This document shows, in pieces, positions 1 to 64,000 of a stretch of DNA of 64,000 bases. Within the stretch, counting starts at the first letter, position 1. Each line of letters starts with the position of its first letter. This DNA is from an uncultured Microcaldota archaeon (GTDB taxonomy: Archaea; Micrarchaeota; Micrarchaeia; Burarchaeales; Fermentimicrarchaeaceae). The position numbers and the translations under genes are program-made. The notes beneath the pieces were generated by a model. The model was given only the letters and a program-made list of their open reading frames with translations, did no database searches and was not told where the DNA came from. Where the stretch lies: assembly GCA_903884505.1 (NCBI GenBank), contig CAISET010000016.1, positions 1 through 64,000 of the forward strand. The letters run 5' to 3'.

Positions 1-75
1 CCTTTTCCTTCTCTTTTTGAGCCACTTCCATCTCATGCGGCCCTTCTTCTTCCATTTTCTTGGCCTAGCGCCCAT
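1..75 (-). CDS. rpl41e: Ribosomal protein eL41 (3' end beyond window)
   Basis: Reading the minus strand from an ATG at 75 gives 25 codons, very rich in Arg, Lys and Trp, open to the window edge. The stretch [19 protein letters not shown] matches the form I remember for archaeal eL41, a tiny, almost wholly basic 50S subunit protein. A second in-frame ATG at 36 would give the short form [12 protein letters not shown]. The C-terminus lies outside the window. The TATA-like element at about 97-106 sits some 26 nt upstream of the ATG at 75, which suggests a leaderless start. Identity rests on recognition of a very short protein. Confidence 0.8.
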
Positions 76-95
76 GTAGTAGTTATCCACGCAAA

Positions 96-107
96 TGTTT
101 ATTAAAT
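96..107. promoter_or_regulatory. Shared divergent TATA element
   Basis: The sequence TGTTTATTAAAT is TATA-like on both strands. It lies about 26 nt from the eL41 ATG (75, minus) and about 37 nt from the nadE ATG (139, plus), so one AT-rich element could serve both genes. Inferred from spacing only. Confidence 0.45.
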
Positions 108-138
108 GACTTCCAGCGAAGAATAGACGCTGGTTGTT

Positions 139-903
139 ATGCAGGAGATTGCTGATAAGATATGCTCCTTCATCAAGAGGAAGGTCGAGAAATCGGGAGC
201 TGACGGCGTAATCGTCGGGGTGAGCGGGGGGCTGGATTCAGCCGTGACCGTTGCCCTGTGCTCGAAGGCGATTGGGGCGGAGAACGTCTATGCGCTAATC
301 CTGCCTGAGAAGGAGACTATCAAGGAGCCCGCGCTGAAGGATGCGCGGGAGATTGCTGCGATGTTTGCGGGAAGGGTGGAAGAGATTGATTTCACGGACG
401 CCTACCGCACGCTCGCGAAGGCGATGCCGGATTTCGTGGATGGGGCGAAGATCCCGAACGGAAATTTGAAGGCGAGAATGAGGATGTGCATTTTGTATTA
501 CTATGCGAACAAGTTCGGCCTGCTTGTGGCTGGGACCGGGGACAGGTCCGAGATTGAGCTGGGGTATTTCACGAAGTTTGGGGATGGCGGGTGCGATTTC
601 CTCCCGATTGGCGATTTGTACAAGGGGGAGGTCCAGCAGCTTGCGCACTTCCTTGGCGTGCCGCCACAGGTGGCTGACAAGAAGCCCTCTCCCGGGCTTT
701 GGCTTGGGCATACGGCTGAAGAAGAGCTTGGGCTGCCCTACCAGGTTGTTGACGAACTGCTGAAGGCGTTCTCCGCAGGGGAGAAGGCTGAGGATGCTGC
801 CGGAAGGCTGAAGATTAAGAAGGAGGCTGCGCTGAAGATTAAGAAGATGGCCGAGGAGTCCGGGCACAAGAGGGAGCTGCCTGAAGTCTGCAGGCTGAAG
901 TGA
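139..903 (+). CDS. nadE: NH3-dependent NAD+ synthase
   Basis: Makes NAD+ from nicotinate adenine dinucleotide, ATP and ammonia, the last step of NAD biosynthesis in the cytosol. The 254-aa protein has the N-type ATP-pyrophosphatase P-loop SGGLDSA at residues 29-35, followed by the family segments [20 protein letters not shown] and [11 protein letters not shown] and the conserved KKPSPGLW. There is no N-terminal glutaminase domain, so this is the short ammonia-dependent form, and its length is normal for that form. Start is the ATG at 139. It is followed 47 bp later by tyrS on the same strand and may be cotranscribed with it. Confidence 0.95.
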
Positions 904-950
904 TGAGGAGATTGGCGAGGAGCGCCGAAGTTTGCGTTTGAAGTGATTGG

Positions 951-2033
951 ATGGACTTGGAGAGGAAGATTGAGCTGGTGAAGAGGAAGCCTGCCGAGGA
1001 AGTGATTACTGAGGAGGAGCTGAGGCAGCTTTTCCAAACGAATGAGCACCCCAAGCACTACATCGGGTTTGAGATTTCCGGGAAGGTCCATTTGGGAAGC
1101 GGGCTGATAACCGCGATGAAGGTGAAAGACCTGCTTGAGGCGGGGGTTAAGCCGACGATCTTCTTAGCTGATTACCACGCCTGGATTAACAATAAGCTGG
1201 GGGGCGACCTGCAGAAGATAAGGCAGGTCGCCCTGGGCTATTTCAAGGCAGGGTTCGTTTCCCTGGGGCTTGAGGAGCCGAAAGTTAAGTATGTCCTGGG
1301 AAGCGACCTTTACGACAATGACTACTGGGCGGACGTCGTAAGAATATCCAAGGCCACGAGCATAAAGAGGATGCTGCGCTGCTCCACTATCATGGGCAGG
1401 ACCGAGCAGGAGACCGTCGAGGCTGCGAGCCTGCTCTACCCGGCAATGCAGGCTGCGGACATCTTCAAGCAGGACCTGGACATCGTGCACGCCGGGATGG
1501 ACCAGAGGAAGGCCCATATCCTTGCCCGCGAGGTTGCGGAGAAGCTCGGGAAGAAGAAGCCGGTTGCGCTTCACGTCCATCTGCTCGCGGGGCTGCAGCA
1601 GGCATCCCGCATGGGCTACGACGCCAACGAGAAGCTTGACAAGGAGATTTCCGGGAAGATGAGCAAGTCCAAGCCGGACAGCTGCATCTACGTACATGAT
1701 TCTGAGGATGAGATTAAGAGGAAGATTGGAAAGGCTTATTGCCCTGAGAAGGTTGTTGAAGAAAATCCAATCATTGAGCTTTGCGAATATGTGATTATGA
1801 GGGACGGGAAGAAGGCCCTGAAGATTGAGAGGCCTGCGAAATTCGGCGGAGAGGTTGAATTTGCCTCAGTTGAGGAGCTGAAGAAGACTTATTCTGAAGG
1901 GAAACTGCACCCGATGGATTTGAAGGGAGCGGTTGCGCGGGAGCTGGCGGCATTGCTGAAGCCGAGCAGGGACTATTTTGTGAAGAACCCGGAGTTTTTG
2001 AAGCAGGTTGAAAGCGCTGAGATTACAAGGTGA
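951..2033 (+). CDS. tyrS: Tyrosyl-tRNA synthetase (archaeal type)
   Basis: Charges tRNA-Tyr in a two-step class I reaction. The 360-aa protein has the HIGH-type motif HLGS at residues 47-50 (context GKVHLGSGL) and the KMSKS loop GKMSKSKPDS near residues 234-243. The absence of a bacterial S4 C-terminal domain and the overall length fit the archaeal/eukaryotic TyrRS class. The ATG at 951 is used, preceded by a purine-rich stretch. The stop at 2033 is separated by only 4 nt from the GTG of the next gene, which suggests a short operon. Confidence 0.95.
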   Translation: MDLERKIELVKRKPAEEVITEEELRQLFQTNEHPKHYIGFEISGKVHLGSGLITAMKVKDLLEAGVKPTIFLADYHAWINNKLGGDLQKIRQVALGYFKAGFVSLGLEEPKVKYVLGSDLYDNDYWADVVRISKATSIKRMLRCSTIMGRTEQETVEAASLLYPAMQAADIFKQDLDIVHAGMDQRKAHILAREVAEKLGKKKPVALHVHLLAGLQQASRMGYDANEKLDKEISGKMSKSKPDSCIYVHDSEDEIKRKIGKAYCPEKVVEENPIIELCEYVIMRDGKKALKIERPAKFGGEVEFASVEELKKTYSEGKLHPMDLKGAVARELAALLKPSRDYFVKNPEFLKQVESAEITR

Positions 2034-2037
2034 GTAA

Positions 2038-2751
2038 GTGGCTGCGGCGAAGGGGCAGCTCCTGAAGATTTATCGCCTACTTCTGAAGAGGTTTGGCCAC
2101 CGCGGCTGGTGGCCTGGGGAGACGCGCTTTGAAGTGATGGTAGGGGCCATTCTGACGCAGAATACGAACTGGGGGAATGTGGAGAAGGCCATCCGCGAGA
2201 TGAAGAAGAGAGGACTGGTGGAACCGAAGAGGTTGGCGGAAGCTGATGTGCGCGAGGTGGAGAAAGCAGTCAAGTCTTCCGGGTATTTCAGGCAGAAGGC
2301 AAGGAGGGTGAAAGGGTTTGCGAAGTGGCTAGTGGAGAGTTATGGCGGGGATTTGGGGAAGATGTTTGCGAAGGAGACGAAGGAATTGAGGGAGGAATTG
2401 CTGGAGATTAATGGAATTGGGCCGGAGACCGCTGACTCAATTCTGCTCTATGCCGGGGGGAAGCCTGTCTTCGTCGTGGATGCTTATACGAGGAGGAGTT
2501 TTGCGAGGATTGGTTTGCTGGGAGAAGATGCGGAGTATGGGGAGGTGCAGGAGTTCTTCGAAGGAAATCTGCCAAGGAGTGTGGAACTGTACAAGGATTT
2601 CCATGCGCAGATTGTGGCGCTGGGGAAGAATTTCTGCAAAACGAGACCGCGCTGCAATGAGTGCCCGCTGAAGGCAATTTGCAGGTTCGCGTCTATTCGC
2701 GCTCCTGCCCATCGCCGCCCAGGTTCCGCTCCAGGAGCGCGTAGGCTTTGA
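2038..2751 (+). CDS. Endonuclease III-related HhH-GPD DNA glycosylase (COG2231-like)
   Basis: Base-excision repair protein of the HhH-GPD superfamily, 237 aa from a GTG start. It shows FEVMVGAILTQNTNWGNVEKA near the N-terminus, the helix-hairpin-helix INGIGPETADSILLYAG, the catalytic-type Asp in FVVDAYTRRS, and a C-terminal 4Fe-4S loop CKTRPRCNECPLKAIC (C-x5-C-x2-C-x5-C). The lysine that endonuclease III carries inside the hairpin is Glu here (GPETAD), as in the COG2231 branch, so a lyase step like that of Nth is doubtful. The last 59 bp overlap the convergent gene at 2693, and the Arg/Pro-rich tail encoded there looks incidental. Substrate is unknown. Confidence 0.85.
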   Translation: MAAAKGQLLKIYRLLLKRFGHRGWWPGETRFEVMVGAILTQNTNWGNVEKAIREMKKRGLVEPKRLAEADVREVEKAVKSSGYFRQKARRVKGFAKWLVESYGGDLGKMFAKETKELREELLEINGIGPETADSILLYAGGKPVFVVDAYTRRSFARIGLLGEDAEYGEVQEFFEGNLPRSVELYKDFHAQIVALGKNFCKTRPRCNECPLKAICRFASIRAPAHRRPGSAPGARRL

Positions 2752-3364
2752 GCGCGTCTTTTTTCTCGAGCACGAAAACCGTGTCGCGGTAGCACGAGTA
2801 GAATTCCGTTATGTTGACTTCGTTCCTGGCGAGGAGCTCCGAGATGTAGGCGACGAAGCCGGGAGTTTCCTTTAGCTCCGGCGGAGAGGTGAGGATGACT
2901 GCAGAGAGCCGTCTTGCGGTTGAGCGGATGTTCTCCCTCCCGATGAGCTTTTTTACCTCCTGAAGGTCCTCCTCGCTTATTATGAGGGTTGCGCCGCTGC
3001 CCGAGGTTATGAGGGAGAAGCTGTCGCTTGCCTTCTGGGAGAGCTGCGAGGTGTTCAGCCGGGTGCCCGGGAAGAGGGTGAGGACCGCCATGCTGCCCTT
3101 GAGCGTGCAGGAGGTGCCGCGGAGGATGGCGCGCAGGTCGTGGTAGTAGTCGTAGTTGGGGAGGCGGGCGGAATAGCGCCTTATTGCGGCCTTTATCGAG
3201 GGAAGGGTTGCTGATGGGAGGCGCTCCCTCTTTATGAGTGCGGCGATGGCGGAGATGTTCGCTATGCCGAGCCTCATCGCCTGCCTGGAGTAGGGGTCGG
3301 CCTCGAGGAGAGCGAAGACCTGCTTTGCGGTGGATTGTTTATTTTGGAACTTTTTCTGTTTCAT
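2693..3364 (-). CDS. ACT-domain protein with helical N-terminus
   Basis: A 223-aa protein of unknown role. The C-terminal part (about residues 160-215), with ETPGFVAYISELLARNEVN followed by a short beta/helix pattern, looks like an ACT regulatory domain, the small-ligand sensor found in aspartokinase-like enzymes. The middle (VLTLFPGTRLNTS and SGSGATLIISEEDL) may be a second ACT-like unit. The N-terminal 70 residues are helical and basic and could bind DNA or a partner. Similar ACT-only proteins are common in archaea and are thought to sense amino acids. Converges on and overlaps the glycosylase gene by 59 bp. Start is ATG at 3364. Confidence 0.6.
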   Translation of the reverse strand: MKQKKFQNKQSTAKQVFALLEADPYSRQAMRLGIANISAIAALIKRERLPSATLPSIKAAIRRYSARLPNYDYYHDLRAILRGTSCTLKGSMAVLTLFPGTRLNTSQLSQKASDSFSLITSGSGATLIISEEDLQEVKKLIGRENIRSTARRLSAVILTSPPELKETPGFVAYISELLARNEVNITEFYSCYRDTVFVLEKKDALKAYALLERNLGGDGQERE

Positions 3365-3414
3365 ATGCTACATTTGAGCCGTCAGGGATTTTAAATGAAC
3401 CTGTTGCATGGTAG

Positions 3415-3431
3415 CGCCGCGTTCTGCGGCG
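3415..3431 (+). repeat. Short hairpin ahead of argG
   Basis: CGCCGC (3415-3420) and GCGGCG (3426-3431) pair around a 5-nt loop, just before the purine-rich Shine-Dalgarno (about 3431-3438) of argG. A TATA-like TTTTAAATG lies at 3389-3397, so the hairpin would be at or near the 5' end of the mRNA. Confidence 0.4.
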
Positions 3432-3441
3432 GAGAAGGAAA

Positions 3442-4734
3442 ATGGATTTGGCCGGGAAGATAAAGGGAAGCGTGGATCTGGGGGAATACGACGGGGTAAA
3501 CAAGGTGGTGCTGGCCTATTCGGGGGGCCTGGACACGAGCGTCATGGTGAAGCTCATCAAGGAGGTGCTCGGGGCCGAGGTCATCACCCTGACGCTGGAT
3601 TTCGGGAGGGCGGAGTACGCGAATTCGGACTTGAAGGGGATGGAGAAGAAGGCGCTTGCGATGGGGGCGAAGGCGCACAAGTTCTTCGACGTGAGGGAGG
3701 AGTTCTTCTCCGGCTATATAGCGAAGGCAGTGAAGGCGAATTCCCTCTACCAGGGGGAATACCCGAATTCGACTGCGCTGGGAAGGCCGCTCATAGCGAA
3801 GTACCTGGTGGCCGTGGCTGAGCATGAAGGAGCGGATGCGGTTGCGCACGGGAGCACCGGGAAGGGGAACGACCAGGTGAGATTCGACGTTTCCGTGGCT
3901 GCGCTGAACCCCGGGCTGAAGATTATTGCACCCGTGCGGGACTGGGAACTGGAGAGAGACGAGGAGATTGCATGGGCTGCCGAGAACGGGATTCCGGTTC
4001 CGGCCAGCAGCAGCAAGCCGTATTCGGTGGACGCGAACATGTGGGGGAGAAGCTGCGAGTGCGGAATCCTGGAGAAGCCGTTCGAGGAGGTGCCCGAGGA
4101 TGCGCTGGAGTGGGTGACGCCGCCGGAGAAGGCGCCTGATGAGCCAATGAAGGTGAAATTGTGGTTTGAGAAAGGGGTGCCTTCGGCGCTGGAGTTCGAC
4201 GGCGTGAAGATTACGGGAGGGGTGAACATTGTTGGCGCGCTGAATGACATTGCCGGGAAGAACGGGGTTGGAATAATCGACCATATGGAGGACCGCGTGG
4301 TCGGGCTGAAGAGCAGGGAGGTCTACGAATGCCCTGCGGCAACCGTAATCCTGAAGGCGCACAAAGATTTGGAGAAGTATGTGCTTACGAGAGAGGAGAA
4401 CGACTTCAAGCCGGCCGTGGACAAGCTGTGGGGCGAGTGCGTTTACAGGGGACTATGGCACAATCCCATCATGAAGGAGCTTGACGCGTTTGTGGATGCG
4501 TCGCAGGAGAAGGTGAGCGGCTGGGTGGCCCTGAAGCTCTACAAAGGGGCGGCGCAGGTGCTGGCAAGGGACTCGCCGAACGCGCTCTACGACCCGAACC
4601 TGGCGAGCTACAACGCGGGAAGCAAGTTCTGCCAGAAGGACGCGCAGGGGTTCATCAAATTGTATGGGTTGAACACGGTGATGGCCGGGAAGGTTGCGGA
4701 GAAAGCCAAAGAGAAAGCTGCTGTGATTGTGTGA
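3442..4734 (+). CDS. argG: Argininosuccinate synthase
   Basis: Condenses citrulline and aspartate with ATP to argininosuccinate in arginine synthesis. The 430-aa protein has the PP-loop motif YSGGLDTS at about residues 26-33 and the family block HGSTGKGNDQVRFDV, followed by the conserved APVRDWEL and KPYSVDANMWGRSCECG segments. Length is slightly above the usual 400 because of a 20-residue N-terminal lead. The ATG at 3442 is preceded by GGAGAAGG. It is followed by argH, whose chosen ATG lies 53 nt after the argG stop. The two form the last two steps of arginine synthesis; no other arg genes are in the window. Confidence 0.96.
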   Translation: MDLAGKIKGSVDLGEYDGVNKVVLAYSGGLDTSVMVKLIKEVLGAEVITLTLDFGRAEYANSDLKGMEKKALAMGAKAHKFFDVREEFFSGYIAKAVKANSLYQGEYPNSTALGRPLIAKYLVAVAEHEGADAVAHGSTGKGNDQVRFDVSVAALNPGLKIIAPVRDWELERDEEIAWAAENGIPVPASSSKPYSVDANMWGRSCECGILEKPFEEVPEDALEWVTPPEKAPDEPMKVKLWFEKGVPSALEFDGVKITGGVNIVGALNDIAGKNGVGIIDHMEDRVVGLKSREVYECPAATVILKAHKDLEKYVLTREENDFKPAVDKLWGECVYRGLWHNPIMKELDAFVDASQEKVSGWVALKLYKGAAQVLARDSPNALYDPNLASYNAGSKFCQKDAQGFIKLYGLNTVMAGKVAEKAKEKAAVIV

Positions 4735-4786
4735 AGAAAAGATGGGAGAAGAGCGGGAAGCGGGAGAATGGGATGGCGGTGAGAAA

Positions 4787-5968
4787 ATGAAAAAAATCTG
4801 GGAGAAGAGCGGGAAGGAGAAGCTTCATCCGATGGTGGAGTCGTTCCTATCGGGGGAGGACATCATCCTTGATTGGGCGCTGGTGAAGCATGAAGCGGCT
4901 TCATCGCTAGCGCATGCGAGGATGCTGAAGAAGACTGGAATGCTTTCTGCAGCGGAGTTTGCGAAGGCGGAGAAAGGGCTGAAGGAGATAATTGCGCTGC
5001 ATGCGAAGGGCCAGTTTGAGCTGAAGCCGGAGCTGGAGGATGTGCATGCGAATGTCGAGGCCTACCTGACAGAGAAGCATGGGGTGGTTGGGAAGAAGAT
5101 CCATGCGGGCCGGTCGAGAAATGACCAGGTGGCGACCGCGATGCTTCTCTACATGCGGGAGGAGGGGAAGAAGACGCTGCAGCTGGTGGAAGGGCTGTGC
5201 GAAGTGCTGGAGGGGCTTGCGGAGAGATACCCCTGGGAAATGCCGGGCTATACGCACGTGCAGAGGGCGATGCCGTCGACGCTGGCGAATCTCCTGCTCT
5301 CCTACAAGGAGAGCCTTGAGGCGGATGCGGAATTCCTGGAGGCTGCGCTGAAAGTTGTGGATAAGTGCCCGCTGGGAGCGTGCGCAGGGTATGGGAGCGC
5401 GCTGCCACTGAACCGCGCAGCCACTGCGAAGGAGCTGGGCTTCGGGAAGCTCCATGCGAATACGATTAGCGCAATTAGTTCGCGCGGGAAGAACGAGTTC
5501 ATGGTGGTTTCCGCCCTCTCTGCGGTAATGCTGGATTTGGGGAGAATGGCGGAGGACATGCTGCTCTTCTCCACGAAGGAATTCGGGTTCGTTTCGTTCG
5601 GAAATGAGTTTGCGACTGGGAGCAGCGTGATGCCGCAGAAGAAGAATTACGACGTGCTTGAGCTGGTAAGGGCGAAGGGGGCGAGAATGCTCGGGCTGCA
5701 GGTGGAGCTTTTCGCCACTATGAAGGCGCTGCCTTCCGGCTACAACCGGGATGCGCAGCAGACGAAAAGGGCGGCGATGGAGGCGTTCAAGGAGGCGCAG
5801 GGCTGCCTAGCCGTGCTGGCGCCCATGATGAAAGGGCTGAAGCCGGACAAGGGGAAGATGAAGGCGGCTTGCACCCCTGGGATTTACGCTGCGCAAAAGG
5901 CGACCGAGCTCGCGAAGAAAGGGGTGCCGTTCAGGGAGGCTTACCGCGAGGTAGGGGGAGTGTATTAA
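4787..5968 (+). CDS. argH: Argininosuccinate lyase, short C-terminus
   Basis: Cleaves argininosuccinate to arginine and fumarate. The fumarase/aspartase superfamily signature GSSVMPQKKN is present, as are AGRSRNDQVATAMLLYMRE and GYTHVQRAMPST. Start: the ATG at 4787 has GGTGAG just upstream and begins MKKIWEKSGK, like other ArgH proteins. An in-frame TTG at 4727 would overlap argG but adds an unlikely Glu/Gly-rich leader. From 4787 the protein is 393 aa, against about 450-490 usual. It stops right after PFREAYREVGGVY, where the C-terminal helical subdomain normally begins, so about 60 residues are missing. The catalytic core looks intact. Confidence 0.93.
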   Translation: MKKIWEKSGKEKLHPMVESFLSGEDIILDWALVKHEAASSLAHARMLKKTGMLSAAEFAKAEKGLKEIIALHAKGQFELKPELEDVHANVEAYLTEKHGVVGKKIHAGRSRNDQVATAMLLYMREEGKKTLQLVEGLCEVLEGLAERYPWEMPGYTHVQRAMPSTLANLLLSYKESLEADAEFLEAALKVVDKCPLGACAGYGSALPLNRAATAKELGFGKLHANTISAISSRGKNEFMVVSALSAVMLDLGRMAEDMLLFSTKEFGFVSFGNEFATGSSVMPQKKNYDVLELVRAKGARMLGLQVELFATMKALPSGYNRDAQQTKRAAMEAFKEAQGCLAVLAPMMKGLKPDKGKMKAACTPGIYAAQKATELAKKGVPFREAYREVGGVY

Positions 5969-5990
5969 AAGCGGATTTCGAAATCACCTC

Positions 5991-6374
5991 GTGGCAATTA
6001 GAGCGCTTTTGGATGCGAATTTCCTCATGCTTCCTGCCCAGATGGGGGTGGACATATTCGGGGAGCTGGAGAGGCTAATCGAAGAGCCGCATGAGCTCGT
6101 AACCTCCAAGGGGGTGCTGGACGAGCTGGCGAGGATTGCGATGGGAATGAGCGAGGATGCCCCCTGCGCGAAGGTTGCGCTGAAGATTGTGGATGGGAAG
6201 AAAGTGGGCATTGCGGAGAGCAGCGAGCAAGTTGATGAGTGGCTAGTGAGGGAGGCGGAGAAGGGGGGCGCGGTGGTCTGCACGAATGATATTGCGCTTA
6301 TCAAGCGGCTGAGGAGGAAAAAGGTAAAAGTGATCAGGGTGCTGGGGAAGTCGCACCTTGGCTTCGCTGATTGA
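5991..6374 (+). CDS. Fcf1-like PIN-domain protein (COG1412)
   Basis: A 127-aa stand-alone PIN domain. It has the N-terminal acidic motif LLDANFLMLP, a central VLDEL, and the late acidic CTNDIALIKRL, which together would coordinate metal for RNA cleavage. It resembles the archaeal homologues of eukaryotic Fcf1/Utp24, nucleases of 18S rRNA maturation; archaeal members are presumed ribosome-associated. In many archaea this gene sits directly beside Rpo7 (rpoE). Here the pyrophosphatase gene lies between them. GTG start at 5991, 22 nt after argH. Confidence 0.8.
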   Translation: MAIRALLDANFLMLPAQMGVDIFGELERLIEEPHELVTSKGVLDELARIAMGMSEDAPCAKVALKIVDGKKVGIAESSEQVDEWLVREAEKGGAVVCTNDIALIKRLRRKKVKVIRVLGKSHLGFAD

Positions 6375-6440
6375 GGTTTTCGGAGGGAACGGCGTCTGCT
6401 GATTGTGGCTTGCATGCGCTCTTCCGCCGCTGCTTAGGGC

Positions 6441-8486
6441 TTAAATGAATAGCGGCACGAGCACGAGCGCAAGCGTGTTGAGCAGCTTTATCAGCACGTG
6501 CAGGCTCGGGCCTGCCGCATCCTTGAATGGGTCGCCCACCGTGTCCCCGACGACCGCCGCCTTGTGCGCCTCGGTGCCCTTCGCCCCGTGCTCCTCCAGG
6601 TACTTCTTCGCGTTGTCCCATGCCCCCCCTCCGTTGTTCATCATGGTTGCCATGAGGATGCCCGCGATTGTGCTGGACATTAGCAGCGCGGCGACCGCTT
6701 CGGCCTTCAGCAGCAGGCCCACGAGGACAGGGAATGCGACCGCGAGCAGGCCTGGCAGGACCATGTTGCGCAGCGCGCCCTGCGCGGTTATGTCAACGCA
6801 GCGCGCATAGTTCGGCTTCACCTTGCCCGCAAGTATCCCCTTGTTCTTGAACTGCCGCCTTACCTCCGCAATCATGTATTCCGCGGTCTTTCCCACGGCG
6901 CGCATCACGAGTCCGCTGAAGACGAACACGAGCATTGCCCCGAGAAGCGCGCCCACGAACACGTCGACCTTCGCGAGGTTCACCACTTCAAAGATTTTTC
7001 CGCTGAGCTTCGCCACCTCGGACATGTACGCAGAGAAGAGCAGGAATGCGGCGAGCGCAGCGCTGCCTACGGCATAGCCCTTTGTGAGCGCCTTCGTGGT
7101 GTTGCCCACCGCGTCAAGCTCATCCGTCCTCTTCCTCACGTCCTGCGGCGCATTAGCCATCGTCACAATCCCGCCCGCGTTGTCGGTTATGGGGCCGAAC
7201 GTGTCCATCGCGAGTATGTATGCCGCAGTCGCGAGCATGCCCATGGTCGCTACCGCGGTGCCGTAGAGGCCCCCGCCAGCCACGCCCGAATTCGAGCCGA
7301 ACCAGTAGGCCGCCATGAGCGCGGCGGAAATTATCACCATTGTCGGGCCGGTTGTCTCCATGGCAACGGAAAGGCCCGTGATGATGTTCGTCGCGGCCCC
7401 GGTCTCGGACGCCTTGACGATGTCCTGCACTGGCCTGTACTTCTTTTCGGTGTAATACTGGGTGACGTATACGAAAGCGAGCGAGGTGGCTATGCCAACG
7501 AGACCCGCATAGAAGAACCAGATGTTCCCGAGCAGCCACATGACCGCAACGCCGAATAGGATTGCGGAAAGGATTAGCGCCACGTAATAGCCCCGGTTGA
7601 GCGCGGACATCGGGTTCTCGTGCCCCTTTGCCTTCACCGCGAATATTCCCACGATTGACGCGATGAGGCCGAATGAGCGTGCCACTAGCGGGAATATCAC
7701 CCCGTTCATGCCGAACACCGGGAAGAGCGCCACGCCGAGTATCATCGCGCCTATGTTCTCCGCAGCAGTGCTCTCGAACAGGTCCGCGCCCCTTCCTGCG
7801 CAGTCGCCAACATTGTCGCCGACAAGGTCCGCAATCACTGCCGGGTTCCTCGGGTCGTCCTCGGGTATTCCCGCTTCGACCTTTCCCACTAGGTCAGCGC
7901 CGACGTCCGCGGCCTTCGTGTATATCCCGCCGCCCAATTGCGCGAACAGCGCGACGAATGATGCCCCGAACGCGTAGCCAACTATGAGGAACGGCGTCTC
8001 CTGCGGGTTCGCGCCGAAAAGGATGTAGAGCGAAGTTATCCCAATCAGCGAAAGCGCCACTATGACTATTCCGGTGACTGCGCCCCCCTTGAGCGCCATG
8101 TCGAGCGCCTCGGGCATGCTCTTCGAGGCCCCTGCCGCGGCCTTTATGTTCGCCCGGACGGAGACGAGCATGCCGACGATTCCGGCGACCGCCGAGCTGA
8201 ATGCGCCGAAGATGAATGCTATCGCGGTCGTCTCCGCGGTCTTAGGCTGCCCGAGGTAGCTGTAGCCGAGATAGATTATGGCGGCAAGGACGATGGCGAG
8301 CATCGCGATGGTCTGGTATTGCCTCTTCAGGAAGGCCTCCGCCCCCTCGCGGATCGCCTCGGATATCTCCACCATCTTCGGCGTCCCGGTCGGGTGCCTG
8401 AGGATTTTCCAGACCAGGTACGCAGCGACTACGAGCGAGAGCAACCCGATGCTTAATACCAATAAGAGTAGTGTTTCCATGGCCAT
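6441..8486 (-). CDS. hppA: Membrane-bound proton-translocating pyrophosphatase (K+-independent type)
   Basis: Hydrolyses pyrophosphate and pumps H+ across the membrane. The 681-aa protein is built of many hydrophobic helices and holds the substrate-site blocks KAADVGADLVGKVE, DDPRNPAVIADLVGDNVGD and TDNAGGI. The segment GNTTKALTKG carries Lys where K+-dependent enzymes have Ala, which marks the K+-independent, H+-pumping class. The C-terminal block AAVVGDTVGDPFKDAAGPSL is also typical. Two starts are possible: ATG at 8486, or ATG at 8480, which lies about 27 nt from the TATA-like TTATAAAAA and would be leaderless. Confidence 0.96.
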   Translation of the reverse strand: MAMETLLLLVLSIGLLSLVVAAYLVWKILRHPTGTPKMVEISEAIREGAEAFLKRQYQTIAMLAIVLAAIIYLGYSYLGQPKTAETTAIAFIFGAFSSAVAGIVGMLVSVRANIKAAAGASKSMPEALDMALKGGAVTGIVIVALSLIGITSLYILFGANPQETPFLIVGYAFGASFVALFAQLGGGIYTKAADVGADLVGKVEAGIPEDDPRNPAVIADLVGDNVGDCAGRGADLFESTAAENIGAMILGVALFPVFGMNGVIFPLVARSFGLIASIVGIFAVKAKGHENPMSALNRGYYVALILSAILFGVAVMWLLGNIWFFYAGLVGIATSLAFVYVTQYYTEKKYRPVQDIVKASETGAATNIITGLSVAMETTGPTMVIISAALMAAYWFGSNSGVAGGGLYGTAVATMGMLATAAYILAMDTFGPITDNAGGIVTMANAPQDVRKRTDELDAVGNTTKALTKGYAVGSAALAAFLLFSAYMSEVAKLSGKIFEVVNLAKVDVFVGALLGAMLVFVFSGLVMRAVGKTAEYMIAEVRRQFKNKGILAGKVKPNYARCVDITAQGALRNMVLPGLLAVAFPVLVGLLLKAEAVAALLMSSTIAGILMATMMNNGGGAWDNAKKYLEEHGAKGTEAHKAAVVGDTVGDPFKDAAGPSLHVLIKLLNTLALVLVPLFI

Positions 8487-8611
8487 TTATTTGGGCGGAA
8501 GTTTTTATAAGATAACGCACGCGGGAGCGCTGCCTTCACGCCCAAGGCGCACAGTTATAAGATTAATCGTGCAAAAAGTTAGGGTTTCGTCGAGTTGTTA
8601 GAGGGATTTGG

Positions 8612-9172
8612 ATGTTCAGGATTTACACGATTGAGGATACCGTCAGGGTGGACCCGCTATATTTCGAGCTTGATCTGGAGGAGTCCGTGCTGAAGGTTCT
8701 GAGGAACAGGTATGAGAGGAGGATTGACCCGGACTTCGGAATCGTCCTCGCTGCATGGAATCCGCAGAATATCAGCGAGGGAAAAGTGATCCCGGGGGAC
8801 GGGGCGAGCTACCACAAGCTCTCTTTCGATTTGCTGGCATGGAAGCCGGAGCTTAATGAGATTATCGAGGGGGAAATAAGCGAGATTGTGGAGTTCGGGG
8901 CGTTCGTCCGGATTGGGCCGCTCGATGGGTTGGTGCACCTTTCGCAGATTACGAATGACTTCCTTTCCTTCGACAAGAAGATTCCCGCTTTCGTGGGGAA
9001 GGAGAGCAAGAAGGTGGTGAAGAAAGGGGACGTGGTGACCGCGAAAATCTCCACCGTGAGCATGAAGGGAGGGATTGCGGACACGAAGATTGGGCTTACG
9101 ATGAGGCCGGAAGGGCTGGGAAAGGACGAGTGGCTTGTGGCTGCCGAGGAGAAAAAAGCTAGGAAGAAGTGA
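8612..9172 (+). CDS. rpoE: DNA-directed RNA polymerase subunit Rpo7 (RpoE')
   Basis: Subunit of the archaeal RNA polymerase stalk, homologous to eukaryotic Rpb7, which pairs with Rpo4 and contacts nascent RNA. Residues 1-80 form the RNP-like tip domain (starts MFRIYTIEDTVRVDP). Residues about 82-160 form an S1 RNA-binding domain (IIEGEISEIVEFGAFVRIGP, DGLVHLSQI). Length 186 aa is normal. A TATA-like TTATAAGATTA at 8553-8563 precedes it. The Spt4 gene starts 4 nt after its stop, a gene order conserved across archaea. Confidence 0.97.
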   Translation: MFRIYTIEDTVRVDPLYFELDLEESVLKVLRNRYERRIDPDFGIVLAAWNPQNISEGKVIPGDGASYHKLSFDLLAWKPELNEIIEGEISEIVEFGAFVRIGPLDGLVHLSQITNDFLSFDKKIPAFVGKESKKVVKKGDVVTAKISTVSMKGGIADTKIGLTMRPEGLGKDEWLVAAEEKKARKK

Positions 9173-9176
9173 GTTT

Positions 9177-9365
9177 ATGGTTGAGAAGGCTTGCAGGGTT
9201 TGCAGGTATATCACTTCCGAGGGCGGAAAGTGCGCCGCATGCGGCTCTGAGGAGCTGACCGAGAAATGGAGCGGCTACGCTTATATCGAGGATGTGGCTA
9301 ATTCTGAGATTGGGAAGAGCGTTGGGGCCAAGGTGCCCGGGAAGTACGCGCTGAACATAAAGTAG
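9177..9365 (+). CDS. spt4: Transcription elongation factor Spt4 (RpoE'')
   Basis: A 62-aa zinc protein that partners Spt5 to make RNA polymerase processive. It has the zinc motif CRVC near residues 6-9 and CAAC at about 19-22, then the beta-rich half EKWSGYAYIEDVANSEIGK, with the usual end VPGKYALNIK. I use the ATG at 9177 rather than an upstream in-frame ATG at 9135 inside rpoE. The codon sits 4 nt after the rpoE stop, as expected for this conserved pair. Confidence 0.93.
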   Translation: MVEKACRVCRYITSEGGKCAACGSEELTEKWSGYAYIEDVANSEIGKSVGAKVPGKYALNIK

Positions 9366-9635
9366 GTCTTCCGTCTTTTTAGTTGAGGTTTTTACCACCC
9401 GATTTGCCCTTCGGGCAAATGGGCGCATTTGCGCCGCAGCGCAAATCGCGTATCGCCGGCGAGCGGAGCGATGCGCAACTCGGTTGCGCAGTTATCGCCG
9501 AAGGCGATTTGAGAGCGAATCGAGAGAGAGTCTGCGCAACAGCCGACAGAGGTTGCACAACAGCTTCGCTGTTGTGTTGGCGCGCAATGTTGCGTTGGCG
9601 CACAGGCTGATGAGCGACGGCGCATGGGAAAAAAG
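9366..9635. repeat. Non-coding array of seven short hairpins
   Basis: No gene with a recognisable product lies here. The gap is almost filled by tight inverted repeats: 9402-9420 (stem ATTTGCCC, loop TTC), 9427-9446 (stem ATTTGCGC, loop CGCA), 9453-9462 (perfect palindrome TCGCCGGCGA), 9472-9490 (stem TGCGCAAC, loop TCG), 9494-9508 (stem ATCGCC, loop GAA), 9556-9576 (stem CACAACAGC, loop TTC) and 9583-9594 (stem CGCAA). Related modules occur at 28284, 31353, 32666, 50697, 55086 and 62271. A T-run after spt4 (9375-9380) may end transcription. Function unknown. Confidence 0.8.
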
Positions 9636-10673
9636 TCAAGCGACTAGGGCTATTTTGTTGAGGTAGATTAGGCGCTCGATGTCGGTCTCGCTGATGATGC
9701 CCACCAATTTCGCGCCGTCCATCACTGGCGCGAGCTCAATATTAGCGGCCCTCATTTTCTTCCAGATTTCAAGGATGTTGTCATTTGGGTGGGCACGGAT
9801 TGGGTGCACGGAAAGGCTCCTTATCTTTCTCTTGCCCCATTCCGAGCGCGGAATCTTCTCGAAGGAGGCGAGATTCACGACTCCGAACCTGCCGTCGCCA
9901 ACCAGGAGGAGGTTCCTCACCTTTGCGCTCTTCGCGAGCGCGAAGGCGTCCTCGAGCGTCTCATCGCCGCTGGCGCAGGCCACTTCGGGCCGCATGGCGT
10001 CGCGCACGAAAACGCCGTCAGAGGCGACCTTGAAGAGCGCCGCCTCGAATTCCATGCCCGAGCCGAAGTAGACGAAGAGTGCGATGATGGCGTTCCAGAA
10101 AAGCAGGGTGGCGTCACCGGAGATGACTGAGAGCGCTACCGAAGTTACGATAAGGACCAGGACGACCATCTTGCTCAGCGCAACGGCTTCGCGGGTTGCG
10201 ACCAGGAAGCTCCTCTTTCTCTGCCTGAGCGCGCGCCAGACTCGGCCACCGTCCAGCGGGATTGCAGGCAGCAGGTTGAAGGCGCCGAGGATGAGGTTGG
10301 CTTCCTGCGTAACGCCGAAGATGAACTGGAGGGTCGGGTCCGTGAAAAGGAGCAAGAGGACCGTTGCGGCGAGGGCGATGGCAAAGCTCATGAGCGGGCC
10401 TGCGATTGAGACCTTGAACTCGACCGAGGGAGACATGGCGAAGTCGTCTATCACGGACATGCCGCCTATCGGCAGGAGGATGATGCGCTTCACGCTTATG
10501 CCGTTGAGATTCGCGACGTAAGAGTGGGAGAGCTCATGGACAACGACTGATGCGAATAGGATGATTATTATTGCCGTGGACTCGAGCCCGCCAACGAGCA
10601 GGACGAATGCGATGAGGATTAGGAACGTCCAGTGCAGCTCGATGTCAACGCCGAGGATGCGGAAGAGCTTCAT
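9636..10673 (-). CDS. Site-2 protease family (M50) metalloprotease with CBS domains
   Basis: Intramembrane zinc protease. The HExxH motif HELSH is at residues 46-50 within a hydrophobic helix, and the second metal-site motif PLDGGRVWRAL follows FNLLPAI. The arrangement of about six membrane segments (residues 10-200) followed by a pair of CBS domains (about 220-340, with IRSLSVHPIRAHPNDNILE and LVGIISETDIERLIYL) matches archaeal and bacterial M50B proteins thought to respond to adenylate ligands. Length 345 aa is usual. Lies 8 bp downstream of the glycosyltransferase gene on the same strand. Substrate unknown. Confidence 0.92.
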   Translation of the reverse strand: MKLFRILGVDIELHWTFLILIAFVLLVGGLESTAIIIILFASVVVHELSHSYVANLNGISVKRIILLPIGGMSVIDDFAMSPSVEFKVSIAGPLMSFAIALAATVLLLLFTDPTLQFIFGVTQEANLILGAFNLLPAIPLDGGRVWRALRQRKRSFLVATREAVALSKMVVLVLIVTSVALSVISGDATLLFWNAIIALFVYFGSGMEFEAALFKVASDGVFVRDAMRPEVACASGDETLEDAFALAKSAKVRNLLLVGDGRFGVVNLASFEKIPRSEWGKRKIRSLSVHPIRAHPNDNILEIWKKMRAANIELAPVMDGAKLVGIISETDIERLIYLNKIALVA

Positions 10674-10681
10674 GCCATAGC

Positions 10682-11401
10682 CTACCCGAGCTTCCTCTTC
10701 AGCTCAAAAATCTTGCGCCCCATGTAGAGCACGTCCTTGCGCAGCCTCACCTTCGAGTCCGGGGCATTCTGCGTCCAGACTATCGGAAATTCATCGACTT
10801 TCAGCCCATTCTTCTGCGCGCGGACCAGGAGCTCCGTGTCCCAGAACCAGTGCGTATCCTCGACTTCGTTTAGGAGCGGGAGGACCTGGGCGAGGTCGAA
10901 GGCCTTGAAGCCGCACTGGTGGTCGTGCAGCTTTGAGCCGAGTATCTTCCTGACCATCAGGTTGTAGCTCCTGCTGAAAACGTCGCGCAATGCCGGCCTG
11001 AGGGTGTGCGAGGAGGGCATGAGGCGCGAGCCGGTGGAGATTGCAGCGCCGGACTCGACGCCGTGGATGAGGCGCTTGAGGAACTTGAGCGAGGATGATA
11101 GGTCCGCATCCATGTAGGCGGCGTATTTTCCGCGCGCGGAGCGCAAAGCAATGGTGAGGGCCGCGCCGCGGCCAAGCTTGTGCTCGGAGTGCTGGTGCAG
11201 GATATGCGGATTCTCGCGCACGAGCTTCGCCGCAATCTTGGGGGTGGCGTCCCTGCTGCCATCCTCCGCGATTATTACCTCGTAGGAGTCCGTGAGCTGG
11301 GAGCACGCCTCTGCGACGCGCTCCACGCACTGGGAGATGCGCTTCTCCTCGTTGTGCATAGGAAGTATGACTGTGAGGTATATATCTTTGGTTTTTGCCA
11401 T
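10682..11401 (-). CDS. Family 2 glycosyltransferase, dolichyl-phosphate glycosyltransferase-like
   Basis: Transfers a sugar from a nucleotide donor, probably to a polyprenyl phosphate at the membrane face. It shows the GT2 nucleotide-binding start TVILPMHNEEKRI, the EDGSRD block, the gate HKLGRGAALTIALRSARG, the DxD-like AYMDADLSS, and a late HQCGFKAF and DTELLVRAQKNG typical of the Alg5/dolichyl-phosphate glucosyltransferase branch. No C-terminal membrane domain is seen. The ATG at 11401 gives 239 aa; an upstream ATG at 11422 would overlap the start of the divergent gene. Sugar and acceptor not known. Confidence 0.88.
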   Translation of the reverse strand: MAKTKDIYLTVILPMHNEEKRISQCVERVAEACSQLTDSYEVIIAEDGSRDATPKIAAKLVRENPHILHQHSEHKLGRGAALTIALRSARGKYAAYMDADLSSSLKFLKRLIHGVESGAAISTGSRLMPSSHTLRPALRDVFSRSYNLMVRKILGSKLHDHQCGFKAFDLAQVLPLLNEVEDTHWFWDTELLVRAQKNGLKVDEFPIVWTQNAPDSKVRLRKDVLYMGRKIFELKRKLG

Positions 11402-11420
11402 AAGTGGTTGTTGGGGAGCC

Positions 11421-12176
11421 ATGCTTAAATTCCTATACGGGAAGCCCGCGCTCGCTTTCGGGAAAAGCGTGTGCGTTGCGGACCTGCATATCGGCTATGA
11501 GTTTGCGCTGCGCGAGAAGGGGGTAAGGCTTGGCTCGTCGCTGGAGAGGATGAAGGGGGAGCTCGTCGGGCTGCTGGATGAGACGGAAGCGGAGAGGCTA
11601 ATCCTTCTTGGGGATGTGAAGCACTCGATTCCGAACCCTGAGAAGGAGGAGCTGCTCGAGCTGAGGAACTTCTTCTCGACGCTCGCGGAGAGGGCGGAGT
11701 TGGTTGTCGTCAAAGGGAACCACGACGGCAACATGGAGGCGGTTGCGCGCGAGGCGAAGGTCTTCCCGAGCGCGGGAACGGTTGTTGACGGAGTGGGGCT
11801 TTTCCACGGAAATGCCTGGCCTCCGCCTGAAGTGGTCGAGCAGGAATGGGCGGTTTTGGGGCACAGCCACCCGTGCGTTGAGGTCGAGGATGCGGAAGGG
11901 AGGAGGATGGAGCGCGCGTGGGTGGTCGGGAAGGCGGATGTGAAGAGGCTGTGTGAGAAGTACCCGAAAGGGAACCCCAAGCTGGGGCTTGTGCTCATGC
12001 CTGCGTTCAACCCTCTGGTCGGCGGCTATCCCCTGAACAAGGGGGCGAAGACGGGGATGCTCGGGCCGTTCCTCGCGAGGGGAATGTTTAAATTCGCCGA
12101 TGCGCAAATCCACCTCCTTAACGGCGTAGGGATTGGGAAGCTTTCCGGCCTTATGAAAAAAGGTGATTTGAAATGA
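11421..12176 (+). CDS. Calcineurin-like metallophosphoesterase (COG1407)
   Basis: A 251-aa metallophosphoesterase with all the metal-site motifs: VADLHIGYE, LLGDVKHSI, VKGNHDGN and LGHSHPCV. The family (COG1407, ICC-like) is often found beside Lhr-type helicases in other genomes; no helicase is adjacent here. The ATG at 11421 gives a start (MLKFLYGKPALAFGKSV) that fits the family. Its 3' end overlaps the eS26 start by 4 bp (ATGA), so the two are cotranscribed. The substrate (nucleic acid or nucleotide) is not known. Confidence 0.88.
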   Translation: MLKFLYGKPALAFGKSVCVADLHIGYEFALREKGVRLGSSLERMKGELVGLLDETEAERLILLGDVKHSIPNPEKEELLELRNFFSTLAERAELVVVKGNHDGNMEAVAREAKVFPSAGTVVDGVGLFHGNAWPPPEVVEQEWAVLGHSHPCVEVEDAEGRRMERAWVVGKADVKRLCEKYPKGNPKLGLVLMPAFNPLVGGYPLNKGAKTGMLGPFLARGMFKFADAQIHLLNGVGIGKLSGLMKKGDLK

Positions 12177-12403
12177 GCAGGGGAAGGGAAAATCTGGTAA
12201 TATGCTCATCCTGCGGAAGAAGGGTGCCCAGGACGAAGGCAGTCAGCTATTCGCGCGCAGTTGTCTACAGCACTGACCTGAAGACCGCGGACGACATAAA
12301 GGTGTTCGAGAGGCGCAAGGAGTACTACTGCCCGAGCTGCGGCAAGCACAGGCACATCTACGAGAAGAAGAAGCAGATAGCGATGAGGAAATACAACCGC
12401 TGA
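12173..12403 (+). CDS. rps26e: Ribosomal protein eS26-like zinc protein
   Basis: A 76-aa basic protein with two CxxC pairs: CSSC near residue 11, followed by GRRVPRTKAVSYSRA, and CPSC near residue 54, followed by GKHRHIYEKKK. The spacing (about 40 residues between pairs) and the C-x2-C-x-R-x-VP-x-x-KA pattern match eukaryotic/archaeal eS26, a 30S protein near the mRNA exit and the 16S 3' end. The start has a strong GGTGATTTGA just before the ATG, inside the previous gene. Only a short family resemblance supports the name; another small zinc-ribbon protein is possible. Confidence 0.65.
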   Translation: MSRGRENLVICSSCGRRVPRTKAVSYSRAVVYSTDLKTADDIKVFERRKEYYCPSCGKHRHIYEKKKQIAMRKYNR

Positions 12404-12411
12404 GGCTGCAG

Positions 12412-12972
12412 ATGGTCCAGTGCGCCAACCACCCGGACAGGGAGGCGGTTGCCAAGTGCAGGAGATGCGGGAGGAATTTCTGCGAGGCTGACCTGGAGGA
12501 GGTCGGCAACTACCATTACTGCTTCGAGTGCCTGAAGGAGATTTCGCGCGAGTCGCGCGGGGCGCAGCATGGACAGACGACCGCGATGCTGATACTCGGA
12601 GTGCTAATCTGCGTCGGGCTCGGCACTTTCCTGTTCCTCGGCCAGCTGAACAATTACATCGCGCTGATAAATGCCGCGCGCATAGGGGGCATTGATGCGC
12701 TGAAGGCCGCCTTAACAACTGCGATGATTTTGACTATTTTGCCGATGACGGCCCTGGTCCTCCTCTACTATGCGCTTGCGGTAGGGCTCATGGAGGCAAG
12801 GGGATGGTCACTGGCGTTTGCGCTCCTTCTTAACTGCGCGGTGGTGGCCTGGAAGCTCTATGGCTTTTTTGTAGGGCAAAGGGAGCCGCTGCTGGGATTT
12901 GCTGTGATGATTGCAGTGCCCATCCTAGTGGTGATTATCATTGTTTGGAACAGGCACCACCTCAGCGTCTGA
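12412..12972 (+). CDS. B-box-type zinc-finger membrane protein
   Basis: A 186-aa protein with an N-terminal cytoplasmic zinc module (residues 4-42: CANHPDREAVAKCRRCGRNF, then C-x(12)-C-x2-C) of the B-box/YIP-associated type. About four hydrophobic segments follow, near residues 57-77, 102-125, 133-151 and 161-181. Such B-box plus membrane proteins are common and uncharacterised in prokaryotes. The zinc module probably binds a protein partner. It starts 8 bp after the eS26 gene and its last 11 bp overlap the convergent HD gene. No function can be assigned. Confidence 0.65.
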   Translation: MVQCANHPDREAVAKCRRCGRNFCEADLEEVGNYHYCFECLKEISRESRGAQHGQTTAMLILGVLICVGLGTFLFLGQLNNYIALINAARIGGIDALKAALTTAMILTILPMTALVLLYYALAVGLMEARGWSLAFALLLNCAVVAWKLYGFFVGQREPLLGFAVMIAVPILVVIIIVWNRHHLSV

Positions 12973-13519
12973 GCGGCGGAAGCTTCTTCCAGAAATCGTT
13001 TGACGATGCCTTTTCCAGCTCTGTGGCGAGCTTTTTCGCGCTTTTCGTCCTAAGCTTCCTTTTCGCGTCGCTTATCCATTCGCGCGCGTCCGGATTCCCT
13101 GAGTCCATGTATTCGCGCGCCTGCGCAATCATCTCGAGCAGGTCCGCATCCTTCGCGATTATGGACTCCCTGGTTTTTTCTGCAAAAACCTCGGACATCA
13201 GTGAGGTAATTTCTTTTTCACACTGCATGCCCCTCGCCATGTCGCTGACCGCCCTCTTGGAGTCCTTCTTCACGTACCTTGCGGAGATGTAGTTCAGGTC
13301 GCCTATCCTCGCCTCGTGGAGGTCGTGGAATATGCAGAGCTCGAGCACCCTTCCGAGGCTGGCATCCTCCATTTTCGCAAGAAGATAGCCGATTGCCGCC
13401 GTGCGCCAGGAGTGGTCTGCGATGGATTCGGGCGACTTTATCCCTATCGAGAGCCAGCCGGTGCGGGGGCTCTTCTTGAGCTGCCCGCATTCGTAGATGA
13501 AGTCCGCGAGCCCGCTCAT
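12962..13519 (-). CDS. HD-domain hydrolase (YfbR/HDDC2-like)
   Basis: A 185-aa HD-superfamily phosphohydrolase. The metal site is visible as H in SIADHSWRTA, the HD pair in CIFHDLHEARIGDL and the later AKDADLLEMI. The family includes 5'-deoxynucleotidases that remove phosphate from dNMPs (YfbR, human HDDC2), so a nucleotide house-cleaning role is likely. Its start overlaps the Cdc6 stop (ATGA, 13516-13519), so it is translated from the Cdc6 message. The C-terminal tail is basic and helical. Confidence 0.85.
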   Translation of the reverse strand: MSGLADFIYECGQLKKSPRTGWLSIGIKSPESIADHSWRTAAIGYLLAKMEDASLGRVLELCIFHDLHEARIGDLNYISARYVKKDSKRAVSDMARGMQCEKEITSLMSEVFAEKTRESIIAKDADLLEMIAQAREYMDSGNPDAREWISDAKRKLRTKSAKKLATELEKASSNDFWKKLPPLRR

Positions 13520-14736
13520 GCAACCGCACCTGTGCCCTCTCCGAGGATGTTCGTCTCAATGAGCTTCATTATCTTCTGCGGGGAGTAGGCAAGCTTTATG
13601 AAGCGCGTGTGGCCCCTCTGCCCCCTGCCTGACTCAACCATTGTTATGAGCCCGAGCATCTCGAGGTCTTGGAGGTACTCGCGGTACCAGCGCGCGCTCC
13701 TTCCCTCGGTGCGGAACCTGCGCGCGGCCTGCAGGTATTTGTCATAGACCTCCCCTGAGAGGAGGCCGTTGTCCCCGGAATCGCCGTTGTCTCCGAGCCT
13801 CGAATATCTCGAACCCTCGAGCTGGAGAGAGGCGATGGCGCACAGGACTATCTGCTGGTGCCTCGGGAGCGTGGAGATGGCCTCGTAGGAGACGTCCTCA
13901 TCGACGTTCTTGCGCGCGTCCTCTACGTGTGTGTCAAGAAGCACCTTTGCCTTCTGCTCATCCGCGAGCTCGCCCGCCTTCTGGAGCAACTTGAGCGCGT
14001 ACCTTGCGTCGCCGTTGTCCTGCGCGGCGATTGCTGCCGCGAGGTTGATTGCGGCCTCATCAACCGAGCCCTCGGCAAAGCCCTTGGAGACGCGGTGCTT
14101 CAGTATCTCCTTCAGCTGGTATGAGGTATAGGGGGAGAAGACCATCTCGGTCTCGAAAAGCGAGGAGCGGGTGCGAGGGTCAAGCCTGTCCTTGAATGAG
14201 AGCTTGTTGGAGATTCCGACCAGGCCGACGCCGCCCTTCTTTATCTCGTCGTTGCTCCTTGTGAGCGTGTAGGTGAGGTCGTCAAGGTCCTTCACCATGT
14301 CCATCTCGTCCAGGACGAAGAGGAAGCATTTGCCGTCCTCCTCAATCCAGTCGAGTATCCGCTCGTAGAGGAAGGCGAGGCCGCAGCCCGCCTTGTCGTG
14401 CTGGGGCAGGAAATCCTGCACCACCTTCTGCAGTATGCGGTAGCGCGAATTGTAGATGCGGCAGTTGATGAACGCGATTTTTACCTTTGCTTCGGAGCCT
14501 GCCTCTGCGAGCCGCTCCATCACGTATTTCACGCTGCAGGTCTTCCCGGTCCCGGTCTTCCCGTAGATGAGTAGGTTTCGCGTCTTCTCGCCCTTGAGCG
14601 CGGGCGAGACCGCCTTCATTATCCTCTCTATCTCCTTCTCCCTGTGCGGAAGTGTTTCCGGCAGGTAGTGCGGCGAAAGGACGTTGCGGTCCCGGAAGAT
14701 GGTCGGCGCTGCTAATATATCGTTAAACGAGTTCAT
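13516..14736 (-). CDS. cdc6: Orc1/Cdc6 replication initiator
   Basis: AAA+ ATPase that binds origin DNA and loads MCM. The Walker A is IYGKTGTGKT and Walker B FLFVLDEMDMV. Sensor-type segments (GLVGISNKLSFKDRLDPRTR) and a C-terminal winged-helix domain follow (about residues 305-405, LPRHQQIVLCAIASLQ onward). Between repeats in the winged helix there is a short Gly/Asp-rich linker RLGDNGDSGDNG. I prefer the ATG at 14736, which has GGTGA five bases upstream; a GTG at 14745 is the alternative. Length about 406 aa is usual. Cotranscribed with the HD hydrolase. Confidence 0.95.
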   Translation of the reverse strand: MNSFNDILAAPTIFRDRNVLSPHYLPETLPHREKEIERIMKAVSPALKGEKTRNLLIYGKTGTGKTCSVKYVMERLAEAGSEAKVKIAFINCRIYNSRYRILQKVVQDFLPQHDKAGCGLAFLYERILDWIEEDGKCFLFVLDEMDMVKDLDDLTYTLTRSNDEIKKGGVGLVGISNKLSFKDRLDPRTRSSLFETEMVFSPYTSYQLKEILKHRVSKGFAEGSVDEAAINLAAAIAAQDNGDARYALKLLQKAGELADEQKAKVLLDTHVEDARKNVDEDVSYEAISTLPRHQQIVLCAIASLQLEGSRYSRLGDNGDSGDNGLLSGEVYDKYLQAARRFRTEGRSARWYREYLQDLEMLGLITMVESGRGQRGHTRFIKLAYSPQKIMKLIETNILGEGTGAVA

Positions 14737-14745
14737 TTCCTTCAC

Positions 14746-14948
14746 CGTACCCCGCGGCGGAATTCAGAAGAGACCGAGAGGCTTTGGCCTGCAGCGTTTT
14801 AAAACCATTTTGCTTAGCGAAATCAGTTAGATGGGGACAAATTGGCGATATGCTTCCCTGCTCGAAAGATTTAATAAGCATTCCGCATATAGAAGTAGCC
14901 AGACGAAGAGGAGTACGGACCGTGAGTTCCGCTTCGAGGTGAAAAAAA
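14746..14948. promoter_or_regulatory. Divergent promoter region cdc6/sepF, possible origin
   Basis: A 200-bp gap between the divergent cdc6 and sepF genes. A TATA-like TTTTAAAAC at about 14798-14806 fits cdc6 and AGATTTAATAAGC at 14867-14879 fits sepF, leaving a leader of roughly 45 nt that ends in GAGGTGAAAAAAA before the sepF ATG. Archaeal origins often lie next to cdc6, but I see no repeated ORB-type element, so origin function is only a guess. Confidence 0.5.
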
Positions 14949-15311
14949 ATGGGGATACTTCAAAATCTCTCAAAGGCTCTGGGCCTTAGCAAGGACATGG
15001 ATGTAGAGGAATACATGGACACGATGGAGCTCGAGAACGTCGACCTGCTCCACGAGGCAGCTGACTTTTATGTAAAGCCCGTGGCGCTCGAGAGCGAGGC
15101 GGACGTGAAGGTCATCATGGATGAGCTGAAGCAGAGAAACATCATCCTGCTCAACATCACGCCGATGATGAGGAACCAGGCGAAGCTCAGGACGATTGTG
15201 AACGACCTGAAGACATTCGTGATGAAGATTAACGGGGACATCGCGAGGATTGACAACGAGAAGATCCTCCTGACGCCTTCGAAGGTCAAGATTGTGAAGA
15301 GAAGGGGCTGA
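14949..15311 (+). CDS. sepF: SepF-like cell division protein
   Basis: A 120-aa protein with an N-terminal amphipathic helix (MGILQNLSKALGLSK) that would attach to the membrane and a C-terminal SepF fold (about residues 38-118, YVKPVALESEADVKVIMDEL, then RNIILLNITPMM). Archaeal SepF anchors FtsZ to the membrane at the division site. Length and the order of helix, linker and core are as in other archaea. GAGGTGA lies just upstream of the ATG. It stands alone: the next gene converges after 2 bp. Confidence 0.93.
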   Translation: MGILQNLSKALGLSKDMDVEEYMDTMELENVDLLHEAADFYVKPVALESEADVKVIMDELKQRNIILLNITPMMRNQAKLRTIVNDLKTFVMKINGDIARIDNEKILLTPSKVKIVKRRG

Positions 15312-15313
15312 GT

Positions 15314-16030
15314 TCAGCCCTCTCCCACCCTTTTTCTTATTCTTCCGAAAGCCCCCAGCAGGGCCGCTGCCTCCAGGCTTGAGATGAGGGAGCGGCCTAT
15401 TACGCGGCGGAACGCGCGCTTCACCTTCTCGGGATAGCGCATGTCCGAGCTTACGAGGTCCAGCATTTCGCCGAATCTCCGGATTAGCGCCTCCTTCTCG
15501 CCCTCGCCGGCCTTTTCTATGAAATGCTTCTGCTTTCCCGGGAATTTGATTGCGGATAGCCCGTAGAGGGTGATTGCGAGCGCGTGGGAGAGGTTGAGGA
15601 TGGGGTGGGCGTCGCTTGTCGGGATTGTAATCAGCAGGTCGCATGCGGAAATCTCCTCCTCGTTCAGGCCCGTTCCTTCCCTTCCGAAGAGGATTGCATA
15701 GGTTCCTTTGCGCCTTTTCTTTGCCGCCCCGATGAACTGGCTTAGCATCAGCGGGTTCCTAATCGCGCCTTTCCACCTGTTCAGGATGCCCGTGGTTCCG
15801 ACGATGAAATCGCAGCCTTTCGTGGCAGCGGAAAGGGACTTGCAGATGTGCGCATTTTCAAGGAGTTCGGCTGAGTGCTTGGCGTACTTTATCGTTTCTT
15901 TCCCTTTCAAATCGGCTTTTGGATTGACCAGCCACAGCTCGGAATAGCCAAAGTTCTTCAAAAGGCGCGCGCAGGCGCCCAGATTGGCCTCGTATTCGGG
16001 CTCAACGAGTATTATTCGGAAGTTTGGCAT
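15314..16030 (-). CDS. TrmJ-like tRNA ribose 2'-O-methyltransferase (SPOUT)
   Basis: A 238-aa SpoU-family methyltransferase. It starts MPNFRIILVEPEYEANLGACAR (motif 1, with N and R placed as in TrmJ) and ends its catalytic domain with AILFGREGTGLNEEEIS and NLSHALAITLY, which form the trefoil-knot SAM site. The C-terminal 60 residues are helical and basic. In archaea this type methylates the ribose at position 32 of tRNA. The start overlaps the preceding methyltransferase gene by 29 bp, so it is the last gene of the minus-strand run that begins at 18797. Confidence 0.88.
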   Translation of the reverse strand: MPNFRIILVEPEYEANLGACARLLKNFGYSELWLVNPKADLKGKETIKYAKHSAELLENAHICKSLSAATKGCDFIVGTTGILNRWKGAIRNPLMLSQFIGAAKKRRKGTYAILFGREGTGLNEEEISACDLLITIPTSDAHPILNLSHALAITLYGLSAIKFPGKQKHFIEKAGEGEKEALIRRFGEMLDLVSSDMRYPEKVKRAFRRVIGRSLISSLEAAALLGAFGRIRKRVGEG

Positions 16031-16613
16031 GCAACACGCTCAGTTTCTCTCCGGGAACGGAGATTTCTTCCAAAAGTTCCACGGTAAACCCCTTCCTCAG
16101 CAGCACCTTAATTGTCTTTTCCGTGCCTGCCAGGTCGCAGTGGAGCATGAGAAGGGAGCCGCCGGGAGCGAGACGAGGGGGGAATTCGCGGAGGAAGCGG
16201 CCGATTGTTTTCCTTCCGTCTTTTCCGCCGTTCCATGCTGCGTCGAGGATGCCGGAAGTGGTTTCGGCTTTTGTTGTTGGGAGATATGGCGGGTTGAAGA
16301 TGATGAGGTTGAATTGTTGTGATTTGGGAATTTGCGAGAAGAGGTCGCTTCTTTTGAATTTGATGTTTTTGATGCCATTCCACTCTGCATTCTCCCTTGC
16401 GCATTCGAGTGCGGATTCACTTATGTCGATTGCAAGCACGGACTTGGCCTTTCCCGCGGCTGCGATTGCCTGGATTCCGCAGCCTGTTCCCACGTCGAGG
16501 ACGCTGCCCTTGGAGAGGCGCGGCACGTGCTTTGCGAGAAGGAAGGAATCGTCCGATGGATTGTAGACGTCACTGCGAACCGATAATCTCTTCTGCGAGC
16601 TCACAGTTTGCAC
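16002..16613 (-). CDS. HemK/Mtq2-type N5-glutamine methyltransferase
   Basis: A 203-aa class I SAM methyltransferase. The SAM-binding motif is VLDVGTGCGIQAIAAA and the catalytic motif is FNPPYLP, which marks amide-N methylation as in HemK and Mtq2. Eukaryotic Mtq2 and archaeal relatives methylate the GGQ glutamine of release factor (aRF1 is encoded at 62748), which is the likely substrate. The N-terminus NPSDDSFLLAKHV fits the short, Mtq2-like form with no bacterial PrmC N-domain. The ATG at 16613 overlaps the Sua5 gene by 44 bp; a GTG at 16604 is possible. Confidence 0.85.
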   Translation of the reverse strand: MQTVSSQKRLSVRSDVYNPSDDSFLLAKHVPRLSKGSVLDVGTGCGIQAIAAAGKAKSVLAIDISESALECARENAEWNGIKNIKFKRSDLFSQIPKSQQFNLIIFNPPYLPTTKAETTSGILDAAWNGGKDGRKTIGRFLREFPPRLAPGGSLLMLHCDLAGTEKTIKVLLRKGFTVELLEEISVPGEKLSVLHAKLPNNTR

Positions 16614-17202
16614 CCCGTCTGAGGATTGCCGGCTTTTTCAGCGTGAAGTCTATTACGGTCGAGCCTTCGCCCCAGCGAGTCGGCCCGCCGTCAATCACAG
16701 CGGCAGCGGAGTTCCGCAGCTTTGCAGGGACGTCTTCCAGGCGCAACGGCGCTTTCGCGCCCGAGAGGTTCGCGCTCGTTGCGGTGATGGGAAACTGGAG
16801 CTGGCGGATTACCGTGGTGACAAAAATGTGGTGGGGAATGCGGATGCCAACCTTGCCGTCGGGCGCAATAGGCTTGGGGAGGCCTGGCTTTGCATTCAGG
16901 ATTGCGGTGAATGGGCCAGGGAGGAGCTGCTGCAGGTTTAGTGAAACCTCATCGGAAAGCTCGGCGTATCTGCGCATCATCTCCAATTCCGAGACTATTA
17001 TCGAGATTGGCTTCGCGTCGTCCCGCCCTTTGGCTGCAACCACGTCCTCAACCGCCTTCTCGTCAAGCGCGTTCGCCCCGAGCCCGTAGAGCGTGTCCGT
17101 GGGGTAGATAACCAGCTTGCCTGCGAGCAGCGCTTCCTTCGCCGCAACTAAGGCATCGTCGTAGTTCTTCCAGCCCTCAAGGGAGAAGACGTTTGAGCTC
17201 AT
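16570..17202 (-). CDS. L-threonylcarbamoyladenylate synthase (Sua5/YrdC)
   Basis: Makes threonylcarbamoyl-AMP from threonine, bicarbonate and ATP, the first step of the t6A37 tRNA modification. The later KEOPS step is represented in this window by Pcc1 (38968). The 210-aa protein is the YrdC domain only. Visible blocks are LVIYPTDTLYGLGANAL, the K-G-R-D substrate loop AKGRDDAKPIS, the LPGPFTAIL segment and ITATSANLSG. No C-terminal Sua5 domain is present. The stop of the upstream gene overlaps its ATG (17199-17202). Confidence 0.93.
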   Translation of the reverse strand: MSSNVFSLEGWKNYDDALVAAKEALLAGKLVIYPTDTLYGLGANALDEKAVEDVVAAKGRDDAKPISIIVSELEMMRRYAELSDEVSLNLQQLLPGPFTAILNAKPGLPKPIAPDGKVGIRIPHHIFVTTVIRQLQFPITATSANLSGAKAPLRLEDVPAKLRNSAAAVIDGGPTRWGEGSTVIDFTLKKPAILRRGANCELAEEIIGSQ

Positions 17203-18797
17203 ACTTCCATCTCCCTCACATCCAGCCTTAGGCCGGTGCGCTTCTGCAGCTTCTCGATGTTCTTCCCCTTCCTGCCGATAACCGAGGGGATGTCGTGCGG
17301 GTGGAGGAAGAGGATGGCCTTTCCCGCGCCGAGCTGCTCTATCCTGAACTCCCTGCTAACCATGCGCGAAATCAGCGCGTGCAGCTTCTCCTCCCCGAAG
17401 CGCCTCTGGAGCTTCTCGCCCCGGGAGACCGGGAGAATCACTGTTTCGTCGCCGAACTTGTAAATCTCATACTCGGAATCGCCGGTCTCGAAGTCCTTCA
17501 CCTCGATCACCGGGCGGGCGAGGTCCTCCTCCCGCATCCCGTAGGGCACCTTGACGCGGAAGTCGAGCTCGTAGACCTTCTGCACGTGCCCGTCCTTGAT
17601 GAAAATCACCGTATCCACGATTTGCGGAATGACTCCGAGGTCTATGCGCCCGAGGAACCGGTGGATTGCGTCGATTGGCTTGCTCGCATGCACTACGCCG
17701 ACCATTCCAACGCCTGCGAGCCTCATGTCCGTGTAGATGCGGAAGTCCTCGGTCTTCCTCATCTCATCGTAAACCGTGTAGTCCGGGCGGACAAGGAGAA
17801 GGATGTCGCTGGATTTTTCGAATGAGCCTTCCAGCGGCGCGTACTGCGTTATCTCATCGACCACCTGCAGGTCCCTTGGAGACTCCAAGGTCTTTACGAT
17901 TTTTTTCTTCGCCAGGTAAAATTCCGCGAGGGCTGCGGTGAAAGTGCTTTTCCCTGCGCCTGGGGGCCCGCAGATTATCACGCCCTCCGCCCGCTCGCTG
18001 AGCCTGTCCTTCAGTTTTTTGGAGAGGGGGTAGTCTTCGAGTGAAAGCTTCAGCAGGGGCCGTACGACTGTAATCTCAAAGCCATCGGAGAACGGGGGCC
18101 TGGCGAGCGCGCACCTGTATTCGCGCAGCTGCACCACGGTTGCGCCCTTGCGGTCTATCTCGATGAATGCGTCTGCGCCGCCGCCGCTTTTCGCGGTCTC
18201 CACTATCTCCTTCGACATCTCCTGCAGCTCCTCCTTCGTTAGCTTCTGCTCGCCTACCTGCACGAGATTTATGCTGCCCGGCTTTCCCACTTTCGCAAGG
18301 GGCAGGCAGTTTTCCTTCAGGTGGATGGAGAGCGTGTCCGGGGTGAAGAAGCGCTTGAAGGTAAGCTCCCTCTCGATGACCTCTGCCTCGATGAATAGGA
18401 CGTCGATGCCCTCTGCAATCGCCACCTGGTGCTGCACCTTGTCCGAGGTGATGAGCGTGGCCTTGTGCTCGCGCGCGATGCCGCGGATGAGCGCGTCTAT
18501 CTCGCCCATCCTCTTCGCACCCCGGATGTGCATCGTCTCTGGGCGCTCGCCTTCGTATTCGAGCTTGATCTCGCCCTTCTTTGAGAATTCGACAAGCGCC
18601 TGTATCTCGCTCAGCCCCGCGTCCCCGGTCTCCCTTCCTATGTTTGCCTGGTGCTCGAGCTCTGAGAGGACGGCGTGGGGAAGGATTATCTTGGCGCCCT
18701 TCAATTCGCCCTTCCTTACCATCTCCGTGATTCTTCCATCGACTATTACGCTGGTGTCCGGAACAACTGTCTTCATGTTATCTACTCCATCGCCCAA
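17199..18797 (-). CDS. PIN-PilT ATPase-KH protein (COG1855)
   Basis: A three-part protein of 532 aa. A PIN nuclease domain covers about residues 8-140 (VVPDTSVIVDGRIT, ALIRGIAREHKATLITSDK). A PilT/VirB11-type ATPase covers about 245-420, with Walker A ICGPPGAGKST and Walker B-like ILLLVRPDYTVYDEMRKTED. A C-terminal KH domain includes IPSVIGRKGKNIEKLQKRTG. The architecture is typical of archaea, where it is an RNA-binding ATPase of unknown job, probably in RNA processing. The start may be the ATG at 18776 (MKTVVPDTS) rather than 18797. It heads an overlapping run with the Sua5, Mtq2-like and TrmJ-like genes. Confidence 0.92.
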   Translation of the reverse strand: MGDGVDNMKTVVPDTSVIVDGRITEMVRKGELKGAKIILPHAVLSELEHQANIGRETGDAGLSEIQALVEFSKKGEIKLEYEGERPETMHIRGAKRMGEIDALIRGIAREHKATLITSDKVQHQVAIAEGIDVLFIEAEVIERELTFKRFFTPDTLSIHLKENCLPLAKVGKPGSINLVQVGEQKLTKEELQEMSKEIVETAKSGGGADAFIEIDRKGATVVQLREYRCALARPPFSDGFEITVVRPLLKLSLEDYPLSKKLKDRLSERAEGVIICGPPGAGKSTFTAALAEFYLAKKKIVKTLESPRDLQVVDEITQYAPLEGSFEKSSDILLLVRPDYTVYDEMRKTEDFRIYTDMRLAGVGMVGVVHASKPIDAIHRFLGRIDLGVIPQIVDTVIFIKDGHVQKVYELDFRVKVPYGMREEDLARPVIEVKDFETGDSEYEIYKFGDETVILPVSRGEKLQRRFGEEKLHALISRMVSREFRIEQLGAGKAILFLHPHDIPSVIGRKGKNIEKLQKRTGLRLDVREMEV

Positions 18798-18870
18798 CCT
18801 CCCGAAGGAGCATGGGCGGCGGATAAATTGGGGGAGTTATATAATATTAGGTGATGGGGCTGAGGCCTTG

Positions 18871-19968
18871 TCATCTGGTCATGTCCTCATCTGGCGGCGG
18901 GAGTGTCTCGTCGTCTTCTGGCGGCAGGACCTCCTCGTCTTCCACTGGCGGCTGCCTCTCGTACTCCTTGTAAGCCCTCATAATCAGCTCTTTCGTAGTC
19001 TCATTCTTCGTCCCAAGGAAGGCGCGGTCTATCTCCTCCCACTGCTCTGCGTCTATCAGCGCCTTGAGGCAGAGCTCCACGGTAGTCCCGTATGTGGCAT
19101 ACGCGAGCGTCATGCCCAGCGGCTCCCACATCTCGGCCCCCTTGAGCGCTAAAACACAGTCTGCCGCAGTCTCATCATTTTCCGTTCCCCTTAGGGCCGT
19201 GTTCATCTCATTCCATTTCTTCGCTGTTTTGAGCTCTAAAACGCAGGCACGTATAGTATATTCATTCTCTGTTGCTGCAAGGGCGTCGCTGATAAGATTC
19301 CACTTTTTGGCGTCTTTCAGGGCTAAAATGTATGCATCTATCAGTTTCTCGTCATCCAATATTGCGAGCTTATTGCTTATCGTGCGCCACCGCCCTGAAC
19401 GCGTGAGCTTGCTGAGCTCTTCCAACGTTGGCGTTTCAGCTTTCCCTGCCTTCTGCGGCATTGTGTTATCTTCCAGCGCATCGGTTACCTGCTTCTTGGT
19501 TGCGGCATCAACTGGCATCTCCCTCTGCTTCGGGGCTGCATCTCCGACTGTCTTGGTTATCAGCTCCCTGATTCCTCCCTTTTCTGCTTCCGGGGGCACA
19601 GCTTCTTTGGCAGGCACAGTTTCGTTTGACTTCATGGCTTCGTCCTTCGCAATCGGAATCGCCTTGACTGCTTCCGCGGGTGGGGCTTGTGATTCCGCTG
19701 CAATCGGAATCGCCTTGACTGCTTCCTGGGCCGGCTTTGGCTGCTCGGCCTTTTCCGCAGAAATCAGCAGGTAGTACCTGAGGGCGGTTTGCGCCCCTTC
19801 GATTCTCTTCGTATTGCCGGTCTTCTCGACATCGCGCAGCTTCTCTTCGAAAAATTCGGCGGGCTTGTCCTTCCGCTTATCCACCCATTTGACTATTCCG
19901 GGCTGCGTTTCCCTAAGCCTCCGGATTTCGTCCTCTTTTGTTGCAGGCTGGACTGCGATTGCTGCCAT
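18871..19968 (-). CDS. Unrecognised protein with five 29-residue Trp repeats
   Basis: I recognise no family. The 365-aa protein has a charged helical N-terminus (residues 1-75), a low-complexity Pro/Ala/Glu linker (about 75-180) in which EAVKAIPIA occurs twice, and then five tandem repeats of 29 residues (about 192-337). Each begins with a W two or three residues in: GRWRTISNKL, KKWNLISDAL, KKWNEMNTAL, EMWEPLGMTL and EQWEEIDRAF. Each ends near a (L/V)-x-A-L-K-x-A helix. The pattern suggests a helical-hairpin solenoid. The acidic tail is rich in Pro, Glu and Asp. A TATA-like element at 19990-19999 lies about 27 nt from the ATG, so the gene is probably leaderless and monocistronic. Confidence 0.75.
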   Translation of the reverse strand: MAAIAVQPATKEDEIRRLRETQPGIVKWVDKRKDKPAEFFEEKLRDVEKTGNTKRIEGAQTALRYYLLISAEKAEQPKPAQEAVKAIPIAAESQAPPAEAVKAIPIAKDEAMKSNETVPAKEAVPPEAEKGGIRELITKTVGDAAPKQREMPVDAATKKQVTDALEDNTMPQKAGKAETPTLEELSKLTRSGRWRTISNKLAILDDEKLIDAYILALKDAKKWNLISDALAATENEYTIRACVLELKTAKKWNEMNTALRGTENDETAADCVLALKGAEMWEPLGMTLAYATYGTTVELCLKALIDAEQWEEIDRAFLGTKNETTKELIMRAYKEYERQPPVEDEEVLPPEDDETLPPPDEDMTR

Positions 19969-19988
19969 ATCGGTTTTTGCTCATTTCG

Positions 19989-20070
19989 AGTATAAATAAG
20001 GGTGCGCGGAACGGCGTATGTTAGACACTTAACGAAGTCGTGTTCGTCGAAGCGCAACCCTTTTAAATCT
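19989..20070. promoter_or_regulatory. Divergent promoters for the repeat protein and the mevalonate operon
   Basis: TTATTTATAC on the minus strand (19990-19999) is about 27 nt from the ATG at 19968. CTTTTAAATCTA on the plus strand (20060-20071) is about 26 nt from a start near 20092, just before the regulator ATG at 20101. Two separate TATA boxes therefore face outward from this 130-bp gap. Confidence 0.5.
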
Positions 20071-20100
20071 AACTTGGGAAAACGGTAGGGTTCGGTGGTT

Positions 20101-20784
20101 ATGCTGGATAAATTGAACGTCAAAATAGCCGGCGAAATCGCGCTCTCGGAGACTCCCGGGGGCACGATGAAGAAGTGGCGTGAGATATTCGGGATCACGC
20201 AGGCCCAGCTGGGCGGGCACCTTAAGATTTCCGCATCCACGATTAGCGATTACGAGGGAAACAGGAGGAAATCGCCCGGAATAGCGGTTGTCAGGAGGTT
20301 CGTGGATGCCATTATCGCAATAGACCAGGACAAGGGCGGGAGCGTAACCAAGAGGTTCAAGGAAGAGGAGCCGCAGGCGAAGTTCTTCGAGACCGGCGAG
20401 TTCAGGGAGAGCGTGAATGCCGCGGACTTCGCGAAATTGATTGACGCGAAAGTCGTCGTCAACAGCGAGATAATCGGGGAGAAGAAGCTCTACGGGTACA
20501 CGCTTATGGATTCGATAAAGGTCATACTTGAGATGCCGTACACGGAATTCCCCAAGCTTTACGGCTCAAGCGCCGAGAGGGCCTTTGTCTTCACAGAAGT
20601 GTCTACTGGCAGGTCGCCAATGGTGGTTGTCCGCGTGACGCAGATGAAGCCCAGCGTAATCGTCCTGCACAAGCTGGAGAAGGTGGACAAGCTGGCCGTG
20701 AAGATTGCGCAGGTGGAGAAGATACCGATTTTGACAACGAAGCTGGAATTGGCTGAGTTGAAAGAAAGGTTGAACAAGATATGA
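20101..20784 (+). CDS. HTH transcriptional regulator of the mevalonate operon (COG1709-like)
   Basis: A 227-aa protein with an N-terminal HTH of the XRE kind (about residues 22-68: [35 protein letters not shown]), followed by a larger C-terminal domain of unknown ligand. This archaeal family is frequently located upstream of HMG-CoA synthase and thiolase, so control of lipid precursor synthesis is likely though unproven. The start is the ATG at 20101; a GTG at 20095 is possible. The stop overlaps the HMG-CoA synthase ATG (ATGA at 20781-20784). Confidence 0.82.
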
Positions 20785-21833
20785 ACGGCAAAACGGTTGG
20801 AATTGTAGGCTACGGCTCCTATGTCCCCAAATTCAGGATTGACGCCGAGGAGATCACCCGGATTTGGGGAGAGGAAGCCAAGCGGGTGAAGGAGGGCTTG
20901 GGAATACAGGAGAAGAGCGTGCCCGACATTGATGAGGATGCCGCGACTCTCGCGGTTGAGGCTGCGAGGAATGCGGTTAAGCATGCGGGGATTGACTCGA
21001 AGGAGATTGGCGCGCTCTATGTCGGGAGCGAGTCCCACCCCTATGCGGTGAAGCCGACTGCGACAATTGTTGCTGAGGCGATTGGTGCGACGCCGAATTT
21101 GACTGCCGTTGACATGGAGTTTGCGTGCAAGGCAGGGACTGCTGCGATACAGTGCTGCATGGGGATGTGCGTTGCTGGGATGTTCAAATACGGCATGGCA
21201 ATCGGCTCGGACACCTCGCAGGGAAGGCCGGGGGATGCGCTGGAATATTCCGCCGGTGCTGGCGCTGCTGCCTTCATAATCGGGACTGAGAACCTTGTTG
21301 CTGAGATTGAGGCGACCTGCTCGTTTACGACTGACACGCCTGACTTCTGGAGGAGGCCTGGCGCGGATTTCCCGTCGCATGGGGGAAGGTTCACCGGGGA
21401 GCCGGCTTATTTCAAGCATGTGATTTCCGCGAGCAAGATGCTGATTGAGAAGACCGGGGTGAAGCCTGCTGAGCTGGATTATGCTGTCTTCCACCAGCCC
21501 AATGGAAAGTTCCCGCTTCAGGCCGCGAAGATGCTGGGGATTCCTGCCGAGAAGGTGAAGCAGGGGCTTATTACGCCGTATATCGGAAACACCTATTCGG
21601 CTGCGAGCTTGCTGGGGCTCAATTCGGTTCTTGATGTTGCAAAGCCCGGGGAGAGGATTCTGATGACCTCCTTCGGCAGCGGCGCAGGAAGCGACGCATT
21701 CCTCATCCGCGTGCTGGACGGGATTGAGAAGAAGCGCGGAAGGGCAAGGAGCTTGCAGAGCTATGTTGATGAGAAGGAGTATGTGGAATACGGCGTGTAT
21801 GTCAAGCACCGCCGCAAGTTGAAGAGTTTGTAG
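20781..21833 (+). CDS. Hydroxymethylglutaryl-CoA synthase (archaeal)
   Basis: Condenses acetoacetyl-CoA with acetyl-CoA to HMG-CoA, the committed entry into mevalonate and thus archaeal isoprenoid lipids. The 350-aa protein has the thiolase fold, with the acyl-accepting Cys116 in [11 protein letters not shown], the Gly-rich turn [15 protein letters not shown] and the late HQPNGKFP (catalytic His). Length and motifs match archaeal HMG-CoA synthase rather than the 400-aa bacterial MvaS. Placed between the regulator and a thiolase, all with overlap or 3-bp spacing. Confidence 0.95.
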
Positions 21834-21836
21834 TTG

Positions 21837-23009
21837 ATGATTATGAGACGTGTTGCGATTGTTGGAGTGGGGATGACGGAATTCGGGGAGCACTGGGAGC
21901 TTGGCTACCGCGAGCTCGTCGCCCAGGCAGGCGTAAGGGCGATTGAGGATGCGAAGCTGCAGGGAGTGAAGATTGATGCGCTTTACGGCGGGACCATGGC
22001 TGCGGGGAAGCTCATAGGCCAGGAGCACATCACCGCGCTCATTGCGGATTACATGGGCCTGAACCCGATTCCTGCGACCAGGGTGGAGGCTGCGTGCGCG
22101 AGCGGCGGAGTGGCGCTGAGAACCGGCTATATGGCTGTCGCGAGCGGGATGCATGATGTTGTCGTGGTTGGAGGCGCGGAGAAGATGACGGACGTGCCGA
22201 CAGGCGAGGCGGCTATCGCGCTGGGAGGCGCCGGCGACCAGGAATGGGAGCTGTTCATGGGCGCGACTTTCCCGGCGCTCTATGCGCTTGCCGCGAGAAG
22301 GCACATGTATGAATACGGGACGACGCGCGAGATGCTGGCGAGCGTTGCCGTGAAGAACCATGCGAACGGGGCGAAGAACCCCTATGCGCACTTCAGGAAG
22401 GAGATTTCGCTTCAAGCGGTCCTGGATTCCAAGATGATTGCCGACCCGCTCACGATTTTCGACTGCTCGCCGATTTCAGACGGCGCGGCAGCGGTCATTC
22501 TCATGCCTCTGGAGAAGGCGAAGGAGCACACGGACATGCCGATTGAGATTCTTGCGAGCACGCAGGCGAGCGACACGCTTGCCCTGCATTCGAGGAAGTC
22601 GCTCACCGAGCTGATGGCGACGAAGGTTGCGGTGAGGCGGGCATTAGAGGCCACTAAGATGACGCCAAAGGACATTGATGTGTGCGAAGTGCACGACTGC
22701 TTCACGATTGCGGAGATAATGGCGATTGAGGATTTGGGGTTCTTTGAGAAAGGAAAGGGGGGGCAAGCCACGCTTGACGGAGAAACTGCGCTCAACTCCA
22801 AAATCTCCATCAACACGAGCGGCGGGCTGAAGGCTTGCGGGCACCCGGTGGGGGCCACGGGAGTTAAGCAGGCGGTTGAAATCACGTGGCAGCTCCGCGG
22901 GGAGGCGCAGAATGGGCGGCAGGTGAAGGGCGCGGAGATTGGGATGACGCACAATGTCGGCGGAAGCGGCGCGACGTGCGTAATCCACGTGATGAAGAGG
23001 GCGGATTAA
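21837..23009 (+). CDS. Acetyl-CoA C-acetyltransferase (archaeal thiolase)
   Basis: Supplies acetoacetyl-CoA from two acetyl-CoA. The nucleophile is Cys87 in [11 protein letters not shown], and the C-terminal active-site blocks [11 protein letters not shown] and CGHPVGATG are present. It has the length (about 390 aa) and sequence style of the SCP2/archaeal thiolase branch. Starts at 21837 or at the ATG two codons later (21843, MRRVAIVG) are both possible. Lies between HMG-CoA synthase and the DUF35 gene. In methanogens these three proteins form one complex that channels acetoacetyl-CoA, and the gene order here is consistent with that. Confidence 0.94.
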
Positions 23010-23010
23010 A

Positions 23011-23412
23011 ATGACTGGAACTGGATTGGCGCTAACTTGGAGGAAGATTCCGGAGAGGTACAACCTGCTGGGGAGCCACTGCGATAACTGCGGGGAGAAC
23101 TTCTTCCCGATAAGGAACATCTGCCCGAACTGCAGGAGGAAAGGAAGGATGGGAGGGACGAAGTTCTCCGGGAAAGGGGTCATCTACTCGCACACTTTTG
23201 TCACGAGCCCGCCGACCGGCTTTGAGCTTGAGGCGCCCTATGCGATTGCGATTGTGCAGCTTGCCGAGGGCCCGAAGCTGACCGCGCAGATTGTGGATGG
23301 GGACTATGAGAAGGTGAAGATTGGCGCGCCTGTTGAGATGGTGTTCAGGAAGATTCAGGAGGACGGGAAGGAAGGGCTCATCCACTACGGGTTCAAGTTC
23401 AAGCTAATTTAG
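23011..23412 (+). CDS. DUF35 OB-fold/zinc-ribbon partner of thiolase and HMG-CoA synthase
   Basis: A 133-aa protein with an N-terminal rubredoxin-like zinc ribbon (CDNCGENFFPIRNICPNC, residues 24-41) and a C-terminal OB fold (about 55-130). In the characterised archaeal thiolase/HMG-CoA synthase complex the DUF35 subunit bridges the two enzymes and helps hold the CoA thioester. Position directly after the thiolase (1-bp gap) supports that role. A degenerate copy of its last 25 bp is found 17 bp beyond its stop (see the repeat at 23388-23454). Confidence 0.92.
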   Translation: MTGTGLALTWRKIPERYNLLGSHCDNCGENFFPIRNICPNCRRKGRMGGTKFSGKGVIYSHTFVTSPPTGFELEAPYAIAIVQLAEGPKLTAQIVDGDYEKVKIGAPVEMVFRKIQEDGKEGLIHYGFKFKLI

Positions 23413-23454
23413 GCGAGGAGCTCGTTGGCCGGGTTCAGATTCAAGCTTGTTTAG
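23388..23454 (+). repeat. Degenerate tandem copy of the DUF35 3' end
   Basis: Positions 23388-23412 (ending in the DUF35 stop) and 23430-23454 match at 21 of 25 bases. Translated, the first ends GFKFKLI-stop and the second would end GFRFKLV-stop. The second copy covers the stop of the convergent gene at 23451. It looks like the scar of a duplication or recombination at this boundary. Confidence 0.6.
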
Positions 23455-24359
23455 ATGAGCAGCTTGTAGGTCTTCATGAAGACCATTTTGAAGTACTTCT
23501 TGTGGAATTCGCAGGAAGGGGAGAATTCGTAGAAGACCAGCTCATTCACGTCATGGAATTCGCGGGAGATTTCCTTCACGTTGCGCTCATAGCACTTCTC
23601 TATCTGCTTAAGCAGAAGCTTCGCGTCCTTGTGGTGGTAGGCCTGGAACGGGATGTGCATGGGCATAAGGGTTATCTGGAAGAGGAGCGCGTCGCGCATG
23701 GCCTGGAACGTGGATTTCCTCATCAGGGCCTTCTCGGTGAAGAAGACGGGCATGGGGCGGTATTTCAGCGTGCCGAGCCTGTTGTAGTAGTATTCCAGCA
23801 GGTAGTCGCCGAGCCCCAGGGCGAGGACCTCCGTGTTCACGTAGAGATCCTTCAGGGCCATCATAGCCTCCCTGCCGACCGCAGTGAACAGGTCCTCGAG
23901 CTGCGCCTGCGGGAAGTCCAGCTTCTTCAGCAGGGGATAATTTTTGTAGTAGCTCGCAATGTAGCAGTCCGCGAGATGCCGGTCAAGGCCGCGCCTCCTC
24001 ATTATCGTGTGCATTATCTCATGGGCGAGCAGGCCTGCCGCTGCCTTGAGGTTCGTGGAGATGAAGGCGTTTTCTTTCGTGATTTGGATGATGATGGTCT
24101 CCTTGCCGCCCCAGGAGTAGGAAAAGGAGGTGCGCTCCTTGTTGCAGAACTGGCGGAAGATAGGCGTCTGGTGCGCTGGAAGCGGCCTGATTATCTCTGC
24201 GCAGTATTTCGGGTCGTCGATGACGAAGATTTCCAGCTCTTTGGGGATTTCGAGCAGCTCGAGCATGGAGAGGGCTTTGAGGAAATGCTTTTCGCTTGCC
24301 TTTCCCCTGCAGACGAGGCGCATGTTTCTCAGCTCCCGGATGCGCTTTTTGACTTCCAC
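23451..24359 (-). CDS. Putative zincin metallopeptidase (DUF5781-like)
   Basis: A 302-aa protein with the zinc-peptidase motif LLAHEIMHTIM (HExxH) near residues 130-140 inside a predicted helix. The surroundings (RRRGLDRHLADCYIASYY, and AMMALKDLYVNTEVLALGLG) may supply the third ligand. It resembles an archaeal family of unknown function that I remember as DUF5781. There is no signal peptide or clear membrane helix, so it is likely cytosolic. Starts with GTG at 24359. Flanked on both sides by short direct repeats. Peptidase activity is inferred only from the motif. Confidence 0.6.
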   Translation of the reverse strand: MEVKKRIRELRNMRLVCRGKASEKHFLKALSMLELLEIPKELEIFVIDDPKYCAEIIRPLPAHQTPIFRQFCNKERTSFSYSWGGKETIIIQITKENAFISTNLKAAAGLLAHEIMHTIMRRRGLDRHLADCYIASYYKNYPLLKKLDFPQAQLEDLFTAVGREAMMALKDLYVNTEVLALGLGDYLLEYYYNRLGTLKYRPMPVFFTEKALMRKSTFQAMRDALLFQITLMPMHIPFQAYHHKDAKLLLKQIEKCYERNVKEISREFHDVNELVFYEFSPSCEFHKKYFKMVFMKTYKLLI

Positions 24360-24377
24360 TTGCAGACGAGGCGCATG
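24308..24377. repeat. 17-bp direct repeat at the start of the zincin gene
   Basis: TGCAGACGAGGCGCATG occurs at 24308-24324, inside the coding start, and again at 24361-24377, just before it. The copies are 53 bp apart and out of frame with each other. Confidence 0.75.
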
Positions 24378-24379
24378 GG

Positions 24380-25432
24380 CTACCTCTCAATCCTAAGGTG
24401 ATAGCCGTGCTCCAGCTTCCTCGCCTTGGGCGCGAACTTCTGCTGCGGCTCGATCATGGTGTTCGAGAAGCCTGCTAGCTTGGCCGCGCGGATTAGGTAG
24501 GGGAAATTCACGAATGCGGCGAGCGCGCCGGGGGTGCGGAAGATGGCGCTCTGCACCTCCTCCAGCTCCTGAAGGGAGTTGAAGCCGTAGTCGAAGAAAT
24601 CGATGCGGCCCTTTGGGTGGAGCAGGGATTTGAGGGAGAGGATGGCTGAGGATGCGGCGAAAGGAACGGGAATGAGCGCGTTCTCCGGGAAGTCCTTGAA
24701 CGCGTCCATGATGAAGAAAGCCGCGGTGATGTCCGGGTGCGCGGGCTTTCGGCTCACCTCAAGGGAGAGGTGCTTGACGAATTTGCCGTCAATTTGCGAG
24801 AGCTCCCTGCTGCCGTGCGAGGCGAGGCGGGCGAATTCCCTGCGGGGGAGATGCGAACCGTTTTTGCGCGTGATTGGCGTCTTCGGATCGAGGTGGAGCG
24901 CGAGGCGGACCTCGAAGAAGCGGCCGCCGTCCCTGGTGAGAATCTGCGTTGGAAGGTCGTCAAGGAGCTCGTTTGCGCGCACCAGGAGGAAGTCGCCTTC
25001 GCTGAAGCGGAGGCTCTCGGCGTCGCACTGGGTGAAGGTGAGCTTCTTCATGTGCCTGCGAAGGAGCTTGTTCTCCCGCGCAGAATCGAGCATCTGGTAG
25101 GAGAAGTCCGCGAGGATATATTCGATGCGGGGGTAGAAGTTCGTGCCGCTCTTCTTGTCGAGCGCGAGGAGCCTGTTGAGGAAGCGGGCTGCGCTGCTGC
25201 CGTTCCCGGGCCCGAGCTCAAGGATGCGGATGGAGTAGGGGAGGGAGGAGGAAGATGCGAGCTGGGAGAGGTGCGAATGGAAATTCTCGGCTTCGGCGAA
25301 CGGGAGCGCGGTGCCGGAGGATGCGGAGGTCTGGAAATCGCGCGCGTGTTTCCCGCCGCGCTGGTAGTAGAGCCTGTTGAAGACCCGCTGCGCGTCCTGG
25401 AACGGAAGCTCGAGCAGCTTCGTTTCCATCAT
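24380..25432 (-). CDS. MidA/NDUFAF7-like SAM-dependent methyltransferase
   Basis: A 350-aa protein with a class I SAM-binding start ILELGPGNGSSAARFL (near residue 68) and the downstream acidic strand YILADFS. The segment RANELLDDLPTQIL resembles the substrate-side motif of the MidA family (NDUFAF7, an arginine methyltransferase of complex I assembly). No respiratory complex I genes are visible, so the target is open. The start ATGATGG at 25432 overlaps the Nmd3 stop, which shows translational coupling to Nmd3. Confidence 0.65.
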   Translation of the reverse strand: MMETKLLELPFQDAQRVFNRLYYQRGGKHARDFQTSASSGTALPFAEAENFHSHLSQLASSSSLPYSIRILELGPGNGSSAARFLNRLLALDKKSGTNFYPRIEYILADFSYQMLDSARENKLLRRHMKKLTFTQCDAESLRFSEGDFLLVRANELLDDLPTQILTRDGGRFFEVRLALHLDPKTPITRKNGSHLPRREFARLASHGSRELSQIDGKFVKHLSLEVSRKPAHPDITAAFFIMDAFKDFPENALIPVPFAASSAILSLKSLLHPKGRIDFFDYGFNSLQELEEVQSAIFRTPGALAAFVNFPYLIRAAKLAGFSNTMIEPQQKFAPKARKLEHGYHLRIER

Positions 25433-26076
25433 ATCAACCTTATGCAGTAGGTGGTCCTATAAATGCGACTGCCATTTTTTACCCCGTGCAGGGTGTAGGT
25501 TATCTCGGCGCGGAGCCCGAGCTCCTCGACCAGGGCGAAGACTTCCTTGTTCGAGCCGACGTAGAGGTCGACCCCGCCGTGCTTCTGCTCCTCAATCCGC
25601 GAAATGAAGGTCTTGCGCTGCAGGCTGCGCACAAGCGTGTCGCGCATTTTTGCGACCTTCCTCTCGTCGCCGCGGAGCTGGATTATCGCCTCGAAATAGC
25701 CGGAGGAGGTGCGCGAGCAATCCTCGCACTGCGTCTTCTTCTGAACGAGCTCGAACTGCTTCGGGATTTCGATGAATGAGTCGCCTGCCTGCACGAGGAA
25801 CACGGCGCTTGCCGTGCCGTCGCCGGAATCCGGGAAGATGAAGCGCACGTTGTTGAATTTGCCCTTTATCTCCCGGAGGGCCAGCTTCTCCAGCGCGCGG
25901 TTCGAGAGATGCTCCCACTTGGCCGTGCGGGTTCTTCCGCAGGTCTTGCAGATTTGGTAGGTGATGGCGCGGGGAACCTCTATCTTGACCCGCTCGGCGA
26001 AGCAGTCCTCGCAGAATGCGCCGATGAATTTCTTCTTGTCGTTCGTCGCGCCGCAGCGCGGGCAGATTTTAAGCAC
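25429..26076 (-). CDS. nmd3: Nmd3 family protein (archaeal)
   Basis: Homologue of the N-terminal part of Nmd3, the 60S export and ribosome-maturation adaptor of eukaryotes. Zinc pairs CPRC, CEDC, CKTC and CEDC are spread over the first 140 residues (ICPRCGATNDKKKFIGAF, QICKTCGRTRT, TQCEDCSRTSSGYFEA). The core beta region then follows (GGVDLYVGSNKEVFALVEEL). I choose the GTG at 26076, directly before LKICPRCG: it sits about 26 nt from the TATA at 26098-26106, giving a leaderless start. An ATG at 26127 would extend the protein back through that promoter. Length is then 215 aa. Confidence 0.85.
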   Translation of the reverse strand: MLKICPRCGATNDKKKFIGAFCEDCFAERVKIEVPRAITYQICKTCGRTRTAKWEHLSNRALEKLALREIKGKFNNVRFIFPDSGDGTASAVFLVQAGDSFIEIPKQFELVQKKTQCEDCSRTSSGYFEAIIQLRGDERKVAKMRDTLVRSLQRKTFISRIEEQKHGGVDLYVGSNKEVFALVEELGLRAEITYTLHGVKNGSRIYRTTYCIRLI

Positions 26077-26096
26077 GGTTGTTAGAAGGCTGGTTA

Positions 26097-26107
26097 GATT
26101 TATATTG
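26097..26107. promoter_or_regulatory. Bidirectional TATA box between nmd3 and a small basic gene
   Basis: GATTTATATTG is close to symmetrical. It lies about 26 nt from the nmd3 GTG (26076, minus) and about 28 nt from the ATG at 26130 (plus), so both genes could begin leaderless from one box. Confidence 0.6.
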
Positions 26108-26129
26108 ATTCGCAAACAAACCACCAAGC

Positions 26130-26369
26130 ATGGAGGAAGACGAGCTGGCGCAGGTCAATTCGGAGATGCGTTTCCTGACGCTGGAGCTGATGAAAATCGC
26201 CTTGAAGAGGAAGCTCTCGTTCGGCGAGGTGGTGGGCGAGTTCATCGACAACGTCTACTATTTGGAGAGGACCGTCAAGAGGCGGACGCTGAAGAGGAGC
26301 AAGAGGAAGGCCAAGAAGCTGGCGAAGCGCCTCCTGGGGCAGAAGTTCGGGGAGCCGCGGCCAAGGTGA
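26130..26369 (+). CDS. Small helical basic protein
   Basis: A 79-aa protein with no family I recognise. The first half is amphipathic helix (LTLELMKIALKRKLSFGEVV). The second half is strongly basic (residues 48-70, RTVKRRTLKRSKRKAKKLAK), suited to binding nucleic acid or rRNA. It shares a promoter with the ribosome-maturation gene nmd3, which makes a ribosome-linked job plausible but unproven. The next gene starts 4 nt after its stop. Confidence 0.6.
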   Translation: MEEDELAQVNSEMRFLTLELMKIALKRKLSFGEVVGEFIDNVYYLERTVKRRTLKRSKRKAKKLAKRLLGQKFGEPRPR

Positions 26370-26373
26370 GGCG

Positions 26374-28236
26374 GTGTTTGCCGAGTCTGCGGAAAAAGCG
26401 GTCGGCCTGACTCGTTTTCTCGGGAGGAGCCTTCCGCCCTCGAGAATCAGCTTCGTGCTCATCATAATCGCCGCGTTCTTCGCAGGCGCGCTCACGGGCG
26501 TGCTTGGCGGAGCAATGACGCTTAATGCCATGTCCTATGGCTCGATAAGGGCGGTCTTCCTCATCGCGGTCCCTGCGCTGCTCGGCGCGGTTTCGTGCAT
26601 CACGCTGAGGAGGAGGATAAAATACAAGCAGATACTGTTCCTCTCGCTCCTTTCGACCCTGCTTTATGGGATATTCTATTTGCTGTATTACGGTGGAGTG
26701 CTCTCGGAGGCGGGGATAAGCCCTGAGATGGCCTTCAACATCCTGCTCATGGGAAATGCGGTAATATTCGCGCTGTGGTTCATAACCGCGAGGATAGTAT
26801 TCTACCTCAGGTACACGGCGTTCTTCTTCGCGCTGATAACCCCGACGCTCACCATAATGTTCCTGCTTGTGGACAGGTCGCTCAGCCCGGCCGGCGCGCC
26901 CGAGTCGATTGCGGTGATGACGAAGCTCTACTTCGCGTCCTTCATCTTCCTTGCGGCCATCTACGCGCTCTTCTGGATGATAAATGCGCCGATGAAGAGG
27001 AACTTCGGGGTTTCGATGACCGATGCGGCAAGCTTCTTCCTTGCCCAGTGGTTCGAACAGTCGCCGAAGCTGGAGAAGATGTTCGAGGAGGTCGGGGAGG
27101 AGATTGACACGCTCGTTGGCGTGATGGCATTCAGGGCGAAGGGGACCGGGTCGCCTACGGCGACAGGTCCACTTGCGCAGAGTGCAAGTTGGAGGATGAA
27201 GGCGGTGTTCGTCGTCCCGCACATCCATTTCGGGCCGTTCGGAAGCCTAGGGGGCAGCGAGTTCCCGGAGTTGATTTCAGCCGAGGTTGCGAAGAGGACG
27301 GGCGCGCTCGCCTTCGTATTCCACGGGTGCGCGACGCACGACTTCAACCCGGCCTCGAGCGCTGAGCTGGAGAAGTTCAATGAGAAGATATTCAGGGCGC
27401 TTGCGGAGATGAAGTTCGCGAAGGCGAAAGGCAGCCTGATGATGGGGAAGAGCGGGACTGGAAGGAGCGGCGGAGTGATTGTGAACAACGCCTATTTCGC
27501 GCCGCTGACTAGGGCGCCGAGGACCACCGAGGACATAGACTTCTCCATTGGGCTTGCAATAAGGAACTATGCGCTGGCGAAGGGGGCAAGCGAGGCGCTC
27601 ATCGCTGATGCGCACAATGCGGAGACCGGGGAGATAATGAGGGTGGAGTCCGGCAACCGCATAGCGTTCGAGTATATGAGGGCGGTCGGGGATGCGCTTG
27701 AGAAGAGGGGCGCTGAGAAAAAAATCAGGCTCGGGGTGGCCTCTGACCCGCTCCCGGAGTTCGGGCTCGCGTCAGGCGTCGGGAAGGCGGGGCTGCGGGT
27801 AGCGGTATTCGAGGCGGGCGGGAGGAAGTATGCGGTTGTGCTTATTGACGCAAATGGCGCGACGCCGGCTTTCAGGCGCGAGGTCATAGACGCGGTCTGC
27901 GGGACCGGGATTGACGATTGCGAGCTGATGACCACTGATACGCACAGCGTGAACCGCGTGGGGGGCGTCCTGAACCCCGTTGGCGGGCCGAGGACGGACA
28001 GGGCGCTCATGCTGAGGAAGGTTGTTGCAACTGCGAAGAGGGCAACCGCTGACCTTGAGGAAGTGGAGGCTGGCGCTGCGCTGGACATGGTTGAGAAGGT
28101 GACGGTCTTCGGGGTGGCGCAGTCTTCCGAACTTATAGGGACGGTAAACTCCATTGTGGCAGTCGTGCGGATAGTGGCGCCACTCCTGCTTCTCGGCGCG
28201 GTTGCGCTCGCGTTGTGGATGATGACGAAAGTCTAA
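26374..28236 (+). CDS. DUF2070 membrane protein
   Basis: A 620-aa protein with about seven membrane segments in residues 25-210, a large soluble domain and a final membrane helix near residues 595-617. The soluble part contains HIHFGPFGSLGGSEFPELIS and FVFHGCATHDFNPASSAEL, which are hallmarks of the archaeal DUF2070 family (COG3356); the conserved His and Asp suggest a metal-dependent hydrolase. Starts with GTG at 26374. It is followed by a glycosyltransferase group, which would suit a cell-envelope role, but the function is unknown. Confidence 0.85.
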   Translation: MFAESAEKAVGLTRFLGRSLPPSRISFVLIIIAAFFAGALTGVLGGAMTLNAMSYGSIRAVFLIAVPALLGAVSCITLRRRIKYKQILFLSLLSTLLYGIFYLLYYGGVLSEAGISPEMAFNILLMGNAVIFALWFITARIVFYLRYTAFFFALITPTLTIMFLLVDRSLSPAGAPESIAVMTKLYFASFIFLAAIYALFWMINAPMKRNFGVSMTDAASFFLAQWFEQSPKLEKMFEEVGEEIDTLVGVMAFRAKGTGSPTATGPLAQSASWRMKAVFVVPHIHFGPFGSLGGSEFPELISAEVAKRTGALAFVFHGCATHDFNPASSAELEKFNEKIFRALAEMKFAKAKGSLMMGKSGTGRSGGVIVNNAYFAPLTRAPRTTEDIDFSIGLAIRNYALAKGASEALIADAHNAETGEIMRVESGNRIAFEYMRAVGDALEKRGAEKKIRLGVASDPLPEFGLASGVGKAGLRVAVFEAGGRKYAVVLIDANGATPAFRREVIDAVCGTGIDDCELMTTDTHSVNRVGGVLNPVGGPRTDRALMLRKVVATAKRATADLEEVEAGAALDMVEKVTVFGVAQSSELIGTVNSIVAVVRIVAPLLLLGAVALALWMMTKV

Positions 28237-28283
28237 GAAGCTTTAAATTCGTGCCAAGCGCCTATTACCCCGATGAGAATTGA

Positions 28284-28298
28284 GTTCGCTCCGCGAAC
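28284..28298 (+). repeat. Short hairpin, TCC loop
   Basis: GTTCGC and GCGAAC pair around TCC between DUF2070 and the GT4 gene. A TATA-like CTTTAAATTC lies upstream at about 28240-28250. The form (6-bp stem, 3-nt loop) resembles the modules at 9.4-9.6 kb. Confidence 0.55.
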
Positions 28299-28325
28299 AG
28301 CTGCGCATCCTGGGATGTTGATGTA

Positions 28326-29462
28326 ATGCGCATTGCCTTCTATACGGACACTTACCTCCCTAACCGGGATGGGGTCGTGACCGCAATCCTCAACTTCAGG
28401 AAGGAGCTTGAGAAGAGGGGGCACGAGGTCTATATTTTCGCATCCGGAAGCGCGAAGGCGAGGAGGGAGAACGAGGACCCGAACGTGTTCTACCACAGCT
28501 CAACGCCCTTCAGGCCCTATCCCCAGTACCGCATCGCGCTCTTCCCGTTCCTCTCCGAGAGGAAGGTGCGCAGCCTGAAGATAGACGTCATCCACTCGCA
28601 CGGGATGGCAACGATGGGCCTTGCCGCGGATAGGGCTGCGCACGACCTGAAAATCCCCTATGTGGGGACAATGCACACGCTCATTCCGCAGGCGACGCAC
28701 TACGTCTCGAACCTGGGGTCGGTGCAGAAGGCGGCCGAGAGGGTCGCGTGGGGCTACCTGAAGCTTTATTACAACAGGTGCGATGCCGCGACTGCGCCGA
28801 GCAATGTGATAAAGGAGATGATGGAGGCGCATGGGATCCGCAATGTGAGCGCATTGCCGAACGGGATTGATGTGCGGCGGTTCAACCCGAGGCTTGACGG
28901 GGACCCGGTGAGGGGCTGGTGGAACCTTGGGAGGAAGAAGGTCGTGCTGCATCTGGGAAGGCTCGTGCTCGAGAAGAATCTTGAGGTGCTGACGAGGGCG
29001 GCGCTCTTCGTTGTGGAGGAGGAGCCTGATGTGAAGTTCCTGATTGTTGGGACAGGACCCGCAGCCTCGCATTACAGGGAGCTTGCGCTGAAGAACCACG
29101 TGGGGAGGTATTTCATATTCACCGGCTTTGTTGAGGACAGGTGGGTGCCGAACTATTATGCGTGCGCTGACGCGGTTGTAGTCCCCTCGAAGTTCGAGAC
29201 GCAGGGGCTCGTGACCCTGGAGGCCATGGCGTGCGGAAAACCTGTCGCGGGCGCGGACTTCCTCGCAACTAAGGAGGTCGTGCGCGACGGGAAGGACGGG
29301 TTCCTCTTCGACCCGGATGACCCGGAGGACTGCGCTGAGAAGGTTATTGCAGCGCTCAGGGCCGGGAAGAAGCTGAGGGAAGCTGCGCGTAGGAAGGGGA
29401 CGGAGTATTCAATTGAGAAGTGCACTAACAGGCTGCTTGCGCTTTACGAGGGGCTGATTTGA
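28326..29462 (+). CDS. GT4-family glycosyltransferase
   Basis: A 378-aa GT-B enzyme. The N-terminal acceptor domain begins MRIAFYTDTYLPNRDGVVTA. The C-terminal donor domain has VLHLGRLVLEKNLEVL and the donor-site motif VVPSKFETQGLVTLEAMACG (the EX7E signature region). This pattern is common for transferases that add hexose to diacylglycerol, archaeol or lipid-linked sugars. Its stop overlaps the next ATG by one base, so it is cotranscribed with the GT2 gene. Donor and acceptor unknown. Confidence 0.9.
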   Translation: MRIAFYTDTYLPNRDGVVTAILNFRKELEKRGHEVYIFASGSAKARRENEDPNVFYHSSTPFRPYPQYRIALFPFLSERKVRSLKIDVIHSHGMATMGLAADRAAHDLKIPYVGTMHTLIPQATHYVSNLGSVQKAAERVAWGYLKLYYNRCDAATAPSNVIKEMMEAHGIRNVSALPNGIDVRRFNPRLDGDPVRGWWNLGRKKVVLHLGRLVLEKNLEVLTRAALFVVEEEPDVKFLIVGTGPAASHYRELALKNHVGRYFIFTGFVEDRWVPNYYACADAVVVPSKFETQGLVTLEAMACGKPVAGADFLATKEVVRDGKDGFLFDPDDPEDCAEKVIAALRAGKKLREAARRKGTEYSIEKCTNRLLALYEGLI

Positions 29463-30166
29463 TGGCAAAGGTTTCAATTATCATACCGACGCTGAACGAG
29501 GAGCGGATGCTGCCGCGCTGCCTTGAGTCGCTTGAGAAGCAGTCGTTCGGGGATTTTGAGGTAATAGTGGTGGATTCCGGGAGCGAAGATGATACGGTCG
29601 CGATTGCGCGGATGCATGGGGCGAAAGTGGTTTTTGAGCCGAAGCTCGGGTTCGCGGTTGCGAAGAACTTCGGTGCTGCAGAGGCTGTCGGGGAAATTCT
29701 AGTATTTACTGACGCGGATTCGCTCCACCCCCAGGACTGGCTTGCGCGGATTGTGGCACATTTCGCGCACAAGGAGGTTGTGGCAGTCATCGGGCCGATA
29801 AAGCCGATTGAGAGGGGAATCATCCACATGGTTATGTTCGCGCTCACCACGGGCATCATTCCGCACATCACATCGTTCCTCGGCTTTTATGTCGCGCAGG
29901 CGCCGAACCAAGCGTTCAGGAGGAGCGCGTTCGAGAAGGTCGGGGGGTACGATGAGAGGCTGCGGATGCTCGAGGACAATGAATTGCCGAACCGCATCAA
30001 GACGACCGGCAAGGTTGTGTTCGATCCATCCATCTGGGTCTATTCGTCAGCGCGCAGGTATGAGCAGGAGGGTTACATCAGGGCGACGATGAGGTTCCTC
30101 GGGGCTTACTGGAAGATATATTTCAAGAAAAAGGCGGCGGCAGAGGATTATCCGCTTTACAGGTGA
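29462..30166 (+). CDS. GT2-family glycosyltransferase
   Basis: A 234-aa GT-A enzyme. It begins with VSIIIPTLNEERMLPRCLES, has the VVDSGSEDDT block and the metal-binding LVFTDADSL, and a C-terminal QAPNQAFRRSAFEKVGGYDE typical of family 2. A weak hydrophobic stretch near residues 120-145 (HMVMFALTTGIIPHI) may be a membrane contact. Placed with two GT4 genes, it likely helps build a surface glycan or glycolipid. Start ATG at 29462, coupled to the upstream gene. Confidence 0.88.
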   Translation: MAKVSIIIPTLNEERMLPRCLESLEKQSFGDFEVIVVDSGSEDDTVAIARMHGAKVVFEPKLGFAVAKNFGAAEAVGEILVFTDADSLHPQDWLARIVAHFAHKEVVAVIGPIKPIERGIIHMVMFALTTGIIPHITSFLGFYVAQAPNQAFRRSAFEKVGGYDERLRMLEDNELPNRIKTTGKVVFDPSIWVYSSARRYEQEGYIRATMRFLGAYWKIYFKKKAAAEDYPLYR

Positions 30167-30170
30167 GCGC

Positions 30171-31328
30171 TCAGAAGAGCTGCCTGTAGCTCAGGTCCCA
30201 TTCCTTCGCGATTATGCTCCAGTCGAATTTCTCCACGGCACGCTTCCTCGAGGCAGCACCCAGCTTCCTGCGAAGGGCATCGTCATTCAGCAGCCCTTCC
30301 ATTTTTTCGCAGAGGGCGGTCGGATCCCTCAGCGGGACTATGAAGCCGCAGTCCTTTGAGACTATTTCCGGGCTGCCTCCGATGTTGGTAGCGATTATGG
30401 GCTTGCCGCAGGAGAGCGCCTCGTAGAGGACTACTGCGCTCGGCTCGTAGAGCGATGGGAGGACGAAGAGGTCAGCGGCGTTGTAGTAGCACGGGAGATC
30501 TGCCTCGGGGATTCCTGTTGTGATGAAGAAGGAGTCTGAGATTTTCAGCCTGCGTGCCTGCTCGAGCAACTGCTCCTTGAGCGGGCCCTTCCCTATGATG
30601 AGCAATTTCGCGTCCCTTTCTTTTTTCTTAAGCTTCGCGAAGGCTTCGAGCAGGTAATTGAAGCCTTTTTGCGTTACGAGCCTGCCGTTTGAGAGGATGA
30701 GAGGGGAATCGCCTATGCCGAACTCCTTCCTGACGCTTCCTCCGCCCTTTTTCGGGTTGAAGGCCTTCGTGTCCACTCCGTTGTATATTACTGTGCATTT
30801 TCCGCGCATGCTCGTTGGGATTGTTGCCTCCAGTGCGCCCCGGCTCGTGGAGTTTATGCGGTCGCAGGCCGAGAAGACCAGCCTGCCGAGCGTGTCATCA
30901 TAAAGGCCGCCGAAGAAGTCCGTTGCCGGCGCGATTCCCCTTGGCCGGGCGTTGTGGATTGTGAGCATCAGCTTTTTGCCCTGCAGGAGCTTGATGATCG
31001 CAAGCGTGCCGAGGTAGTACCAGAAGCGATTGTGCACGTGGAAGACGTCTGCTTCCTGCTGCAGGAGGTCGAGCGGCAAGAGCGGGGAGATTGTGAACGG
31101 AGGTGGGAGAAGAGATGGGAGCTTGTCAAGGTAGATGGAGGGACTGCGGTAAACCGTCATGCCCTCTATTTCTTCGCGTTTTATGCCCTTTGCCTGCGGA
31201 ATCATGGAAGTGAGGACAGAGATTTCGTAGCCGCGCTCCTTCACGAGGCGCTTGCCTACTTCGTAGACGACCTTCTCCGTTCCTCCGAAATACGGGTAGA
31301 AGAGCGGGTCGAGCATGCAAATCTTCAT
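30171..31328 (-). CDS. GT4-family glycosyltransferase (PimA-like layout)
   Basis: A 385-aa GT-B enzyme. The N-terminal start MKICMLDPLFYPYFGGTEKVV has the GGxE loop of GT4 enzymes. The donor domain shows ILSNGRLVTQKGFNYLLEAF and FVLPSLYEPSAVVLYEALSC (EX7E). I prefer the ATG at 31328; an in-frame GTG three codons earlier is the alternative. It converges with the plus-strand pair (4-bp gap). Shares the glycan-synthesis theme of the region. Confidence 0.9.
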   Translation of the reverse strand: MKICMLDPLFYPYFGGTEKVVYEVGKRLVKERGYEISVLTSMIPQAKGIKREEIEGMTVYRSPSIYLDKLPSLLPPPFTISPLLPLDLLQQEADVFHVHNRFWYYLGTLAIIKLLQGKKLMLTIHNARPRGIAPATDFFGGLYDDTLGRLVFSACDRINSTSRGALEATIPTSMRGKCTVIYNGVDTKAFNPKKGGGSVRKEFGIGDSPLILSNGRLVTQKGFNYLLEAFAKLKKKERDAKLLIIGKGPLKEQLLEQARRLKISDSFFITTGIPEADLPCYYNAADLFVLPSLYEPSAVVLYEALSCGKPIIATNIGGSPEIVSKDCGFIVPLRDPTALCEKMEGLLNDDALRRKLGAASRKRAVEKFDWSIIAKEWDLSYRQLF

Positions 31329-31352
31329 AGCAAACACCTTGCATGCGAGAGC

Positions 31353-31369
31353 TTTCGCCTTCGGCGAAA
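31353..31369. repeat. Short hairpin, TTC loop
   Basis: TTTCGCC, loop TTC, GGCGAAA: a perfect 7-bp stem in the gap between the beta-CASP gene and the GT4 gene. Identical in stem to the module at 62317-62333, with the loop inverted. Confidence 0.7.
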
Positions 31370-31400
31370 CAAATCGAGCATGCGGAGTTTCAGTCCCATG

Positions 31401-32642
31401 TCATACCTCGAACGTGTTGCCCATTGCGGGCGCGTAAGCCTCGTAGCCCATCCCGCACAGCTCCTGCGCGAAAGCCTCGCAGGCATCGCCATGGATGCAG
31501 AATATCTTCTCCGGGTTGGCCTTCTTCACGAGCTTCAGCAGCTCCGAGCGGCCTGCGTGCGCGCTCATGTCCAGGTATTTGACTGGAAGCTTTATCTGGG
31601 TGGGGATTCCGTCGACATTTACAATCCCGGTTTCGAGGAGGGAGCGCGCGTTCGTGCCCTCTATCTGGTAGCCGGTGAGGATGATTTTCGAGAGCTCGTT
31701 CAAGCGCAGCAGGTAGCTGATTGCAGGCCCGCCGTCCAGCATTCCCGCGCTTGAGACGATTACCCCGGGCGCTGAAGTGGCCTTGCGGCGCTGTGCCTCG
31801 GTTTCCACCATGTCTGTGTTGCGGATTGCCTTGCGCAGCGCATTCGCGTCGCGGAGGTAAGAGGGGTAGTCGGAAACTATCTGCGTAGCGGTCTTGGACA
31901 TGCCGTCAAGCCAGACCTCCGCCTCTGGAAGGAGCTCCGAGAGGACAATTAGGAGCTCCTGGCTGCGACCCACTGCGAAGGATGGAAGAAGGGCTATGCC
32001 GCCCTGCTCAATGGTCTCGCGTATTTCCTTGACCAGCTGCTTTTCCAGCTTCGAGCGCTCAGGGTGGTCGGTGTCGCTGTAAGTCGATTCCATGATGAGG
32101 ATGTCGACCTTCTCCTCGAGGTCTGCTCCGGCATGCAGGCGCGTGGGCTCGAGCTTCAGGTCGCCCGTGTAAAGGACGCGCTTGTGCTCCGCGTATACCT
32201 CGACCATGGCTGAGCCGGGGATGTGACCGGCGTCGAGGAGAGTCAGCCGGACATCGCCTGAGAGCTGGAAGGGCTTGCGGAAGCCGAGCGGGATGAAGGC
32301 GCTCTCGTATTTCTTAAGGGAGAACGAGGAGAAAGGGACCTGCTCGCCCCTCATGCGCGCGACTTTCATGGAATCTCGTATGAGCAGGGATGACAGCGCC
32401 TCCGTGGGGTAGGTAGTGAAACAGGGGACGTTCGCAGTCTCGTAAAGGAGAGGTGCGGAGCCGCAGTGGTCGAGGTGCGCGTGCGAGAGTATGTAGGCGT
32501 CTATGCTGCCCTGCAGGGGCATCGGGTATTCGGAGCGCGCGCCGAGCTTAACGCCGTAGTCGAGCATGAGGCGCTTGCCAGCTTCCAGCAGGATTGCGGA
32601 CCTGCCGACCTCGCGCGCTGCACCGCAAAACGTGAGCCTCAC
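31401..32642 (-). CDS. Beta-CASP metallo-beta-lactamase ribonuclease (CPSF-like)
   Basis: An RNA-processing nuclease of about 413 aa. Metallo-beta-lactamase motifs SHAHLDHCG, DAGHIPGSA and YTGDLKLEP give the two-zinc site. The beta-CASP part follows (MESTYSDTDH, LPSFAVGRSQE, VIVSSAGML) and the final His is in DMSAHAGRSEL. It has no N-terminal KH domains, so it is of the aCPSF2 type rather than aCPSF1. The likely start is a GTG at 32642 (VRLTFCGAAREVG) or 32651. An ATG at 32687 would run back through the hairpin at 32666-32696. Confidence 0.92.
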   Translation of the reverse strand: MRLTFCGAAREVGRSAILLEAGKRLMLDYGVKLGARSEYPMPLQGSIDAYILSHAHLDHCGSAPLLYETANVPCFTTYPTEALSSLLIRDSMKVARMRGEQVPFSSFSLKKYESAFIPLGFRKPFQLSGDVRLTLLDAGHIPGSAMVEVYAEHKRVLYTGDLKLEPTRLHAGADLEEKVDILIMESTYSDTDHPERSKLEKQLVKEIRETIEQGGIALLPSFAVGRSQELLIVLSELLPEAEVWLDGMSKTATQIVSDYPSYLRDANALRKAIRNTDMVETEAQRRKATSAPGVIVSSAGMLDGGPAISYLLRLNELSKIILTGYQIEGTNARSLLETGIVNVDGIPTQIKLPVKYLDMSAHAGRSELLKLVKKANPEKIFCIHGDACEAFAQELCGMGYEAYAPAMGNTFEV

Positions 32643-32665
32643 CAGAACCACCGCGCGAACGTTTG

Positions 32666-32696
32666 CGGCGCTGTTGCCCGGAGGCAACTTGCGCCG
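32666..32696. repeat. Two-tier hairpin in the beta-CASP/winged-helix gap
   Basis: Inner stem GTTGCC (32673-32678) pairs with GGCAAC (32683-32688) around CGGA. Outer CGGCGC (32666-32671) pairs with GCGCCG (32691-32696). It lies between the divergent starts at 32642 and 32756. Confidence 0.6.
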
Positions 32697-32755
32697 AGAA
32701 AACCGAGTCTCATGGAATCGTAAGGTTTAATAACGATTGGACTAAAAATGCTTCT

Positions 32756-33478
32756 GTGGATGAGCTTACATTTACTGACCTTGCCGTGCTTGAGAAAATA
32801 GACGAAAACACGGTGGTGGAGAAGTTCGGCACGAAAATAAACTCTGCATTCTTCGACGCTGCGAACATACTTGGGACTCTGAAGCAGAAGGGGCTCTTAG
32901 ACATCAAGGCATCATTCCCTGGCCCAAGCGAGGTCTTCCTCACGGACAAGGGAAAAATGGTGATGTCTCTCGCAAAGGAGAAGGCGGCGCAGGAGCTGGA
33001 CAGGCTCGATGAGATAATACTCCAGACCATTGCGAATGGGTACAAGGACCCAAAGAAGATTGAGGAAAAGCTGAATATCAGGAGCAGCGACCTAGCATAC
33101 CACCTGCAACGGCTCGCCGTGCAGAACTTTGCGAGTTACAACTTCAGGAGCAGGAACGCTGCGAGCGGAAATCCCAGCCTCCCGCTTCTGAGAGTGGAAT
33201 TCGCGCTCACTGAGCAAGGATTTGCCCGCGCTGGCTATCCCCAGCCCCCGAGCGAGGAAGAGCTGAAGAAGGACAGCGATGATATTGCGGAGATAATCAG
33301 GGACAGACCTCCTGCCATTGCCGCCCCGGCGCGGCCGCTCAAGATGGACAAGGAGGCGAGGATGAAGGCGAAGCTGGAATACTATTCGAGGGACGTTGTC
33401 AAATACGCCGTCATCGGGGTAGTGGTGCTCGCAATAGCGGCTGCTGCGGCGTATTACTGGCTATTTCTAAGGCATTGA
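32756..33478 (+). CDS. Winged-helix protein with C-terminal membrane anchor
   Basis: A 240-aa protein with two helix-rich winged-helix-like parts (residues 4-70 with LAVLEKIDENTVVEKF and FLTDKGKMV, and about 80-150 with IILQTIANGYKDPKKIEEKL and IRSSDLAYHLQRL). A linker rich in Pro/Ala/Arg and one C-terminal hydrophobic helix (YAVIGVVVLAIAAAAAYYW) follow. The GTG at 32756 is chosen because a TATA-like GTTTAATAAC at 32724-32733 sits about 28 nt upstream. Upstream in-frame codons fall in the hairpin. It looks like a DNA-binding regulator held at the membrane. Ligand and targets unknown. Confidence 0.65.
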   Translation: MDELTFTDLAVLEKIDENTVVEKFGTKINSAFFDAANILGTLKQKGLLDIKASFPGPSEVFLTDKGKMVMSLAKEKAAQELDRLDEIILQTIANGYKDPKKIEEKLNIRSSDLAYHLQRLAVQNFASYNFRSRNAASGNPSLPLLRVEFALTEQGFARAGYPQPPSEEELKKDSDDIAEIIRDRPPAIAAPARPLKMDKEARMKAKLEYYSRDVVKYAVIGVVVLAIAAAAAYYWLFLRH

Positions 33479-33487
33479 GGTGTAATA

Positions 33488-34135
33488 ATGCCTCTCGATT
33501 TCTCGCGCGAGGGGATTTCAAAGCTGCTCGCTAAGCACGGCGTCAGGATAGCTCAGGAATCGGTTGCGCGCAGCCCGGATGAGGCGGCGGGGATTGCCGA
33601 GAAAATCGGGTATCCCGTGGTTCTGAAGGTCGTTTCGGATGAAATCCTGCACAAGACCGACTGCGGGTGTGTGAAGGTTAATCTCGTGAGTGAGCATGAC
33701 CTGCGGAGCGCTTACACCCAGATAATGCACAATGCGGGCAGCGCGAAAGTGAAGGGAATGCTTGTGCAGAAGATGGTGAAGAAGGGCATTGAGCTGATAG
33801 TTGGCGGAAAGAAGGACGAGCAGTTCGGCCAGCTAATCCTCTTCGGGCTTGGCGGAATATTCGTCGAAGTGCTCAAGGACGTGAGCGTGCGCGTCTGCCC
33901 GATAACCATCGATGAGGCGCGGGAGATGATAGGCGAGATCAACGGCTCGCCGCTGCTGAAGGGCGCGAGGGGGACTGTTCCGGTCGACACCGAGAAGCTC
34001 GCGCACCTGCTTGTGAATGTTTCGAAAATGCTGGATGAGAACCAGGAGATTTGCGAGCTTGACCTGAACCCGATAATAGCTTATGAGGACGGGTATCTTG
34101 CAGTGGATGTGAGGGTGATTCGGTGCGTGACCTGA
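33488..34135 (+). CDS. ADP-forming acyl-CoA synthetase, ATP-grasp (beta) subunit
   Basis: Beta subunit of the NDP-forming acetyl/acyl-CoA synthetase that makes ATP from acyl-CoA, ADP and phosphate in peptide- and sugar-fermenting archaea. The 215-aa ATP-grasp domain has KIGYPVVLKVVSDEILHKTD, GCVKVNL, the grasp core VGGKKDEQFGQLILFGLGG and the late CELDLNPI. It lies 9 bp after the winged-helix gene and overlaps the alpha-subunit gene by 13 bp, so the two subunits are made together. Confidence 0.93.
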   Translation: MPLDFSREGISKLLAKHGVRIAQESVARSPDEAAGIAEKIGYPVVLKVVSDEILHKTDCGCVKVNLVSEHDLRSAYTQIMHNAGSAKVKGMLVQKMVKKGIELIVGGKKDEQFGQLILFGLGGIFVEVLKDVSVRVCPITIDEAREMIGEINGSPLLKGARGTVPVDTEKLAHLLVNVSKMLDENQEICELDLNPIIAYEDGYLAVDVRVIRCVT

Positions 34136-35499
34136 GGCCCATATTCGAGCCGAAGAGCATCGCGATAATAGGCGCGTCCAGGGAGCCGGGCAAGATAGGC
34201 CACGTGATTGTGAGGAATTTCATCGATGGAGGGTTCCCAGGCCAGCTTTATCCGGTCAACCCGAATGCGAAGGAGATAAACGGGTTGAAATGCTACAAGA
34301 GCGTGCTGGATATTCCGGGGAAGGTGGATTCCGCAGTTGTCGTCGTTCCCGCTAAAATCGTGCCGAAGGTCCTGGAGGAGTGCGGGAAGAAGGGAATTAA
34401 GGGGATAGTGGTGATAAGCGGCGGCTTCGCCGAGGTAGGGGATTACGAGCTGGAGAAAAAACTCGCTGACATATCTAGGGAGTACGGGCTGCAGGTGATA
34501 GGGCCGAACTGCCTCGGGGTGGTAAACCCCTCAACGAAAGTGGACAGCATTTTCCTCCCGACGCACAAGATGGGAAGGCCGAAGATGGGCGGCGTGGCGT
34601 TCCTAACGCAGAGCGGCGCGGTGGGAAGCACGATTCTGGACCTTGTCGCGCGCGAGGGGTTCGGGATGAGCAAGTTCATCTCCTATGGGAATGCGACCGT
34701 TGTTGATGAGACGGACCTGCTCGAGTACCTGGGGAAGGACAAGAAGACCAAGATAATCGTGCTCTACCTGGAGGGCGTGAAGAGAGGGAAGGAGTTCTTC
34801 AGGGTAACTAGGAAACTGGCGAAGAAGAAGCCGATTGTTGTGATAAAGGCCGGGACAACTGAGAATGGGGCGGCTGCAGCGAAGTCGCACACCGGCTCGC
34901 TTGCCGGAAGCTATGCAGCTTACAGGGCGGTTTTCAGGCAGAACAGGCTTGTGGAGGCGAAGGAGCTCGACGATGTGTTCGACTTTGCGAAAATTTTCGA
35001 TACGCAGCCCCCATGCACGGGAAACAGGGTTGCGATAATAACGAACGGCGGCGGGATGGGCGTGCTTACTGCCGACGCAGTCATCAAGAACGGGCTTGAG
35101 CTCGCGGAATTCAGCGAAAAGACGAAGAAGAGGATAAGGGAAACGATGCCTCCGACCGTGAATGCGCGCAACCCGTTCGATATAGTAGGGGACGCGGATG
35201 CCGCGAGGTTCGAGGAGGCGATTGGGCTTGCCTATGGCGACCCGAATGTTGACGCGCTGATAATAATCACGCTATTCCAGACCGTGAGCCTGGACTCGCG
35301 CGTCGTTGATGTTGTCGTCAAGGCTGCGGAAGATGGGCAGAAGCCAGTCATCACGATTGCGCTCGGCGGGGAATACACCGAGATGCAGAGAAGGGCCCTT
35401 GAAAGTTCGGGCGTGCCTTCGTATGACTGCCCCAATGCAGCCGCAAGGTCGCTCGCAAAGCTGGTGGAGTATTCGCGCTTTGTGAAAGGAAAGGCCTAG
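34123..35499 (+). CDS. ADP-forming acyl-CoA synthetase, CoA-binding (alpha) subunit
   Basis: Alpha subunit, 458 aa from a GTG start. It holds a CoA-binding domain (SIAIIGASREPGKIGHVI), the succinyl-CoA ligase-like flavodoxin domains (FLTQSGAVGSTILDLVAR), and the phosphohistidine site in AKSHTGSLAGSY. The third domain carries ITNGGGMGVLTADAV and NPFDIVGDADAARF. Together with the beta subunit it converts acetyl-CoA or branched acyl-CoA to the free acid with ATP gain. This places acetate-type fermentation among the organism's energy sources (inference). Confidence 0.94.
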   Translation: MRDLRPIFEPKSIAIIGASREPGKIGHVIVRNFIDGGFPGQLYPVNPNAKEINGLKCYKSVLDIPGKVDSAVVVVPAKIVPKVLEECGKKGIKGIVVISGGFAEVGDYELEKKLADISREYGLQVIGPNCLGVVNPSTKVDSIFLPTHKMGRPKMGGVAFLTQSGAVGSTILDLVAREGFGMSKFISYGNATVVDETDLLEYLGKDKKTKIIVLYLEGVKRGKEFFRVTRKLAKKKPIVVIKAGTTENGAAAAKSHTGSLAGSYAAYRAVFRQNRLVEAKELDDVFDFAKIFDTQPPCTGNRVAIITNGGGMGVLTADAVIKNGLELAEFSEKTKKRIRETMPPTVNARNPFDIVGDADAARFEEAIGLAYGDPNVDALIIITLFQTVSLDSRVVDVVVKAAEDGQKPVITIALGGEYTEMQRRALESSGVPSYDCPNAAARSLAKLVEYSRFVKGKA

Positions 35500-36695
35500 T
35501 CCTTCAGCAGCTCTTCAAGCGCGGCTGCCGCCGCTTCCTTCTTTTCGCTTGAGAAAAGGTCGAAGAGGTAAGCCGCATCCATGCCCGCAAAGCCTGCGGC
35601 CTTGAGCTTCTCGCGGAGCAGCTCTATCCCGAGCTCGCGTATGGAAACGCTCTTCTCCCGCAGCGAGCGTATCCGCGCTATCTTGTCCTTCAGCTCTTCG
35701 GAAGCGAACGATTTGTCTATGCTGACGAACGCGCGGACCGCGTAGTCGTCCTGGATGCGGGCGAGGGATGCGTCCGAGGCTGAGAAGCCCTTCCGCAGCG
35801 AGCCGCGGAGTCGGAGGCGGATTATTGGCGGCTTCGGGAACTTCTGGGAAAGCACCTGGTCAAGCGCGGCCCTTGCCGCCTTTTCCACATCTTCCGGCGC
35901 TGCGGAATCGAACTCGAGCTCCCTGAAGATGAACGGCCGGCTCGTGATGCCGAAGAACTCTTGCGATTTCGTTGCGGTGTCGAAGACGAAGAAGCCCTTT
36001 CCCTCAGCCTCATCCTCCTTCAGCTGGGTGACGACCGTGCTGCCCGGAATGAGGAGGGGCTTGCCGCCGACTTTCGCTTCCGTGCGCCTGTGCATGTGGC
36101 CGCAGACGTAGAGGTCGAAGCCCTGCGGCAGGTCCTCGATGCTGAGCAGGTCGGTGCGCGCCGAGATGAAGTCCGAGAGGGACTGGTGGAACGCGAAGAT
36201 GTTGAATGCCCCGGGGACTGGCTTTGGGGACAGGGCCTCCAGCGCATCCTTCGCACGCTTTTCAGGCACGCCGCCAAACCCGAAGATTGCGACTTTTTCC
36301 CCGCCCTTCTCGATTATGACCGTGGCGGACTGCGCGTTTACCACGAAGCCGCCCGCCTCGAGCACGCTTATTGGATTGGCAAGCTCCTTCGGCCGCATCT
36401 CGTGCGTGCCGTGTATTGCGATTATCGGGAGCGCGCAAGTGCAGCTTCTCCCATCGCGTGCCTTGAAATCCGCGACGCGCGCCCCCCATTTCTTGCCTCC
36501 GAGGCTTCGGAACAGCGAGAAGGCCTGGGAGAGCGTCTCCGGCTTCGGGATCCTGCTGTCAAAGAGGTCGCCCGGAAGCAGCAGCGCGTCCGCCTTTTCC
36601 GCCGCAAGCTGCAGGGCCGCGACCGCCTGCTCGGAAGCGTCCTGGGCAAAGCGCTCATAGCCGAGGTGGAAATCGGAGAGGATTGCGATTTTCAT
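35496..36695 (-). CDS. mre11: Mre11-type DNA repair nuclease
   Basis: A 399-aa protein with an N-terminal metallophosphoesterase domain: SDFHLG (residues 7-12), LPGDLFDS, AIHGTHEMR, FAFHQSLSD and VCGHMHRRT. Capping and C-terminal domains follow, with a helical Rad50-binding-like tail rich in Glu/Lys. The Asn of the usual GNH(D/E) motif is Thr here (GTHE), which removes a metal ligand side chain, though such variants exist in some archaeal branches. Neither Rad50 nor HerA/NurA is adjacent. It overlaps the convergent acyl-CoA synthetase gene by 4 bp. Confidence 0.88.
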   Translation of the reverse strand: MKIAILSDFHLGYERFAQDASEQAVAALQLAAEKADALLLPGDLFDSRIPKPETLSQAFSLFRSLGGKKWGARVADFKARDGRSCTCALPIIAIHGTHEMRPKELANPISVLEAGGFVVNAQSATVIIEKGGEKVAIFGFGGVPEKRAKDALEALSPKPVPGAFNIFAFHQSLSDFISARTDLLSIEDLPQGFDLYVCGHMHRRTEAKVGGKPLLIPGSTVVTQLKEDEAEGKGFFVFDTATKSQEFFGITSRPFIFRELEFDSAAPEDVEKAARAALDQVLSQKFPKPPIIRLRLRGSLRKGFSASDASLARIQDDYAVRAFVSIDKSFASEELKDKIARIRSLREKSVSIRELGIELLREKLKAAGFAGMDAAYLFDLFSSEKKEAAAAALEELLKD

Positions 36696-36751
36696 TCGGA
36701 GAATATTTTAGGGGTGAATATTTATAAGGCGGGCAATAAAAGCAGGGCATT

Positions 36752-36838
36752 ATGGAGCCCGATGTCGTCTCGGCGATTTCAACTGTGATTGTGCTAACCG
36801 TGCTCATAATCGCCTTCATCTATTACGTTACAAAATAG
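36752..36838 (+). CDS. 28-residue single-pass membrane microprotein
   Basis: An ATG at 36752 opens a 28-codon frame, MEPDVVSAISTVIVLTVLII followed by AFIYYVTK and a TAG. An acidic head, a 20-residue hydrophobic span and a Lys end make a plausible one-pass membrane peptide. A TATA-like ATATTTATAAGG (about 36718-36729) lies 28 nt or so before the ATG, so a leaderless mRNA is likely. The stop is followed after 2 nt by the GTG of the EamA-like gene. No homologue is recognised. The coding call rests on composition, promoter placement and fit between neighbours. Confidence 0.6.
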   Translation: MEPDVVSAISTVIVLTVLIIAFIYYVTK

Positions 36839-36840
36839 GT

Positions 36841-37275
36841 GTGCAAATGCCAATGCCCAACATAGACTGGAGAATCACGAGCATACTCGTGATGCTTTTC
36901 CTGGGCGTATATGCCGTTGCCATCAGGAAATTCTTCATCAGCGGCGGGGACTGGAGGATGCTTCTTCCAGTCGCCGGGTTGGTCGGCCTGCTTTCGCTCG
37001 CATATTTCGCGCTCGTTTACAGGGACGTGAGCTTCAGCGGCGGAACAATCCTCCCAATCACAATCGCGATGGTCTCGATAGGAATCGTCACCCTGCTGTC
37101 CATGCTTGTCTATTCGGACCCGAAGGCGCAGATGAACGTGGCCATGCCACTCATGGCCTTGTCTATGGTTTCCACTGCCGTGCTATCTATATTCTTCCTC
37201 GGGGAGACGGTAACACTCAAGACCTGGGCCGGAATCGCCCTCGCGCTCGTCGCCATCTTCCTTCTCGCGGTTTGA
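36841..37275 (+). CDS. Single EamA-like (DMT) membrane protein
   Basis: A 144-aa protein of five predicted helices (roughly residues 10-27, 39-57, 67-90, 99-118, 122-143), which equals one half of a ten-helix drug/metabolite transporter. The last hairpin, LSMVSTAVLSIFFLGETVTL, then KTWAGIALALVAIFLL, has the usual EamA GE-x-x end signature. Half-length DMT proteins work as dimers. GTG at 36841 or ATG at 36847 or 36853 could start it. The last 59 bp overlap the convergent ogt gene. Confidence 0.75.
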   Translation: MQMPMPNIDWRITSILVMLFLGVYAVAIRKFFISGGDWRMLLPVAGLVGLLSLAYFALVYRDVSFSGGTILPITIAMVSIGIVTLLSMLVYSDPKAQMNVAMPLMALSMVSTAVLSIFFLGETVTLKTWAGIALALVAIFLLAV

Positions 37276-37612
37276 GGGCGCCTTCCGAGAGCAGCAGCTT
37301 CATTTTTGCCTTGCTTCCCCTGCGCCCCGAGTAGCTGCCAATGCTTCCGTCGCTCCTCATCACGCGGTGGCAGGGAATAAGAATGGGGCATGGGTTTTTC
37401 CGAAGCGCTGAGCCTGCGGCGCGGCATGCGCGCGGATGGCCCGCCTGCCTCGCTATCTGCGCGTAGGTGCGCGTCTCGCCGCGCGGAATCCTCGCTGTGG
37501 CGATGAGAACCTCCTTTTCAAAAGCAGTGAAACCGCTTAGGCCCGGGAAAGATTTTCCGCAATCCTTTTCATGCCTGCGACCTTGAGCTGCCGTCTTACC
37601 AGTTCCACGCAA
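37217..37612 (-). CDS. ogt: Methylated-DNA-protein cysteine methyltransferase
   Basis: Repairs O6-alkylguanine by transferring the alkyl group to its own Cys. The active-site block ILIPCHRVMRSDGS is complete, and the helix-turn-helix RGETRTYAQIARQAGHPRA with the Arg finger CRAAGSALRKNP precedes it. The N-terminal RNase-H-like domain is absent, so it is the short form (domain from about residue 27). No ATG is available. TTG at 37612, overlapping the DHH gene by 76 bp, is the only upstream start, so the start is uncertain. The basic tail overlaps the EamA gene. Confidence 0.85.
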   Translation of the reverse strand: MRGTGKTAAQGRRHEKDCGKSFPGLSGFTAFEKEVLIATARIPRGETRTYAQIARQAGHPRACRAAGSALRKNPCPILIPCHRVMRSDGSIGSYSGRRGSKAKMKLLLSEGALKPREGRWRRARGRFRPRS

Positions 37613-38547
37613 AGTGAAAGCGCCTCCTTGGTCCGGCCGGCCTGTGGGCTGTCCACTCCTGCTGCCGCGGGATGGCCCCCACCGCTCCCTCCTATTGCCT
37701 TGCCTACCTCATTCATTATTGCTGCGAGGTCTATGTAGTAATCGGAAACATGGGATGGCAGGCAGCGGCCCGAGATGCGCAGCTCATTGCGCGTTTCCTG
37801 CGCGACGAAGGCGAAGTCGGCGCCGAGAAGGACGAGCTTCTCCGCGATGGCTGCCTCGTATGTGCTGGCCTCGGAGGTGGCGATGACGAAGTCTCCGGCG
37901 CGGATGCTCGTTGCGCGCGCGAAAGCCTTCAGGAGCGCGATGCGCTGGTCCGCCTTGGGCCTCGGCTCCGCGAGTGTGAAGAACTGCGCCACGGTCATCT
38001 TCGTGCGCTTGAGGAGATATGCGGTAATCTCGATTGTCCGGGTCGTAGCGGCGCGGAATTCCGCGCTGTCGAACACTATTCCCGTGAGCAAAGCCTCGGC
38101 CGTGCGGCGCGAGATGGCGAAATTGAGCTCGCGGAAGAGTTCATAAACGAGTTCGCAGGTTGAGGAGGCGGAGTTTTCAATGAGGGAATGCGTCGCTTTT
38201 ATGGCATCGGAGTGTATGGAGTGGTGGTCTAGGACTACGACGGGGCCCTTGAAATTCCGCACGTAATCCAGCATGCGCGTGAGGAAGGCCTCGGAATTTG
38301 TATCGAGTATTATTAGCGTCTCTGGCGAGAAGGAGAGGCCTTCGAATTTCTGGATTTCGGACTTGAAGTAGCTGCGTATTCGCTTTCCCTCTGCGTCTAT
38401 CTCATCGGGGGCGCAGATTTTTGCGTTGGTGAAATATTCGGCGAGCGCGATTGCTGATGCCACGGTGTCGGCATCCGCCTGTGAGTGGAGGACGAGAAGC
38501 ACCGGCCTGCCCCGGTTCTCGCTGATGAACCTTGCGAATTCGCGCAT
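37537..38547 (-). CDS. DHH-DHHA1 family phosphoesterase
   Basis: A 336-aa member of the DHH superfamily (RecJ/NrnA-like). The first metal motif is LHSQADADTVASAIA and the DHH motif is VVVLDHHSIHSDA. A C-terminal DHHA1 domain ends in GKAIGGSGGGHPAAAG, which binds the substrate end. Family members cut short RNA or DNA from the 5' or 3' end or hydrolyse small nucleotides. The gene is a regular tail member of the archaeal exosome superoperon, which suggests a job in RNA decay. Start ATG at 38547, 6 bp after prefoldin beta. Confidence 0.88.
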   Translation of the reverse strand: MREFARFISENRGRPVLLVLHSQADADTVASAIALAEYFTNAKICAPDEIDAEGKRIRSYFKSEIQKFEGLSFSPETLIILDTNSEAFLTRMLDYVRNFKGPVVVLDHHSIHSDAIKATHSLIENSASSTCELVYELFRELNFAISRRTAEALLTGIVFDSAEFRAATTRTIEITAYLLKRTKMTVAQFFTLAEPRPKADQRIALLKAFARATSIRAGDFVIATSEASTYEAAIAEKLVLLGADFAFVAQETRNELRISGRCLPSHVSDYYIDLAAIMNEVGKAIGGSGGGHPAAAGVDSPQAGRTKEALSLCVELVRRQLKVAGMKRIAENLSRA

Positions 38548-38553
38548 CTCGGT

Positions 38554-38904
38554 TCATCCCGCGCCTTTCATCCCTTTTGTCGCAGCCTCGATTTTCCCCT
38601 TGAGCTCCATCAGCTTCGAGCGGAGCTTCTCCTCCTGCTTCCCGAGCACCTGCGAGCGCACGAGCATCGTCTCCTTCTTCTCGGCAAGCTCCTTTGCGAG
38701 CGAATCCTTGTTCGATTCGAGGAGGATGGCACCCGTGGACTTGTAGACCTTGCCCGATGCCTTCTTTAGCTCCTCGAGCGCGCCCTCGAGCTCTTCAACC
38801 TGCATCCGCACCTGCCCTTTCTGCATCACGATCATCTGCAGCTGGTTCTGCGCCTGCTGGAATTCAAGAACCTGCTGCTCCGTTTCTTTCGAGACGTCTG
38901 CCAT
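38554..38904 (-). CDS. pfdB: Prefoldin beta subunit
   Basis: Forms the alpha2-beta4 chaperone hexamer that hands unfolded proteins to the thermosome. The 116-aa protein has two long coiled-coil helices (about residues 5-50 and 70-112) joined by a beta hairpin (SGKVYKSTGAILLES), as in all prefoldin beta chains. The ATG is preceded by GGTGATTTGA, and this Shine-Dalgarno lies within an 11-bp inverted repeat (38904-38962). Belongs to the exosome superoperon. Confidence 0.93.
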   Translation of the reverse strand: MADVSKETEQQVLEFQQAQNQLQMIVMQKGQVRMQVEELEGALEELKKASGKVYKSTGAILLESNKDSLAKELAEKKETMLVRSQVLGKQEEKLRSKLMELKGKIEAATKGMKGAG

Positions 38905-38962
38905 TCAAATCACCAACTCCCAGTTCAAGTCCCTGCACAGTTCCCGCACAGGGTGATTTGAA
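38904..38962 (-). promoter_or_regulatory. Inverted repeat covering the prefoldin ribosome binding site
   Basis: TTCAAATCACC (38904-38914) and GGTGATTTGAA (38952-38962) are perfect complements separated by 37 nt. On the minus-strand mRNA the second arm contains the Shine-Dalgarno (GGTGA) and the first base of the start codon of pfdB. The first arm lies 6 nt downstream of the pcc1 stop. Within the loop CCCTG and CAGGG can pair as well. Folding would hide the start site. Confidence 0.6.
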
Positions 38963-38967
38963 CCAAA

Positions 38968-39195
38968 TCATGCCTCCAAACCTGTGGTTATGACTGAAGC
39001 CAACCTTAAATATGTGTTTATTGCTGCGCGCAGCGCCGGCAAATCCGATGCCGTGATGCGCATCGCGAGGTTGGCGCCTTCGGCACGCAGCTCTATCTTC
39101 GAGCGCGAGCGCTCAATCTTCTCGGACTCTATGACTTTCAGCGCGGCTTTCGCGTCCTTCGGGCTTTTGAAATTCAGGTTAATGCTCGCTTCCAT
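38968..39195 (-). CDS. pcc1: KEOPS complex subunit Pcc1
   Basis: A 75-aa protein that dimerises the KEOPS complex, which transfers threonylcarbamoyl to A37 of tRNA. The start is the ATG at 39195 (MEASINLNFKSPKDAKAALK), followed by the core IELRAEGANLAMRITASDLP and the final helix ALRAAINTYLRLASVI. The ATG overlaps the Brix gene by 17 bp. An upstream in-frame start at 39279 would read through the Brix gene and is not likely. The substrate maker, YrdC, is at 16570. Confidence 0.92.
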   Translation of the reverse strand: MEASINLNFKSPKDAKAALKVIESEKIERSRSKIELRAEGANLAMRITASDLPALRAAINTYLRLASVITTGLEA

Positions 39196-39634
39196 GCGAA
39201 AACACCATCTCACCGAGCTTTTTGCGCCCGTATGTGAACGAAATTGAGCCTTTTTTGCATTTTGCGACGATGAAATCATCGCCTTCCGGCTCCGAAGGAT
39301 TCAGGAGGGAAAGCCATATCTTGGCTGATTCACCCTCTAGCTTCAGTTCCGCGGGCAAATCTTCCGCAGCCTTGGCGAACTGCGCCCCCTTCACGCTTAT
39401 TGCGGGCTCGAGCCAATCCCAAGAGTTCGCGCTGACTTTCATGAAATGGAGCTCATCATCCGATGCGATGAGCGCGCGCGGCTTGCCGAGGAGCCTTGCC
39501 CTTGCAACAGCCTTCTCAATCGTTTTATTGCCCCTTCTTTCGAAGATGGAGTTGGGGAGGATTGACGCGAGGCCCTGGCAGAGCGAAAGCGCATGCCTGC
39601 CGGCAGACTTGCTCGTCGTTATATAGACTCCCAT
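39179..39634 (-). CDS. Brix domain ribosome biogenesis protein (Imp4-like)
   Basis: A 151-aa stand-alone Brix domain. The start MGVYITTSKSAGRHALSLCQ and the later LASILPNSIFERRGNKTIEK with ALIASDDEL match archaeal Imp4/Brix proteins, which bind pre-rRNA during subunit assembly. It lies in the standard place in the exosome superoperon between RpoP and Pcc1, with a 4-bp gap to RpoP and a 17-bp overlap with pcc1. Confidence 0.88.
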   Translation of the reverse strand: MGVYITTSKSAGRHALSLCQGLASILPNSIFERRGNKTIEKAVARARLLGKPRALIASDDELHFMKVSANSWDWLEPAISVKGAQFAKAAEDLPAELKLEGESAKIWLSLLNPSEPEGDDFIVAKCKKGSISFTYGRKKLGEMVFSHGSEH

Positions 39635-39638
39635 GAAC

Positions 39639-39770
39639 CTAATCGGTCTTCACGTCCTTTGCGACGGGCGGCCGCTCCTTGAAAAGCACGCGGTTGCCGC
39701 AGTACGGGCAGCGCACGAAGACCTCATCGAGCGCCTTGATTGTCTTCTTGCATTTGAGGCATTTGTACAT
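39639..39770 (-). CDS. rpoP: DNA-directed RNA polymerase subunit P (Rpo12)
   Basis: A 43-aa zinc protein read from the ATG at 39770. It starts MYKCLKCKKTIKALDEVFV, continues with RCPYCGNRVLFKERPP, and ends in KDVKTD. The zinc site is CLKC plus CPYC. This is the archaeal counterpart of eukaryotic Rpb12 and is required for open-complex formation. It is found where expected, between eL43 (6-bp gap) and Brix. Confidence 0.95.
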   Translation of the reverse strand: MYKCLKCKKTIKALDEVFVRCPYCGNRVLFKERPPVAKDVKTD

Positions 39771-39776
39771 AACGAC

Positions 39777-40022
39777 TCACCTTTTTGCGCCCCTGGCGCC
39801 CTCAAGCGATCTCCTTGCCGTATCCCCGGTTGCGGTTGTAAGCGAGTATGCGCCGCCGGCGAACCTTGAGCCGCACGACCTGCATTCCCATAGCGAGTTG
39901 CCTTTCCGTTTAACGGAATCCTTCCCGCACGTCGGGCAGGGATACCTTGCGCTCCGCTGCCTGTCCACGTCGCGCGCCCTTTTTCTCAGTTCAGCGCCGT
40001 ATCTCACGCCTGCCTTCACCAT
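39777..40022 (-). CDS. rpl37ae: Ribosomal protein eL43 (L37Ae)
   Basis: A 50S protein with a zinc ribbon. The 81-aa form begins MVKAGVRYGAELRKRARDVD, contains the zinc pairs CPTC and CRSC (YPCPTCGKDSVKRKGNSLWE) and ends in a basic tail. I choose the ATG at 40022 because GGAGGT lies 6 nt upstream. An in-frame ATG at 40055 would add an 11-residue lead. A TATA-like TTTTATAGG (about 40060-40067) gives this gene its own promoter, after the hairpin that follows rrp42. Confidence 0.93.
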   Translation of the reverse strand: MVKAGVRYGAELRKRARDVDRQRSARYPCPTCGKDSVKRKGNSLWECRSCGSRFAGGAYSLTTATGDTARRSLEGARGAKR

Positions 40023-40080
40023 AGCATACCTCCGAAACCCCTCAATTATGTCCAACTACCTATAAAAGCGCTCGTCAAAC

Positions 40081-40127
40081 AGGGTGTTGAAGCGCCGCAT
40101 ATGCGCCTCAACATCCTTCAACACCCT
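40081..40127 (-). terminator. 12-bp stem-loop after rrp42
   Basis: AGGGTGTTGAAG (40081-40092) and CTTCAACACCCT (40116-40127) are perfect complements. The 23-nt loop contains the palindrome CGCATATGCG. The stem begins 2 nt after the rrp42 stop and ends some 15 nt before the eL43 TATA box. It could end the upstream transcript or act as a 3' processing/stability element. There is no clear T-run after it. Confidence 0.55.
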
Positions 40128-40129
40128 TT

Positions 40130-40900
40130 TCAGAGAAGGGCCCTAAGCTCGTTGCCCTTTGCGAATGATGCATCAACCAGGCTCAGGAGCTCGTCCTTGG
40201 TGAAGCCGCCCGCGCAGCCCTTCTGCACTGCGCAGACGTAGTCCGGGGTGGTCGCTATTGTTATGCGCGCGTCCATTGCCGTTTCCTCATCAAGGCAGGG
40301 GTCAGCGAGCAGCGCCTGGCCCACTTTTGCGAATGTGGTGGTCACGCACCTGTTCCCTACCTTCAGCGGGCCCGCGTATTCGCCGCGGATGACCTTCCCG
40401 TCCCTGTATTTGGGCATCCTGCAGTTCTCAATCGCGGCCATCGCTGCGAGCGCTGCCGCGTCGAACATGTTGCCATCGTGGTCGAGGACGTAGATGTCCA
40501 CGAACACCATCCAGACCTTCTCGGCCTCGATGAAGAGCGACGGCAGGTCTACCGCATTGCTGCTCCTTATCCCGCGGTCAACGACCCTTGCGAGCTCTAT
40601 TGACGCAGGGCTTGGCGGGCCCGGCTCGAACGTCGGGGATGCCATTGGGAGAAGCTCCGCGTTTGTCGAGAGGACTCCTTCCTCGGGCCTGTCCGCGAAT
40701 GGAGTGCCGACATCCATCTTTATTCCCACGAGCACCTGCGTCTGGCCCAAGTGCACTTTGGCGCTTCCCTCCGCTGAGGGGATTGCGCCCTTCTCAATTG
40801 TTATGTTCCTGTACTGGTCGAACGCGCGCTTGTCAGGCCTTTTTCCCTTAGCTATCAAATCCCTTACGAAATCCTTCTTGACCTCATCAAGTATGTCCAT
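40130..40900 (-). CDS. rrp42: Exosome subunit Rrp42
   Basis: RNase PH-fold subunit that pairs with Rrp41 in the hexameric exosome ring. It lacks the catalytic Asp pattern but shapes the RNA path. The 256-aa protein starts MDILDEVKKDFVRDLIAKGK at the ATG 40900, preceded by GGGTGATTTTG. Conserved blocks are LGQTQVLVGIKMDVGTP, NAELLPMASPTFEPGPPS and ELARVVDRGIRSSNAV. It is translated 10 bp after Rrp41. Confidence 0.96.
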   Translation of the reverse strand: MDILDEVKKDFVRDLIAKGKRPDKRAFDQYRNITIEKGAIPSAEGSAKVHLGQTQVLVGIKMDVGTPFADRPEEGVLSTNAELLPMASPTFEPGPPSPASIELARVVDRGIRSSNAVDLPSLFIEAEKVWMVFVDIYVLDHDGNMFDAAALAAMAAIENCRMPKYRDGKVIRGEYAGPLKVGNRCVTTTFAKVGQALLADPCLDEETAMDARITIATTPDYVCAVQKGCAGGFTKDELLSLVDASFAKGNELRALL

Positions 40901-40910
40901 CAAAATCACC

Positions 40911-41714
40911 CTAATATGGCTGCTCGCCCTGCTGGCCTCCAGCCGGCTGCTCCTGCGGAAGTGCTTCCGGGGCGGGCGCAACGCCCTTCTCCTCCTTCTC
41001 AGTGTAGCGCGCCTTGAGCGCCTTCACCTGCAGGTCGCTCACCGTCTTCGCGCCCTCGAAGGCGAGGTCTATCGCCTTTGCTATCTCGTCCTTCGTGAGC
41101 ATCCCGTCCATCTGGAACAGGAGCACTTCGCCGGTCCTCAGCGAGACCGCGAATGGCATGTCGGACTGCCCGAAGTTGTCCTCGTATTTTCCGAAATCGA
41201 GGGCTATCTGCCCGTCTATCTTGCCTGCCGCGATTCCGGCCACGACATCCTTCATCGGAATTCCCGCGTCCGCGAGCGCGACTGCAGCTGCGGTTAGGCC
41301 CGCGACCCGCGTCCCGCCATCGGCCTGCAGCACCTCTATGAAGATGTCGATTGCGGTCTTGGGGAAGTGCTCGGCGAGCACGACGTTCTCGAAGACCTCC
41401 TGTATCACCTTCGAGATTTCCCTTGAGCGCCTGTTAGGCCCCGTCCTCCCGTGCTCCTCGAAGGATGCGAAAGGCGACATGGAATACCTGCAGCGCACGA
41501 CCGCCTTGTACGGGTTTATGTCATGGCGGGGTATGCACTCCTTCGGCCCGTAGACTGCGGCGAGAATCTTGTTGTTGCCCCACTCGATGTATGCGGAGCC
41601 GTCAGCCTTGTTAAGGACTCCTGCCTTTATCGTCATGGGCCTCAAATCCGCGAGGCCTCTCCCGTCGAGCCTCTTTCCGTTGACAATCAGTTTCATCTTT
41701 CCAGTTCCTCCCAT
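40911..41714 (-). CDS. rrp41: Exosome catalytic subunit Rrp41
   Basis: Phosphorolytic 3'-5' exoribonuclease of the archaeal exosome. The 267-aa protein has the RNase PH core with MKLIVNGKRLDGRGLADLRP, the RNA-binding RTGPNRRSREISKVI and the catalytic acid region (AIDIFIEVLQADGGTR with LDFGKYEDN). A Pro/Gln/Gly-rich tail of about 25 residues follows the fold. The ATG at 41714 has GGTGATTTGA just before it. An internal ATG at 41696 with GGAGGAA upstream is an alternative. Sits between Rrp4 and Rrp42. Confidence 0.96.
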   Translation of the reverse strand: MGGTGKMKLIVNGKRLDGRGLADLRPMTIKAGVLNKADGSAYIEWGNNKILAAVYGPKECIPRHDINPYKAVVRCRYSMSPFASFEEHGRTGPNRRSREISKVIQEVFENVVLAEHFPKTAIDIFIEVLQADGGTRVAGLTAAAVALADAGIPMKDVVAGIAAGKIDGQIALDFGKYEDNFGQSDMPFAVSLRTGEVLLFQMDGMLTKDEIAKAIDLAFEGAKTVSDLQVKALKARYTEKEEKGVAPAPEALPQEQPAGGQQGEQPY

Positions 41715-41725
41715 TCAAATCACCA

Positions 41726-42493
41726 TCAAACCTGCTGCTTAAGGAATGCCGCCATCCTGTCGGTCAGCCCCGGCATGTGCGCCTCCTTCTCAATCTTCAG
41801 CACCGCTGCAGCCGCCAATGCGGAGTTTCCGCCCTTTATCCAGATGCGGCCGTTTCTTCCTACAAGAATTTCGCTCTTTGTTGCGTCCATGAGCATGCTT
41901 ATCATCGAGCTTTTCTTCCCGATTATGCGCGGAATCTTCACGGAGAGGACTTCGACGATTTCTCCTGAGGCGAGCTTGCGCGCATCCGTCAAATCGACGT
42001 TCTTCACCTCATCGACGTCCTTCACTTTCGCGTAGATGATGTCACCGAGCTCGAACTCGTCGCGCGTCTCCTTGCTGGAGAGGAAGCCGTTGTAGGGCGA
42101 CTTTATGTCCACGTTGTAGCCCGAGAACTTCACTTCCTTAACCACGCCTACCAAGTAGTCGTCGAGCGTTGGAAGGTAGCATCCTTCGAGGGGCACGAGC
42201 CTTGAAACGCTCTCATCGTAGAGGCCCAGTATGCTCGAGTAGGTCTTTCCCTGGTCGACGAAGCCGTACTGCACCGCCTTGGGCGAGTCCGCCAGCTTCT
42301 CCCCCGGGACTACGACGCGGGTTATGTGCGGCCCTGAAATCTCCGGCTCCTCGGGCGCAGGGGGGCGCTCCTCCCTGTTGAACTCCCTTCTCGGCGGGAA
42401 AGGCCTGCGGCCGAATCCTCTTCCGCCGCCCCCTTCCCTGCCGCGGAACCCTCCGCCGCCACCGCCTCCTCCGAACTTTCCTTCACCATACAT
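41726..42493 (-). CDS. rrp4: Exosome subunit Rrp4 with N-terminal RGG-like extension
   Basis: RNA-binding cap of the exosome. The 255-aa protein has the usual N-terminal domain (RVVVPGEKLAD), S1 domain (VGVVKEVKFSGYNVDIKSPY) and KH domain (IPRIIGKKSSMISMLMDATK). Ahead of these is a 45-residue disordered stretch of Gly-Phe-Arg repeats (GKFGGGGGGGGFRGREGGGG and further Arg/Pro) that common Rrp4 proteins lack. The start is the ATG at 42493, supported by GGTGATTTG just upstream. Reading farther back would leave this site. Confidence 0.93.
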   Translation of the reverse strand: MYGEGKFGGGGGGGGFRGREGGGGRGFGRRPFPPRREFNREERPPAPEEPEISGPHITRVVVPGEKLADSPKAVQYGFVDQGKTYSSILGLYDESVSRLVPLEGCYLPTLDDYLVGVVKEVKFSGYNVDIKSPYNGFLSSKETRDEFELGDIIYAKVKDVDEVKNVDLTDARKLASGEIVEVLSVKIPRIIGKKSSMISMLMDATKSEILVGRNGRIWIKGGNSALAAAAVLKIEKEAHMPGLTDRMAAFLKQQV

Positions 42494-42519
42494 CAAATCA
42501 CCATCCTTCTGAGAAGAGG

Positions 42520-43212
42520 CTACTTCACTACCTTCGTTTCCACGGTCCCACCCGTGACCTTGTTTATGCGGTTGTAGAAGTCGCCCTGCATTCCCGCAGG
42601 CATCTCGACGACCGCGATGAGGGAGCCGTTGCTCTGCCATTCCTCCTGCGTCACATGGAACTCCTTCAGCGTCCCGAACGCCTTCGGGGCGTGCTCCGCA
42701 GGAATCCTCACCGCGATTTTCACCTTCTCGAACTTAAGCGGCAGGATGAGCCTCAGCGACTTCAATACGTCGTCAATCTGCGCGTCCGCGTTCTTGAACG
42801 GGTCTATGTGCACCTTCGCCTCCAAAAGCGCCTTCTCTATGCGCTGCGGCGGGTGCGGCGCGCCTGTCCTCGGGTCCACGCATTCGCGCGCGAGGATTGC
42901 AACTATCTTCTTCTCCTTCTCCTCCAATAGCCTCTTCCTTTGCTCCGTTGTCAAGGGCACCTCGCCCTTCTTTAGCATTATCTCCAGGATTTTCATTATG
43001 TCCGTGGTCTGGAAGGCCTTCTTGATTGCCTGCTCCGTGTGGCGCTCGCCCTTCTTCGCATCCTCGAAGACCTCCTCGATCACGAGGATGTTGCTGAGGT
43101 CCGGCTTCTGGCCCGTCTTGTAGAGGTATGCCATGTCCGGGTCCACGAAAAGCTCGAAGTGCACGCCCTCATGGTCGTAGCGCGCTATTATCGCCTTGTC
43201 TAGGCTGACCAT
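42520..43212 (-). CDS. sdo1: SBDS/Sdo1 ribosome maturation protein
   Basis: Releases the anti-association factor eIF6 from the large subunit together with an EF-2-like GTPase. The 230-aa protein has the three SBDS domains: residues 1-90 (MVSLDKAIIARYDHEGVHFE, YLYKTGQKPD), a helical middle with TTEQRKRLLEEKEKKIVAIL, and a C-terminal domain ending ETKVVK. It lies between psmA and rrp4, its standard position in the exosome superoperon. Confidence 0.96.
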   Translation of the reverse strand: MVSLDKAIIARYDHEGVHFELFVDPDMAYLYKTGQKPDLSNILVIEEVFEDAKKGERHTEQAIKKAFQTTDIMKILEIMLKKGEVPLTTEQRKRLLEEKEKKIVAILARECVDPRTGAPHPPQRIEKALLEAKVHIDPFKNADAQIDDVLKSLRLILPLKFEKVKIAVRIPAEHAPKAFGTLKEFHVTQEEWQSNGSLIAVVEMPAGMQGDFYNRINKVTGGTVETKVVK

Positions 43213-43220
43213 CTGCTCAA

Positions 43221-43934
43221 CTAGACCTTGGCGAGGTACTTCTCGACGTCCGCGTCGCTGAGTACCTCAAACTTTCTCGTCTTCTTCGTGATTATCGCGA
43301 TGTCCACGTTCACGGTCTTCAGCTTCTGCTCCGTGGCCTTCTTCAGCGCCCTGAGCGCGAGGAGCGCCCCGTCGTCCACCGACATCCCGGGCTTGTACTC
43401 CTTCTCGAAGAACTCCTCGACCTCCTTCCTTCCCGCGCCGATTGCGGCCGCGTTGTAGCCGGAGAGCGCGCCGGAGGGGTCGACCTCGAAGAGCCTGGGC
43501 TCAGAGTCGATTCCGCCCATCAGGAGCGAGACGCCGAACGGCCTTATGCCGCCATACTGGGTGTAGAGCTGCGCGAGGTCGCTCAGGTGCTTGGCTATGC
43601 CCTCCAGGTTCGCGTCCTCGCCGTAGGTCATCTTGTGCTTCTGGGACTCGACCCTTGCGATGTCGACGAGCCTCCTTGCATCGCCAACGAGCCCGCTTGC
43701 GGTCGCTGCGATGTGGTTGTCTATCATGAATATCTTCTTCATGTATTCCGTGAGCTGCAGCGGCGCGCTCGAGGACTTGTGCGCCACGAGGACGACTCCA
43801 TCGCCGCACACTACGCCCATTGCGGTCGCTCCGCGCCTCACCGCTTCCTTGGCATACTCTACCTGGAACAGCCTTCCATCAGGGCTGAAGACTGTGATAG
43901 CCCGGTCATATGCTTGCGGAGAAACAGGGTACAA
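43221..43934 (-). CDS. psmA: Proteasome subunit alpha
   Basis: Forms the outer, gating rings of the 20S proteasome. The 237-aa protein begins MYPVSPQAYDRAITVFSPDG (YDRAITVFSPDGRLFQVEYA is the alpha signature) and continues as a normal alpha chain with no catalytic Thr. The start is TTG at 43934 with GAGGTGG about 6 nt upstream. No ATG is near. Divergent from the zinc-ribbon gene at 44019 with a shared 84-bp gap. Confidence 0.97.
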   Translation of the reverse strand: MYPVSPQAYDRAITVFSPDGRLFQVEYAKEAVRRGATAMGVVCGDGVVLVAHKSSSAPLQLTEYMKKIFMIDNHIAATASGLVGDARRLVDIARVESQKHKMTYGEDANLEGIAKHLSDLAQLYTQYGGIRPFGVSLLMGGIDSEPRLFEVDPSGALSGYNAAAIGAGRKEVEEFFEKEYKPGMSVDDGALLALRALKKATEQKLKTVNVDIAIITKKTRKFEVLSDADVEKYLAKV

Positions 43935-43982
43935 AATACCACCTCTCTAGTTTTCTCTCATTTACGGGATAGTTTGGCACAT

Positions 43983-43997
43983 CGGTATTTAAATATC
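43983..43997 (+). promoter_or_regulatory. TATA box for the zinc-ribbon gene
   Basis: GGTATTTAAATATCT lies about 28 nt before the ATG at 44019, so a leaderless start is likely. The core ATTTAAAT is palindromic, so it could also be read toward psmA, whose TTG at 43934 is about 55 nt away. Confidence 0.5.
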
Positions 43998-44018
43998 TGA
44001 TTGAAAGTTAGAACTGCC

Positions 44019-44963
44019 ATGGTGAAGCTCATCCCCGCAATCTGCCCGCAATGCGGGTCGAAACTGAAGCTGCCCGAGGGGACGACGAAGACCACCTGCC
44101 AGTTCTGCGGCACCGAAATACTTCTCGACAAAGGTGAGGTCGTAGTCATCCACAAGGAGGACGTGGAGGGCAAGGCGGCGCGGCTGCTCAGCGTTGCGGA
44201 GAAGTACTGGGACACCTGGAAGTTCCAGGAGATGCGCGATGCCTGCAAGCAGCTGCTGGAGCTCGACCCGGACAACCCGGTGGGCTGGCTGTACAACGCC
44301 ATCTCGGCCTGCGGCGTAGGCAACAATGCCGAATTCGAAAGGTCAATGGATGAGGCGCGGAAGCTTAGCGCGAAAAAGATGGGCTCGCAGCAGTCAAACT
44401 ATTTCAGGCAGAAGGTTGACTGGGCGTACAACAACATCGCAAATAACATATTGAAATACGTGGCCACGGACGATTTCGGAAATGCGGGTGTCTGCGCATA
44501 CATGATGGTCTGGATGAAACCGGAGAATCCGCTCGGCTGGTGGTACAGGGGATACGCAATTTCGGAGCAGGCGAGGGCACAGGCAATGGCAGCTGCGAAG
44601 AAAGCAGGCATGCCCAGAGGGCAGGCGAGCGTCACGCCGGCGATGGTTAAGGAAGGCAGGGATGCGATTGCCAAGGCATGGCAGCTATACGACCAGAGCC
44701 CGAACGATGAGTTCAGCAAAAGATTCAAGGAAGTGGCCGGGAAGCGGTTCGGGGCCGTGCGCTGGACGCACATAAAATCGCTTATCTGGACGGCGCTGGT
44801 GAGCGCAGGCTCGCTGGTCGGCGCAGTTTTGATTGCCGCCATATCCCTGGGCACCCTTGCGATATGCGCCGGGGTCGCTGCGCTGTTCGCCATTCTTATG
44901 GCGGTGCTCGGAATCTCGGAGCTGTGGTTCCTGCTCACGAAGAACGAGAGGAACTTCATCTGA
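44019..44963 (+). CDS. Zinc-ribbon, TPR-like helical and membrane protein
   Basis: A 314-aa protein I cannot assign to a family. Order: an N-terminal zinc ribbon (ICPQCGSKLKLPEG and TCQFCG, residues 7-35), a helical part with TPR-like pattern (about 45-240: LLSVAEKYWDTWKFQEMRDA, then KQLLELDPDNPVGWLYNAIS) and two C-terminal hydrophobic helices (roughly 255-305). It is the only plus-strand gene inside the 37-51 kb minus-strand superoperon and lies at the border of the TPR gene block. It may hold a TPR complex at the membrane, which is a guess. Confidence 0.65.
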   Translation: MVKLIPAICPQCGSKLKLPEGTTKTTCQFCGTEILLDKGEVVVIHKEDVEGKAARLLSVAEKYWDTWKFQEMRDACKQLLELDPDNPVGWLYNAISACGVGNNAEFERSMDEARKLSAKKMGSQQSNYFRQKVDWAYNNIANNILKYVATDDFGNAGVCAYMMVWMKPENPLGWWYRGYAISEQARAQAMAAAKKAGMPRGQASVTPAMVKEGRDAIAKAWQLYDQSPNDEFSKRFKEVAGKRFGAVRWTHIKSLIWTALVSAGSLVGAVLIAAISLGTLAICAGVAALFAILMAVLGISELWFLLTKNERNFI

Positions 44964-45659
44964 TCAGGAAGCCGGCCGCTGCCTAATGAAGACAGCAGTC
45001 CCGCATTCTTCACATTGTTTCTTCTGCGCCTCCTCGAACTTCTTCCTGCATGCCTCCGCCTCGCCTTTCCTGTTCATTTTCTGGAGGAGCGCCACCTTCC
45101 GGCTCAATGCCATCAGGTCATTGGGGTCGGCATCAAGGGCTTTTTCGTTGCAGCCGAGAGCCTCCTGGAGCTTGCCTTGCCTGAAAAGCGCCACGATCTT
45201 GTTGCCAACTGCGAACTCATTTTTTGGCTCTATTTCCAGCGCCTTATCATAGAAAGCGATTGCCCCGCTGCAATCGCCCTGCGTTACCATGATGTCGCCC
45301 TTCCAACGCCACGCGTCCACGTATTTCGGGTCCAGCTTCAGCACTTCATCGAAACAGGCAGCCGCGTCGCCGTATTTTTCCATCTTGGACAACGCAAAGC
45401 CCTTGTTCATCCAGAGTTCTATGGAAGGCTTGATGCTGATTGCTTTGCCATAGCTTCTGGCTGCCTCTTCGAATTCTCCGAGGCATTGCAGGGCGCCGCC
45501 GCGGTTCATCAACGCCCCCAAGTGGTTCGGGTCGATTTTGAGCGCCCTATCGCAGTATTCAAGCGCCTTTTTATATTCCCCGGCCATGACTTGGTCGGCC
45601 GCCCTGCCTGCGAGGCTTTCCGCTGATTCGGTTTTCTTTTCGATGAGTTTTTCAGCCAT
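44964..45659 (-). CDS. TPR-repeat protein with C-terminal zinc knuckle
   Basis: A 231-aa protein made of about six tetratricopeptide repeats, each with the W/Y/G/A/P pattern ending in KIDPN, SIKPS, KLDPK, EIEPK or DADPN. The C-terminus has CEECGTAVF, half of a zinc site. No enzymatic motif. It belongs to the TPR block that lies between Pop5 and PsmA. The next gene downstream (44019) is convergent, immediately abutting it. Role: likely a protein-binding scaffold; partners unknown. Confidence 0.75.
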   Translation of the reverse strand: MAEKLIEKKTESAESLAGRAADQVMAGEYKKALEYCDRALKIDPNHLGALMNRGGALQCLGEFEEAARSYGKAISIKPSIELWMNKGFALSKMEKYGDAAACFDEVLKLDPKYVDAWRWKGDIMVTQGDCSGAIAFYDKALEIEPKNEFAVGNKIVALFRQGKLQEALGCNEKALDADPNDLMALSRKVALLQKMNRKGEAEACRKKFEEAQKKQCEECGTAVFIRQRPAS

Positions 45660-45685
45660 AAATATACCACCACGCTGTGCCCTGC

Positions 45686-46396
45686 TTACTGGGATATCGG
45701 GGGCAGGCCCGAGGAATCTTTTTTGGATTGACCGTCTTCTTTTTCTATTAGCCGGGCAAGCCTGTTAAGCAGCATTTCTGACTCATCGAACCTGCCGATT
45801 TTGTCAAGGGCCTGCACGATTATGATGAGCAAGCCGGGGTTATTCGGCTGCAGGTCGAGGGCCCTTTTGAGGTAGGGCAGTGCATCTATAAGATGTTCTG
45901 GCTGGGAGGAAAGGAGGCTTCCAAGGTTGGCGAGCATGAGCACATTGTCCGGGTCTTTCTCCAGCGCCTGCTTATAGAATGAGATTGCCTCGTCATCTCT
46001 CCTAAGATGCGTAAGCGCAATGCCCTTGTAGGCGAGCGCATTGCTGAATCCCGGGTCTATCCTGAGCGCCTCGTCGAAGCAGGGGAGGGATTCCTCGTAC
46101 TTCCCAAGTGCGCAGAGGGCGAATCCCTTGTGGTAATGGGCATCATCGTAATCCGGCTTGATTTTAAGCGCCTGGTCGCAGCATTCGATGGCTTCCCTAT
46201 GCCGCCCGATGCTGGAGAGGGCATCGGCTTTGGTAAGCCAGAGGTCTTCCCGGTCCGGCTTCAACTTGAGCGCTTTGTCGAGGATGGGCAGGGCGCGCTC
46301 GAATTTCCCCGATACCATAAGCTCGTTGGCCTGGATGATTAGCTCTCGCGCGTCATCCTTCTTTTCGATTTTTTTGCCTGCGACTTTTTCAACCAT
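45686..46396 (-). CDS. TPR-repeat protein
   Basis: A 236-aa protein of about six TPRs (ALKLKPDREDLWLTKADALS, ALKIKPDYDDAHYHKGFALC, ALRIDPGFSNALAYKGIALT and so on), preceded by a lysine-rich lead MVEKVAGKKIEKKDD and followed by a Ser/Pro tail. I use the ATG at 46396, which has a purine-rich upstream stretch; an ATG at 46402 is close. It resembles its neighbours at 44964, 46406 and 47216, so the block probably arose by duplication. Confidence 0.72.
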   Translation of the reverse strand: MVEKVAGKKIEKKDDARELIIQANELMVSGKFERALPILDKALKLKPDREDLWLTKADALSSIGRHREAIECCDQALKIKPDYDDAHYHKGFALCALGKYEESLPCFDEALRIDPGFSNALAYKGIALTHLRRDDEAISFYKQALEKDPDNVLMLANLGSLLSSQPEHLIDALPYLKRALDLQPNNPGLLIIIVQALDKIGRFDESEMLLNRLARLIEKEDGQSKKDSSGLPPISQ

Positions 46397-46405
46397 GAGC
46401 ATTAC

Positions 46406-46750
46406 CTATTCCTGCGCCGCCTGCTTGAAAACTTCCGCCAGCTTCTGCGCGGCGTTCCTCCTTCCCTCCAATGCGTCCTTGTCTTTTGGGCCGAGTTTGA
46501 GCGCCTGCCCATAGCTGGCAATCGCCTTCCTGAAGCAGTCCCCCGCCCCGTAGGTGTCCCTCATCTTCATCTTGCAGTCGCCGAGCGAGTAGAGCGCTGC
46601 GCCCTTGTTGCAGAGAGCGCCGACTGAATCGGGCTTTAGCTTGAGTGCCTTCTCGAAGCATTCGAGCGCCTTTGCGAAGTCTCCTTTTTCGTAGGCTTTT
46701 ATGCCCTCATCGAAAACTTTCTTTCCCGTCTCCTTGGCTGTTTTTTCCAT
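46406..46750 (-). CDS. Small TPR-repeat protein
   Basis: A 114-aa protein with a Lys-rich lead (MEKTAKETGKKVFDEGIKAY) and about three TPR units (ALECFEKALKLKPDSVGALC, then DCFRKAIASYGQALKLGPKD) and an Ala/Glu/Gln-rich tail. Its reading frame joins the previous gene closely: the 46756 gene stops just ahead of its ATG at 46750. A GTG at 46759 is an alternative start. Same type as the flanking TPR proteins. Confidence 0.7.
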   Translation of the reverse strand: MEKTAKETGKKVFDEGIKAYEKGDFAKALECFEKALKLKPDSVGALCNKGAALYSLGDCKMKMRDTYGAGDCFRKAIASYGQALKLGPKDKDALEGRRNAAQKLAEVFKQAAQE

Positions 46751-46755
46751 TCGGC

Positions 46756-47154
46756 TCACTTGAGTCGCGTTACATCATCCTTCATCTTTGGCTTTACCTG
46801 GTCATCCTTTATGCTGGGCTTTACCTGGTCAGCCCAAAAGTCGAGCACTGCCTCCATCGCTTTTATCTTCTGGTTTATGTCCGACGCGTCTCCCCCGTAG
46901 AGGGAAACCCACATCTCGAGGCGCTTTGCGTGCTCAAAATCGGATGAGTTTCTGTGCGTATCGTCCTGTGTTTCGTCGCTCTTCACCCTTAGCATCGCCT
47001 TCGCATTCCACGCTACAGCTGCACAGTCCATTTTCATCGGATTAGTGAAGCCTATCGCGGAGGTTGTCTCCAAATGGAGTTCGTCGGCCCTTTGGACGAG
47101 CTCCTGCAGGCTTTTGCGCTGTCCATCGCTAATCAGTGCCTTGCTAGCTTCCAT
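46756..47154 (-). CDS. Unrecognised helical protein of the TPR block
   Basis: A 132-aa protein with no family I know. It appears mostly helical (KALISDGQRKSLQELVQRAD, AVAWNAKAMLRVKSDETQDD, KIKAMEAVLDFWADQV). It ends in a short tandem repeat, DQVKPSIKD followed by DQVKPKMKD. The ATG at 47154 has GGGTGAATT just upstream. A TATA-like TTTATATACTT (about 47184-47196) gives the block a promoter of its own, separate from the upstream RNase P genes. Confidence 0.55.
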   Translation of the reverse strand: MEASKALISDGQRKSLQELVQRADELHLETTSAIGFTNPMKMDCAAVAWNAKAMLRVKSDETQDDTHRNSSDFEHAKRLEMWVSLYGGDASDINQKIKAMEAVLDFWADQVKPSIKDDQVKPKMKDDVTRLK

Positions 47155-47183
47155 CAATTCACCCTCGGCGAAATTCCGCGGTT

Positions 47184-47196
47184 TAAGTATATAAAG
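47184..47196 (-). promoter_or_regulatory. TATA box inside the TPR block
   Basis: CTTTATATACTTA on the minus strand lies about 30-40 nt upstream of the ATG at 47154, with GGGTGAATT between. It suggests that the four minus-strand genes from 47154 to 44964 can be transcribed separately from the ribosomal/RNase P part. Confidence 0.5.
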
Positions 47197-47215
47197 AATC
47201 ACTGCCTGCCGGAAG

Positions 47216-47794
47216 TCACTTCGCTATCCTTTTTTCCGGGTCGGAGAGCTCGACTTCGGTTGTGCGCTTTTTCGTCAGCAGGCGCCTGAACGCGCCTTCC
47301 CGGTTTGCTAGGAGGTTCTCGTTCTTCGGGTCCAGGTCGAGGGCCTTGTTGAAGAAGACGAGCGCCTCAACCGGTTTTCCGCCCATGAGGAGCCCGATGC
47401 CTTTGTCGTTGAGCGAATTCCGCATTATGTCGTTCCTTACACTCCGGGCATGAAGGTTCCTCGGGTACAGCGCAAGCGCCTTCTCCGCACATTCCAGCGC
47501 TTCCTCGCGCCGTTCGAGGCAGTCGAGAACGGCGGCCCTGTTTACCAGCGCCCCCATCAGTTTGGGCTTCCGTTCCAGCGCGAGGTCAAAAAACCTGAGC
47601 GCCTCCTCATGGTTGCCGAGCTCCTTCAGCGCAAGCCCCTTGCTGTTCAGCAAAAACGGGTCTTCGGGCTTCAGCACCAGCGCTTCGCTGTAGCATACCA
47701 CTGCGGAACGGAAGTTCTTGGAATCGAATGACTTGTTGCCTCTCTTGAGCCAGGCAACTGCGGCCTGGTCCGGATTCTTCATTTTCAGGGCCAC
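47216..47794 (-). CDS. TPR-repeat protein
   Basis: A 192-aa protein of about five TPRs (AWLKRGNKSFDSKNFRSAVV, ALVLKPEDPFLLNSKGLALK, ALERKPKLMGALVNRAAVLD, ALALYPRNLHARSVRND, ALDLDPKNENLLANREGAFR), then a basic tail. A TATA-like TTTTTAAACTT (about 47813-47822) lies roughly 25 nt upstream of the ATG at 47794, so it too may have its own leaderless promoter. No other motif. Confidence 0.72.
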   Translation of the reverse strand: MALKMKNPDQAAVAWLKRGNKSFDSKNFRSAVVCYSEALVLKPEDPFLLNSKGLALKELGNHEEALRFFDLALERKPKLMGALVNRAAVLDCLERREEALECAEKALALYPRNLHARSVRNDIMRNSLNDKGIGLLMGGKPVEALVFFNKALDLDPKNENLLANREGAFRRLLTKKRTTEVELSDPEKRIAK

Positions 47795-47827
47795 GGGGAA
47801 ATTCCGAGCTTCAAGTTTAAAAATTCG

Positions 47828-48151
47828 TCAGCGCGAGAGGCCCGCGATAGTGCCGCTGACTTTCTTCAGCCTGAGTGCCGCCTTCTTTCCGTTAATTGAG
47901 GAGCATAGCGCGAGCGCTGCCTTCACCTTCTGCAGCTCCGTGTGGCTGCAGCGGACAACCGCCTGCTTCGTTTTCGCGTCGTAGCCGATGAACTTCGGAG
48001 AGGCGAGCGAGGAGCCGTATTCGCCGAGGAAGGAGAGTATTGAGTTGTAGGCAGCATTCTTCACGTCTGCTTCACCTACGGGGGCTTCGCTCATTACTTC
48101 GAAAAGGATGTATCTCTCCTTCATTCGCATTGTTGGCGGAATGGGCGGCAT
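47828..48151 (-). CDS. rnp2: RNase P protein component 2 (Pop5)
   Basis: Subunit of RNase P that pairs with Rpp30 and activates the catalytic RNA for tRNA 5' processing. The 107-aa protein has MRMKERYILFEVMS, a middle helix, then the signature VVRCSHTELQKVKAALALC and GKKAALRLKKVSGTIAGL. The start is the ATG at 48151, 4 bp after the upstream stop; ATGs at 48130 and 48124 also fit. In most archaea it lies directly beside Rpp30; here a 478-codon gene separates them. Confidence 0.92.
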   Translation of the reverse strand: MPPIPPTMRMKERYILFEVMSEAPVGEADVKNAAYNSILSFLGEYGSSLASPKFIGYDAKTKQAVVRCSHTELQKVKAALALCSSINGKKAALRLKKVSGTIAGLSR

Positions 48152-48155
48152 GGAA

Positions 48156-49592
48156 TTATTCTCCCAGGGCGGCTTTAATATCCTGCACCTGCTCGGCGAG
48201 GCAGGTGCGCGCCTTGAGGATTTCGCGGAGGGCATCCTTGGCCCTTTCGGAGGCGGGGCTTCCAATCTGCCATGCCGCGGACAGCAGGAAGGGAACGGAA
48301 ACCGGCGCGGACTTGACCAGGATTTCAAAGGCCATCTTCGATTCCTCCTCGCCCCCTGCAAGATATTCGCAGAGTAGGGGGAAGGCAAGCATCAGGGAGC
48401 CCGAGCGCTCGAGCCGCCTCATCACCTCGGGGTGGCTGAATTCGCCGCTTCGCAGGTGCTCGCAGGCGTTCCCCATCCCGAACCAGGCATTTAGCTTGAA
48501 TATTGCGAGCGCCATGTCCAGCTTCACGGTTGTGGAGCTGCCGAGGCTGAGCGCGTAGGGCGACGCCATGCTGGCTTCGTAAAAGGAGGCGATGAGCGCA
48601 CGCTCCTCGTCCTGGCACCTCATGAAGCACCTGTTCGCCGAATCGACTGCCCTAGTGAATGTTGTATAGCTTGAGAGCCCCTCCCTCAGCTCGGCAACCC
48701 CGCGCTCGAACCAGAGGTGCGAGGCACGCGAGATTGCTTTATCAGCCTTCCCGAATTCACCGAGGGCCACGAACGCGATTGCCGCCTTCTCCAGCTCTTC
48801 GGGCGAGGGCTTGAACCAGGCCGTCTTTGTGGCCTCGCGCAGGGATTTCCCGGAAAGCAGGCCCTGCTCGAGCGCCGGCTTGAAGCACTCGCGCGCGTCC
48901 TGGAACTGCCTGTCCCTGAACTGCTCGTTGAAAATGCCCAGCAGTGTGCGGGCCGTCGCCTCGCCAGCCTTGGCTGACGCATATTCCTGGTCATTTTGGG
49001 CTACCTTCGCGGCCCTCATGAAGTCGTTCGCAGCGCTCAGGAGGCCCATCTGCTGCGCCTCTTTCGTATCGTAATCGGCGAGGAGCGCGAAGAGCGCTGC
49101 ATTGGCGCTCCTCATCGCCTCCTTCCTGGTGTAGGAACCCCACTCGTGGAACGGGACTGCCCGCAGTGCGAGCGCCGTGCTTGATTCGCCCGTTGGTTCT
49201 GCGGGAAATTCATTTTCATTCTGCGCACCGAGCCCCTTGAGGGTTTTGCGTATCTGGTTCGCGAGCACTGCGGACTGGAACGGGTAGACTGCGCCGAGGC
49301 TGCGGCAGTCCTCAAGTGCTTTCAGCGACTCGCGGAAAAAGCCTATGGCGCTCGGCTGGTCCTTTTCCGCCAATGCCCCGTAGCCCAATTCGGAGTAAGC
49401 CCTTCCGAGCTCGAAAAGGGAGCGCTCGGCCAGGGCTGCGGAATTTATATCTTTCGCGGAAACCGCGGCCTCCTGGAAGCGGCAAACTGCCTCGGGGTAA
49501 ATCTTCAGCTCGAGGCTCTTTTTTCCCTCCTCATAAAGGGCTTCGGCGCTGCGCCTGGCGATTGAAGCCTCAATCTTCTGCCCGATCTTCAT
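48156..49592 (-). CDS. Large TPR-like helical protein between the RNase P genes
   Basis: A 478-aa protein of unknown function. The first 80 residues have a clear TPR or SNAP-like pattern (EALYEEGKKSLELKIYPEAV, then CRFQEAAVSAKDINSAALAE, LGRAYSELGYGALAEKDQPS). The rest is a long helical solenoid with repeated Ala-rich helices (AKDIN, AAKVAQNDQEYASAKAGEAT, AFVALGEFGKADKAISRAS). No catalytic motif or membrane helix is seen. It is 4 bp ahead of Pop5 and overlaps Rpp30 by 4 bp (ATGA), so it is fully embedded in the RNase P operon. Confidence 0.65.
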   Translation of the reverse strand: MKIGQKIEASIARRSAEALYEEGKKSLELKIYPEAVCRFQEAAVSAKDINSAALAERSLFELGRAYSELGYGALAEKDQPSAIGFFRESLKALEDCRSLGAVYPFQSAVLANQIRKTLKGLGAQNENEFPAEPTGESSTALALRAVPFHEWGSYTRKEAMRSANAALFALLADYDTKEAQQMGLLSAANDFMRAAKVAQNDQEYASAKAGEATARTLLGIFNEQFRDRQFQDARECFKPALEQGLLSGKSLREATKTAWFKPSPEELEKAAIAFVALGEFGKADKAISRASHLWFERGVAELREGLSSYTTFTRAVDSANRCFMRCQDEERALIASFYEASMASPYALSLGSSTTVKLDMALAIFKLNAWFGMGNACEHLRSGEFSHPEVMRRLERSGSLMLAFPLLCEYLAGGEEESKMAFEILVKSAPVSVPFLLSAAWQIGSPASERAKDALREILKARTCLAEQVQDIKAALGE

Positions 49593-50083
49593 GGGCTAAT
49601 TTCGGCCTTTTCAGGCATATAAGCCTTAGGCGCTTCGCTTATCGCCCATTCCGCCTGGTCGCGCGAGAGGCCGAGCGCCTCGCCTATCGCGATGAGCTCC
49701 TGCGGCGACTTGAGCTGGTATTCGTCCTTCGCGCCGGAAGTGAGAATGTAGGGCGCCTTGAATTTGATGCAGAGCTTGAGGAAGAAGTGCATCCTTCCCA
49801 TCAGGATTGCGCGCTGGATTCCGCGCGATTCCAAGATGAGGGAGATTGGGAAGAGGAAGGCCTTTTTATGCTCGGCTGCGTCGCGCAGAAGGCCCACATC
49901 CGGCTGGAAATTCGGCATGAGAAGAAAAGAAACGCGGCGCTGCTTGCACGCATTCCTCAACGCATCTACGCTTTGCGATTCGAAAAGCTCCTGCTGCGCG
50001 GAGGTGGAAAAGCCGGAGAAGCCCAGCTCCCGCATCATCTCCATCTTCGCGGGAAAACGGACGAAGATGTCGCAAAAAGCCAT
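49589..50083 (-). CDS. rnp3: RNase P protein component 3 (Rpp30), short
   Basis: TIM-barrel subunit of RNase P. The 164-aa protein begins MAFCDIFVRFPAKMEMMREL and ends with the conserved APYILTSGAKDEYQLKSPQE and LSRDQAEWAISEAP blocks. Typical archaeal Rpp30 is about 210-230 aa, so some barrel elements near the N-terminus are shortened. It begins 8 bp after eL15 and overlaps the next gene by 4 bp. GTG at 50086 is an alternative start. Confidence 0.88.
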   Translation of the reverse strand: MAFCDIFVRFPAKMEMMRELGFSGFSTSAQQELFESQSVDALRNACKQRRVSFLLMPNFQPDVGLLRDAAEHKKAFLFPISLILESRGIQRAILMGRMHFFLKLCIKFKAPYILTSGAKDEYQLKSPQELIAIGEALGLSRDQAEWAISEAPKAYMPEKAEISP

Positions 50084-50091
50084 CACAAACC

Positions 50092-50664
50092 CTACTTCCC
50101 CATTTTCGCGTGCGCGCGCAGGCTCGGCCTTACTTTTTCAGCACCGATTCCCTTCGCTCTCAGCCCGCGGCCCTTCCTTCCGGCGGCCGTGAGGCCCCTG
50201 AAGGCCCTGCCCCTCTGCGCGGCGAGAGCGGCATAGGTTTTGTCGCTCATTATCGCGGGGTGCGCCCTGTCAACCAGTATCACTTCGAAGAACTTGTTCG
50301 TGCCGTCCTCCCCTACCCAGTAGGAATTGACAACCTCGCAGTTGATGAAACGGCGCGATGCCCTCTCTTCCGCCTGCCTCTGCAATGATTTGCCGGGCGA
50401 GAAGAATCTCCCTGCCTTAGAGGGCTTTCTTCCGAGGTCCGGCTTGGGCCTCATGCGCCTTCCCCTTCTCACGCGCACACGGGCGATTACCACGCCCTGC
50501 TTCGCCTTGTAGCCGAGCTCCCTCGCCCTTGCGAGGTTCGTGGGCCGCTCTGCGCGGACGACGGTGGACTCCTTGCGCCATGCGGTAAGGCGGTGCCTGT
50601 AATCTTCCGACCTTGCCTTATACTCCTCCTGGAAGGTCTGTTGAATCCTCTCGTATGAACTCAT
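50092..50664 (-). CDS. rpl15e: Ribosomal protein eL15
   Basis: A 190-aa basic 50S protein. It has the N-terminal [20 protein letters not shown], the conserved [40 protein letters not shown] and the [20 protein letters not shown] segments. It opens the exosome superoperon. The ATG follows GAGGTAGATTTGA. A TATA-like GATTTATATACCC (about 50752-50764, minus) starts the transcript, leaving a leader of about 70 nt that contains the hairpin at 50697-50715. Confidence 0.96.
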
Positions 50665-50884
50665 TCAAATCTACCTCTTTTGCTTCAATTCGGGCGCGCG
50701 AAAGAAGCTTTCGCGTTCTCTACATCTCGAAGCAAGTAGTTATTGCGCGTCGGGTATATAAATCTTGACCGGGCGGGATTCGAGAAGTTTATGTGCAAGA
50801 GTAGGACGCTGGGGCGCCGCCCGGCACGGCCGCTGCTTAGGTTGGTTTTTATTACCATGCGGCAAAAGAAAAAAAGGTGAGCCC
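50665..50884. promoter_or_regulatory. Divergent leader region eL15 / small zinc gene
   Basis: The gap holds the hairpin CGCGAAAG-AAG-CTTTCGCG (50697-50715), a TATA box readable both ways (TATATAAAT, 50754-50762), and a GC-rich stretch near 50808-50835 that can fold. A second TATA-like TTTTTATTACC lies at about 50845-50855, ahead of the gene at 50885. I found no tRNA-like or box C/D signature in it. Confidence 0.5.
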
Positions 50885-51034
50885 ATGGTTGAAAAGAGAT
50901 GCCCGGATACGGGACAGATAATAAATTTCTCCGCTGACTGCGAGGGCTGCGAATTCCTGAGGATTGTCGATGACGAGAGGGCGTGCGGCTACCACATTAA
51001 GGCGCCGGGCGGAAGCAAAAAACAGTGGCGATGA
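50885..51034 (+). CDS. Small cysteine-rich (zinc) protein
   Basis: A 49-aa protein, MVEKRCPDTGQIINFSADCE onward. The Cys pattern C-x12-C-x2-C-x9-C plus a nearby His (CGYH) suggests one zinc site. No family is recognised. AAAGGTGAGCCC upstream of the ATG is a good ribosome site. An upstream in-frame extension back to 50765 would cross the promoter and is rejected. It abuts the convergent gene ending at 51035. Confidence 0.65.
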   Translation: MVEKRCPDTGQIINFSADCEGCEFLRIVDDERACGYHIKAPGGSKKQWR

Positions 51035-51841
51035 TTAGAGGGGCCTGACGCGCTTTACATGCCCTTCTCTTGGCTCGTAAAGCTGCCCCGTAACCATCAG
51101 GTGCTCGTCGAGAAGGTCGTTTGCCTCCTTGGCCTCAAGGCCGTATTTCCAGGAGTCTTTTATGACTGCTTCCACCGGGACTGTGCCGCACTGCCGCTCC
51201 AGGTCCGCGACAAGCCTCAGAAGCCTTTCCAATTTTTCCAGCTTCCCGACCTGCACAGCCACCGGTTTTGCTGCCGGGGCTGGCGCGGGCTTTGGAGACG
51301 CAATTTCTGCTTCCCCTACCGGGACGGCGACCCTTGGCGGAATCGGAGAGGGAAAGGGAGGGACGCGCTCCTCGGGGCCGTTCGGCGCGATGTCTGCGGC
51401 GATTGCGTGCTCATCCAGCTTGTCGAGCAGTCCCGCGCTCTTCTTCACGGTGATGAAGCGGCTGCCTATCCTGTCGAGCTTCGCCTCGTATCCGAGCCTC
51501 CGCAGGCAGGAGTCGAGGAACGCGCGCGAGAAGTTGAGGCTTGTGCGGTTTGCGACCCCCTTGCGGATTTCAGGGTAGGATTTTGGCTCGCCCGAGCATT
51601 CGGAGAGGACTGCGGCGAGAATCATGTCGCGCTTCACCGTGACGAGGCGCTCCTCGAGCCTGTTGATGAACTGCCCTTTCTCGTGGGGGATTACCATCTC
51701 CACTCCGGAAAGGACCGTCTCGAACCTGTCGTCGGCCTTCAGGTTCAGCTCGTGGAGAATGTCCTCCAGGTCGTCGAGCCGCTCCCCTAGCTTCTCGTAG
51801 TCCTTCTTGCTTCCATTGCCGAACAGGTCCAGAATGCCCAT
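51035..51841 (-). CDS. Coiled-coil and winged-helix protein of unknown function
   Basis: A 268-aa protein. The first 30 residues are a possible amphipathic/coiled-coil region (MGILDLFGNGSKKDYEKLGE, RLDDLEDILHEL). Residues 50-130 look like a winged helix (IPHEKGQFINRLEERLVTVK, RDMILAAVLSECSGEPKSYP). A Pro/Ala-rich linker (about 150-190) is followed by a second winged-helix-like unit ending QLYEPREGHVKRVRPL. The last block recalls the wHTH tails on MCM-like proteins. The start MGILDLFG is like SepF and may touch the membrane. Not assigned. Confidence 0.55.
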   Translation of the reverse strand: MGILDLFGNGSKKDYEKLGERLDDLEDILHELNLKADDRFETVLSGVEMVIPHEKGQFINRLEERLVTVKRDMILAAVLSECSGEPKSYPEIRKGVANRTSLNFSRAFLDSCLRRLGYEAKLDRIGSRFITVKKSAGLLDKLDEHAIAADIAPNGPEERVPPFPSPIPPRVAVPVGEAEIASPKPAPAPAAKPVAVQVGKLEKLERLLRLVADLERQCGTVPVEAVIKDSWKYGLEAKEANDLLDEHLMVTGQLYEPREGHVKRVRPL

Positions 51842-52009
51842 GGTCGCCGAGTCTGGTTTGGCGGGAACTGCTTAAAAAGATTTCTGTGGGGGTTTCCGAT
51901 GGGGTTCCGAAGGGGGCAATATATTTAAACCGCATCCGCCATAACCCACTCCTGCGGAGAAAGGGCTCGTTCTGGGCTTTCATAATTCGCAACTTAGAGG
52001 TGTTCGTCT
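51842..52009 (+). promoter_or_regulatory. Promoter and leader of the uL16 gene
   Basis: AATATATTTAAACC (about 51919-51932) is a strong TATA box. The start of transcription would be near 51952, leaving a leader of some 58 nt with AGAGGTG near its end (51996-52002). GCATCCGCC and CTGCGGA can pair weakly in and before the leader. Nothing else is seen here. Confidence 0.5.
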
Positions 52010-52549
52010 ATGGGTCTAAGGCCTGCAAGGACATTTAGGGATGCGCTCAAGGTTTCCTGGTCGCGGTATTCGAAGCGGAGGCCAAGGAAGTCATTCGTGA
52101 AGTCCATGCCGCACAACGCGCTGAATATTTTCGAGATGGGGAATGCGAAGCTGCAGTATGAGGTGAGGGCGGACCTCGTCGCAGACCGTCTTGTGATGAT
52201 CAGGGACAACGCGCTCGAGAGCGCGAGGCAGGCGGTTAACAAGTACCTGGAGAAGATGCTGCCGAACCAGTACAGGTTCAGGGTGCTCATCTACCCCCAC
52301 AATGTAATTCGCGAGAACAAGATGATTGCAGGGGCCGGCGCGGACAGGCTACAGTCCGGCATGGCCCACCCGTACGGGAGGCCAAGCGAGAGGGGAGCGA
52401 AGCTGAAGCCGAACCAGGTCATATTCTCAATCGATGTGATGGCAAAGGACCTGGACAAGATCGCCGAGTCTTACCGCAGGGCGAAGGTTAAGCTCAGCGG
52501 CAGCTGCTCGGTCAGGCTTGCGCCAATGAAACCGGCGACGGCAGCCTGA
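52010..52549 (+). CDS. rpl10e: Ribosomal protein uL16 (archaeal L10e)
   Basis: A 179-aa 50S protein near the A and P sites. It begins MGLRPARTFRDALKVSWSRY, has the core SKRRPRKSFVKSMPHNALNI and HNVIRENKMIAGAGADRLQS, and ends GSCSVRLAPM. Length fits archaeal L10e/uL16. Own promoter upstream; PEP synthase follows after 41 bp and has a TATA-like TTTAAAATTACC, so it may be separate. Confidence 0.96.
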   Translation: MGLRPARTFRDALKVSWSRYSKRRPRKSFVKSMPHNALNIFEMGNAKLQYEVRADLVADRLVMIRDNALESARQAVNKYLEKMLPNQYRFRVLIYPHNVIRENKMIAGAGADRLQSGMAHPYGRPSERGAKLKPNQVIFSIDVMAKDLDKIAESYRRAKVKLSGSCSVRLAPMKPATAA

Positions 52550-52590
52550 ACGCCGCAACCCTTTAAAATTACCCCTTCCCTCAACTCCCT

Positions 52591-55050
52591 ATGGCTAATA
52601 TTCTCTGGTTTTCCGAGATTGGGAAGGGCGACGTGGGCAAGGCGGGGGGAAAGGGCGCGAACCTTGGCGAGATGGCAAATAGCAACCTGCCCGTCCCGCC
52701 GGGATTCATCGTGAGCTCCGAGGCCTATTTCCACTTCATAGAAGTGAACAACATACACGACCTCATACAGGAGCAGACGCAGTATCTCGACGTGCAGAAC
52801 ACGGATGAGCTCGACCGCGCCTCGGATGAGATAAAGAACGCGATAATGGCCGCGGCTATGCCGAACGACATACGCGCGGATATCATCAGGGCTTACAATG
52901 AATTGTGCGGATTCGGCGGGGGAATTCCGTCGATTGATGGCGCGAAGTACGTTGCCGTGCGCTCCTCTGCGACTGCCGAGGATTTGCCGGATGCGAGCTT
53001 TGCGGGGCAGCAGGCCACTTTCCTGAATGTGAAGGGGCAGGATGATGTGGTGAAGGCCGTGCAGGCGTGCTGGGCCTCGCTTTTCGAGGCGCGCGCAATC
53101 TATTACAGGCAGGATAGGGGCTATGACCATTTGAAGGTCGGGCTTGCCGCGGTCGTGCAGGAGATGGTGCAGAGCGAGGCGGCTGGCGTGATGTTCACGC
53201 TTGAGCCGATGAGCAACAACCGCGAGCTCATCTCCATTGAGGCGGCGTTCGGGCTTGGGGAGATAGTTGTTTCCGGCTCCACTACGCCGGACAGGTACCT
53301 GGTGAAGAAGGACACGGTCGAGATAATGCAGAAGAGCATAGCGAAGCAGGAATGGATGATTACGAAGGTGAAGGGGAGAAATGAACATGTCGATGTGCCT
53401 GAGGAGCAGAGGAACGCGCAGAAGATTTCCGATGCGCACATCATTGAGCTCGCAAGGCTCGGGAAGGAGATTGAGCAGCATTACGGGGTGCCGCAGGATA
53501 TTGAGTGGGCGATTGTCGGTGATGCGGTTTACATAGTGCAAAGCAGGCCGGTTACTACGCTCGGGATGGCCGCCCCAATGCCGGCTGCGGAAGCTGCTGC
53601 GGTCGGCCCGGGAGCCGCTGCGCCGGCGATTGCGAGCGCGCTTGCAGGGCTTGAGGGCATAGGCGCTGCTGCCCAGTCCGGCGACGCGATTGAGATTGGG
53701 AAGGCGACCATCATCCTAAAGGGGACAGGCGCATCGCCGGGGGTTGGGAGCGGGCCTGTGCAGATTATTCCCACGCCCAAGGACATACACAAGATGCAGC
53801 CTGGCGGGGTGCTCGTTACGGATATGACAACGCCTGACTACGTTCCTGCGATGAAGAGGGCGGTCGCGATTGTGACGAATTCAGGCGGCTCGACCTGCCA
53901 CGCTGCTATCGTCAGCAGGGAATTGGGAATCCCCTGCATTGTCGGCACGCAGAAGGCGACTACGATTTTGCACGATGGCGAGATTATCACGGTTGATGCT
54001 GTGCACGGGATTGTCTATGAGGGAAAGGTAGCTGTTGAGGCCCCGAAGAAGGCCGAAGCTGCTGCGGGGGGTGCGATGATGGTTGCTGCGCCGATTACTG
54101 GGACGAAGATTTATGTGAACCTTGCCGAGCCCGAACTCGCGGAGAAGGTGGCTGCGCTGCCAGTTGACGGCGTGGGGCTGCTTCGCGCTGAATTTATAAT
54201 CGCCGAGATTGGGGAGCATCCGAGGAAGATGATGGAGGAGGGGCGCGGGCAGGAATTCGCGGACAAGCTTGCGGAAGGGATGAGGAAGATTTGCGCCGCG
54301 TTCTACCCGAGGCCGGTAGTTTATCGCGCGACGGACTTCAAGACGAACGAGTACAAGAATCTCACCGGCGGCGAGAAGTACGAGCCGAACGAGGCTAACC
54401 CGATGATGGGCTACCGCGGCTGCTCCCGTTACGTAAAGGAGGAGGACATGTTCAAGCTGGAACTCGACGCGATTAAGAAAGTGCGCAACACCTACGGGCT
54501 GAAGAACCTCTGGCTCATGATTCCGTTCGTCAGGAAGATTGGCGAGATAAGGGCGATTAAGGAGATTCTGAAGAGGAACGACATCCACTTCACGAAGGAT
54601 TTCAAGCTGTGGATAATGGTCGAGGTTCCCTCGACTGTCTTCATGATTGAGGAGTTCTGCAAGGAGGGGATAAACGGAATCTCCATCGGCTCGAATGATT
54701 TGACGCAGCTAATCCTCGGGATAGACCGCGACAACGCCACGATGGCCGAAGCCTTCGATGAGAGGAATTTGGCTGTGATGAGGGCGATAAGGCACGTGAT
54801 AAAGATTTGCGGCAAATACGGGGTGACGACATCCATCTGCGGCCAGGCGCCTTCCGTGTATCCGGAGTTCGCGGATAAGATGGTCGAGTTCGGGATAACC
54901 TCCATGTCCGTGAACCCTGATGCTGTTGAGGCTGCGCGCAGGAACACGGCGAGCGCGGAAAGCAAATACACGCTGAGGCGGCTTGCCGAGCTGACCGAGC
55001 ACATGGAGAAGCACAAGCCCAACATCGGCGCAGAGATTAGGGATGACTAA
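52591..55050 (+). CDS. ppsA: Phosphoenolpyruvate synthase
   Basis: Converts pyruvate and ATP to phosphoenolpyruvate, AMP and phosphate, feeding gluconeogenesis. The 819-aa protein has the ATP-grasp domain (GGKGANLGEMANSNLPVPPG, VAVRSSATAEDLPDASFAGQ), the swivelling phosphohistidine domain with His437 in GGSTCHAAIVSREL, and the PEP/pyruvate barrel ending in SICGQAPSVYPEFADKM (catalytic Cys). An Ala/Gly/Pro-rich linker of about 45 residues (near 325-370, PMPAAEAAAVGPGAAAPAIA) precedes the swivelling domain and is longer than usual. Pyrophosphate from biosynthesis can feed the HppA pump. Confidence 0.97.
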   Translation: MANILWFSEIGKGDVGKAGGKGANLGEMANSNLPVPPGFIVSSEAYFHFIEVNNIHDLIQEQTQYLDVQNTDELDRASDEIKNAIMAAAMPNDIRADIIRAYNELCGFGGGIPSIDGAKYVAVRSSATAEDLPDASFAGQQATFLNVKGQDDVVKAVQACWASLFEARAIYYRQDRGYDHLKVGLAAVVQEMVQSEAAGVMFTLEPMSNNRELISIEAAFGLGEIVVSGSTTPDRYLVKKDTVEIMQKSIAKQEWMITKVKGRNEHVDVPEEQRNAQKISDAHIIELARLGKEIEQHYGVPQDIEWAIVGDAVYIVQSRPVTTLGMAAPMPAAEAAAVGPGAAAPAIASALAGLEGIGAAAQSGDAIEIGKATIILKGTGASPGVGSGPVQIIPTPKDIHKMQPGGVLVTDMTTPDYVPAMKRAVAIVTNSGGSTCHAAIVSRELGIPCIVGTQKATTILHDGEIITVDAVHGIVYEGKVAVEAPKKAEAAAGGAMMVAAPITGTKIYVNLAEPELAEKVAALPVDGVGLLRAEFIIAEIGEHPRKMMEEGRGQEFADKLAEGMRKICAAFYPRPVVYRATDFKTNEYKNLTGGEKYEPNEANPMMGYRGCSRYVKEEDMFKLELDAIKKVRNTYGLKNLWLMIPFVRKIGEIRAIKEILKRNDIHFTKDFKLWIMVEVPSTVFMIEEFCKEGINGISIGSNDLTQLILGIDRDNATMAEAFDERNLAVMRAIRHVIKICGKYGVTTSICGQAPSVYPEFADKMVEFGITSMSVNPDAVEAARRNTASAESKYTLRRLAELTEHMEKHKPNIGAEIRDD

Positions 55051-55068
55051 GGCGGTATTTGTGCGTGG

Positions 55069-55096
55069 CGAGGTTGCACAGCTATCGCCGAAGGCG
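55069..55096 (+). repeat. Short GAA-loop hairpin with shared flank
   Basis: CGCC, GAA, GGCG at 55086-55096, preceded by GAGGTTGCACA (55070-55080). That flank is also found at 9549-9559, and TATCGCCGAAGGCG is shared with 9493-9506. So this is a copy of the same module, between ppsA and dph2. Confidence 0.7.
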
Positions 55097-55113
55097 GAGC
55101 AGGAGGCGGATTG

Positions 55114-56037
55114 ATGCGAGTTCTTCTCCAGTTTCCCGAAGGCCTGAAGGCTAAAGCTTTGGAGATTGCCAAGAGGCTGGAAAAGGAGGGGAACGAGGTC
55201 TTCCTTTCCGCCTCACCGTGCTATGGTGCGTGCGATATCGCTTTGGCTGAGGCCGAGGCGGTTCATGCGGAGAAGATTATCCATTACGGGCATGCGCCGT
55301 TTCCGCTGAAGAGGAAGACTGGAATCGCAGTTGAATATGTTGAATACCCCACGAGAGTAGATTTCAAGCTGGTTCTGAGGAAGGCGCTCGCAGACCCCGA
55401 TTTTGCGAAATGCAAGCGGATTGGATTGGTTACGACTGTGCAGCATGTCGCACAGATTGGGGAGATTAGGCGGTTCCTCGAAAAGAATGGGAAGAAGGTG
55501 CTGATTGGGAAGCACGGCCCTTTTGCGAAATATGACGGCCAGATTCTGGGCTGCGACCCCGGTGCAGCCATCTCGGCTGATTCCAAGGCTGACTGCATCC
55601 TCTATTTCGGAGGAGGAAGGTTCCACCCCATTGCGGCTGCGATTGCCTGCAAGCACCGGGTAATGGCCGCAGACCCGTTCCTGGGAGGCGTTGCATGGAT
55701 GGACGGGGAGCGGGAGAAGTACCTTAAGAGGAGGAAGGGGCTGCTAATGGCTGCCATTTCAGGGAAAAGGTTCGGCATCCTGGTTTCGGTGAAGCCGGGC
55801 CAGTTTGCCCTGGAGGCCGCCCAGCGGCTGAAGAAGAGGCTGGAAGAGGTTGGAAAGGAGGCTGCAATCCTTGTTTCCGATAGGGTGGAGCCTGAGGCGC
55901 TTGAAAATTTCCACTCATTCGACTTTTACGTGAATTCCGCCTGCCCGAGGATAGCGATAGACGACTGGGAGAGGTTCGGGAAGCCGGTCCTCAATTTGGC
56001 AGAGGCGGAAGAGCTGGCACGTCTTCTAAGGAAGTAA
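55114..56037 (+). CDS. dph2: Diphthamide biosynthesis protein Dph2
   Basis: A radical SAM-like [4Fe-4S] enzyme that transfers the 3-amino-3-carboxypropyl group to the target His of EF-2. The 307-aa protein has the three-domain archaeal layout, with one Cys in each: SPCYGACDIA, LGCDPGAAI and NSACPRIAIDD. These three would hold the cluster. Start is the ATG at 55114; a TTG precedes it by one codon. EF-2 is the target of this gene's pathway but is not in the window. Confidence 0.94.
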   Translation: MRVLLQFPEGLKAKALEIAKRLEKEGNEVFLSASPCYGACDIALAEAEAVHAEKIIHYGHAPFPLKRKTGIAVEYVEYPTRVDFKLVLRKALADPDFAKCKRIGLVTTVQHVAQIGEIRRFLEKNGKKVLIGKHGPFAKYDGQILGCDPGAAISADSKADCILYFGGGRFHPIAAAIACKHRVMAADPFLGGVAWMDGEREKYLKRRKGLLMAAISGKRFGILVSVKPGQFALEAAQRLKKRLEEVGKEAAILVSDRVEPEALENFHSFDFYVNSACPRIAIDDWERFGKPVLNLAEAEELARLLRK

Positions 56038-56080
56038 AAATGAAAGAAAAATAGAAAGAAAAAAGAAGGCTTGTTCGGGT

Positions 56081-56569
56081 CTATGGCTCGTACCTGCCTG
56101 TCATGTCACCGAGGACCTGCCTGGTCATGCCAGTGTCGGCCTCGGTGTAGTTTATCCATATCCTGAACTTTGCGGTCTCACCGGCAGTCGCACCTGTTAT
56201 TGCGAGGCCGTTCACATCATAGCACTGTATTGCGGTCGAGGATAGATTACCTGTCTCACCCTGGATTATGTCGACGGTCTCGGGAGTCCAGGAAGTGTCA
56301 CTTGCCGTCGTCTCCTGCGAGCACGCAACGTTTGTGACGTGTATCTTGTGGCCGGTTGCCTGCCCGATTATCAGGAAAAGCTGGCCGTCCGGGGAGGTGA
56401 GCTTGAATGACGAGCAGCTGATTCCTGGCGGGAAGTTGCAGACGGTAGGCGTCACGTTCCTCGGGTTCAGCACACCGATGTAGAACAAGACGGCTATCAC
56501 GATTATGATGACCAAGATGGCCCAGCCGTAGGTCATCAGGTATTCCATTGCACTTTGTCCCTTCCTCAT
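56081..56569 (-). CDS. Class III signal-peptide (type IV pilin-like) protein
   Basis: A 162-aa secreted or surface filament protein. The N-terminus MRKGQSAMEYLMTYGWAILV has the class III signal: KG before a Q-S-A-M-E-Y core, then a 20-residue hydrophobic helix (IIIVIAVLFYIG). EppA/PibD-type peptidase would cut before Q5, leaving the pilin helix. The mature part has four Cys, Thr/Ser-rich beta segments and ends TGRYEP. GAGGTGG lies 9 nt before the ATG, with a TATA at about 56615-56623. No pilus assembly genes are nearby. The glycosyltransferases in the window may modify such proteins (guess). Confidence 0.88.
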   Translation of the reverse strand: MRKGQSAMEYLMTYGWAILVIIIVIAVLFYIGVLNPRNVTPTVCNFPPGISCSSFKLTSPDGQLFLIIGQATGHKIHVTNVACSQETTASDTSWTPETVDIIQGETGNLSSTAIQCYDVNGLAITGATAGETAKFRIWINYTEADTGMTRQVLGDMTGRYEP

Positions 56570-56731
56570 TCCAAACCACCTCGGGTTTTAACATTTGTTT
56601 TGAACACTGTACGAAGTTTATATCTTCTTTATGATGAACCCTTTTTAAGCCTTTCGGCGGCTCCGGCGGGGCTGCGGCGCTGGGGCGGCCCGACGCCCCT
56701 TCGCTTCCCGCCCGCCATTGCGGCGGCATGC
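56570..56731. other. Intergenic region with pilin promoter and GC hairpin
   Basis: On the minus strand GATATAAAC (about 56615-56623) is the pilin TATA box. A GC-rich inverted repeat GGGGCG...CGCCCC (about 56681-56698) lies beyond it, near the end of the UMP kinase gene, and may terminate that transcript. No gene is seen. Confidence 0.45.
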
Positions 56732-57418
56732 TCAGCCCTTCACGACTGTGCCTTTGTGCTTCATGCCGGTTATTGCCGCCTCGACCTGCTTGAGGTCGCG
56801 GCCGTTGATGAAGTGCGCCTCTATCTTTGAGCGCGCCGCTATCTTGCACGCCACATTGTCGAAGATAAAGTTCGTGCCGGCCTTCCTCAGGTCGTACTCG
56901 TTGGCGAGCCTGATGAGCTGCTCGTGCGTCATGGTGGCAAATTTTTTCGCGCCGGGCCTCTTGGGCGGGCGGTCGTATATCCCGTCTATGTTGGAGAGGT
57001 TGATTATCTTCTTCGCGCCTATCTTCTCCGCGAGGAGCGCGGCATCGGCATCCGTCGTGAAGCCTGGTATCGTGCCGCCCATCACTACTATCTTGTCGGT
57101 GGTCGTCACGGCCTCTGCCGCGCGCGTGAAGTCGTAGGGTATGTCCGGGTATGCGCTTTCCCCGAGCGCCGCGGCCATCAGGAAGGCGTTCGCCTTGGTC
57201 ATCAGGATCGCCGCCTCGTCGGCGACGAACTCGTTCCCGCCGAAGCCCCTCACCGCGCTCGCGTAGTCGCGCGCTGGCTGCCCGCCCCCGCAGAGGATTG
57301 CCAACTGGAATTTCGCCTTCAGCTTCACTATGAGGGCCGCGATGTTCTTCAGGAACTTCACATCGGGCTTTCCAGGATTGATTAGGCTTCCGCCTATTGA
57401 TAGGACTACGCGCTGCAA
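56732..57418 (-). CDS. pyrH: UMP kinase (archaeal)
   Basis: Phosphorylates UMP to UDP. The 228-aa protein has the amino-acid-kinase fold: VVLSIGGSLINPGKPD at the start, LAILCGGGQPARDYASAVRG, MGGTIPGFTTDADAALLAEK and NLSNIDGIYDRPPKRPGAK. This is the archaeal short UMPK type. The start is TTG at 57418, with GGTGATA just before it. Forty bp separate it from the PhoU-like gene that lies upstream on the same strand. Confidence 0.95.
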   Translation of the reverse strand: MQRVVLSIGGSLINPGKPDVKFLKNIAALIVKLKAKFQLAILCGGGQPARDYASAVRGFGGNEFVADEAAILMTKANAFLMAAALGESAYPDIPYDFTRAAEAVTTTDKIVVMGGTIPGFTTDADAALLAEKIGAKKIINLSNIDGIYDRPPKRPGAKKFATMTHEQLIRLANEYDLRKAGTNFIFDNVACKIAARSKIEAHFINGRDLKQVEAAITGMKHKGTVVKG

Positions 57419-57458
57419 GGTATCACCGGGCTTATTGATTTGCCCCGTTTTAATAAGC

Positions 57459-58454
57459 CTATTCCCTGTCTATGACTGCCTCGGCGATGTGCATGCTGTG
57501 GCCGTAGATGCGCATTATCGCCTCGATTATCAGCCCCGTCTGGAATTGCACCTGCTTTCTCTGCAGCGCCCTCTCGAGCGCCTCCCTCTTGGCCTCAAGC
57601 TCGGCCTTCCTGCCTATAACCGCGTTGGCCGCATCCATATTCTTGGTGAAAAGCGCGCCGAAGGCGGCCGTGTGCGCATCGAGCACTGCTGCGCTGAGCG
57701 ATTCTATGCCGCGGGCTATGTCCGGAGGCACCTTGCCCTTGAATGAGCGCGAGTGTGCCGCTATCTGCGTTGCCTGGTCCGCCATGTCCTCGAGGCAGCG
57801 CGCAACCCTCAGGAAGACAACGGAGTCGTACGCCGTGATGCCGAATGCCTGCAGCAGTGCGGAGTGGTGGAGCGCGAGGCTGAGCTGCCTGATGATGAGG
57901 AAGCGCAGCCTGTCCGCCTCGTCGTCGCGCGCTATCACCGCCTCTGCGAGTTCCGGGTCGCGCTTCACGAATGACTCAATCGCATCAACCTGCATCCCCC
58001 TGGCGATGAGGTGCGCTCTCCTGAGCGTCTTCTCTATGGAGAGGCCCTCGTGCGAGAAGAAGTCCTGCGCGGTTATCGAGCCGGGGGTCTCCTCCGTTAT
58101 CTCGAAGCCTATGAGCCTGTCCACCTGCGCCACAATCGCGGCCCTCGTCGCCTGCGGTATCTTGCCGCTGGAGGTGATGCGCACGGTGTTGTAGCCTGCC
58201 AGGTACTTGGCAAGGAAGGCGCGCGCGAGGTGGGACGGGTCGGAGAACTTCTCCGTATTTATGTCTGCGGAGCGCAGCCGCTCGGCTGCCTGGCGCAGGC
58301 TTAGCGACAGCGAGCCGTCGGGCTCCTCGGTCACGAAGACCTCGTCCCGCGGGGCAACGCCGTTCCTCAGCACCCACGCCCTTGGCAGCGAGATGGTCAG
58401 TGTCGACGTGCCGGTGAGCTGGACCTTTCGCTTTTCCATGTCCCCAAGAGCCAT
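57459..58454 (-). CDS. PhoU-like regulator with AbrB/SpoVT N-terminal domain
   Basis: A 331-aa protein. Residues 6-50 are an AbrB/MraZ-like swapped-hairpin DNA-binding domain (RKVQLTGTSTLTISLPRAWV). Two PhoU three-helix bundles follow (about 115-215 and 225-325; ARDDEADRLRFLIIRQLSLA, RCLEDMADQATQIAAHSRSF). Archaeal proteins of this design are thought to control phosphate uptake genes. ATG at 58454 or 58439. The AT-rich dyads at 58502-58536 lie directly upstream and may be its operator (inference). Confidence 0.88.
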   Translation of the reverse strand: MALGDMEKRKVQLTGTSTLTISLPRAWVLRNGVAPRDEVFVTEEPDGSLSLSLRQAAERLRSADINTEKFSDPSHLARAFLAKYLAGYNTVRITSSGKIPQATRAAIVAQVDRLIGFEITEETPGSITAQDFFSHEGLSIEKTLRRAHLIARGMQVDAIESFVKRDPELAEAVIARDDEADRLRFLIIRQLSLALHHSALLQAFGITAYDSVVFLRVARCLEDMADQATQIAAHSRSFKGKVPPDIARGIESLSAAVLDAHTAAFGALFTKNMDAANAVIGRKAELEAKREALERALQRKQVQFQTGLIIEAIMRIYGHSMHIAEAVIDRE

Positions 58455-58501
58455 ATATGCACCTTATACCCATTTGGCTTGAATTGTTCTTATTGGTTGT
58501 C

Positions 58502-58536
58502 TATATACAGTATATATTAGAATATATTCGATATAT
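58502..58536. promoter_or_regulatory. Cluster of three AT dyads, probable operator and promoters
   Basis: Three overlapping inverted repeats: TATATA-CAG-TATATA (58502-58516), ATATATT-AG-AATATAT (58512-58527) and ATATAT-TCG-ATATAT (58522-58536). Their centres are about 10 bp apart. The block lies 48 bp from the start of the PhoU/AbrB gene and 57 bp from the ATG at 58593, and is far more AT-rich than the rest of the window. TATA boxes for both directions are in it. Confidence 0.65.
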
Positions 58537-58592
58537 ACGAAAGGTGCGAAAATGCGATAATAAGATATTGGCGGGGCGAGGAAAGTGCGTCA

Positions 58593-58928
58593 ATGCTGAT
58601 GTTACCGCTGAAGCCGCACTTTCCCGCCGCGCTGCTGATGTTCACGCTGGTTTCGCTAATGGCGTTCGAGCCCAGCCTCGACAACAGGATCCTCTATGCC
58701 GGGGCGATCGCAATCGTCTTCACCGCGTTTCTCATCCTATTCGCGGTGGAGTATGAGATTGTCGGCAGGGCCGGCTGGCGCAAGCACGCGGAGATGCAGG
58801 TAAGCGCTGCGAAGGCTGGGCAGCAGGCAAGGAAGGCGGAAAAGCCTGAGCCAGCCGACAAAAAGGACTGGATTCCGCGGGTCAGGCTGAGCGGAAGGCT
58901 AACGGAAGCAACACCGGAATATGGATGA
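58593..58928 (+). CDS. Small two-helix membrane protein
   Basis: A 111-aa protein with two hydrophobic helices (about residues 9-26 and 33-52, LLMFTLVSLMAF and ILYAGAIAIVFTAFLILFAV), then a basic, Ala/Lys-rich cytoplasmic tail with WIPRVRLSGRLTEATPEYG. No family recognised. It is divergent from the PhoU/AbrB gene across the AT dyads and may be its target. Start ATG at 58593; an ATG two codons later is possible. Confidence 0.6.
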   Translation: MLMLPLKPHFPAALLMFTLVSLMAFEPSLDNRILYAGAIAIVFTAFLILFAVEYEIVGRAGWRKHAEMQVSAAKAGQQARKAEKPEPADKKDWIPRVRLSGRLTEATPEYG

Positions 58929-59000
58929 GCCTTATTAACCCTGGGCACGTTAAAGAGAAACCGTTAGCGCCGGAAAGAAGGCGGATTGCCAGGTGATGGA

Positions 59001-60056
59001 ATGCTTTTGACGCCAGGGCCGGTTGAGCTTGCCCCTGAGATTAACAGGGCGCAGACCAGGAAGCTCATCCACCACAGGACCCCGGAATACAGGGAGATGC
59101 ACAAGCGCATCGTGGGGATGGCGAGGGAGTTCTTCGGGAGCGACGAGGCCTACGTTATTACCGGGAGCGGAACGGCTGGGCTTGAGGCTGGGATTGCAAG
59201 CCTTGCGAATGAGAAGGATTCGATTTTCATCCCGCACAACGGGAAGTTCGGGGAAAGGCTTGTCGAGATTTCAAAGGTATTCTGCCCGAAAGTCGTTGCC
59301 AAGAAGTTCGAGTACGGGAAGGGAATCAATCTCGAGCGGGTGAAGGCGGAGATTGATGCGGCTAAGCCGACGATGGTTGCGTTTGTATATTGTGAGACCA
59401 GTACTGGAGTGAGCAACAGGGCGAAGGAGATAGCCGCGTATGCGAAGAAGAGCGGCGCGCTTGTGTTCGTGGATGCGGTAAGCGCAGCCGGGGGCCACGA
59501 GTTCGATGCGAAGGGCTGGGGCGTGGATTACGTTGTCACTGGCTCGCAGAAGGCGCTCGGCGCGCCGCCGGGGCTTGCGCTTGTGGGGCTGAACAAGGAG
59601 GCGCTTGCAAAAATTGCTTCAAATTCGCCGAAGGCTTATTACCTGGATTTGAGGAAGTTCGCGAAGGCGCAGGACAAGTGGGAAACGCCGGACACGCCAG
59701 CCGTCACGCTGATGTACTCCCTGGAGGAGGCGCTCGATATCGCCTTCAGGGAAGGGATTGCGAAGCGGATTGAGAGGCACAGGAAGGCGGGCGAGATGGT
59801 GAGGCGAAGGCTCGGGGAGATGGGATTCACGATGTTCGCCGAGAAGGGGTATGAGTCGAATACGGTTACGGCGTTCAAGGTCGCTTCGCCGGAGCAGGAG
59901 GAGAGGATAAGGAAGGGGCTGCTCAAGGAGGAGGACATCCTCATCTCGGGCGGGCAGGGAGAGATGAAGGGGAAGATTCTAAGAATTGGGCATATGGGCA
60001 ACTTTAGGCAGGAAGATTTGGAAAGATGTTTGAATGCAATTGGAAGGCTGAAGTGA
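59001..60056 (+). CDS. Class V aminotransferase (serine-pathway type)
   Basis: A 351-aa PLP enzyme of the alanine-glyoxylate/serine-pyruvate aminotransferase family. It starts MLLTPGPVELAPEINRAQTR, has the cofactor stretch ITGSGTAGLEAGIASL, and the Lys Schiff-base site in VVTGSQKALGAPPGLAL. It precedes serA by 13 bp, and the seryl-tRNA synthetase gene follows, so it most likely acts as phosphoserine aminotransferase in serine synthesis. That is drawn from gene order. The ATG at 59001 has AGGTGATGG just upstream. Confidence 0.9.
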   Translation: MLLTPGPVELAPEINRAQTRKLIHHRTPEYREMHKRIVGMAREFFGSDEAYVITGSGTAGLEAGIASLANEKDSIFIPHNGKFGERLVEISKVFCPKVVAKKFEYGKGINLERVKAEIDAAKPTMVAFVYCETSTGVSNRAKEIAAYAKKSGALVFVDAVSAAGGHEFDAKGWGVDYVVTGSQKALGAPPGLALVGLNKEALAKIASNSPKAYYLDLRKFAKAQDKWETPDTPAVTLMYSLEEALDIAFREGIAKRIERHRKAGEMVRRRLGEMGFTMFAEKGYESNTVTAFKVASPEQEERIRKGLLKEEDILISGGQGEMKGKILRIGHMGNFRQEDLERCLNAIGRLK

Positions 60057-60069
60057 CGGGGTGGGTGGG

Positions 60070-60960
60070 ATGATTAAGATAGTTGTTGCGGACAAGCTTG
60101 ATACGGAGACAATAGTGGATATGAAGATGAGGTGGGGAGTCGTTGATTTGGCGGACAGGCCAGGGGATTTGCTGAGGGAGCTTGCTGATGCGGATGCGCT
60201 CGTTGTGAGGAGCAGGACGAAGGTTACGAAGGAGATTCTGGATGCTGGAAAGAGATTGAAGGCGGTTGCGAGGGCAGGGGTTGGGCTGGACAACATCGAT
60301 ACTGCGGAATGCGCGCGTAGGAATGTTCTGGTCATCAACACGCCGGGCGCGGCAACCGTTTCTGTCGCGGAGCTTGCGATAGGCCTCATGCTCTCAGTTT
60401 TAAGGAAGATTCCGAAGGCCGATGCTGGGATGAAGGCGAAGAAATGGGAGAAGAAAGACCTGACCGGCTCGGAGCTGTTCGGCAAGACCGTGGGGATAGT
60501 CGGGTTCGGCAAGATAGGGAAGGCCGTGGCCGAGAGGATTCTCCCATTCGGAGTGACGGTGCTTGCCATGGACCCGCATCCGAAGCCTTCGCCCGCGTAC
60601 AGCTTCGTGTCGCTTGAGGAGCTGCTCAGGCAGAGCGATATCGTCACGCTGCACACCGCACTCACCGAAGAGACGAGGGGGATGCTCAGCAGGGAGAGGA
60701 TTGCGCTGATGAAGCCGGGTGCGGTCCTGGTGAATACCGCGCGCGGGGCTTTGGTTGACGAGGATGCGCTCTACGACTCGCTGAAGGGCGGGAAGCTCGC
60801 CGGTGCGGGGATTGACGTCTATTCGGAGGAGCCTTATTCCAGTAAGCTGTGCGAGCTGGGAAATGTCGTGCTGACTCCGCACCTCGGCGGGGATACGGCT
60901 GAGGGGCAGGCAAGGGTGGGGAAGGAATTAATAGAGAGGCTTACGGAAATCCTTGGGTAG
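60070..60960 (+). CDS. serA: D-3-phosphoglycerate dehydrogenase (short form)
   Basis: Oxidises 3-phosphoglycerate to 3-phosphohydroxypyruvate, the first step of serine synthesis. The 296-aa protein has the NAD-binding turn VGIVGFGKIGKAVAERI and the catalytic Arg and Glu in NTARGALVDEDAL and AGIDVYSEEP, with His in LTPHLGG. There is no C-terminal ACT domain, so no allosteric serine site of the usual type. The start is ATG at 60070. The stop is followed by serS (ATG 60969) after 8 bp. Confidence 0.94.
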   Translation: MIKIVVADKLDTETIVDMKMRWGVVDLADRPGDLLRELADADALVVRSRTKVTKEILDAGKRLKAVARAGVGLDNIDTAECARRNVLVINTPGAATVSVAELAIGLMLSVLRKIPKADAGMKAKKWEKKDLTGSELFGKTVGIVGFGKIGKAVAERILPFGVTVLAMDPHPKPSPAYSFVSLEELLRQSDIVTLHTALTEETRGMLSRERIALMKPGAVLVNTARGALVDEDALYDSLKGGKLAGAGIDVYSEEPYSSKLCELGNVVLTPHLGGDTAEGQARVGKELIERLTEILG

Positions 60961-60968
60961 TGGTTTCA

Positions 60969-62237
60969 ATGTTGGATATCAAGAAGATAAGGGAGAACCC
61001 TGACGAGCTGAGGAAAGCGCTCAAGGACAGGGGGCAAGAGGCGAAGGTAGTTGATGAAATCCTTAAGCTGGACTCGGAATGGCGCGAGCTGAGAAGCGCC
61101 TCCGACGAATTGAGGGCGAAGAAGAACAAGGTGACGCAGGAGATTGCGCTGCTGAAGAAGGAGAAGAAGGATGCCGAGCCGAATATTCACGAGATGCACA
61201 AGGTGAACGCCGAGCTGGATGGCCTGGCAAGGGGGGAGGCGGAGCAGGAGGGGAAGCTGCGCTGCGTGATGCTCACCATCCCGAACATCCCGCACTCCAG
61301 CGTGCCAAAGGGGACGAGCGATGCGGACAACCCGGTGATAAGGACATGGGGAGAGCCGCCGAAGTTCAGCTTCAAGCCCAGGGAGCACTGGGAGATTGCG
61401 CCAGAGCTTGGGATTATGGATTTCGAGCGGGGGGTCAAGCTCGCGGGCCATCGCTTTACGCTGCTCAGGGGGGATGGGGCGAAATTGGAGAGGGCGGTCA
61501 TCAACTTCTTCCTTGATGTGCACGAGAAGAACGGCTATACCGAGATTTTCCCGCCGCTGCTCGTGAATGAGAAGGCCGCAACGGGAACGGGGAACCTGCC
61601 GAAGTTCGCGGACCAGCTCTATTACTGCAACGAGGACAAGCTATACCTGATTCCTACCGCGGAAGTGCCGGTGACCAATATTTACATGGATGAGACAGTC
61701 CAGCGCGAGCAGCTGCCTATGCATTTCTGCGCTTACACCCCGTGCTTCAGGAGGGAGGCGGGCGAATACCAGCGGGACATCAAGGGGTATATGCGGCAGC
61801 ACCAGTTCAACAAAGTGGAGCTCGTGCACATCTGCGAGCCGAAAGATTCCTACGATGAATTGGAGCTCTTGACTAAAGAGGCGGAATTGGTCTTGCAGCT
61901 CCTGAAGCTTCCTTACACCGTCACGCCGCTCTGCACCGGTGACATGGGGTTCGCTTCTGCGAAGACCTATGATATCAATGTCTGGCTGCCGGGCCAGGGA
62001 AAGTACAGGGAGATTTCTTCATGCTCGAACTGCGAGGACTTCCAGGCGAGAAGGGCGAGCATCAGGTATTGGGATGAGAAGGGGAAGCCGCAGTTCGTGC
62101 ACACGCTCAACGGGAGCGGAATCGCCGTTGGAAGGACGGTGATTGCGATAATCGAGAATTACCAGCAGAAGGACGGCAGCATCGTCATTCCGGAAGCGCT
62201 AAGGCCGTATATGAAAGGAAGGGATAAGATTGTATAG
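60969..62237 (+). CDS. serS: Seryl-tRNA synthetase (bacterial/common type)
   Basis: Charges tRNA-Ser and tRNA-Sec-type acceptors with serine. The 422-aa class II protein begins with the long antiparallel coiled-coil arm (MLDIKKIRENPDELRKALKD and about 80 residues beyond). It has motif 2 CFRREAGEYQRDIKGYMRQH and motif 3 LNGSGIAVGRTVIAIIENYQ. This is the common form and not the methanogen-type SerRS. It closes a serine operon with the aminotransferase and SerA, tying serine supply to its use in translation. Confidence 0.96.
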   Translation: MLDIKKIRENPDELRKALKDRGQEAKVVDEILKLDSEWRELRSASDELRAKKNKVTQEIALLKKEKKDAEPNIHEMHKVNAELDGLARGEAEQEGKLRCVMLTIPNIPHSSVPKGTSDADNPVIRTWGEPPKFSFKPREHWEIAPELGIMDFERGVKLAGHRFTLLRGDGAKLERAVINFFLDVHEKNGYTEIFPPLLVNEKAATGTGNLPKFADQLYYCNEDKLYLIPTAEVPVTNIYMDETVQREQLPMHFCAYTPCFRREAGEYQRDIKGYMRQHQFNKVELVHICEPKDSYDELELLTKEAELVLQLLKLPYTVTPLCTGDMGFASAKTYDINVWLPGQGKYREISSCSNCEDFQARRASIRYWDEKGKPQFVHTLNGSGIAVGRTVIAIIENYQQKDGSIVIPEALRPYMKGRDKIV

Positions 62238-62270
62238 GAGGTTCAGGAACCAAGGATATGCCGACGACGA

Positions 62271-62333
62271 GCGCGAAGCGCGAGGAGGACGCGAATCGGC
62301 GAAGCCGATAGCGCCCTTTCGCCGAAGGCGAAA
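62271..62333 (+). repeat. Three consecutive GAA-loop hairpins
   Basis: GCGC-GAA-GCGC (62271-62281), ATCGGC-GAA-GCCGAT (62295-62309) and TTTCGCC-GAA-GGCGAAA (62317-62333) follow each other within 63 bp between serS and the next gene. All have a GAA loop. They are read without a stop in the frame of the downstream gene. Confidence 0.8.
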
Positions 62334-62346
62334 CGGGAGGCAACCA

Positions 62347-62619
62347 TTGGTTCTGAAGGGGCTGCGCGAATTCGTCCTCTCGCTCGTGCTTGCGAAGGAC
62401 AGAAGGACGCTTGAGTGGTGGCTGATTGCGATAGAGATTATGAGCGGCATAGGCGGGCTTGTGCTGCTCATAGTGCTCGTGCTTTTCGGGCTTGAGCTTT
62501 CGGATTTGCTGCTTGAGGTTAAGCTTGGGTTCTTCGCAGTCGTGCTTGCGGTCGGGCTCGGCATTTTAGCGCTCATGCAGCTATTGCTGGCAATCGAATG
62601 GAATACCAGGAAGAAATGA
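62347..62619 (+). CDS. Small two-helix membrane protein
   Basis: The downstream 91 codons encode GLREFVLSLVLAKDRRTLEW and two hydrophobic spans (MSGIGGLVLLIVLVLFGLEL, then FFAVVLAVGLGILALMQLLL), ending in NTRKK. No family is recognised. The frame is open back to a TTG at 62230 that overlaps serS, but the codons between 62262 and 62345 are hairpin modules giving an Arg/Glu-rich non-conserved segment. I take TTG at 62347 as start, with low certainty. Probably on the serine-operon transcript. Confidence 0.5.
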   Translation: MVLKGLREFVLSLVLAKDRRTLEWWLIAIEIMSGIGGLVLLIVLVLFGLELSDLLLEVKLGFFAVVLAVGLGILALMQLLLAIEWNTRKK

Positions 62620-62747
62620 TGGGGGGAACCGGCCTCCTGGTTTTTGCTTTCCTGCTTTTCGGCTGCTTCCGGCAGAAGGAATTCTCGCCCTACCGAGGGC
62701 AAATTTGGCGGGTTTAAAAGGATGCTCGTGCAAAAATCTTACGGTGA

Positions 62748-63953
62748 ATGCTTGTGGCTGACAGCGCAAAGCTGAGGTATGATCTGAGGAAGCAGCTCAA
62801 AATCCTCAGCGGGATAAGGGGGAGCGGAACCGAACTGATTTCGCTTTACTTGACCCCAGGCTATCCGATAGCGGAGGCGAGCAACAAGCTGAAGGCGGAG
62901 CACGGGCAGGCCTCCAATATAAAGTCGAAGTCTACGAGGGACAACGTGCAGGCCGCACTGAGCAAGATAATACAGTGGCTCAAGATGTTCCGCGAGCCGC
63001 CGCCAACTGGAATGGCGGTGTTCTGCGGGAACATCTCGAAGGACCCGGGGAGGCCCGATGTACAGCTTTTCTCCATAGTCCCTCCGGAGCCGCTGAGGAC
63101 GCAGTTCTACAGGTGCGACTCCACGTTCGTGCTCGACCCGCTTGAGGACATACTGGCAGTGAAGGACACGTATGGGCTTATTGTGATGGACGGGAGGGAG
63201 GCCACGATTGCAACTCTTAGGGGAAAAAACACCAACATCGTCCGAAGGCTGCATTCCACTGCGCATGCAAAAATTCGGAAGGGAGGGCAGTCGGCTAGGA
63301 GGTTCGAACGCCTGATCGAGGAGAGCATCGAGCTTTATTACAAGAGGATAGGGGCGGCGCTCGACGAGATTTTCGTGGGGATGCAGAACCTGAAGGGCAT
63401 AATAGTCGGCGGGCCGGGGCCGGCGAAGGAAGATTTCGTCAAGATGTCACCGTTCAACTACCAGCTGAAGATTTTGGGGGTGCTGGATACCGGTTATACG
63501 GAGGAGTATGGGGTGAAGGAGCTTACGGACAAGGCTGCGAGCGTCATCACCGAGCAGGGAACGATAAAGGAGAAGAAGCTTGTTGATTCCTTCGTGAAGG
63601 AAGTCGTGCAGGGAGGGCTCGCTGCCTATGGCGAGAAGGAGGTGCGCGAGGCGCTCGAAGCGGGGAAGGTCGAGACGCTGCTCGTCTCCGAGAAGCTTGA
63701 ATGGAAGAAGGCAAAATTCAAGTGCTCGAACTGCGGCAGGGAGGAGGAGAAGCTGGTGAAGGAGACACTCGACTACGACGATAACTGCGGCGGGAAGATG
63801 CGGTTTGTGGAGGCGAAGGATGTCGCGGATGAGCTGCTCGCGCTCGCGGAGCTTAAGGGCGTGAAGATTGAGATGATTTCAGCGGACACTTCAGAAGGGG
63901 CGCAGTTTCTGAACTCGTTCTTTGGCATGGGCGCATTTCTGAGGTATAGGTAG
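62748..63953 (+). CDS. prf1: Peptide chain release factor aRF1
   Basis: Recognises all three stop codons and triggers peptide release. The 401-aa protein has the NIKS loop at residues 57-60 (SNIKSKSTRDNVQAAL), the GGQ loop RKGGQSARRFERL in the middle domain, and a C-terminal domain with a zinc-like CSNC. The Gln in GGQ is the expected target of the Mtq2-like methyltransferase at 16002. ATG at 62748 or GTG at 62754 (MADSAKLRY) are both possible; the latter has GGTGA at a better distance. Confidence 0.97.
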   Translation: MLVADSAKLRYDLRKQLKILSGIRGSGTELISLYLTPGYPIAEASNKLKAEHGQASNIKSKSTRDNVQAALSKIIQWLKMFREPPPTGMAVFCGNISKDPGRPDVQLFSIVPPEPLRTQFYRCDSTFVLDPLEDILAVKDTYGLIVMDGREATIATLRGKNTNIVRRLHSTAHAKIRKGGQSARRFERLIEESIELYYKRIGAALDEIFVGMQNLKGIIVGGPGPAKEDFVKMSPFNYQLKILGVLDTGYTEEYGVKELTDKAASVITEQGTIKEKKLVDSFVKEVVQGGLAAYGEKEVREALEAGKVETLLVSEKLEWKKAKFKCSNCGREEEKLVKETLDYDDNCGGKMRFVEAKDVADELLALAELKGVKIEMISADTSEGAQFLNSFFGMGAFLRYR

Positions 63954-64000
63954 AGAACCTATCGGGGTATTGTTGAGATTGAGCAGTCCGAGAGGAAGTT

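Follow-up and report, generated by a model that had tools for sequence, protein, structure and literature searches.

Why should the gap between two converging genes in an uncultured micrarchaeal genome be filled with short hairpins? In the window analysed here (the whole stretch of 64,000 nucleotides), 270 bp separate a Spt4/RpoE2 gene on the left (9177–9365, + strand; PF06093) from a converging gene on the right encoding an M50 metalloprotease with a CBS domain (9636–10673, − strand; PF02163 and PF00571). The RpoE' gene shares 82% identity with that of an uncultured Candidatus Micrarchaeota archaeon (AlinenSediments_bin-2344), which assigns the genome to Micrarchaeota. A sequence-only reading of this DNA had reported seven tight hairpins between 9401 and 9594, and comparison with 2000 Markov shuffles shows that the array is real and far above chance. 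Nine hairpins have a stem of at least 6 bp and a loop of 3–5 nt where 0.43 are expected, and five have a stem of at least 8 bp where 0.04 are expected; stems of at least 7 bp number eight, and the next-best 194-bp stretch of the 64 kb window has two. The reported seven reduce to five clear, perfect hairpins, at 9402–9420 (8 bp stem, TTC loop), 9427–9446 (8 bp, CGCA), 9472–9490 (8 bp, TCG), 9494–9508 (6 bp, GAA) and 9556–9576 (9 bp, TTC), together with an alternative hairpin at 9415–9432 that overlaps its neighbours.

We consider this array likely to be a non-autonomous mobile DNA element of composite structure, in which double-hairpin modules are nested inside a palindrome of ~95 bp and the hairpins act at the DNA level. 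The array had been judged not to look like a mobile element, but mobility is supported by dispersed copies, common ends bearing inverted terminal repeats, an empty site in one relative, nested insertions, and stems that co-vary. The whole element, a type A copy, occupies the gap from 9376 to 9638 (+ strand), and its ends are common to about ten other copies. Its left end, TTTTTAGTTGAGGTTTTTACCA (9376–9397, +), is T-rich and forms an imperfect inverted pair with the finish, TGGGAAAAAAGTCA, of the right end, GCTGATGAGCGACGGCGCATGGGAAAAAAGTCA (9606–9638, +; placed by alignment to a short copy). The imperfect terminal inverted repeats, TTGAGGTTTTTACCA (9383–9397) and TGACTTTTTTCCCA (9625–9638), lie just beyond the limits of the array as first described, which is where the earlier statement that there are no terminal repeats fails. 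The final TCA of the right end is the stop codon (TGA) of the protease gene on the opposite strand, and the T-rich ends may act as transcription stops in both directions.

Alignment shows the window A copy to be a short palindrome of ~95 bp with three insertions, all given on the + strand. The first (9398–9450) is a double-hairpin module, M_I (CCC-N-hairpin-GGG-CGC-hairpin-N-GCG), matched by covariance model R1 with 80 bits; it is missing from the short A copies, and is present at the identical point in two more A copies (C1:30938 and C25:53438). The second (9472–9511), corresponding to a gap in the short-copy alignment, is a double-hairpin module, M_II, with stems TGCGCAAC and ATCGCC, and ~13 further copies have conserved stems and variable loops. 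The third block (9524–9605) is decayed and includes the hairpin CACAACAGC-TTC-GCTGTTGTG at 9556–9576. Two pieces of the base palindrome, at 9451–9471 and 9512–9523 (GAGAGCGAATCG), lie between the insertions and align to the short copy in L022.

Related sequences are dispersed through the same genome (1.51 Mb in 37 contigs), in which the 270-bp gap sequence has 36 matches. The left-end motif TTGAGGTTTTTACCA, the last 15 bases of the left end, is present at 15 sites with at most two mismatches, nine of them exact, and its reversed control at none. There are about ten copies of element A, some only ~95 bp long (in L022, L025 and L026). A second family, B, carries blocks similar to those of element A and has the ends CAGAACC and GGTTCCTGAACCTCC, found at 30 sites with at most three mismatches compared to five for the reversed control; about 27 of the 30 look genuine. 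The B ends co-vary between subfamilies (AACCCCCGATGC with GCATCGTCGGTT, and AACCAATGG with CCTTGGTT), and this change in concert is the behaviour expected of paired ends. Copies of A and B are non-coding, ~95–304 bp long, and have imperfect inverted ends. The window contains one B copy, identified by its end motif (62236–62355, − strand, with limits that are approximate at the B1 end), and within it an M_I-type double hairpin (62289–62337, −; model R1, E 3.7e-5). This copy sits directly behind a seryl-tRNA synthetase gene (60960–62237). All element counts rest on the 37-contig assembly, and four contigs (C19, C28, C15 and C7) terminate within or close to these repeats (L026 end, L025 start, L020 end and L028 end); the assembly thus apparently breaks at these points, and the true number of copies may be higher.

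Comparison of the gap with related genomes, as the sequence-only reading had proposed, could draw on the one relative with matching gene order (L044, the nearest found). There the order of Spt4 and M50 is unchanged and the two genes share a 4-bp overlap, with no gap at all. We interpret this junction as an empty site; with a single matching relative, the element could also have been lost from L044, which is less likely. Direct repeats of varying length (12–65 bp) flank a minority of copies only: six of 24 B copies have them, compared to two of 536 mismatched flank pairs, and no target duplication is seen at the window A copy or at most others. The repeats are 18 bp and perfect at L068:12001, 12 bp at L023:18376, and 20 bp and imperfect at L013:14717, and that of 65 bp at L071:11434 is possibly a segmental duplication. 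A B copy at L011:14879–14959, near the 3' end of a gene that presumably encodes lipoyl synthase, is flanked by a 36-bp duplication with four differences, all silent, and a tandem pair of A copies (L010:3177–3422) has AAGCCCCCGGCGA on either side, a direct repeat of 13 bp. The repeat at L023:8178 was rejected as a simple duplication, as it joins two gene starts resembling paralogues.

Nesting gives the order of insertion events. In addition to the window A copy, genome G009 contains one complete M_I lodged in a hairpin loop of a second M_I copy (from L091:1427), and from these nested cases we infer that hairpin arrays grow as small modules insert into larger palindromes.

The frame of M_I is constant among copies: CCC, one unpaired base, a hairpin, GGG, CGC, a second hairpin, one unpaired base, and GCG. 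In copies collected by these connectors alone, regardless of pairing, every variable stem position is paired, compared to 62–65% when arms are shuffled among copies, and there are zero G-T pairs. At 47 distinct M_I loci, a set with 39 stem sequences that was partly selected for pairing, the first seven pairs of each hairpin comprise 637 Watson-Crick, 2 G-T and 19 other pairs. Helices that function as RNA usually include an appreciable fraction of G-U pairs, so the scarcity of G-T pairs points to a constraint at the DNA level or to copying from arm to arm. The sequence-only reading held that the stems differ and that only the loop is conserved, but in this genome the reverse is seen: stems recur between copies, those of M_I are stable within one genome, and it is the loops that vary. 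Stem sequences change only between lineages, and both arms change together. Model R1, which was built from seven copies and is roughly calibrated, finds M_I in 33 of the 301 genomes searched in the phylum, distributed patchily over ten families; many of these hits appear on both strands, and the weakest ones could represent generic pairs of hairpins. The strict M_I pattern was not found in viral contigs. With constant connectors and changing, near-perfect stems, this module of ~55 bp is a natural test of how stems stay perfect, the candidates being selection on RNA, structure-based recognition of DNA, and template switching. Inversion of the TTC/GAA loop was considered as a trace of template switching, and the one fitting pair in this genome (C1 versus C25) is too weak to be used.

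A plausible course of events begins with element A, an imperfect palindrome of ~95 bp, which would have entered the junction of the two converging genes; M_I, M_II and the third block, now decayed, would then have inserted into it. Mobility would act on DNA, with extruded or single-stranded hairpins recognised as structures by an enzyme encoded elsewhere. Template switching, by copying one arm from the other, could keep the stems perfect; it would also account for how new stem sequences arise without passing through mismatched or wobble pairs. Insertions into gene ends, cleavable leaders and introns would be tolerated because little harm is done. A bolder proposal, which we put forward tentatively and with some doubt, is that Micrarchaeota harbor minimal DNA parasites of ~55 bp that are recognised by shape, have a fixed frame (CCC-N / GGG-CGC / N-GCG) around two hairpins, with stems rewritten by arm-to-arm copying, and use no known type of transposase.

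Could the array have arisen without mobility, the gap being a hot spot at which a polymerase converts imperfect palindromes into hairpins, either by template switching or by hairpin-primed synthesis? The sequence-only reading had raised hairpin-primed copying, and this deserves thought because the stems are almost perfectly Watson-Crick, without wobble pairs; template switching is documented as creating hairpins and keeping their stems perfect (PMC8794818, PMC8604942). As the sole cause, however, local growth is contradicted by homologous copies of the blocks, which are dispersed over other parts of the genome and also turn up in other families, and it leaves the common ends of the copies unexplained. 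We therefore regard it as very unlikely by itself, although local template switching may act on top of mobility. It is unlikely, too, that this is a REPIN-like element whose Y1 (RAYT-type) transposase has been lost or was not assembled here. The two hairpins of M_I form a mirror-symmetric pair, flanked on each outer side by a single unpaired base, in the manner of inverted REP doublets (PMC3116915), and Y1 genes are present in four of 16 M_I-bearing genomes. Nonetheless, a search of this genome for Y1 transposase (PF01797) gave no match while positive controls matched, and the aligned units are missing the GTAG tag, both of which bear out the earlier view that the array is unlike REP/BIME repeats. 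The Y1 genes of the relatives were rejected as mobilisers of M_I, since their loci carry hairpins of their own and have no adjacent M_I.

Selection for a structured RNA or a transcription terminator would account for the T-runs at both ends, the position between converging genes, and the strong folding of the element strand (RNA z −3.65). Yet folding of the minus-strand DNA is equally unusual (z −5.24), there are almost no G-U pairs, no match to Rfam 15 at the gathering score is present anywhere in the window, and copies occur in several gene orientations and in frame within coding leaders, such that we consider this explanation very unlikely; a terminator role may be a side effect of the element. 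The RNA scaffold suggested earlier is unlikely given the lack of an Rfam match, the near absence of G-U pairs, and the insertions in coding leaders and apparently in tRNA introns.

The search for other enzymes that might move the elements also found none. Neither reverse transcriptase RVT_1 (PF00078) nor DDE_Tnp_1 (PF01609) has a match in this genome, and no autonomous transposon sharing the element ends was seen in about 0.6 Mb of the 1.5 Mb genome. Spread by reverse transcription was rejected as RVT_1 is absent in 12 genomes, and DDE_Tnp_1 was rejected as the loci encoding it in relatives are without M_I. Integron attC sites, which have a hairpin-with-unpaired-base design, were also considered and rejected; cassettes are absent, and the attC core motifs are not apparent.

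The elements resemble several known systems in part. Like prokaryotic MITEs (PMC10969869) they are short (under 500 bp), non-coding and multicopy, with imperfect terminal inverted repeats. Direct repeats, which may be target-site duplications, flank some copies as in MITEs, but they are rare and of varying length; no autonomous partner was found in the stretches covered, and the interior consists of inserted hairpin modules. The REP/REPIN/BIME repeats also have an inverted pair of short hairpins and form extragenic clusters (PMC3116915), whereas here no RAYT gene was found, the stems are not constant between lineages, and the constant positions are CCC-N, GGG-CGC and N-GCG instead of the tag GTAG (or CGTC). 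As with M_I, the dispersed unit is a pair of closely spaced hairpins in the double-hairpin elements (DHE) of fungal mitochondria (Allomyces, Schizosaccharomyces) and the hairpin elements of sponge mitochondria, for which mobility is likewise deduced from comparison and no enzyme is known (PMC10085805, PMC2800124). The elements described here differ in residing in an archaeal chromosome, in the constant CCC-N/GGG-CGC/N-GCG frame, in having stems that differ between lineages, and in the nesting of units in longer palindromes; the likeness is one of design only and we make no claim of common descent. Element A is also similar to pneumococcal BOX elements, which have constant ends and a variable number of internal modules, but the modules inside it are double hairpins, and one of these is also found by itself in other genomes. 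Little is known of small palindromic mobile elements in archaea; we found no description of palindromic, MITE or hairpin repeats in Micrarchaeota or DPANN in the open-access literature, and nested palindromic elements have probably not been described in Micrarchaeota so far.

By rough gene calls, copies are located at gene ends and in gaps of several orientations, and some adjoin tRNA genes (L022, L009 and L019, read by eye). Genome G009 has many short hairpins beside tRNA genes (L030, L034 and L036) and, apparently, inside tRNA introns; these tRNAs were also read by eye and most were missed by ARAGORN.

Other copies lie within protein genes. In the window's genome, three reading frames pass through a B copy immediately ahead of (K/R)(G/A)QAAIEFLITNGWA: L020:1623–6332, which encodes a 1569 aa product with NosD/beta-helix matches in Pfam, L023:8108–12721, and L023:18349 onwards. 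At four loci of genome G003 (L032, L035, L038 and L041) a related insert follows GQSAM or AQSAM and precedes a second GQSAM. Rickettsia palindromic elements (RPE) are likewise palindromic repeats in frame within protein genes, a likeness of design, but here the inserts lie ahead of a class III signal motif in surface proteins. This motif occurs twice in several surface-protein genes with in-frame hairpin elements. Archaeal prepilin peptidases cut before the Q of this motif, so that the inserted peptide is probably removed together with the leader of these surface proteins. Copies placed in frame before pilin-type signal motifs illustrate how elements may lengthen leaders at low cost. A pilin-type gene start at L020 near 11404 (+) contains GQSAIE twice with a short insert in between, perhaps the result of a single-hairpin insertion.
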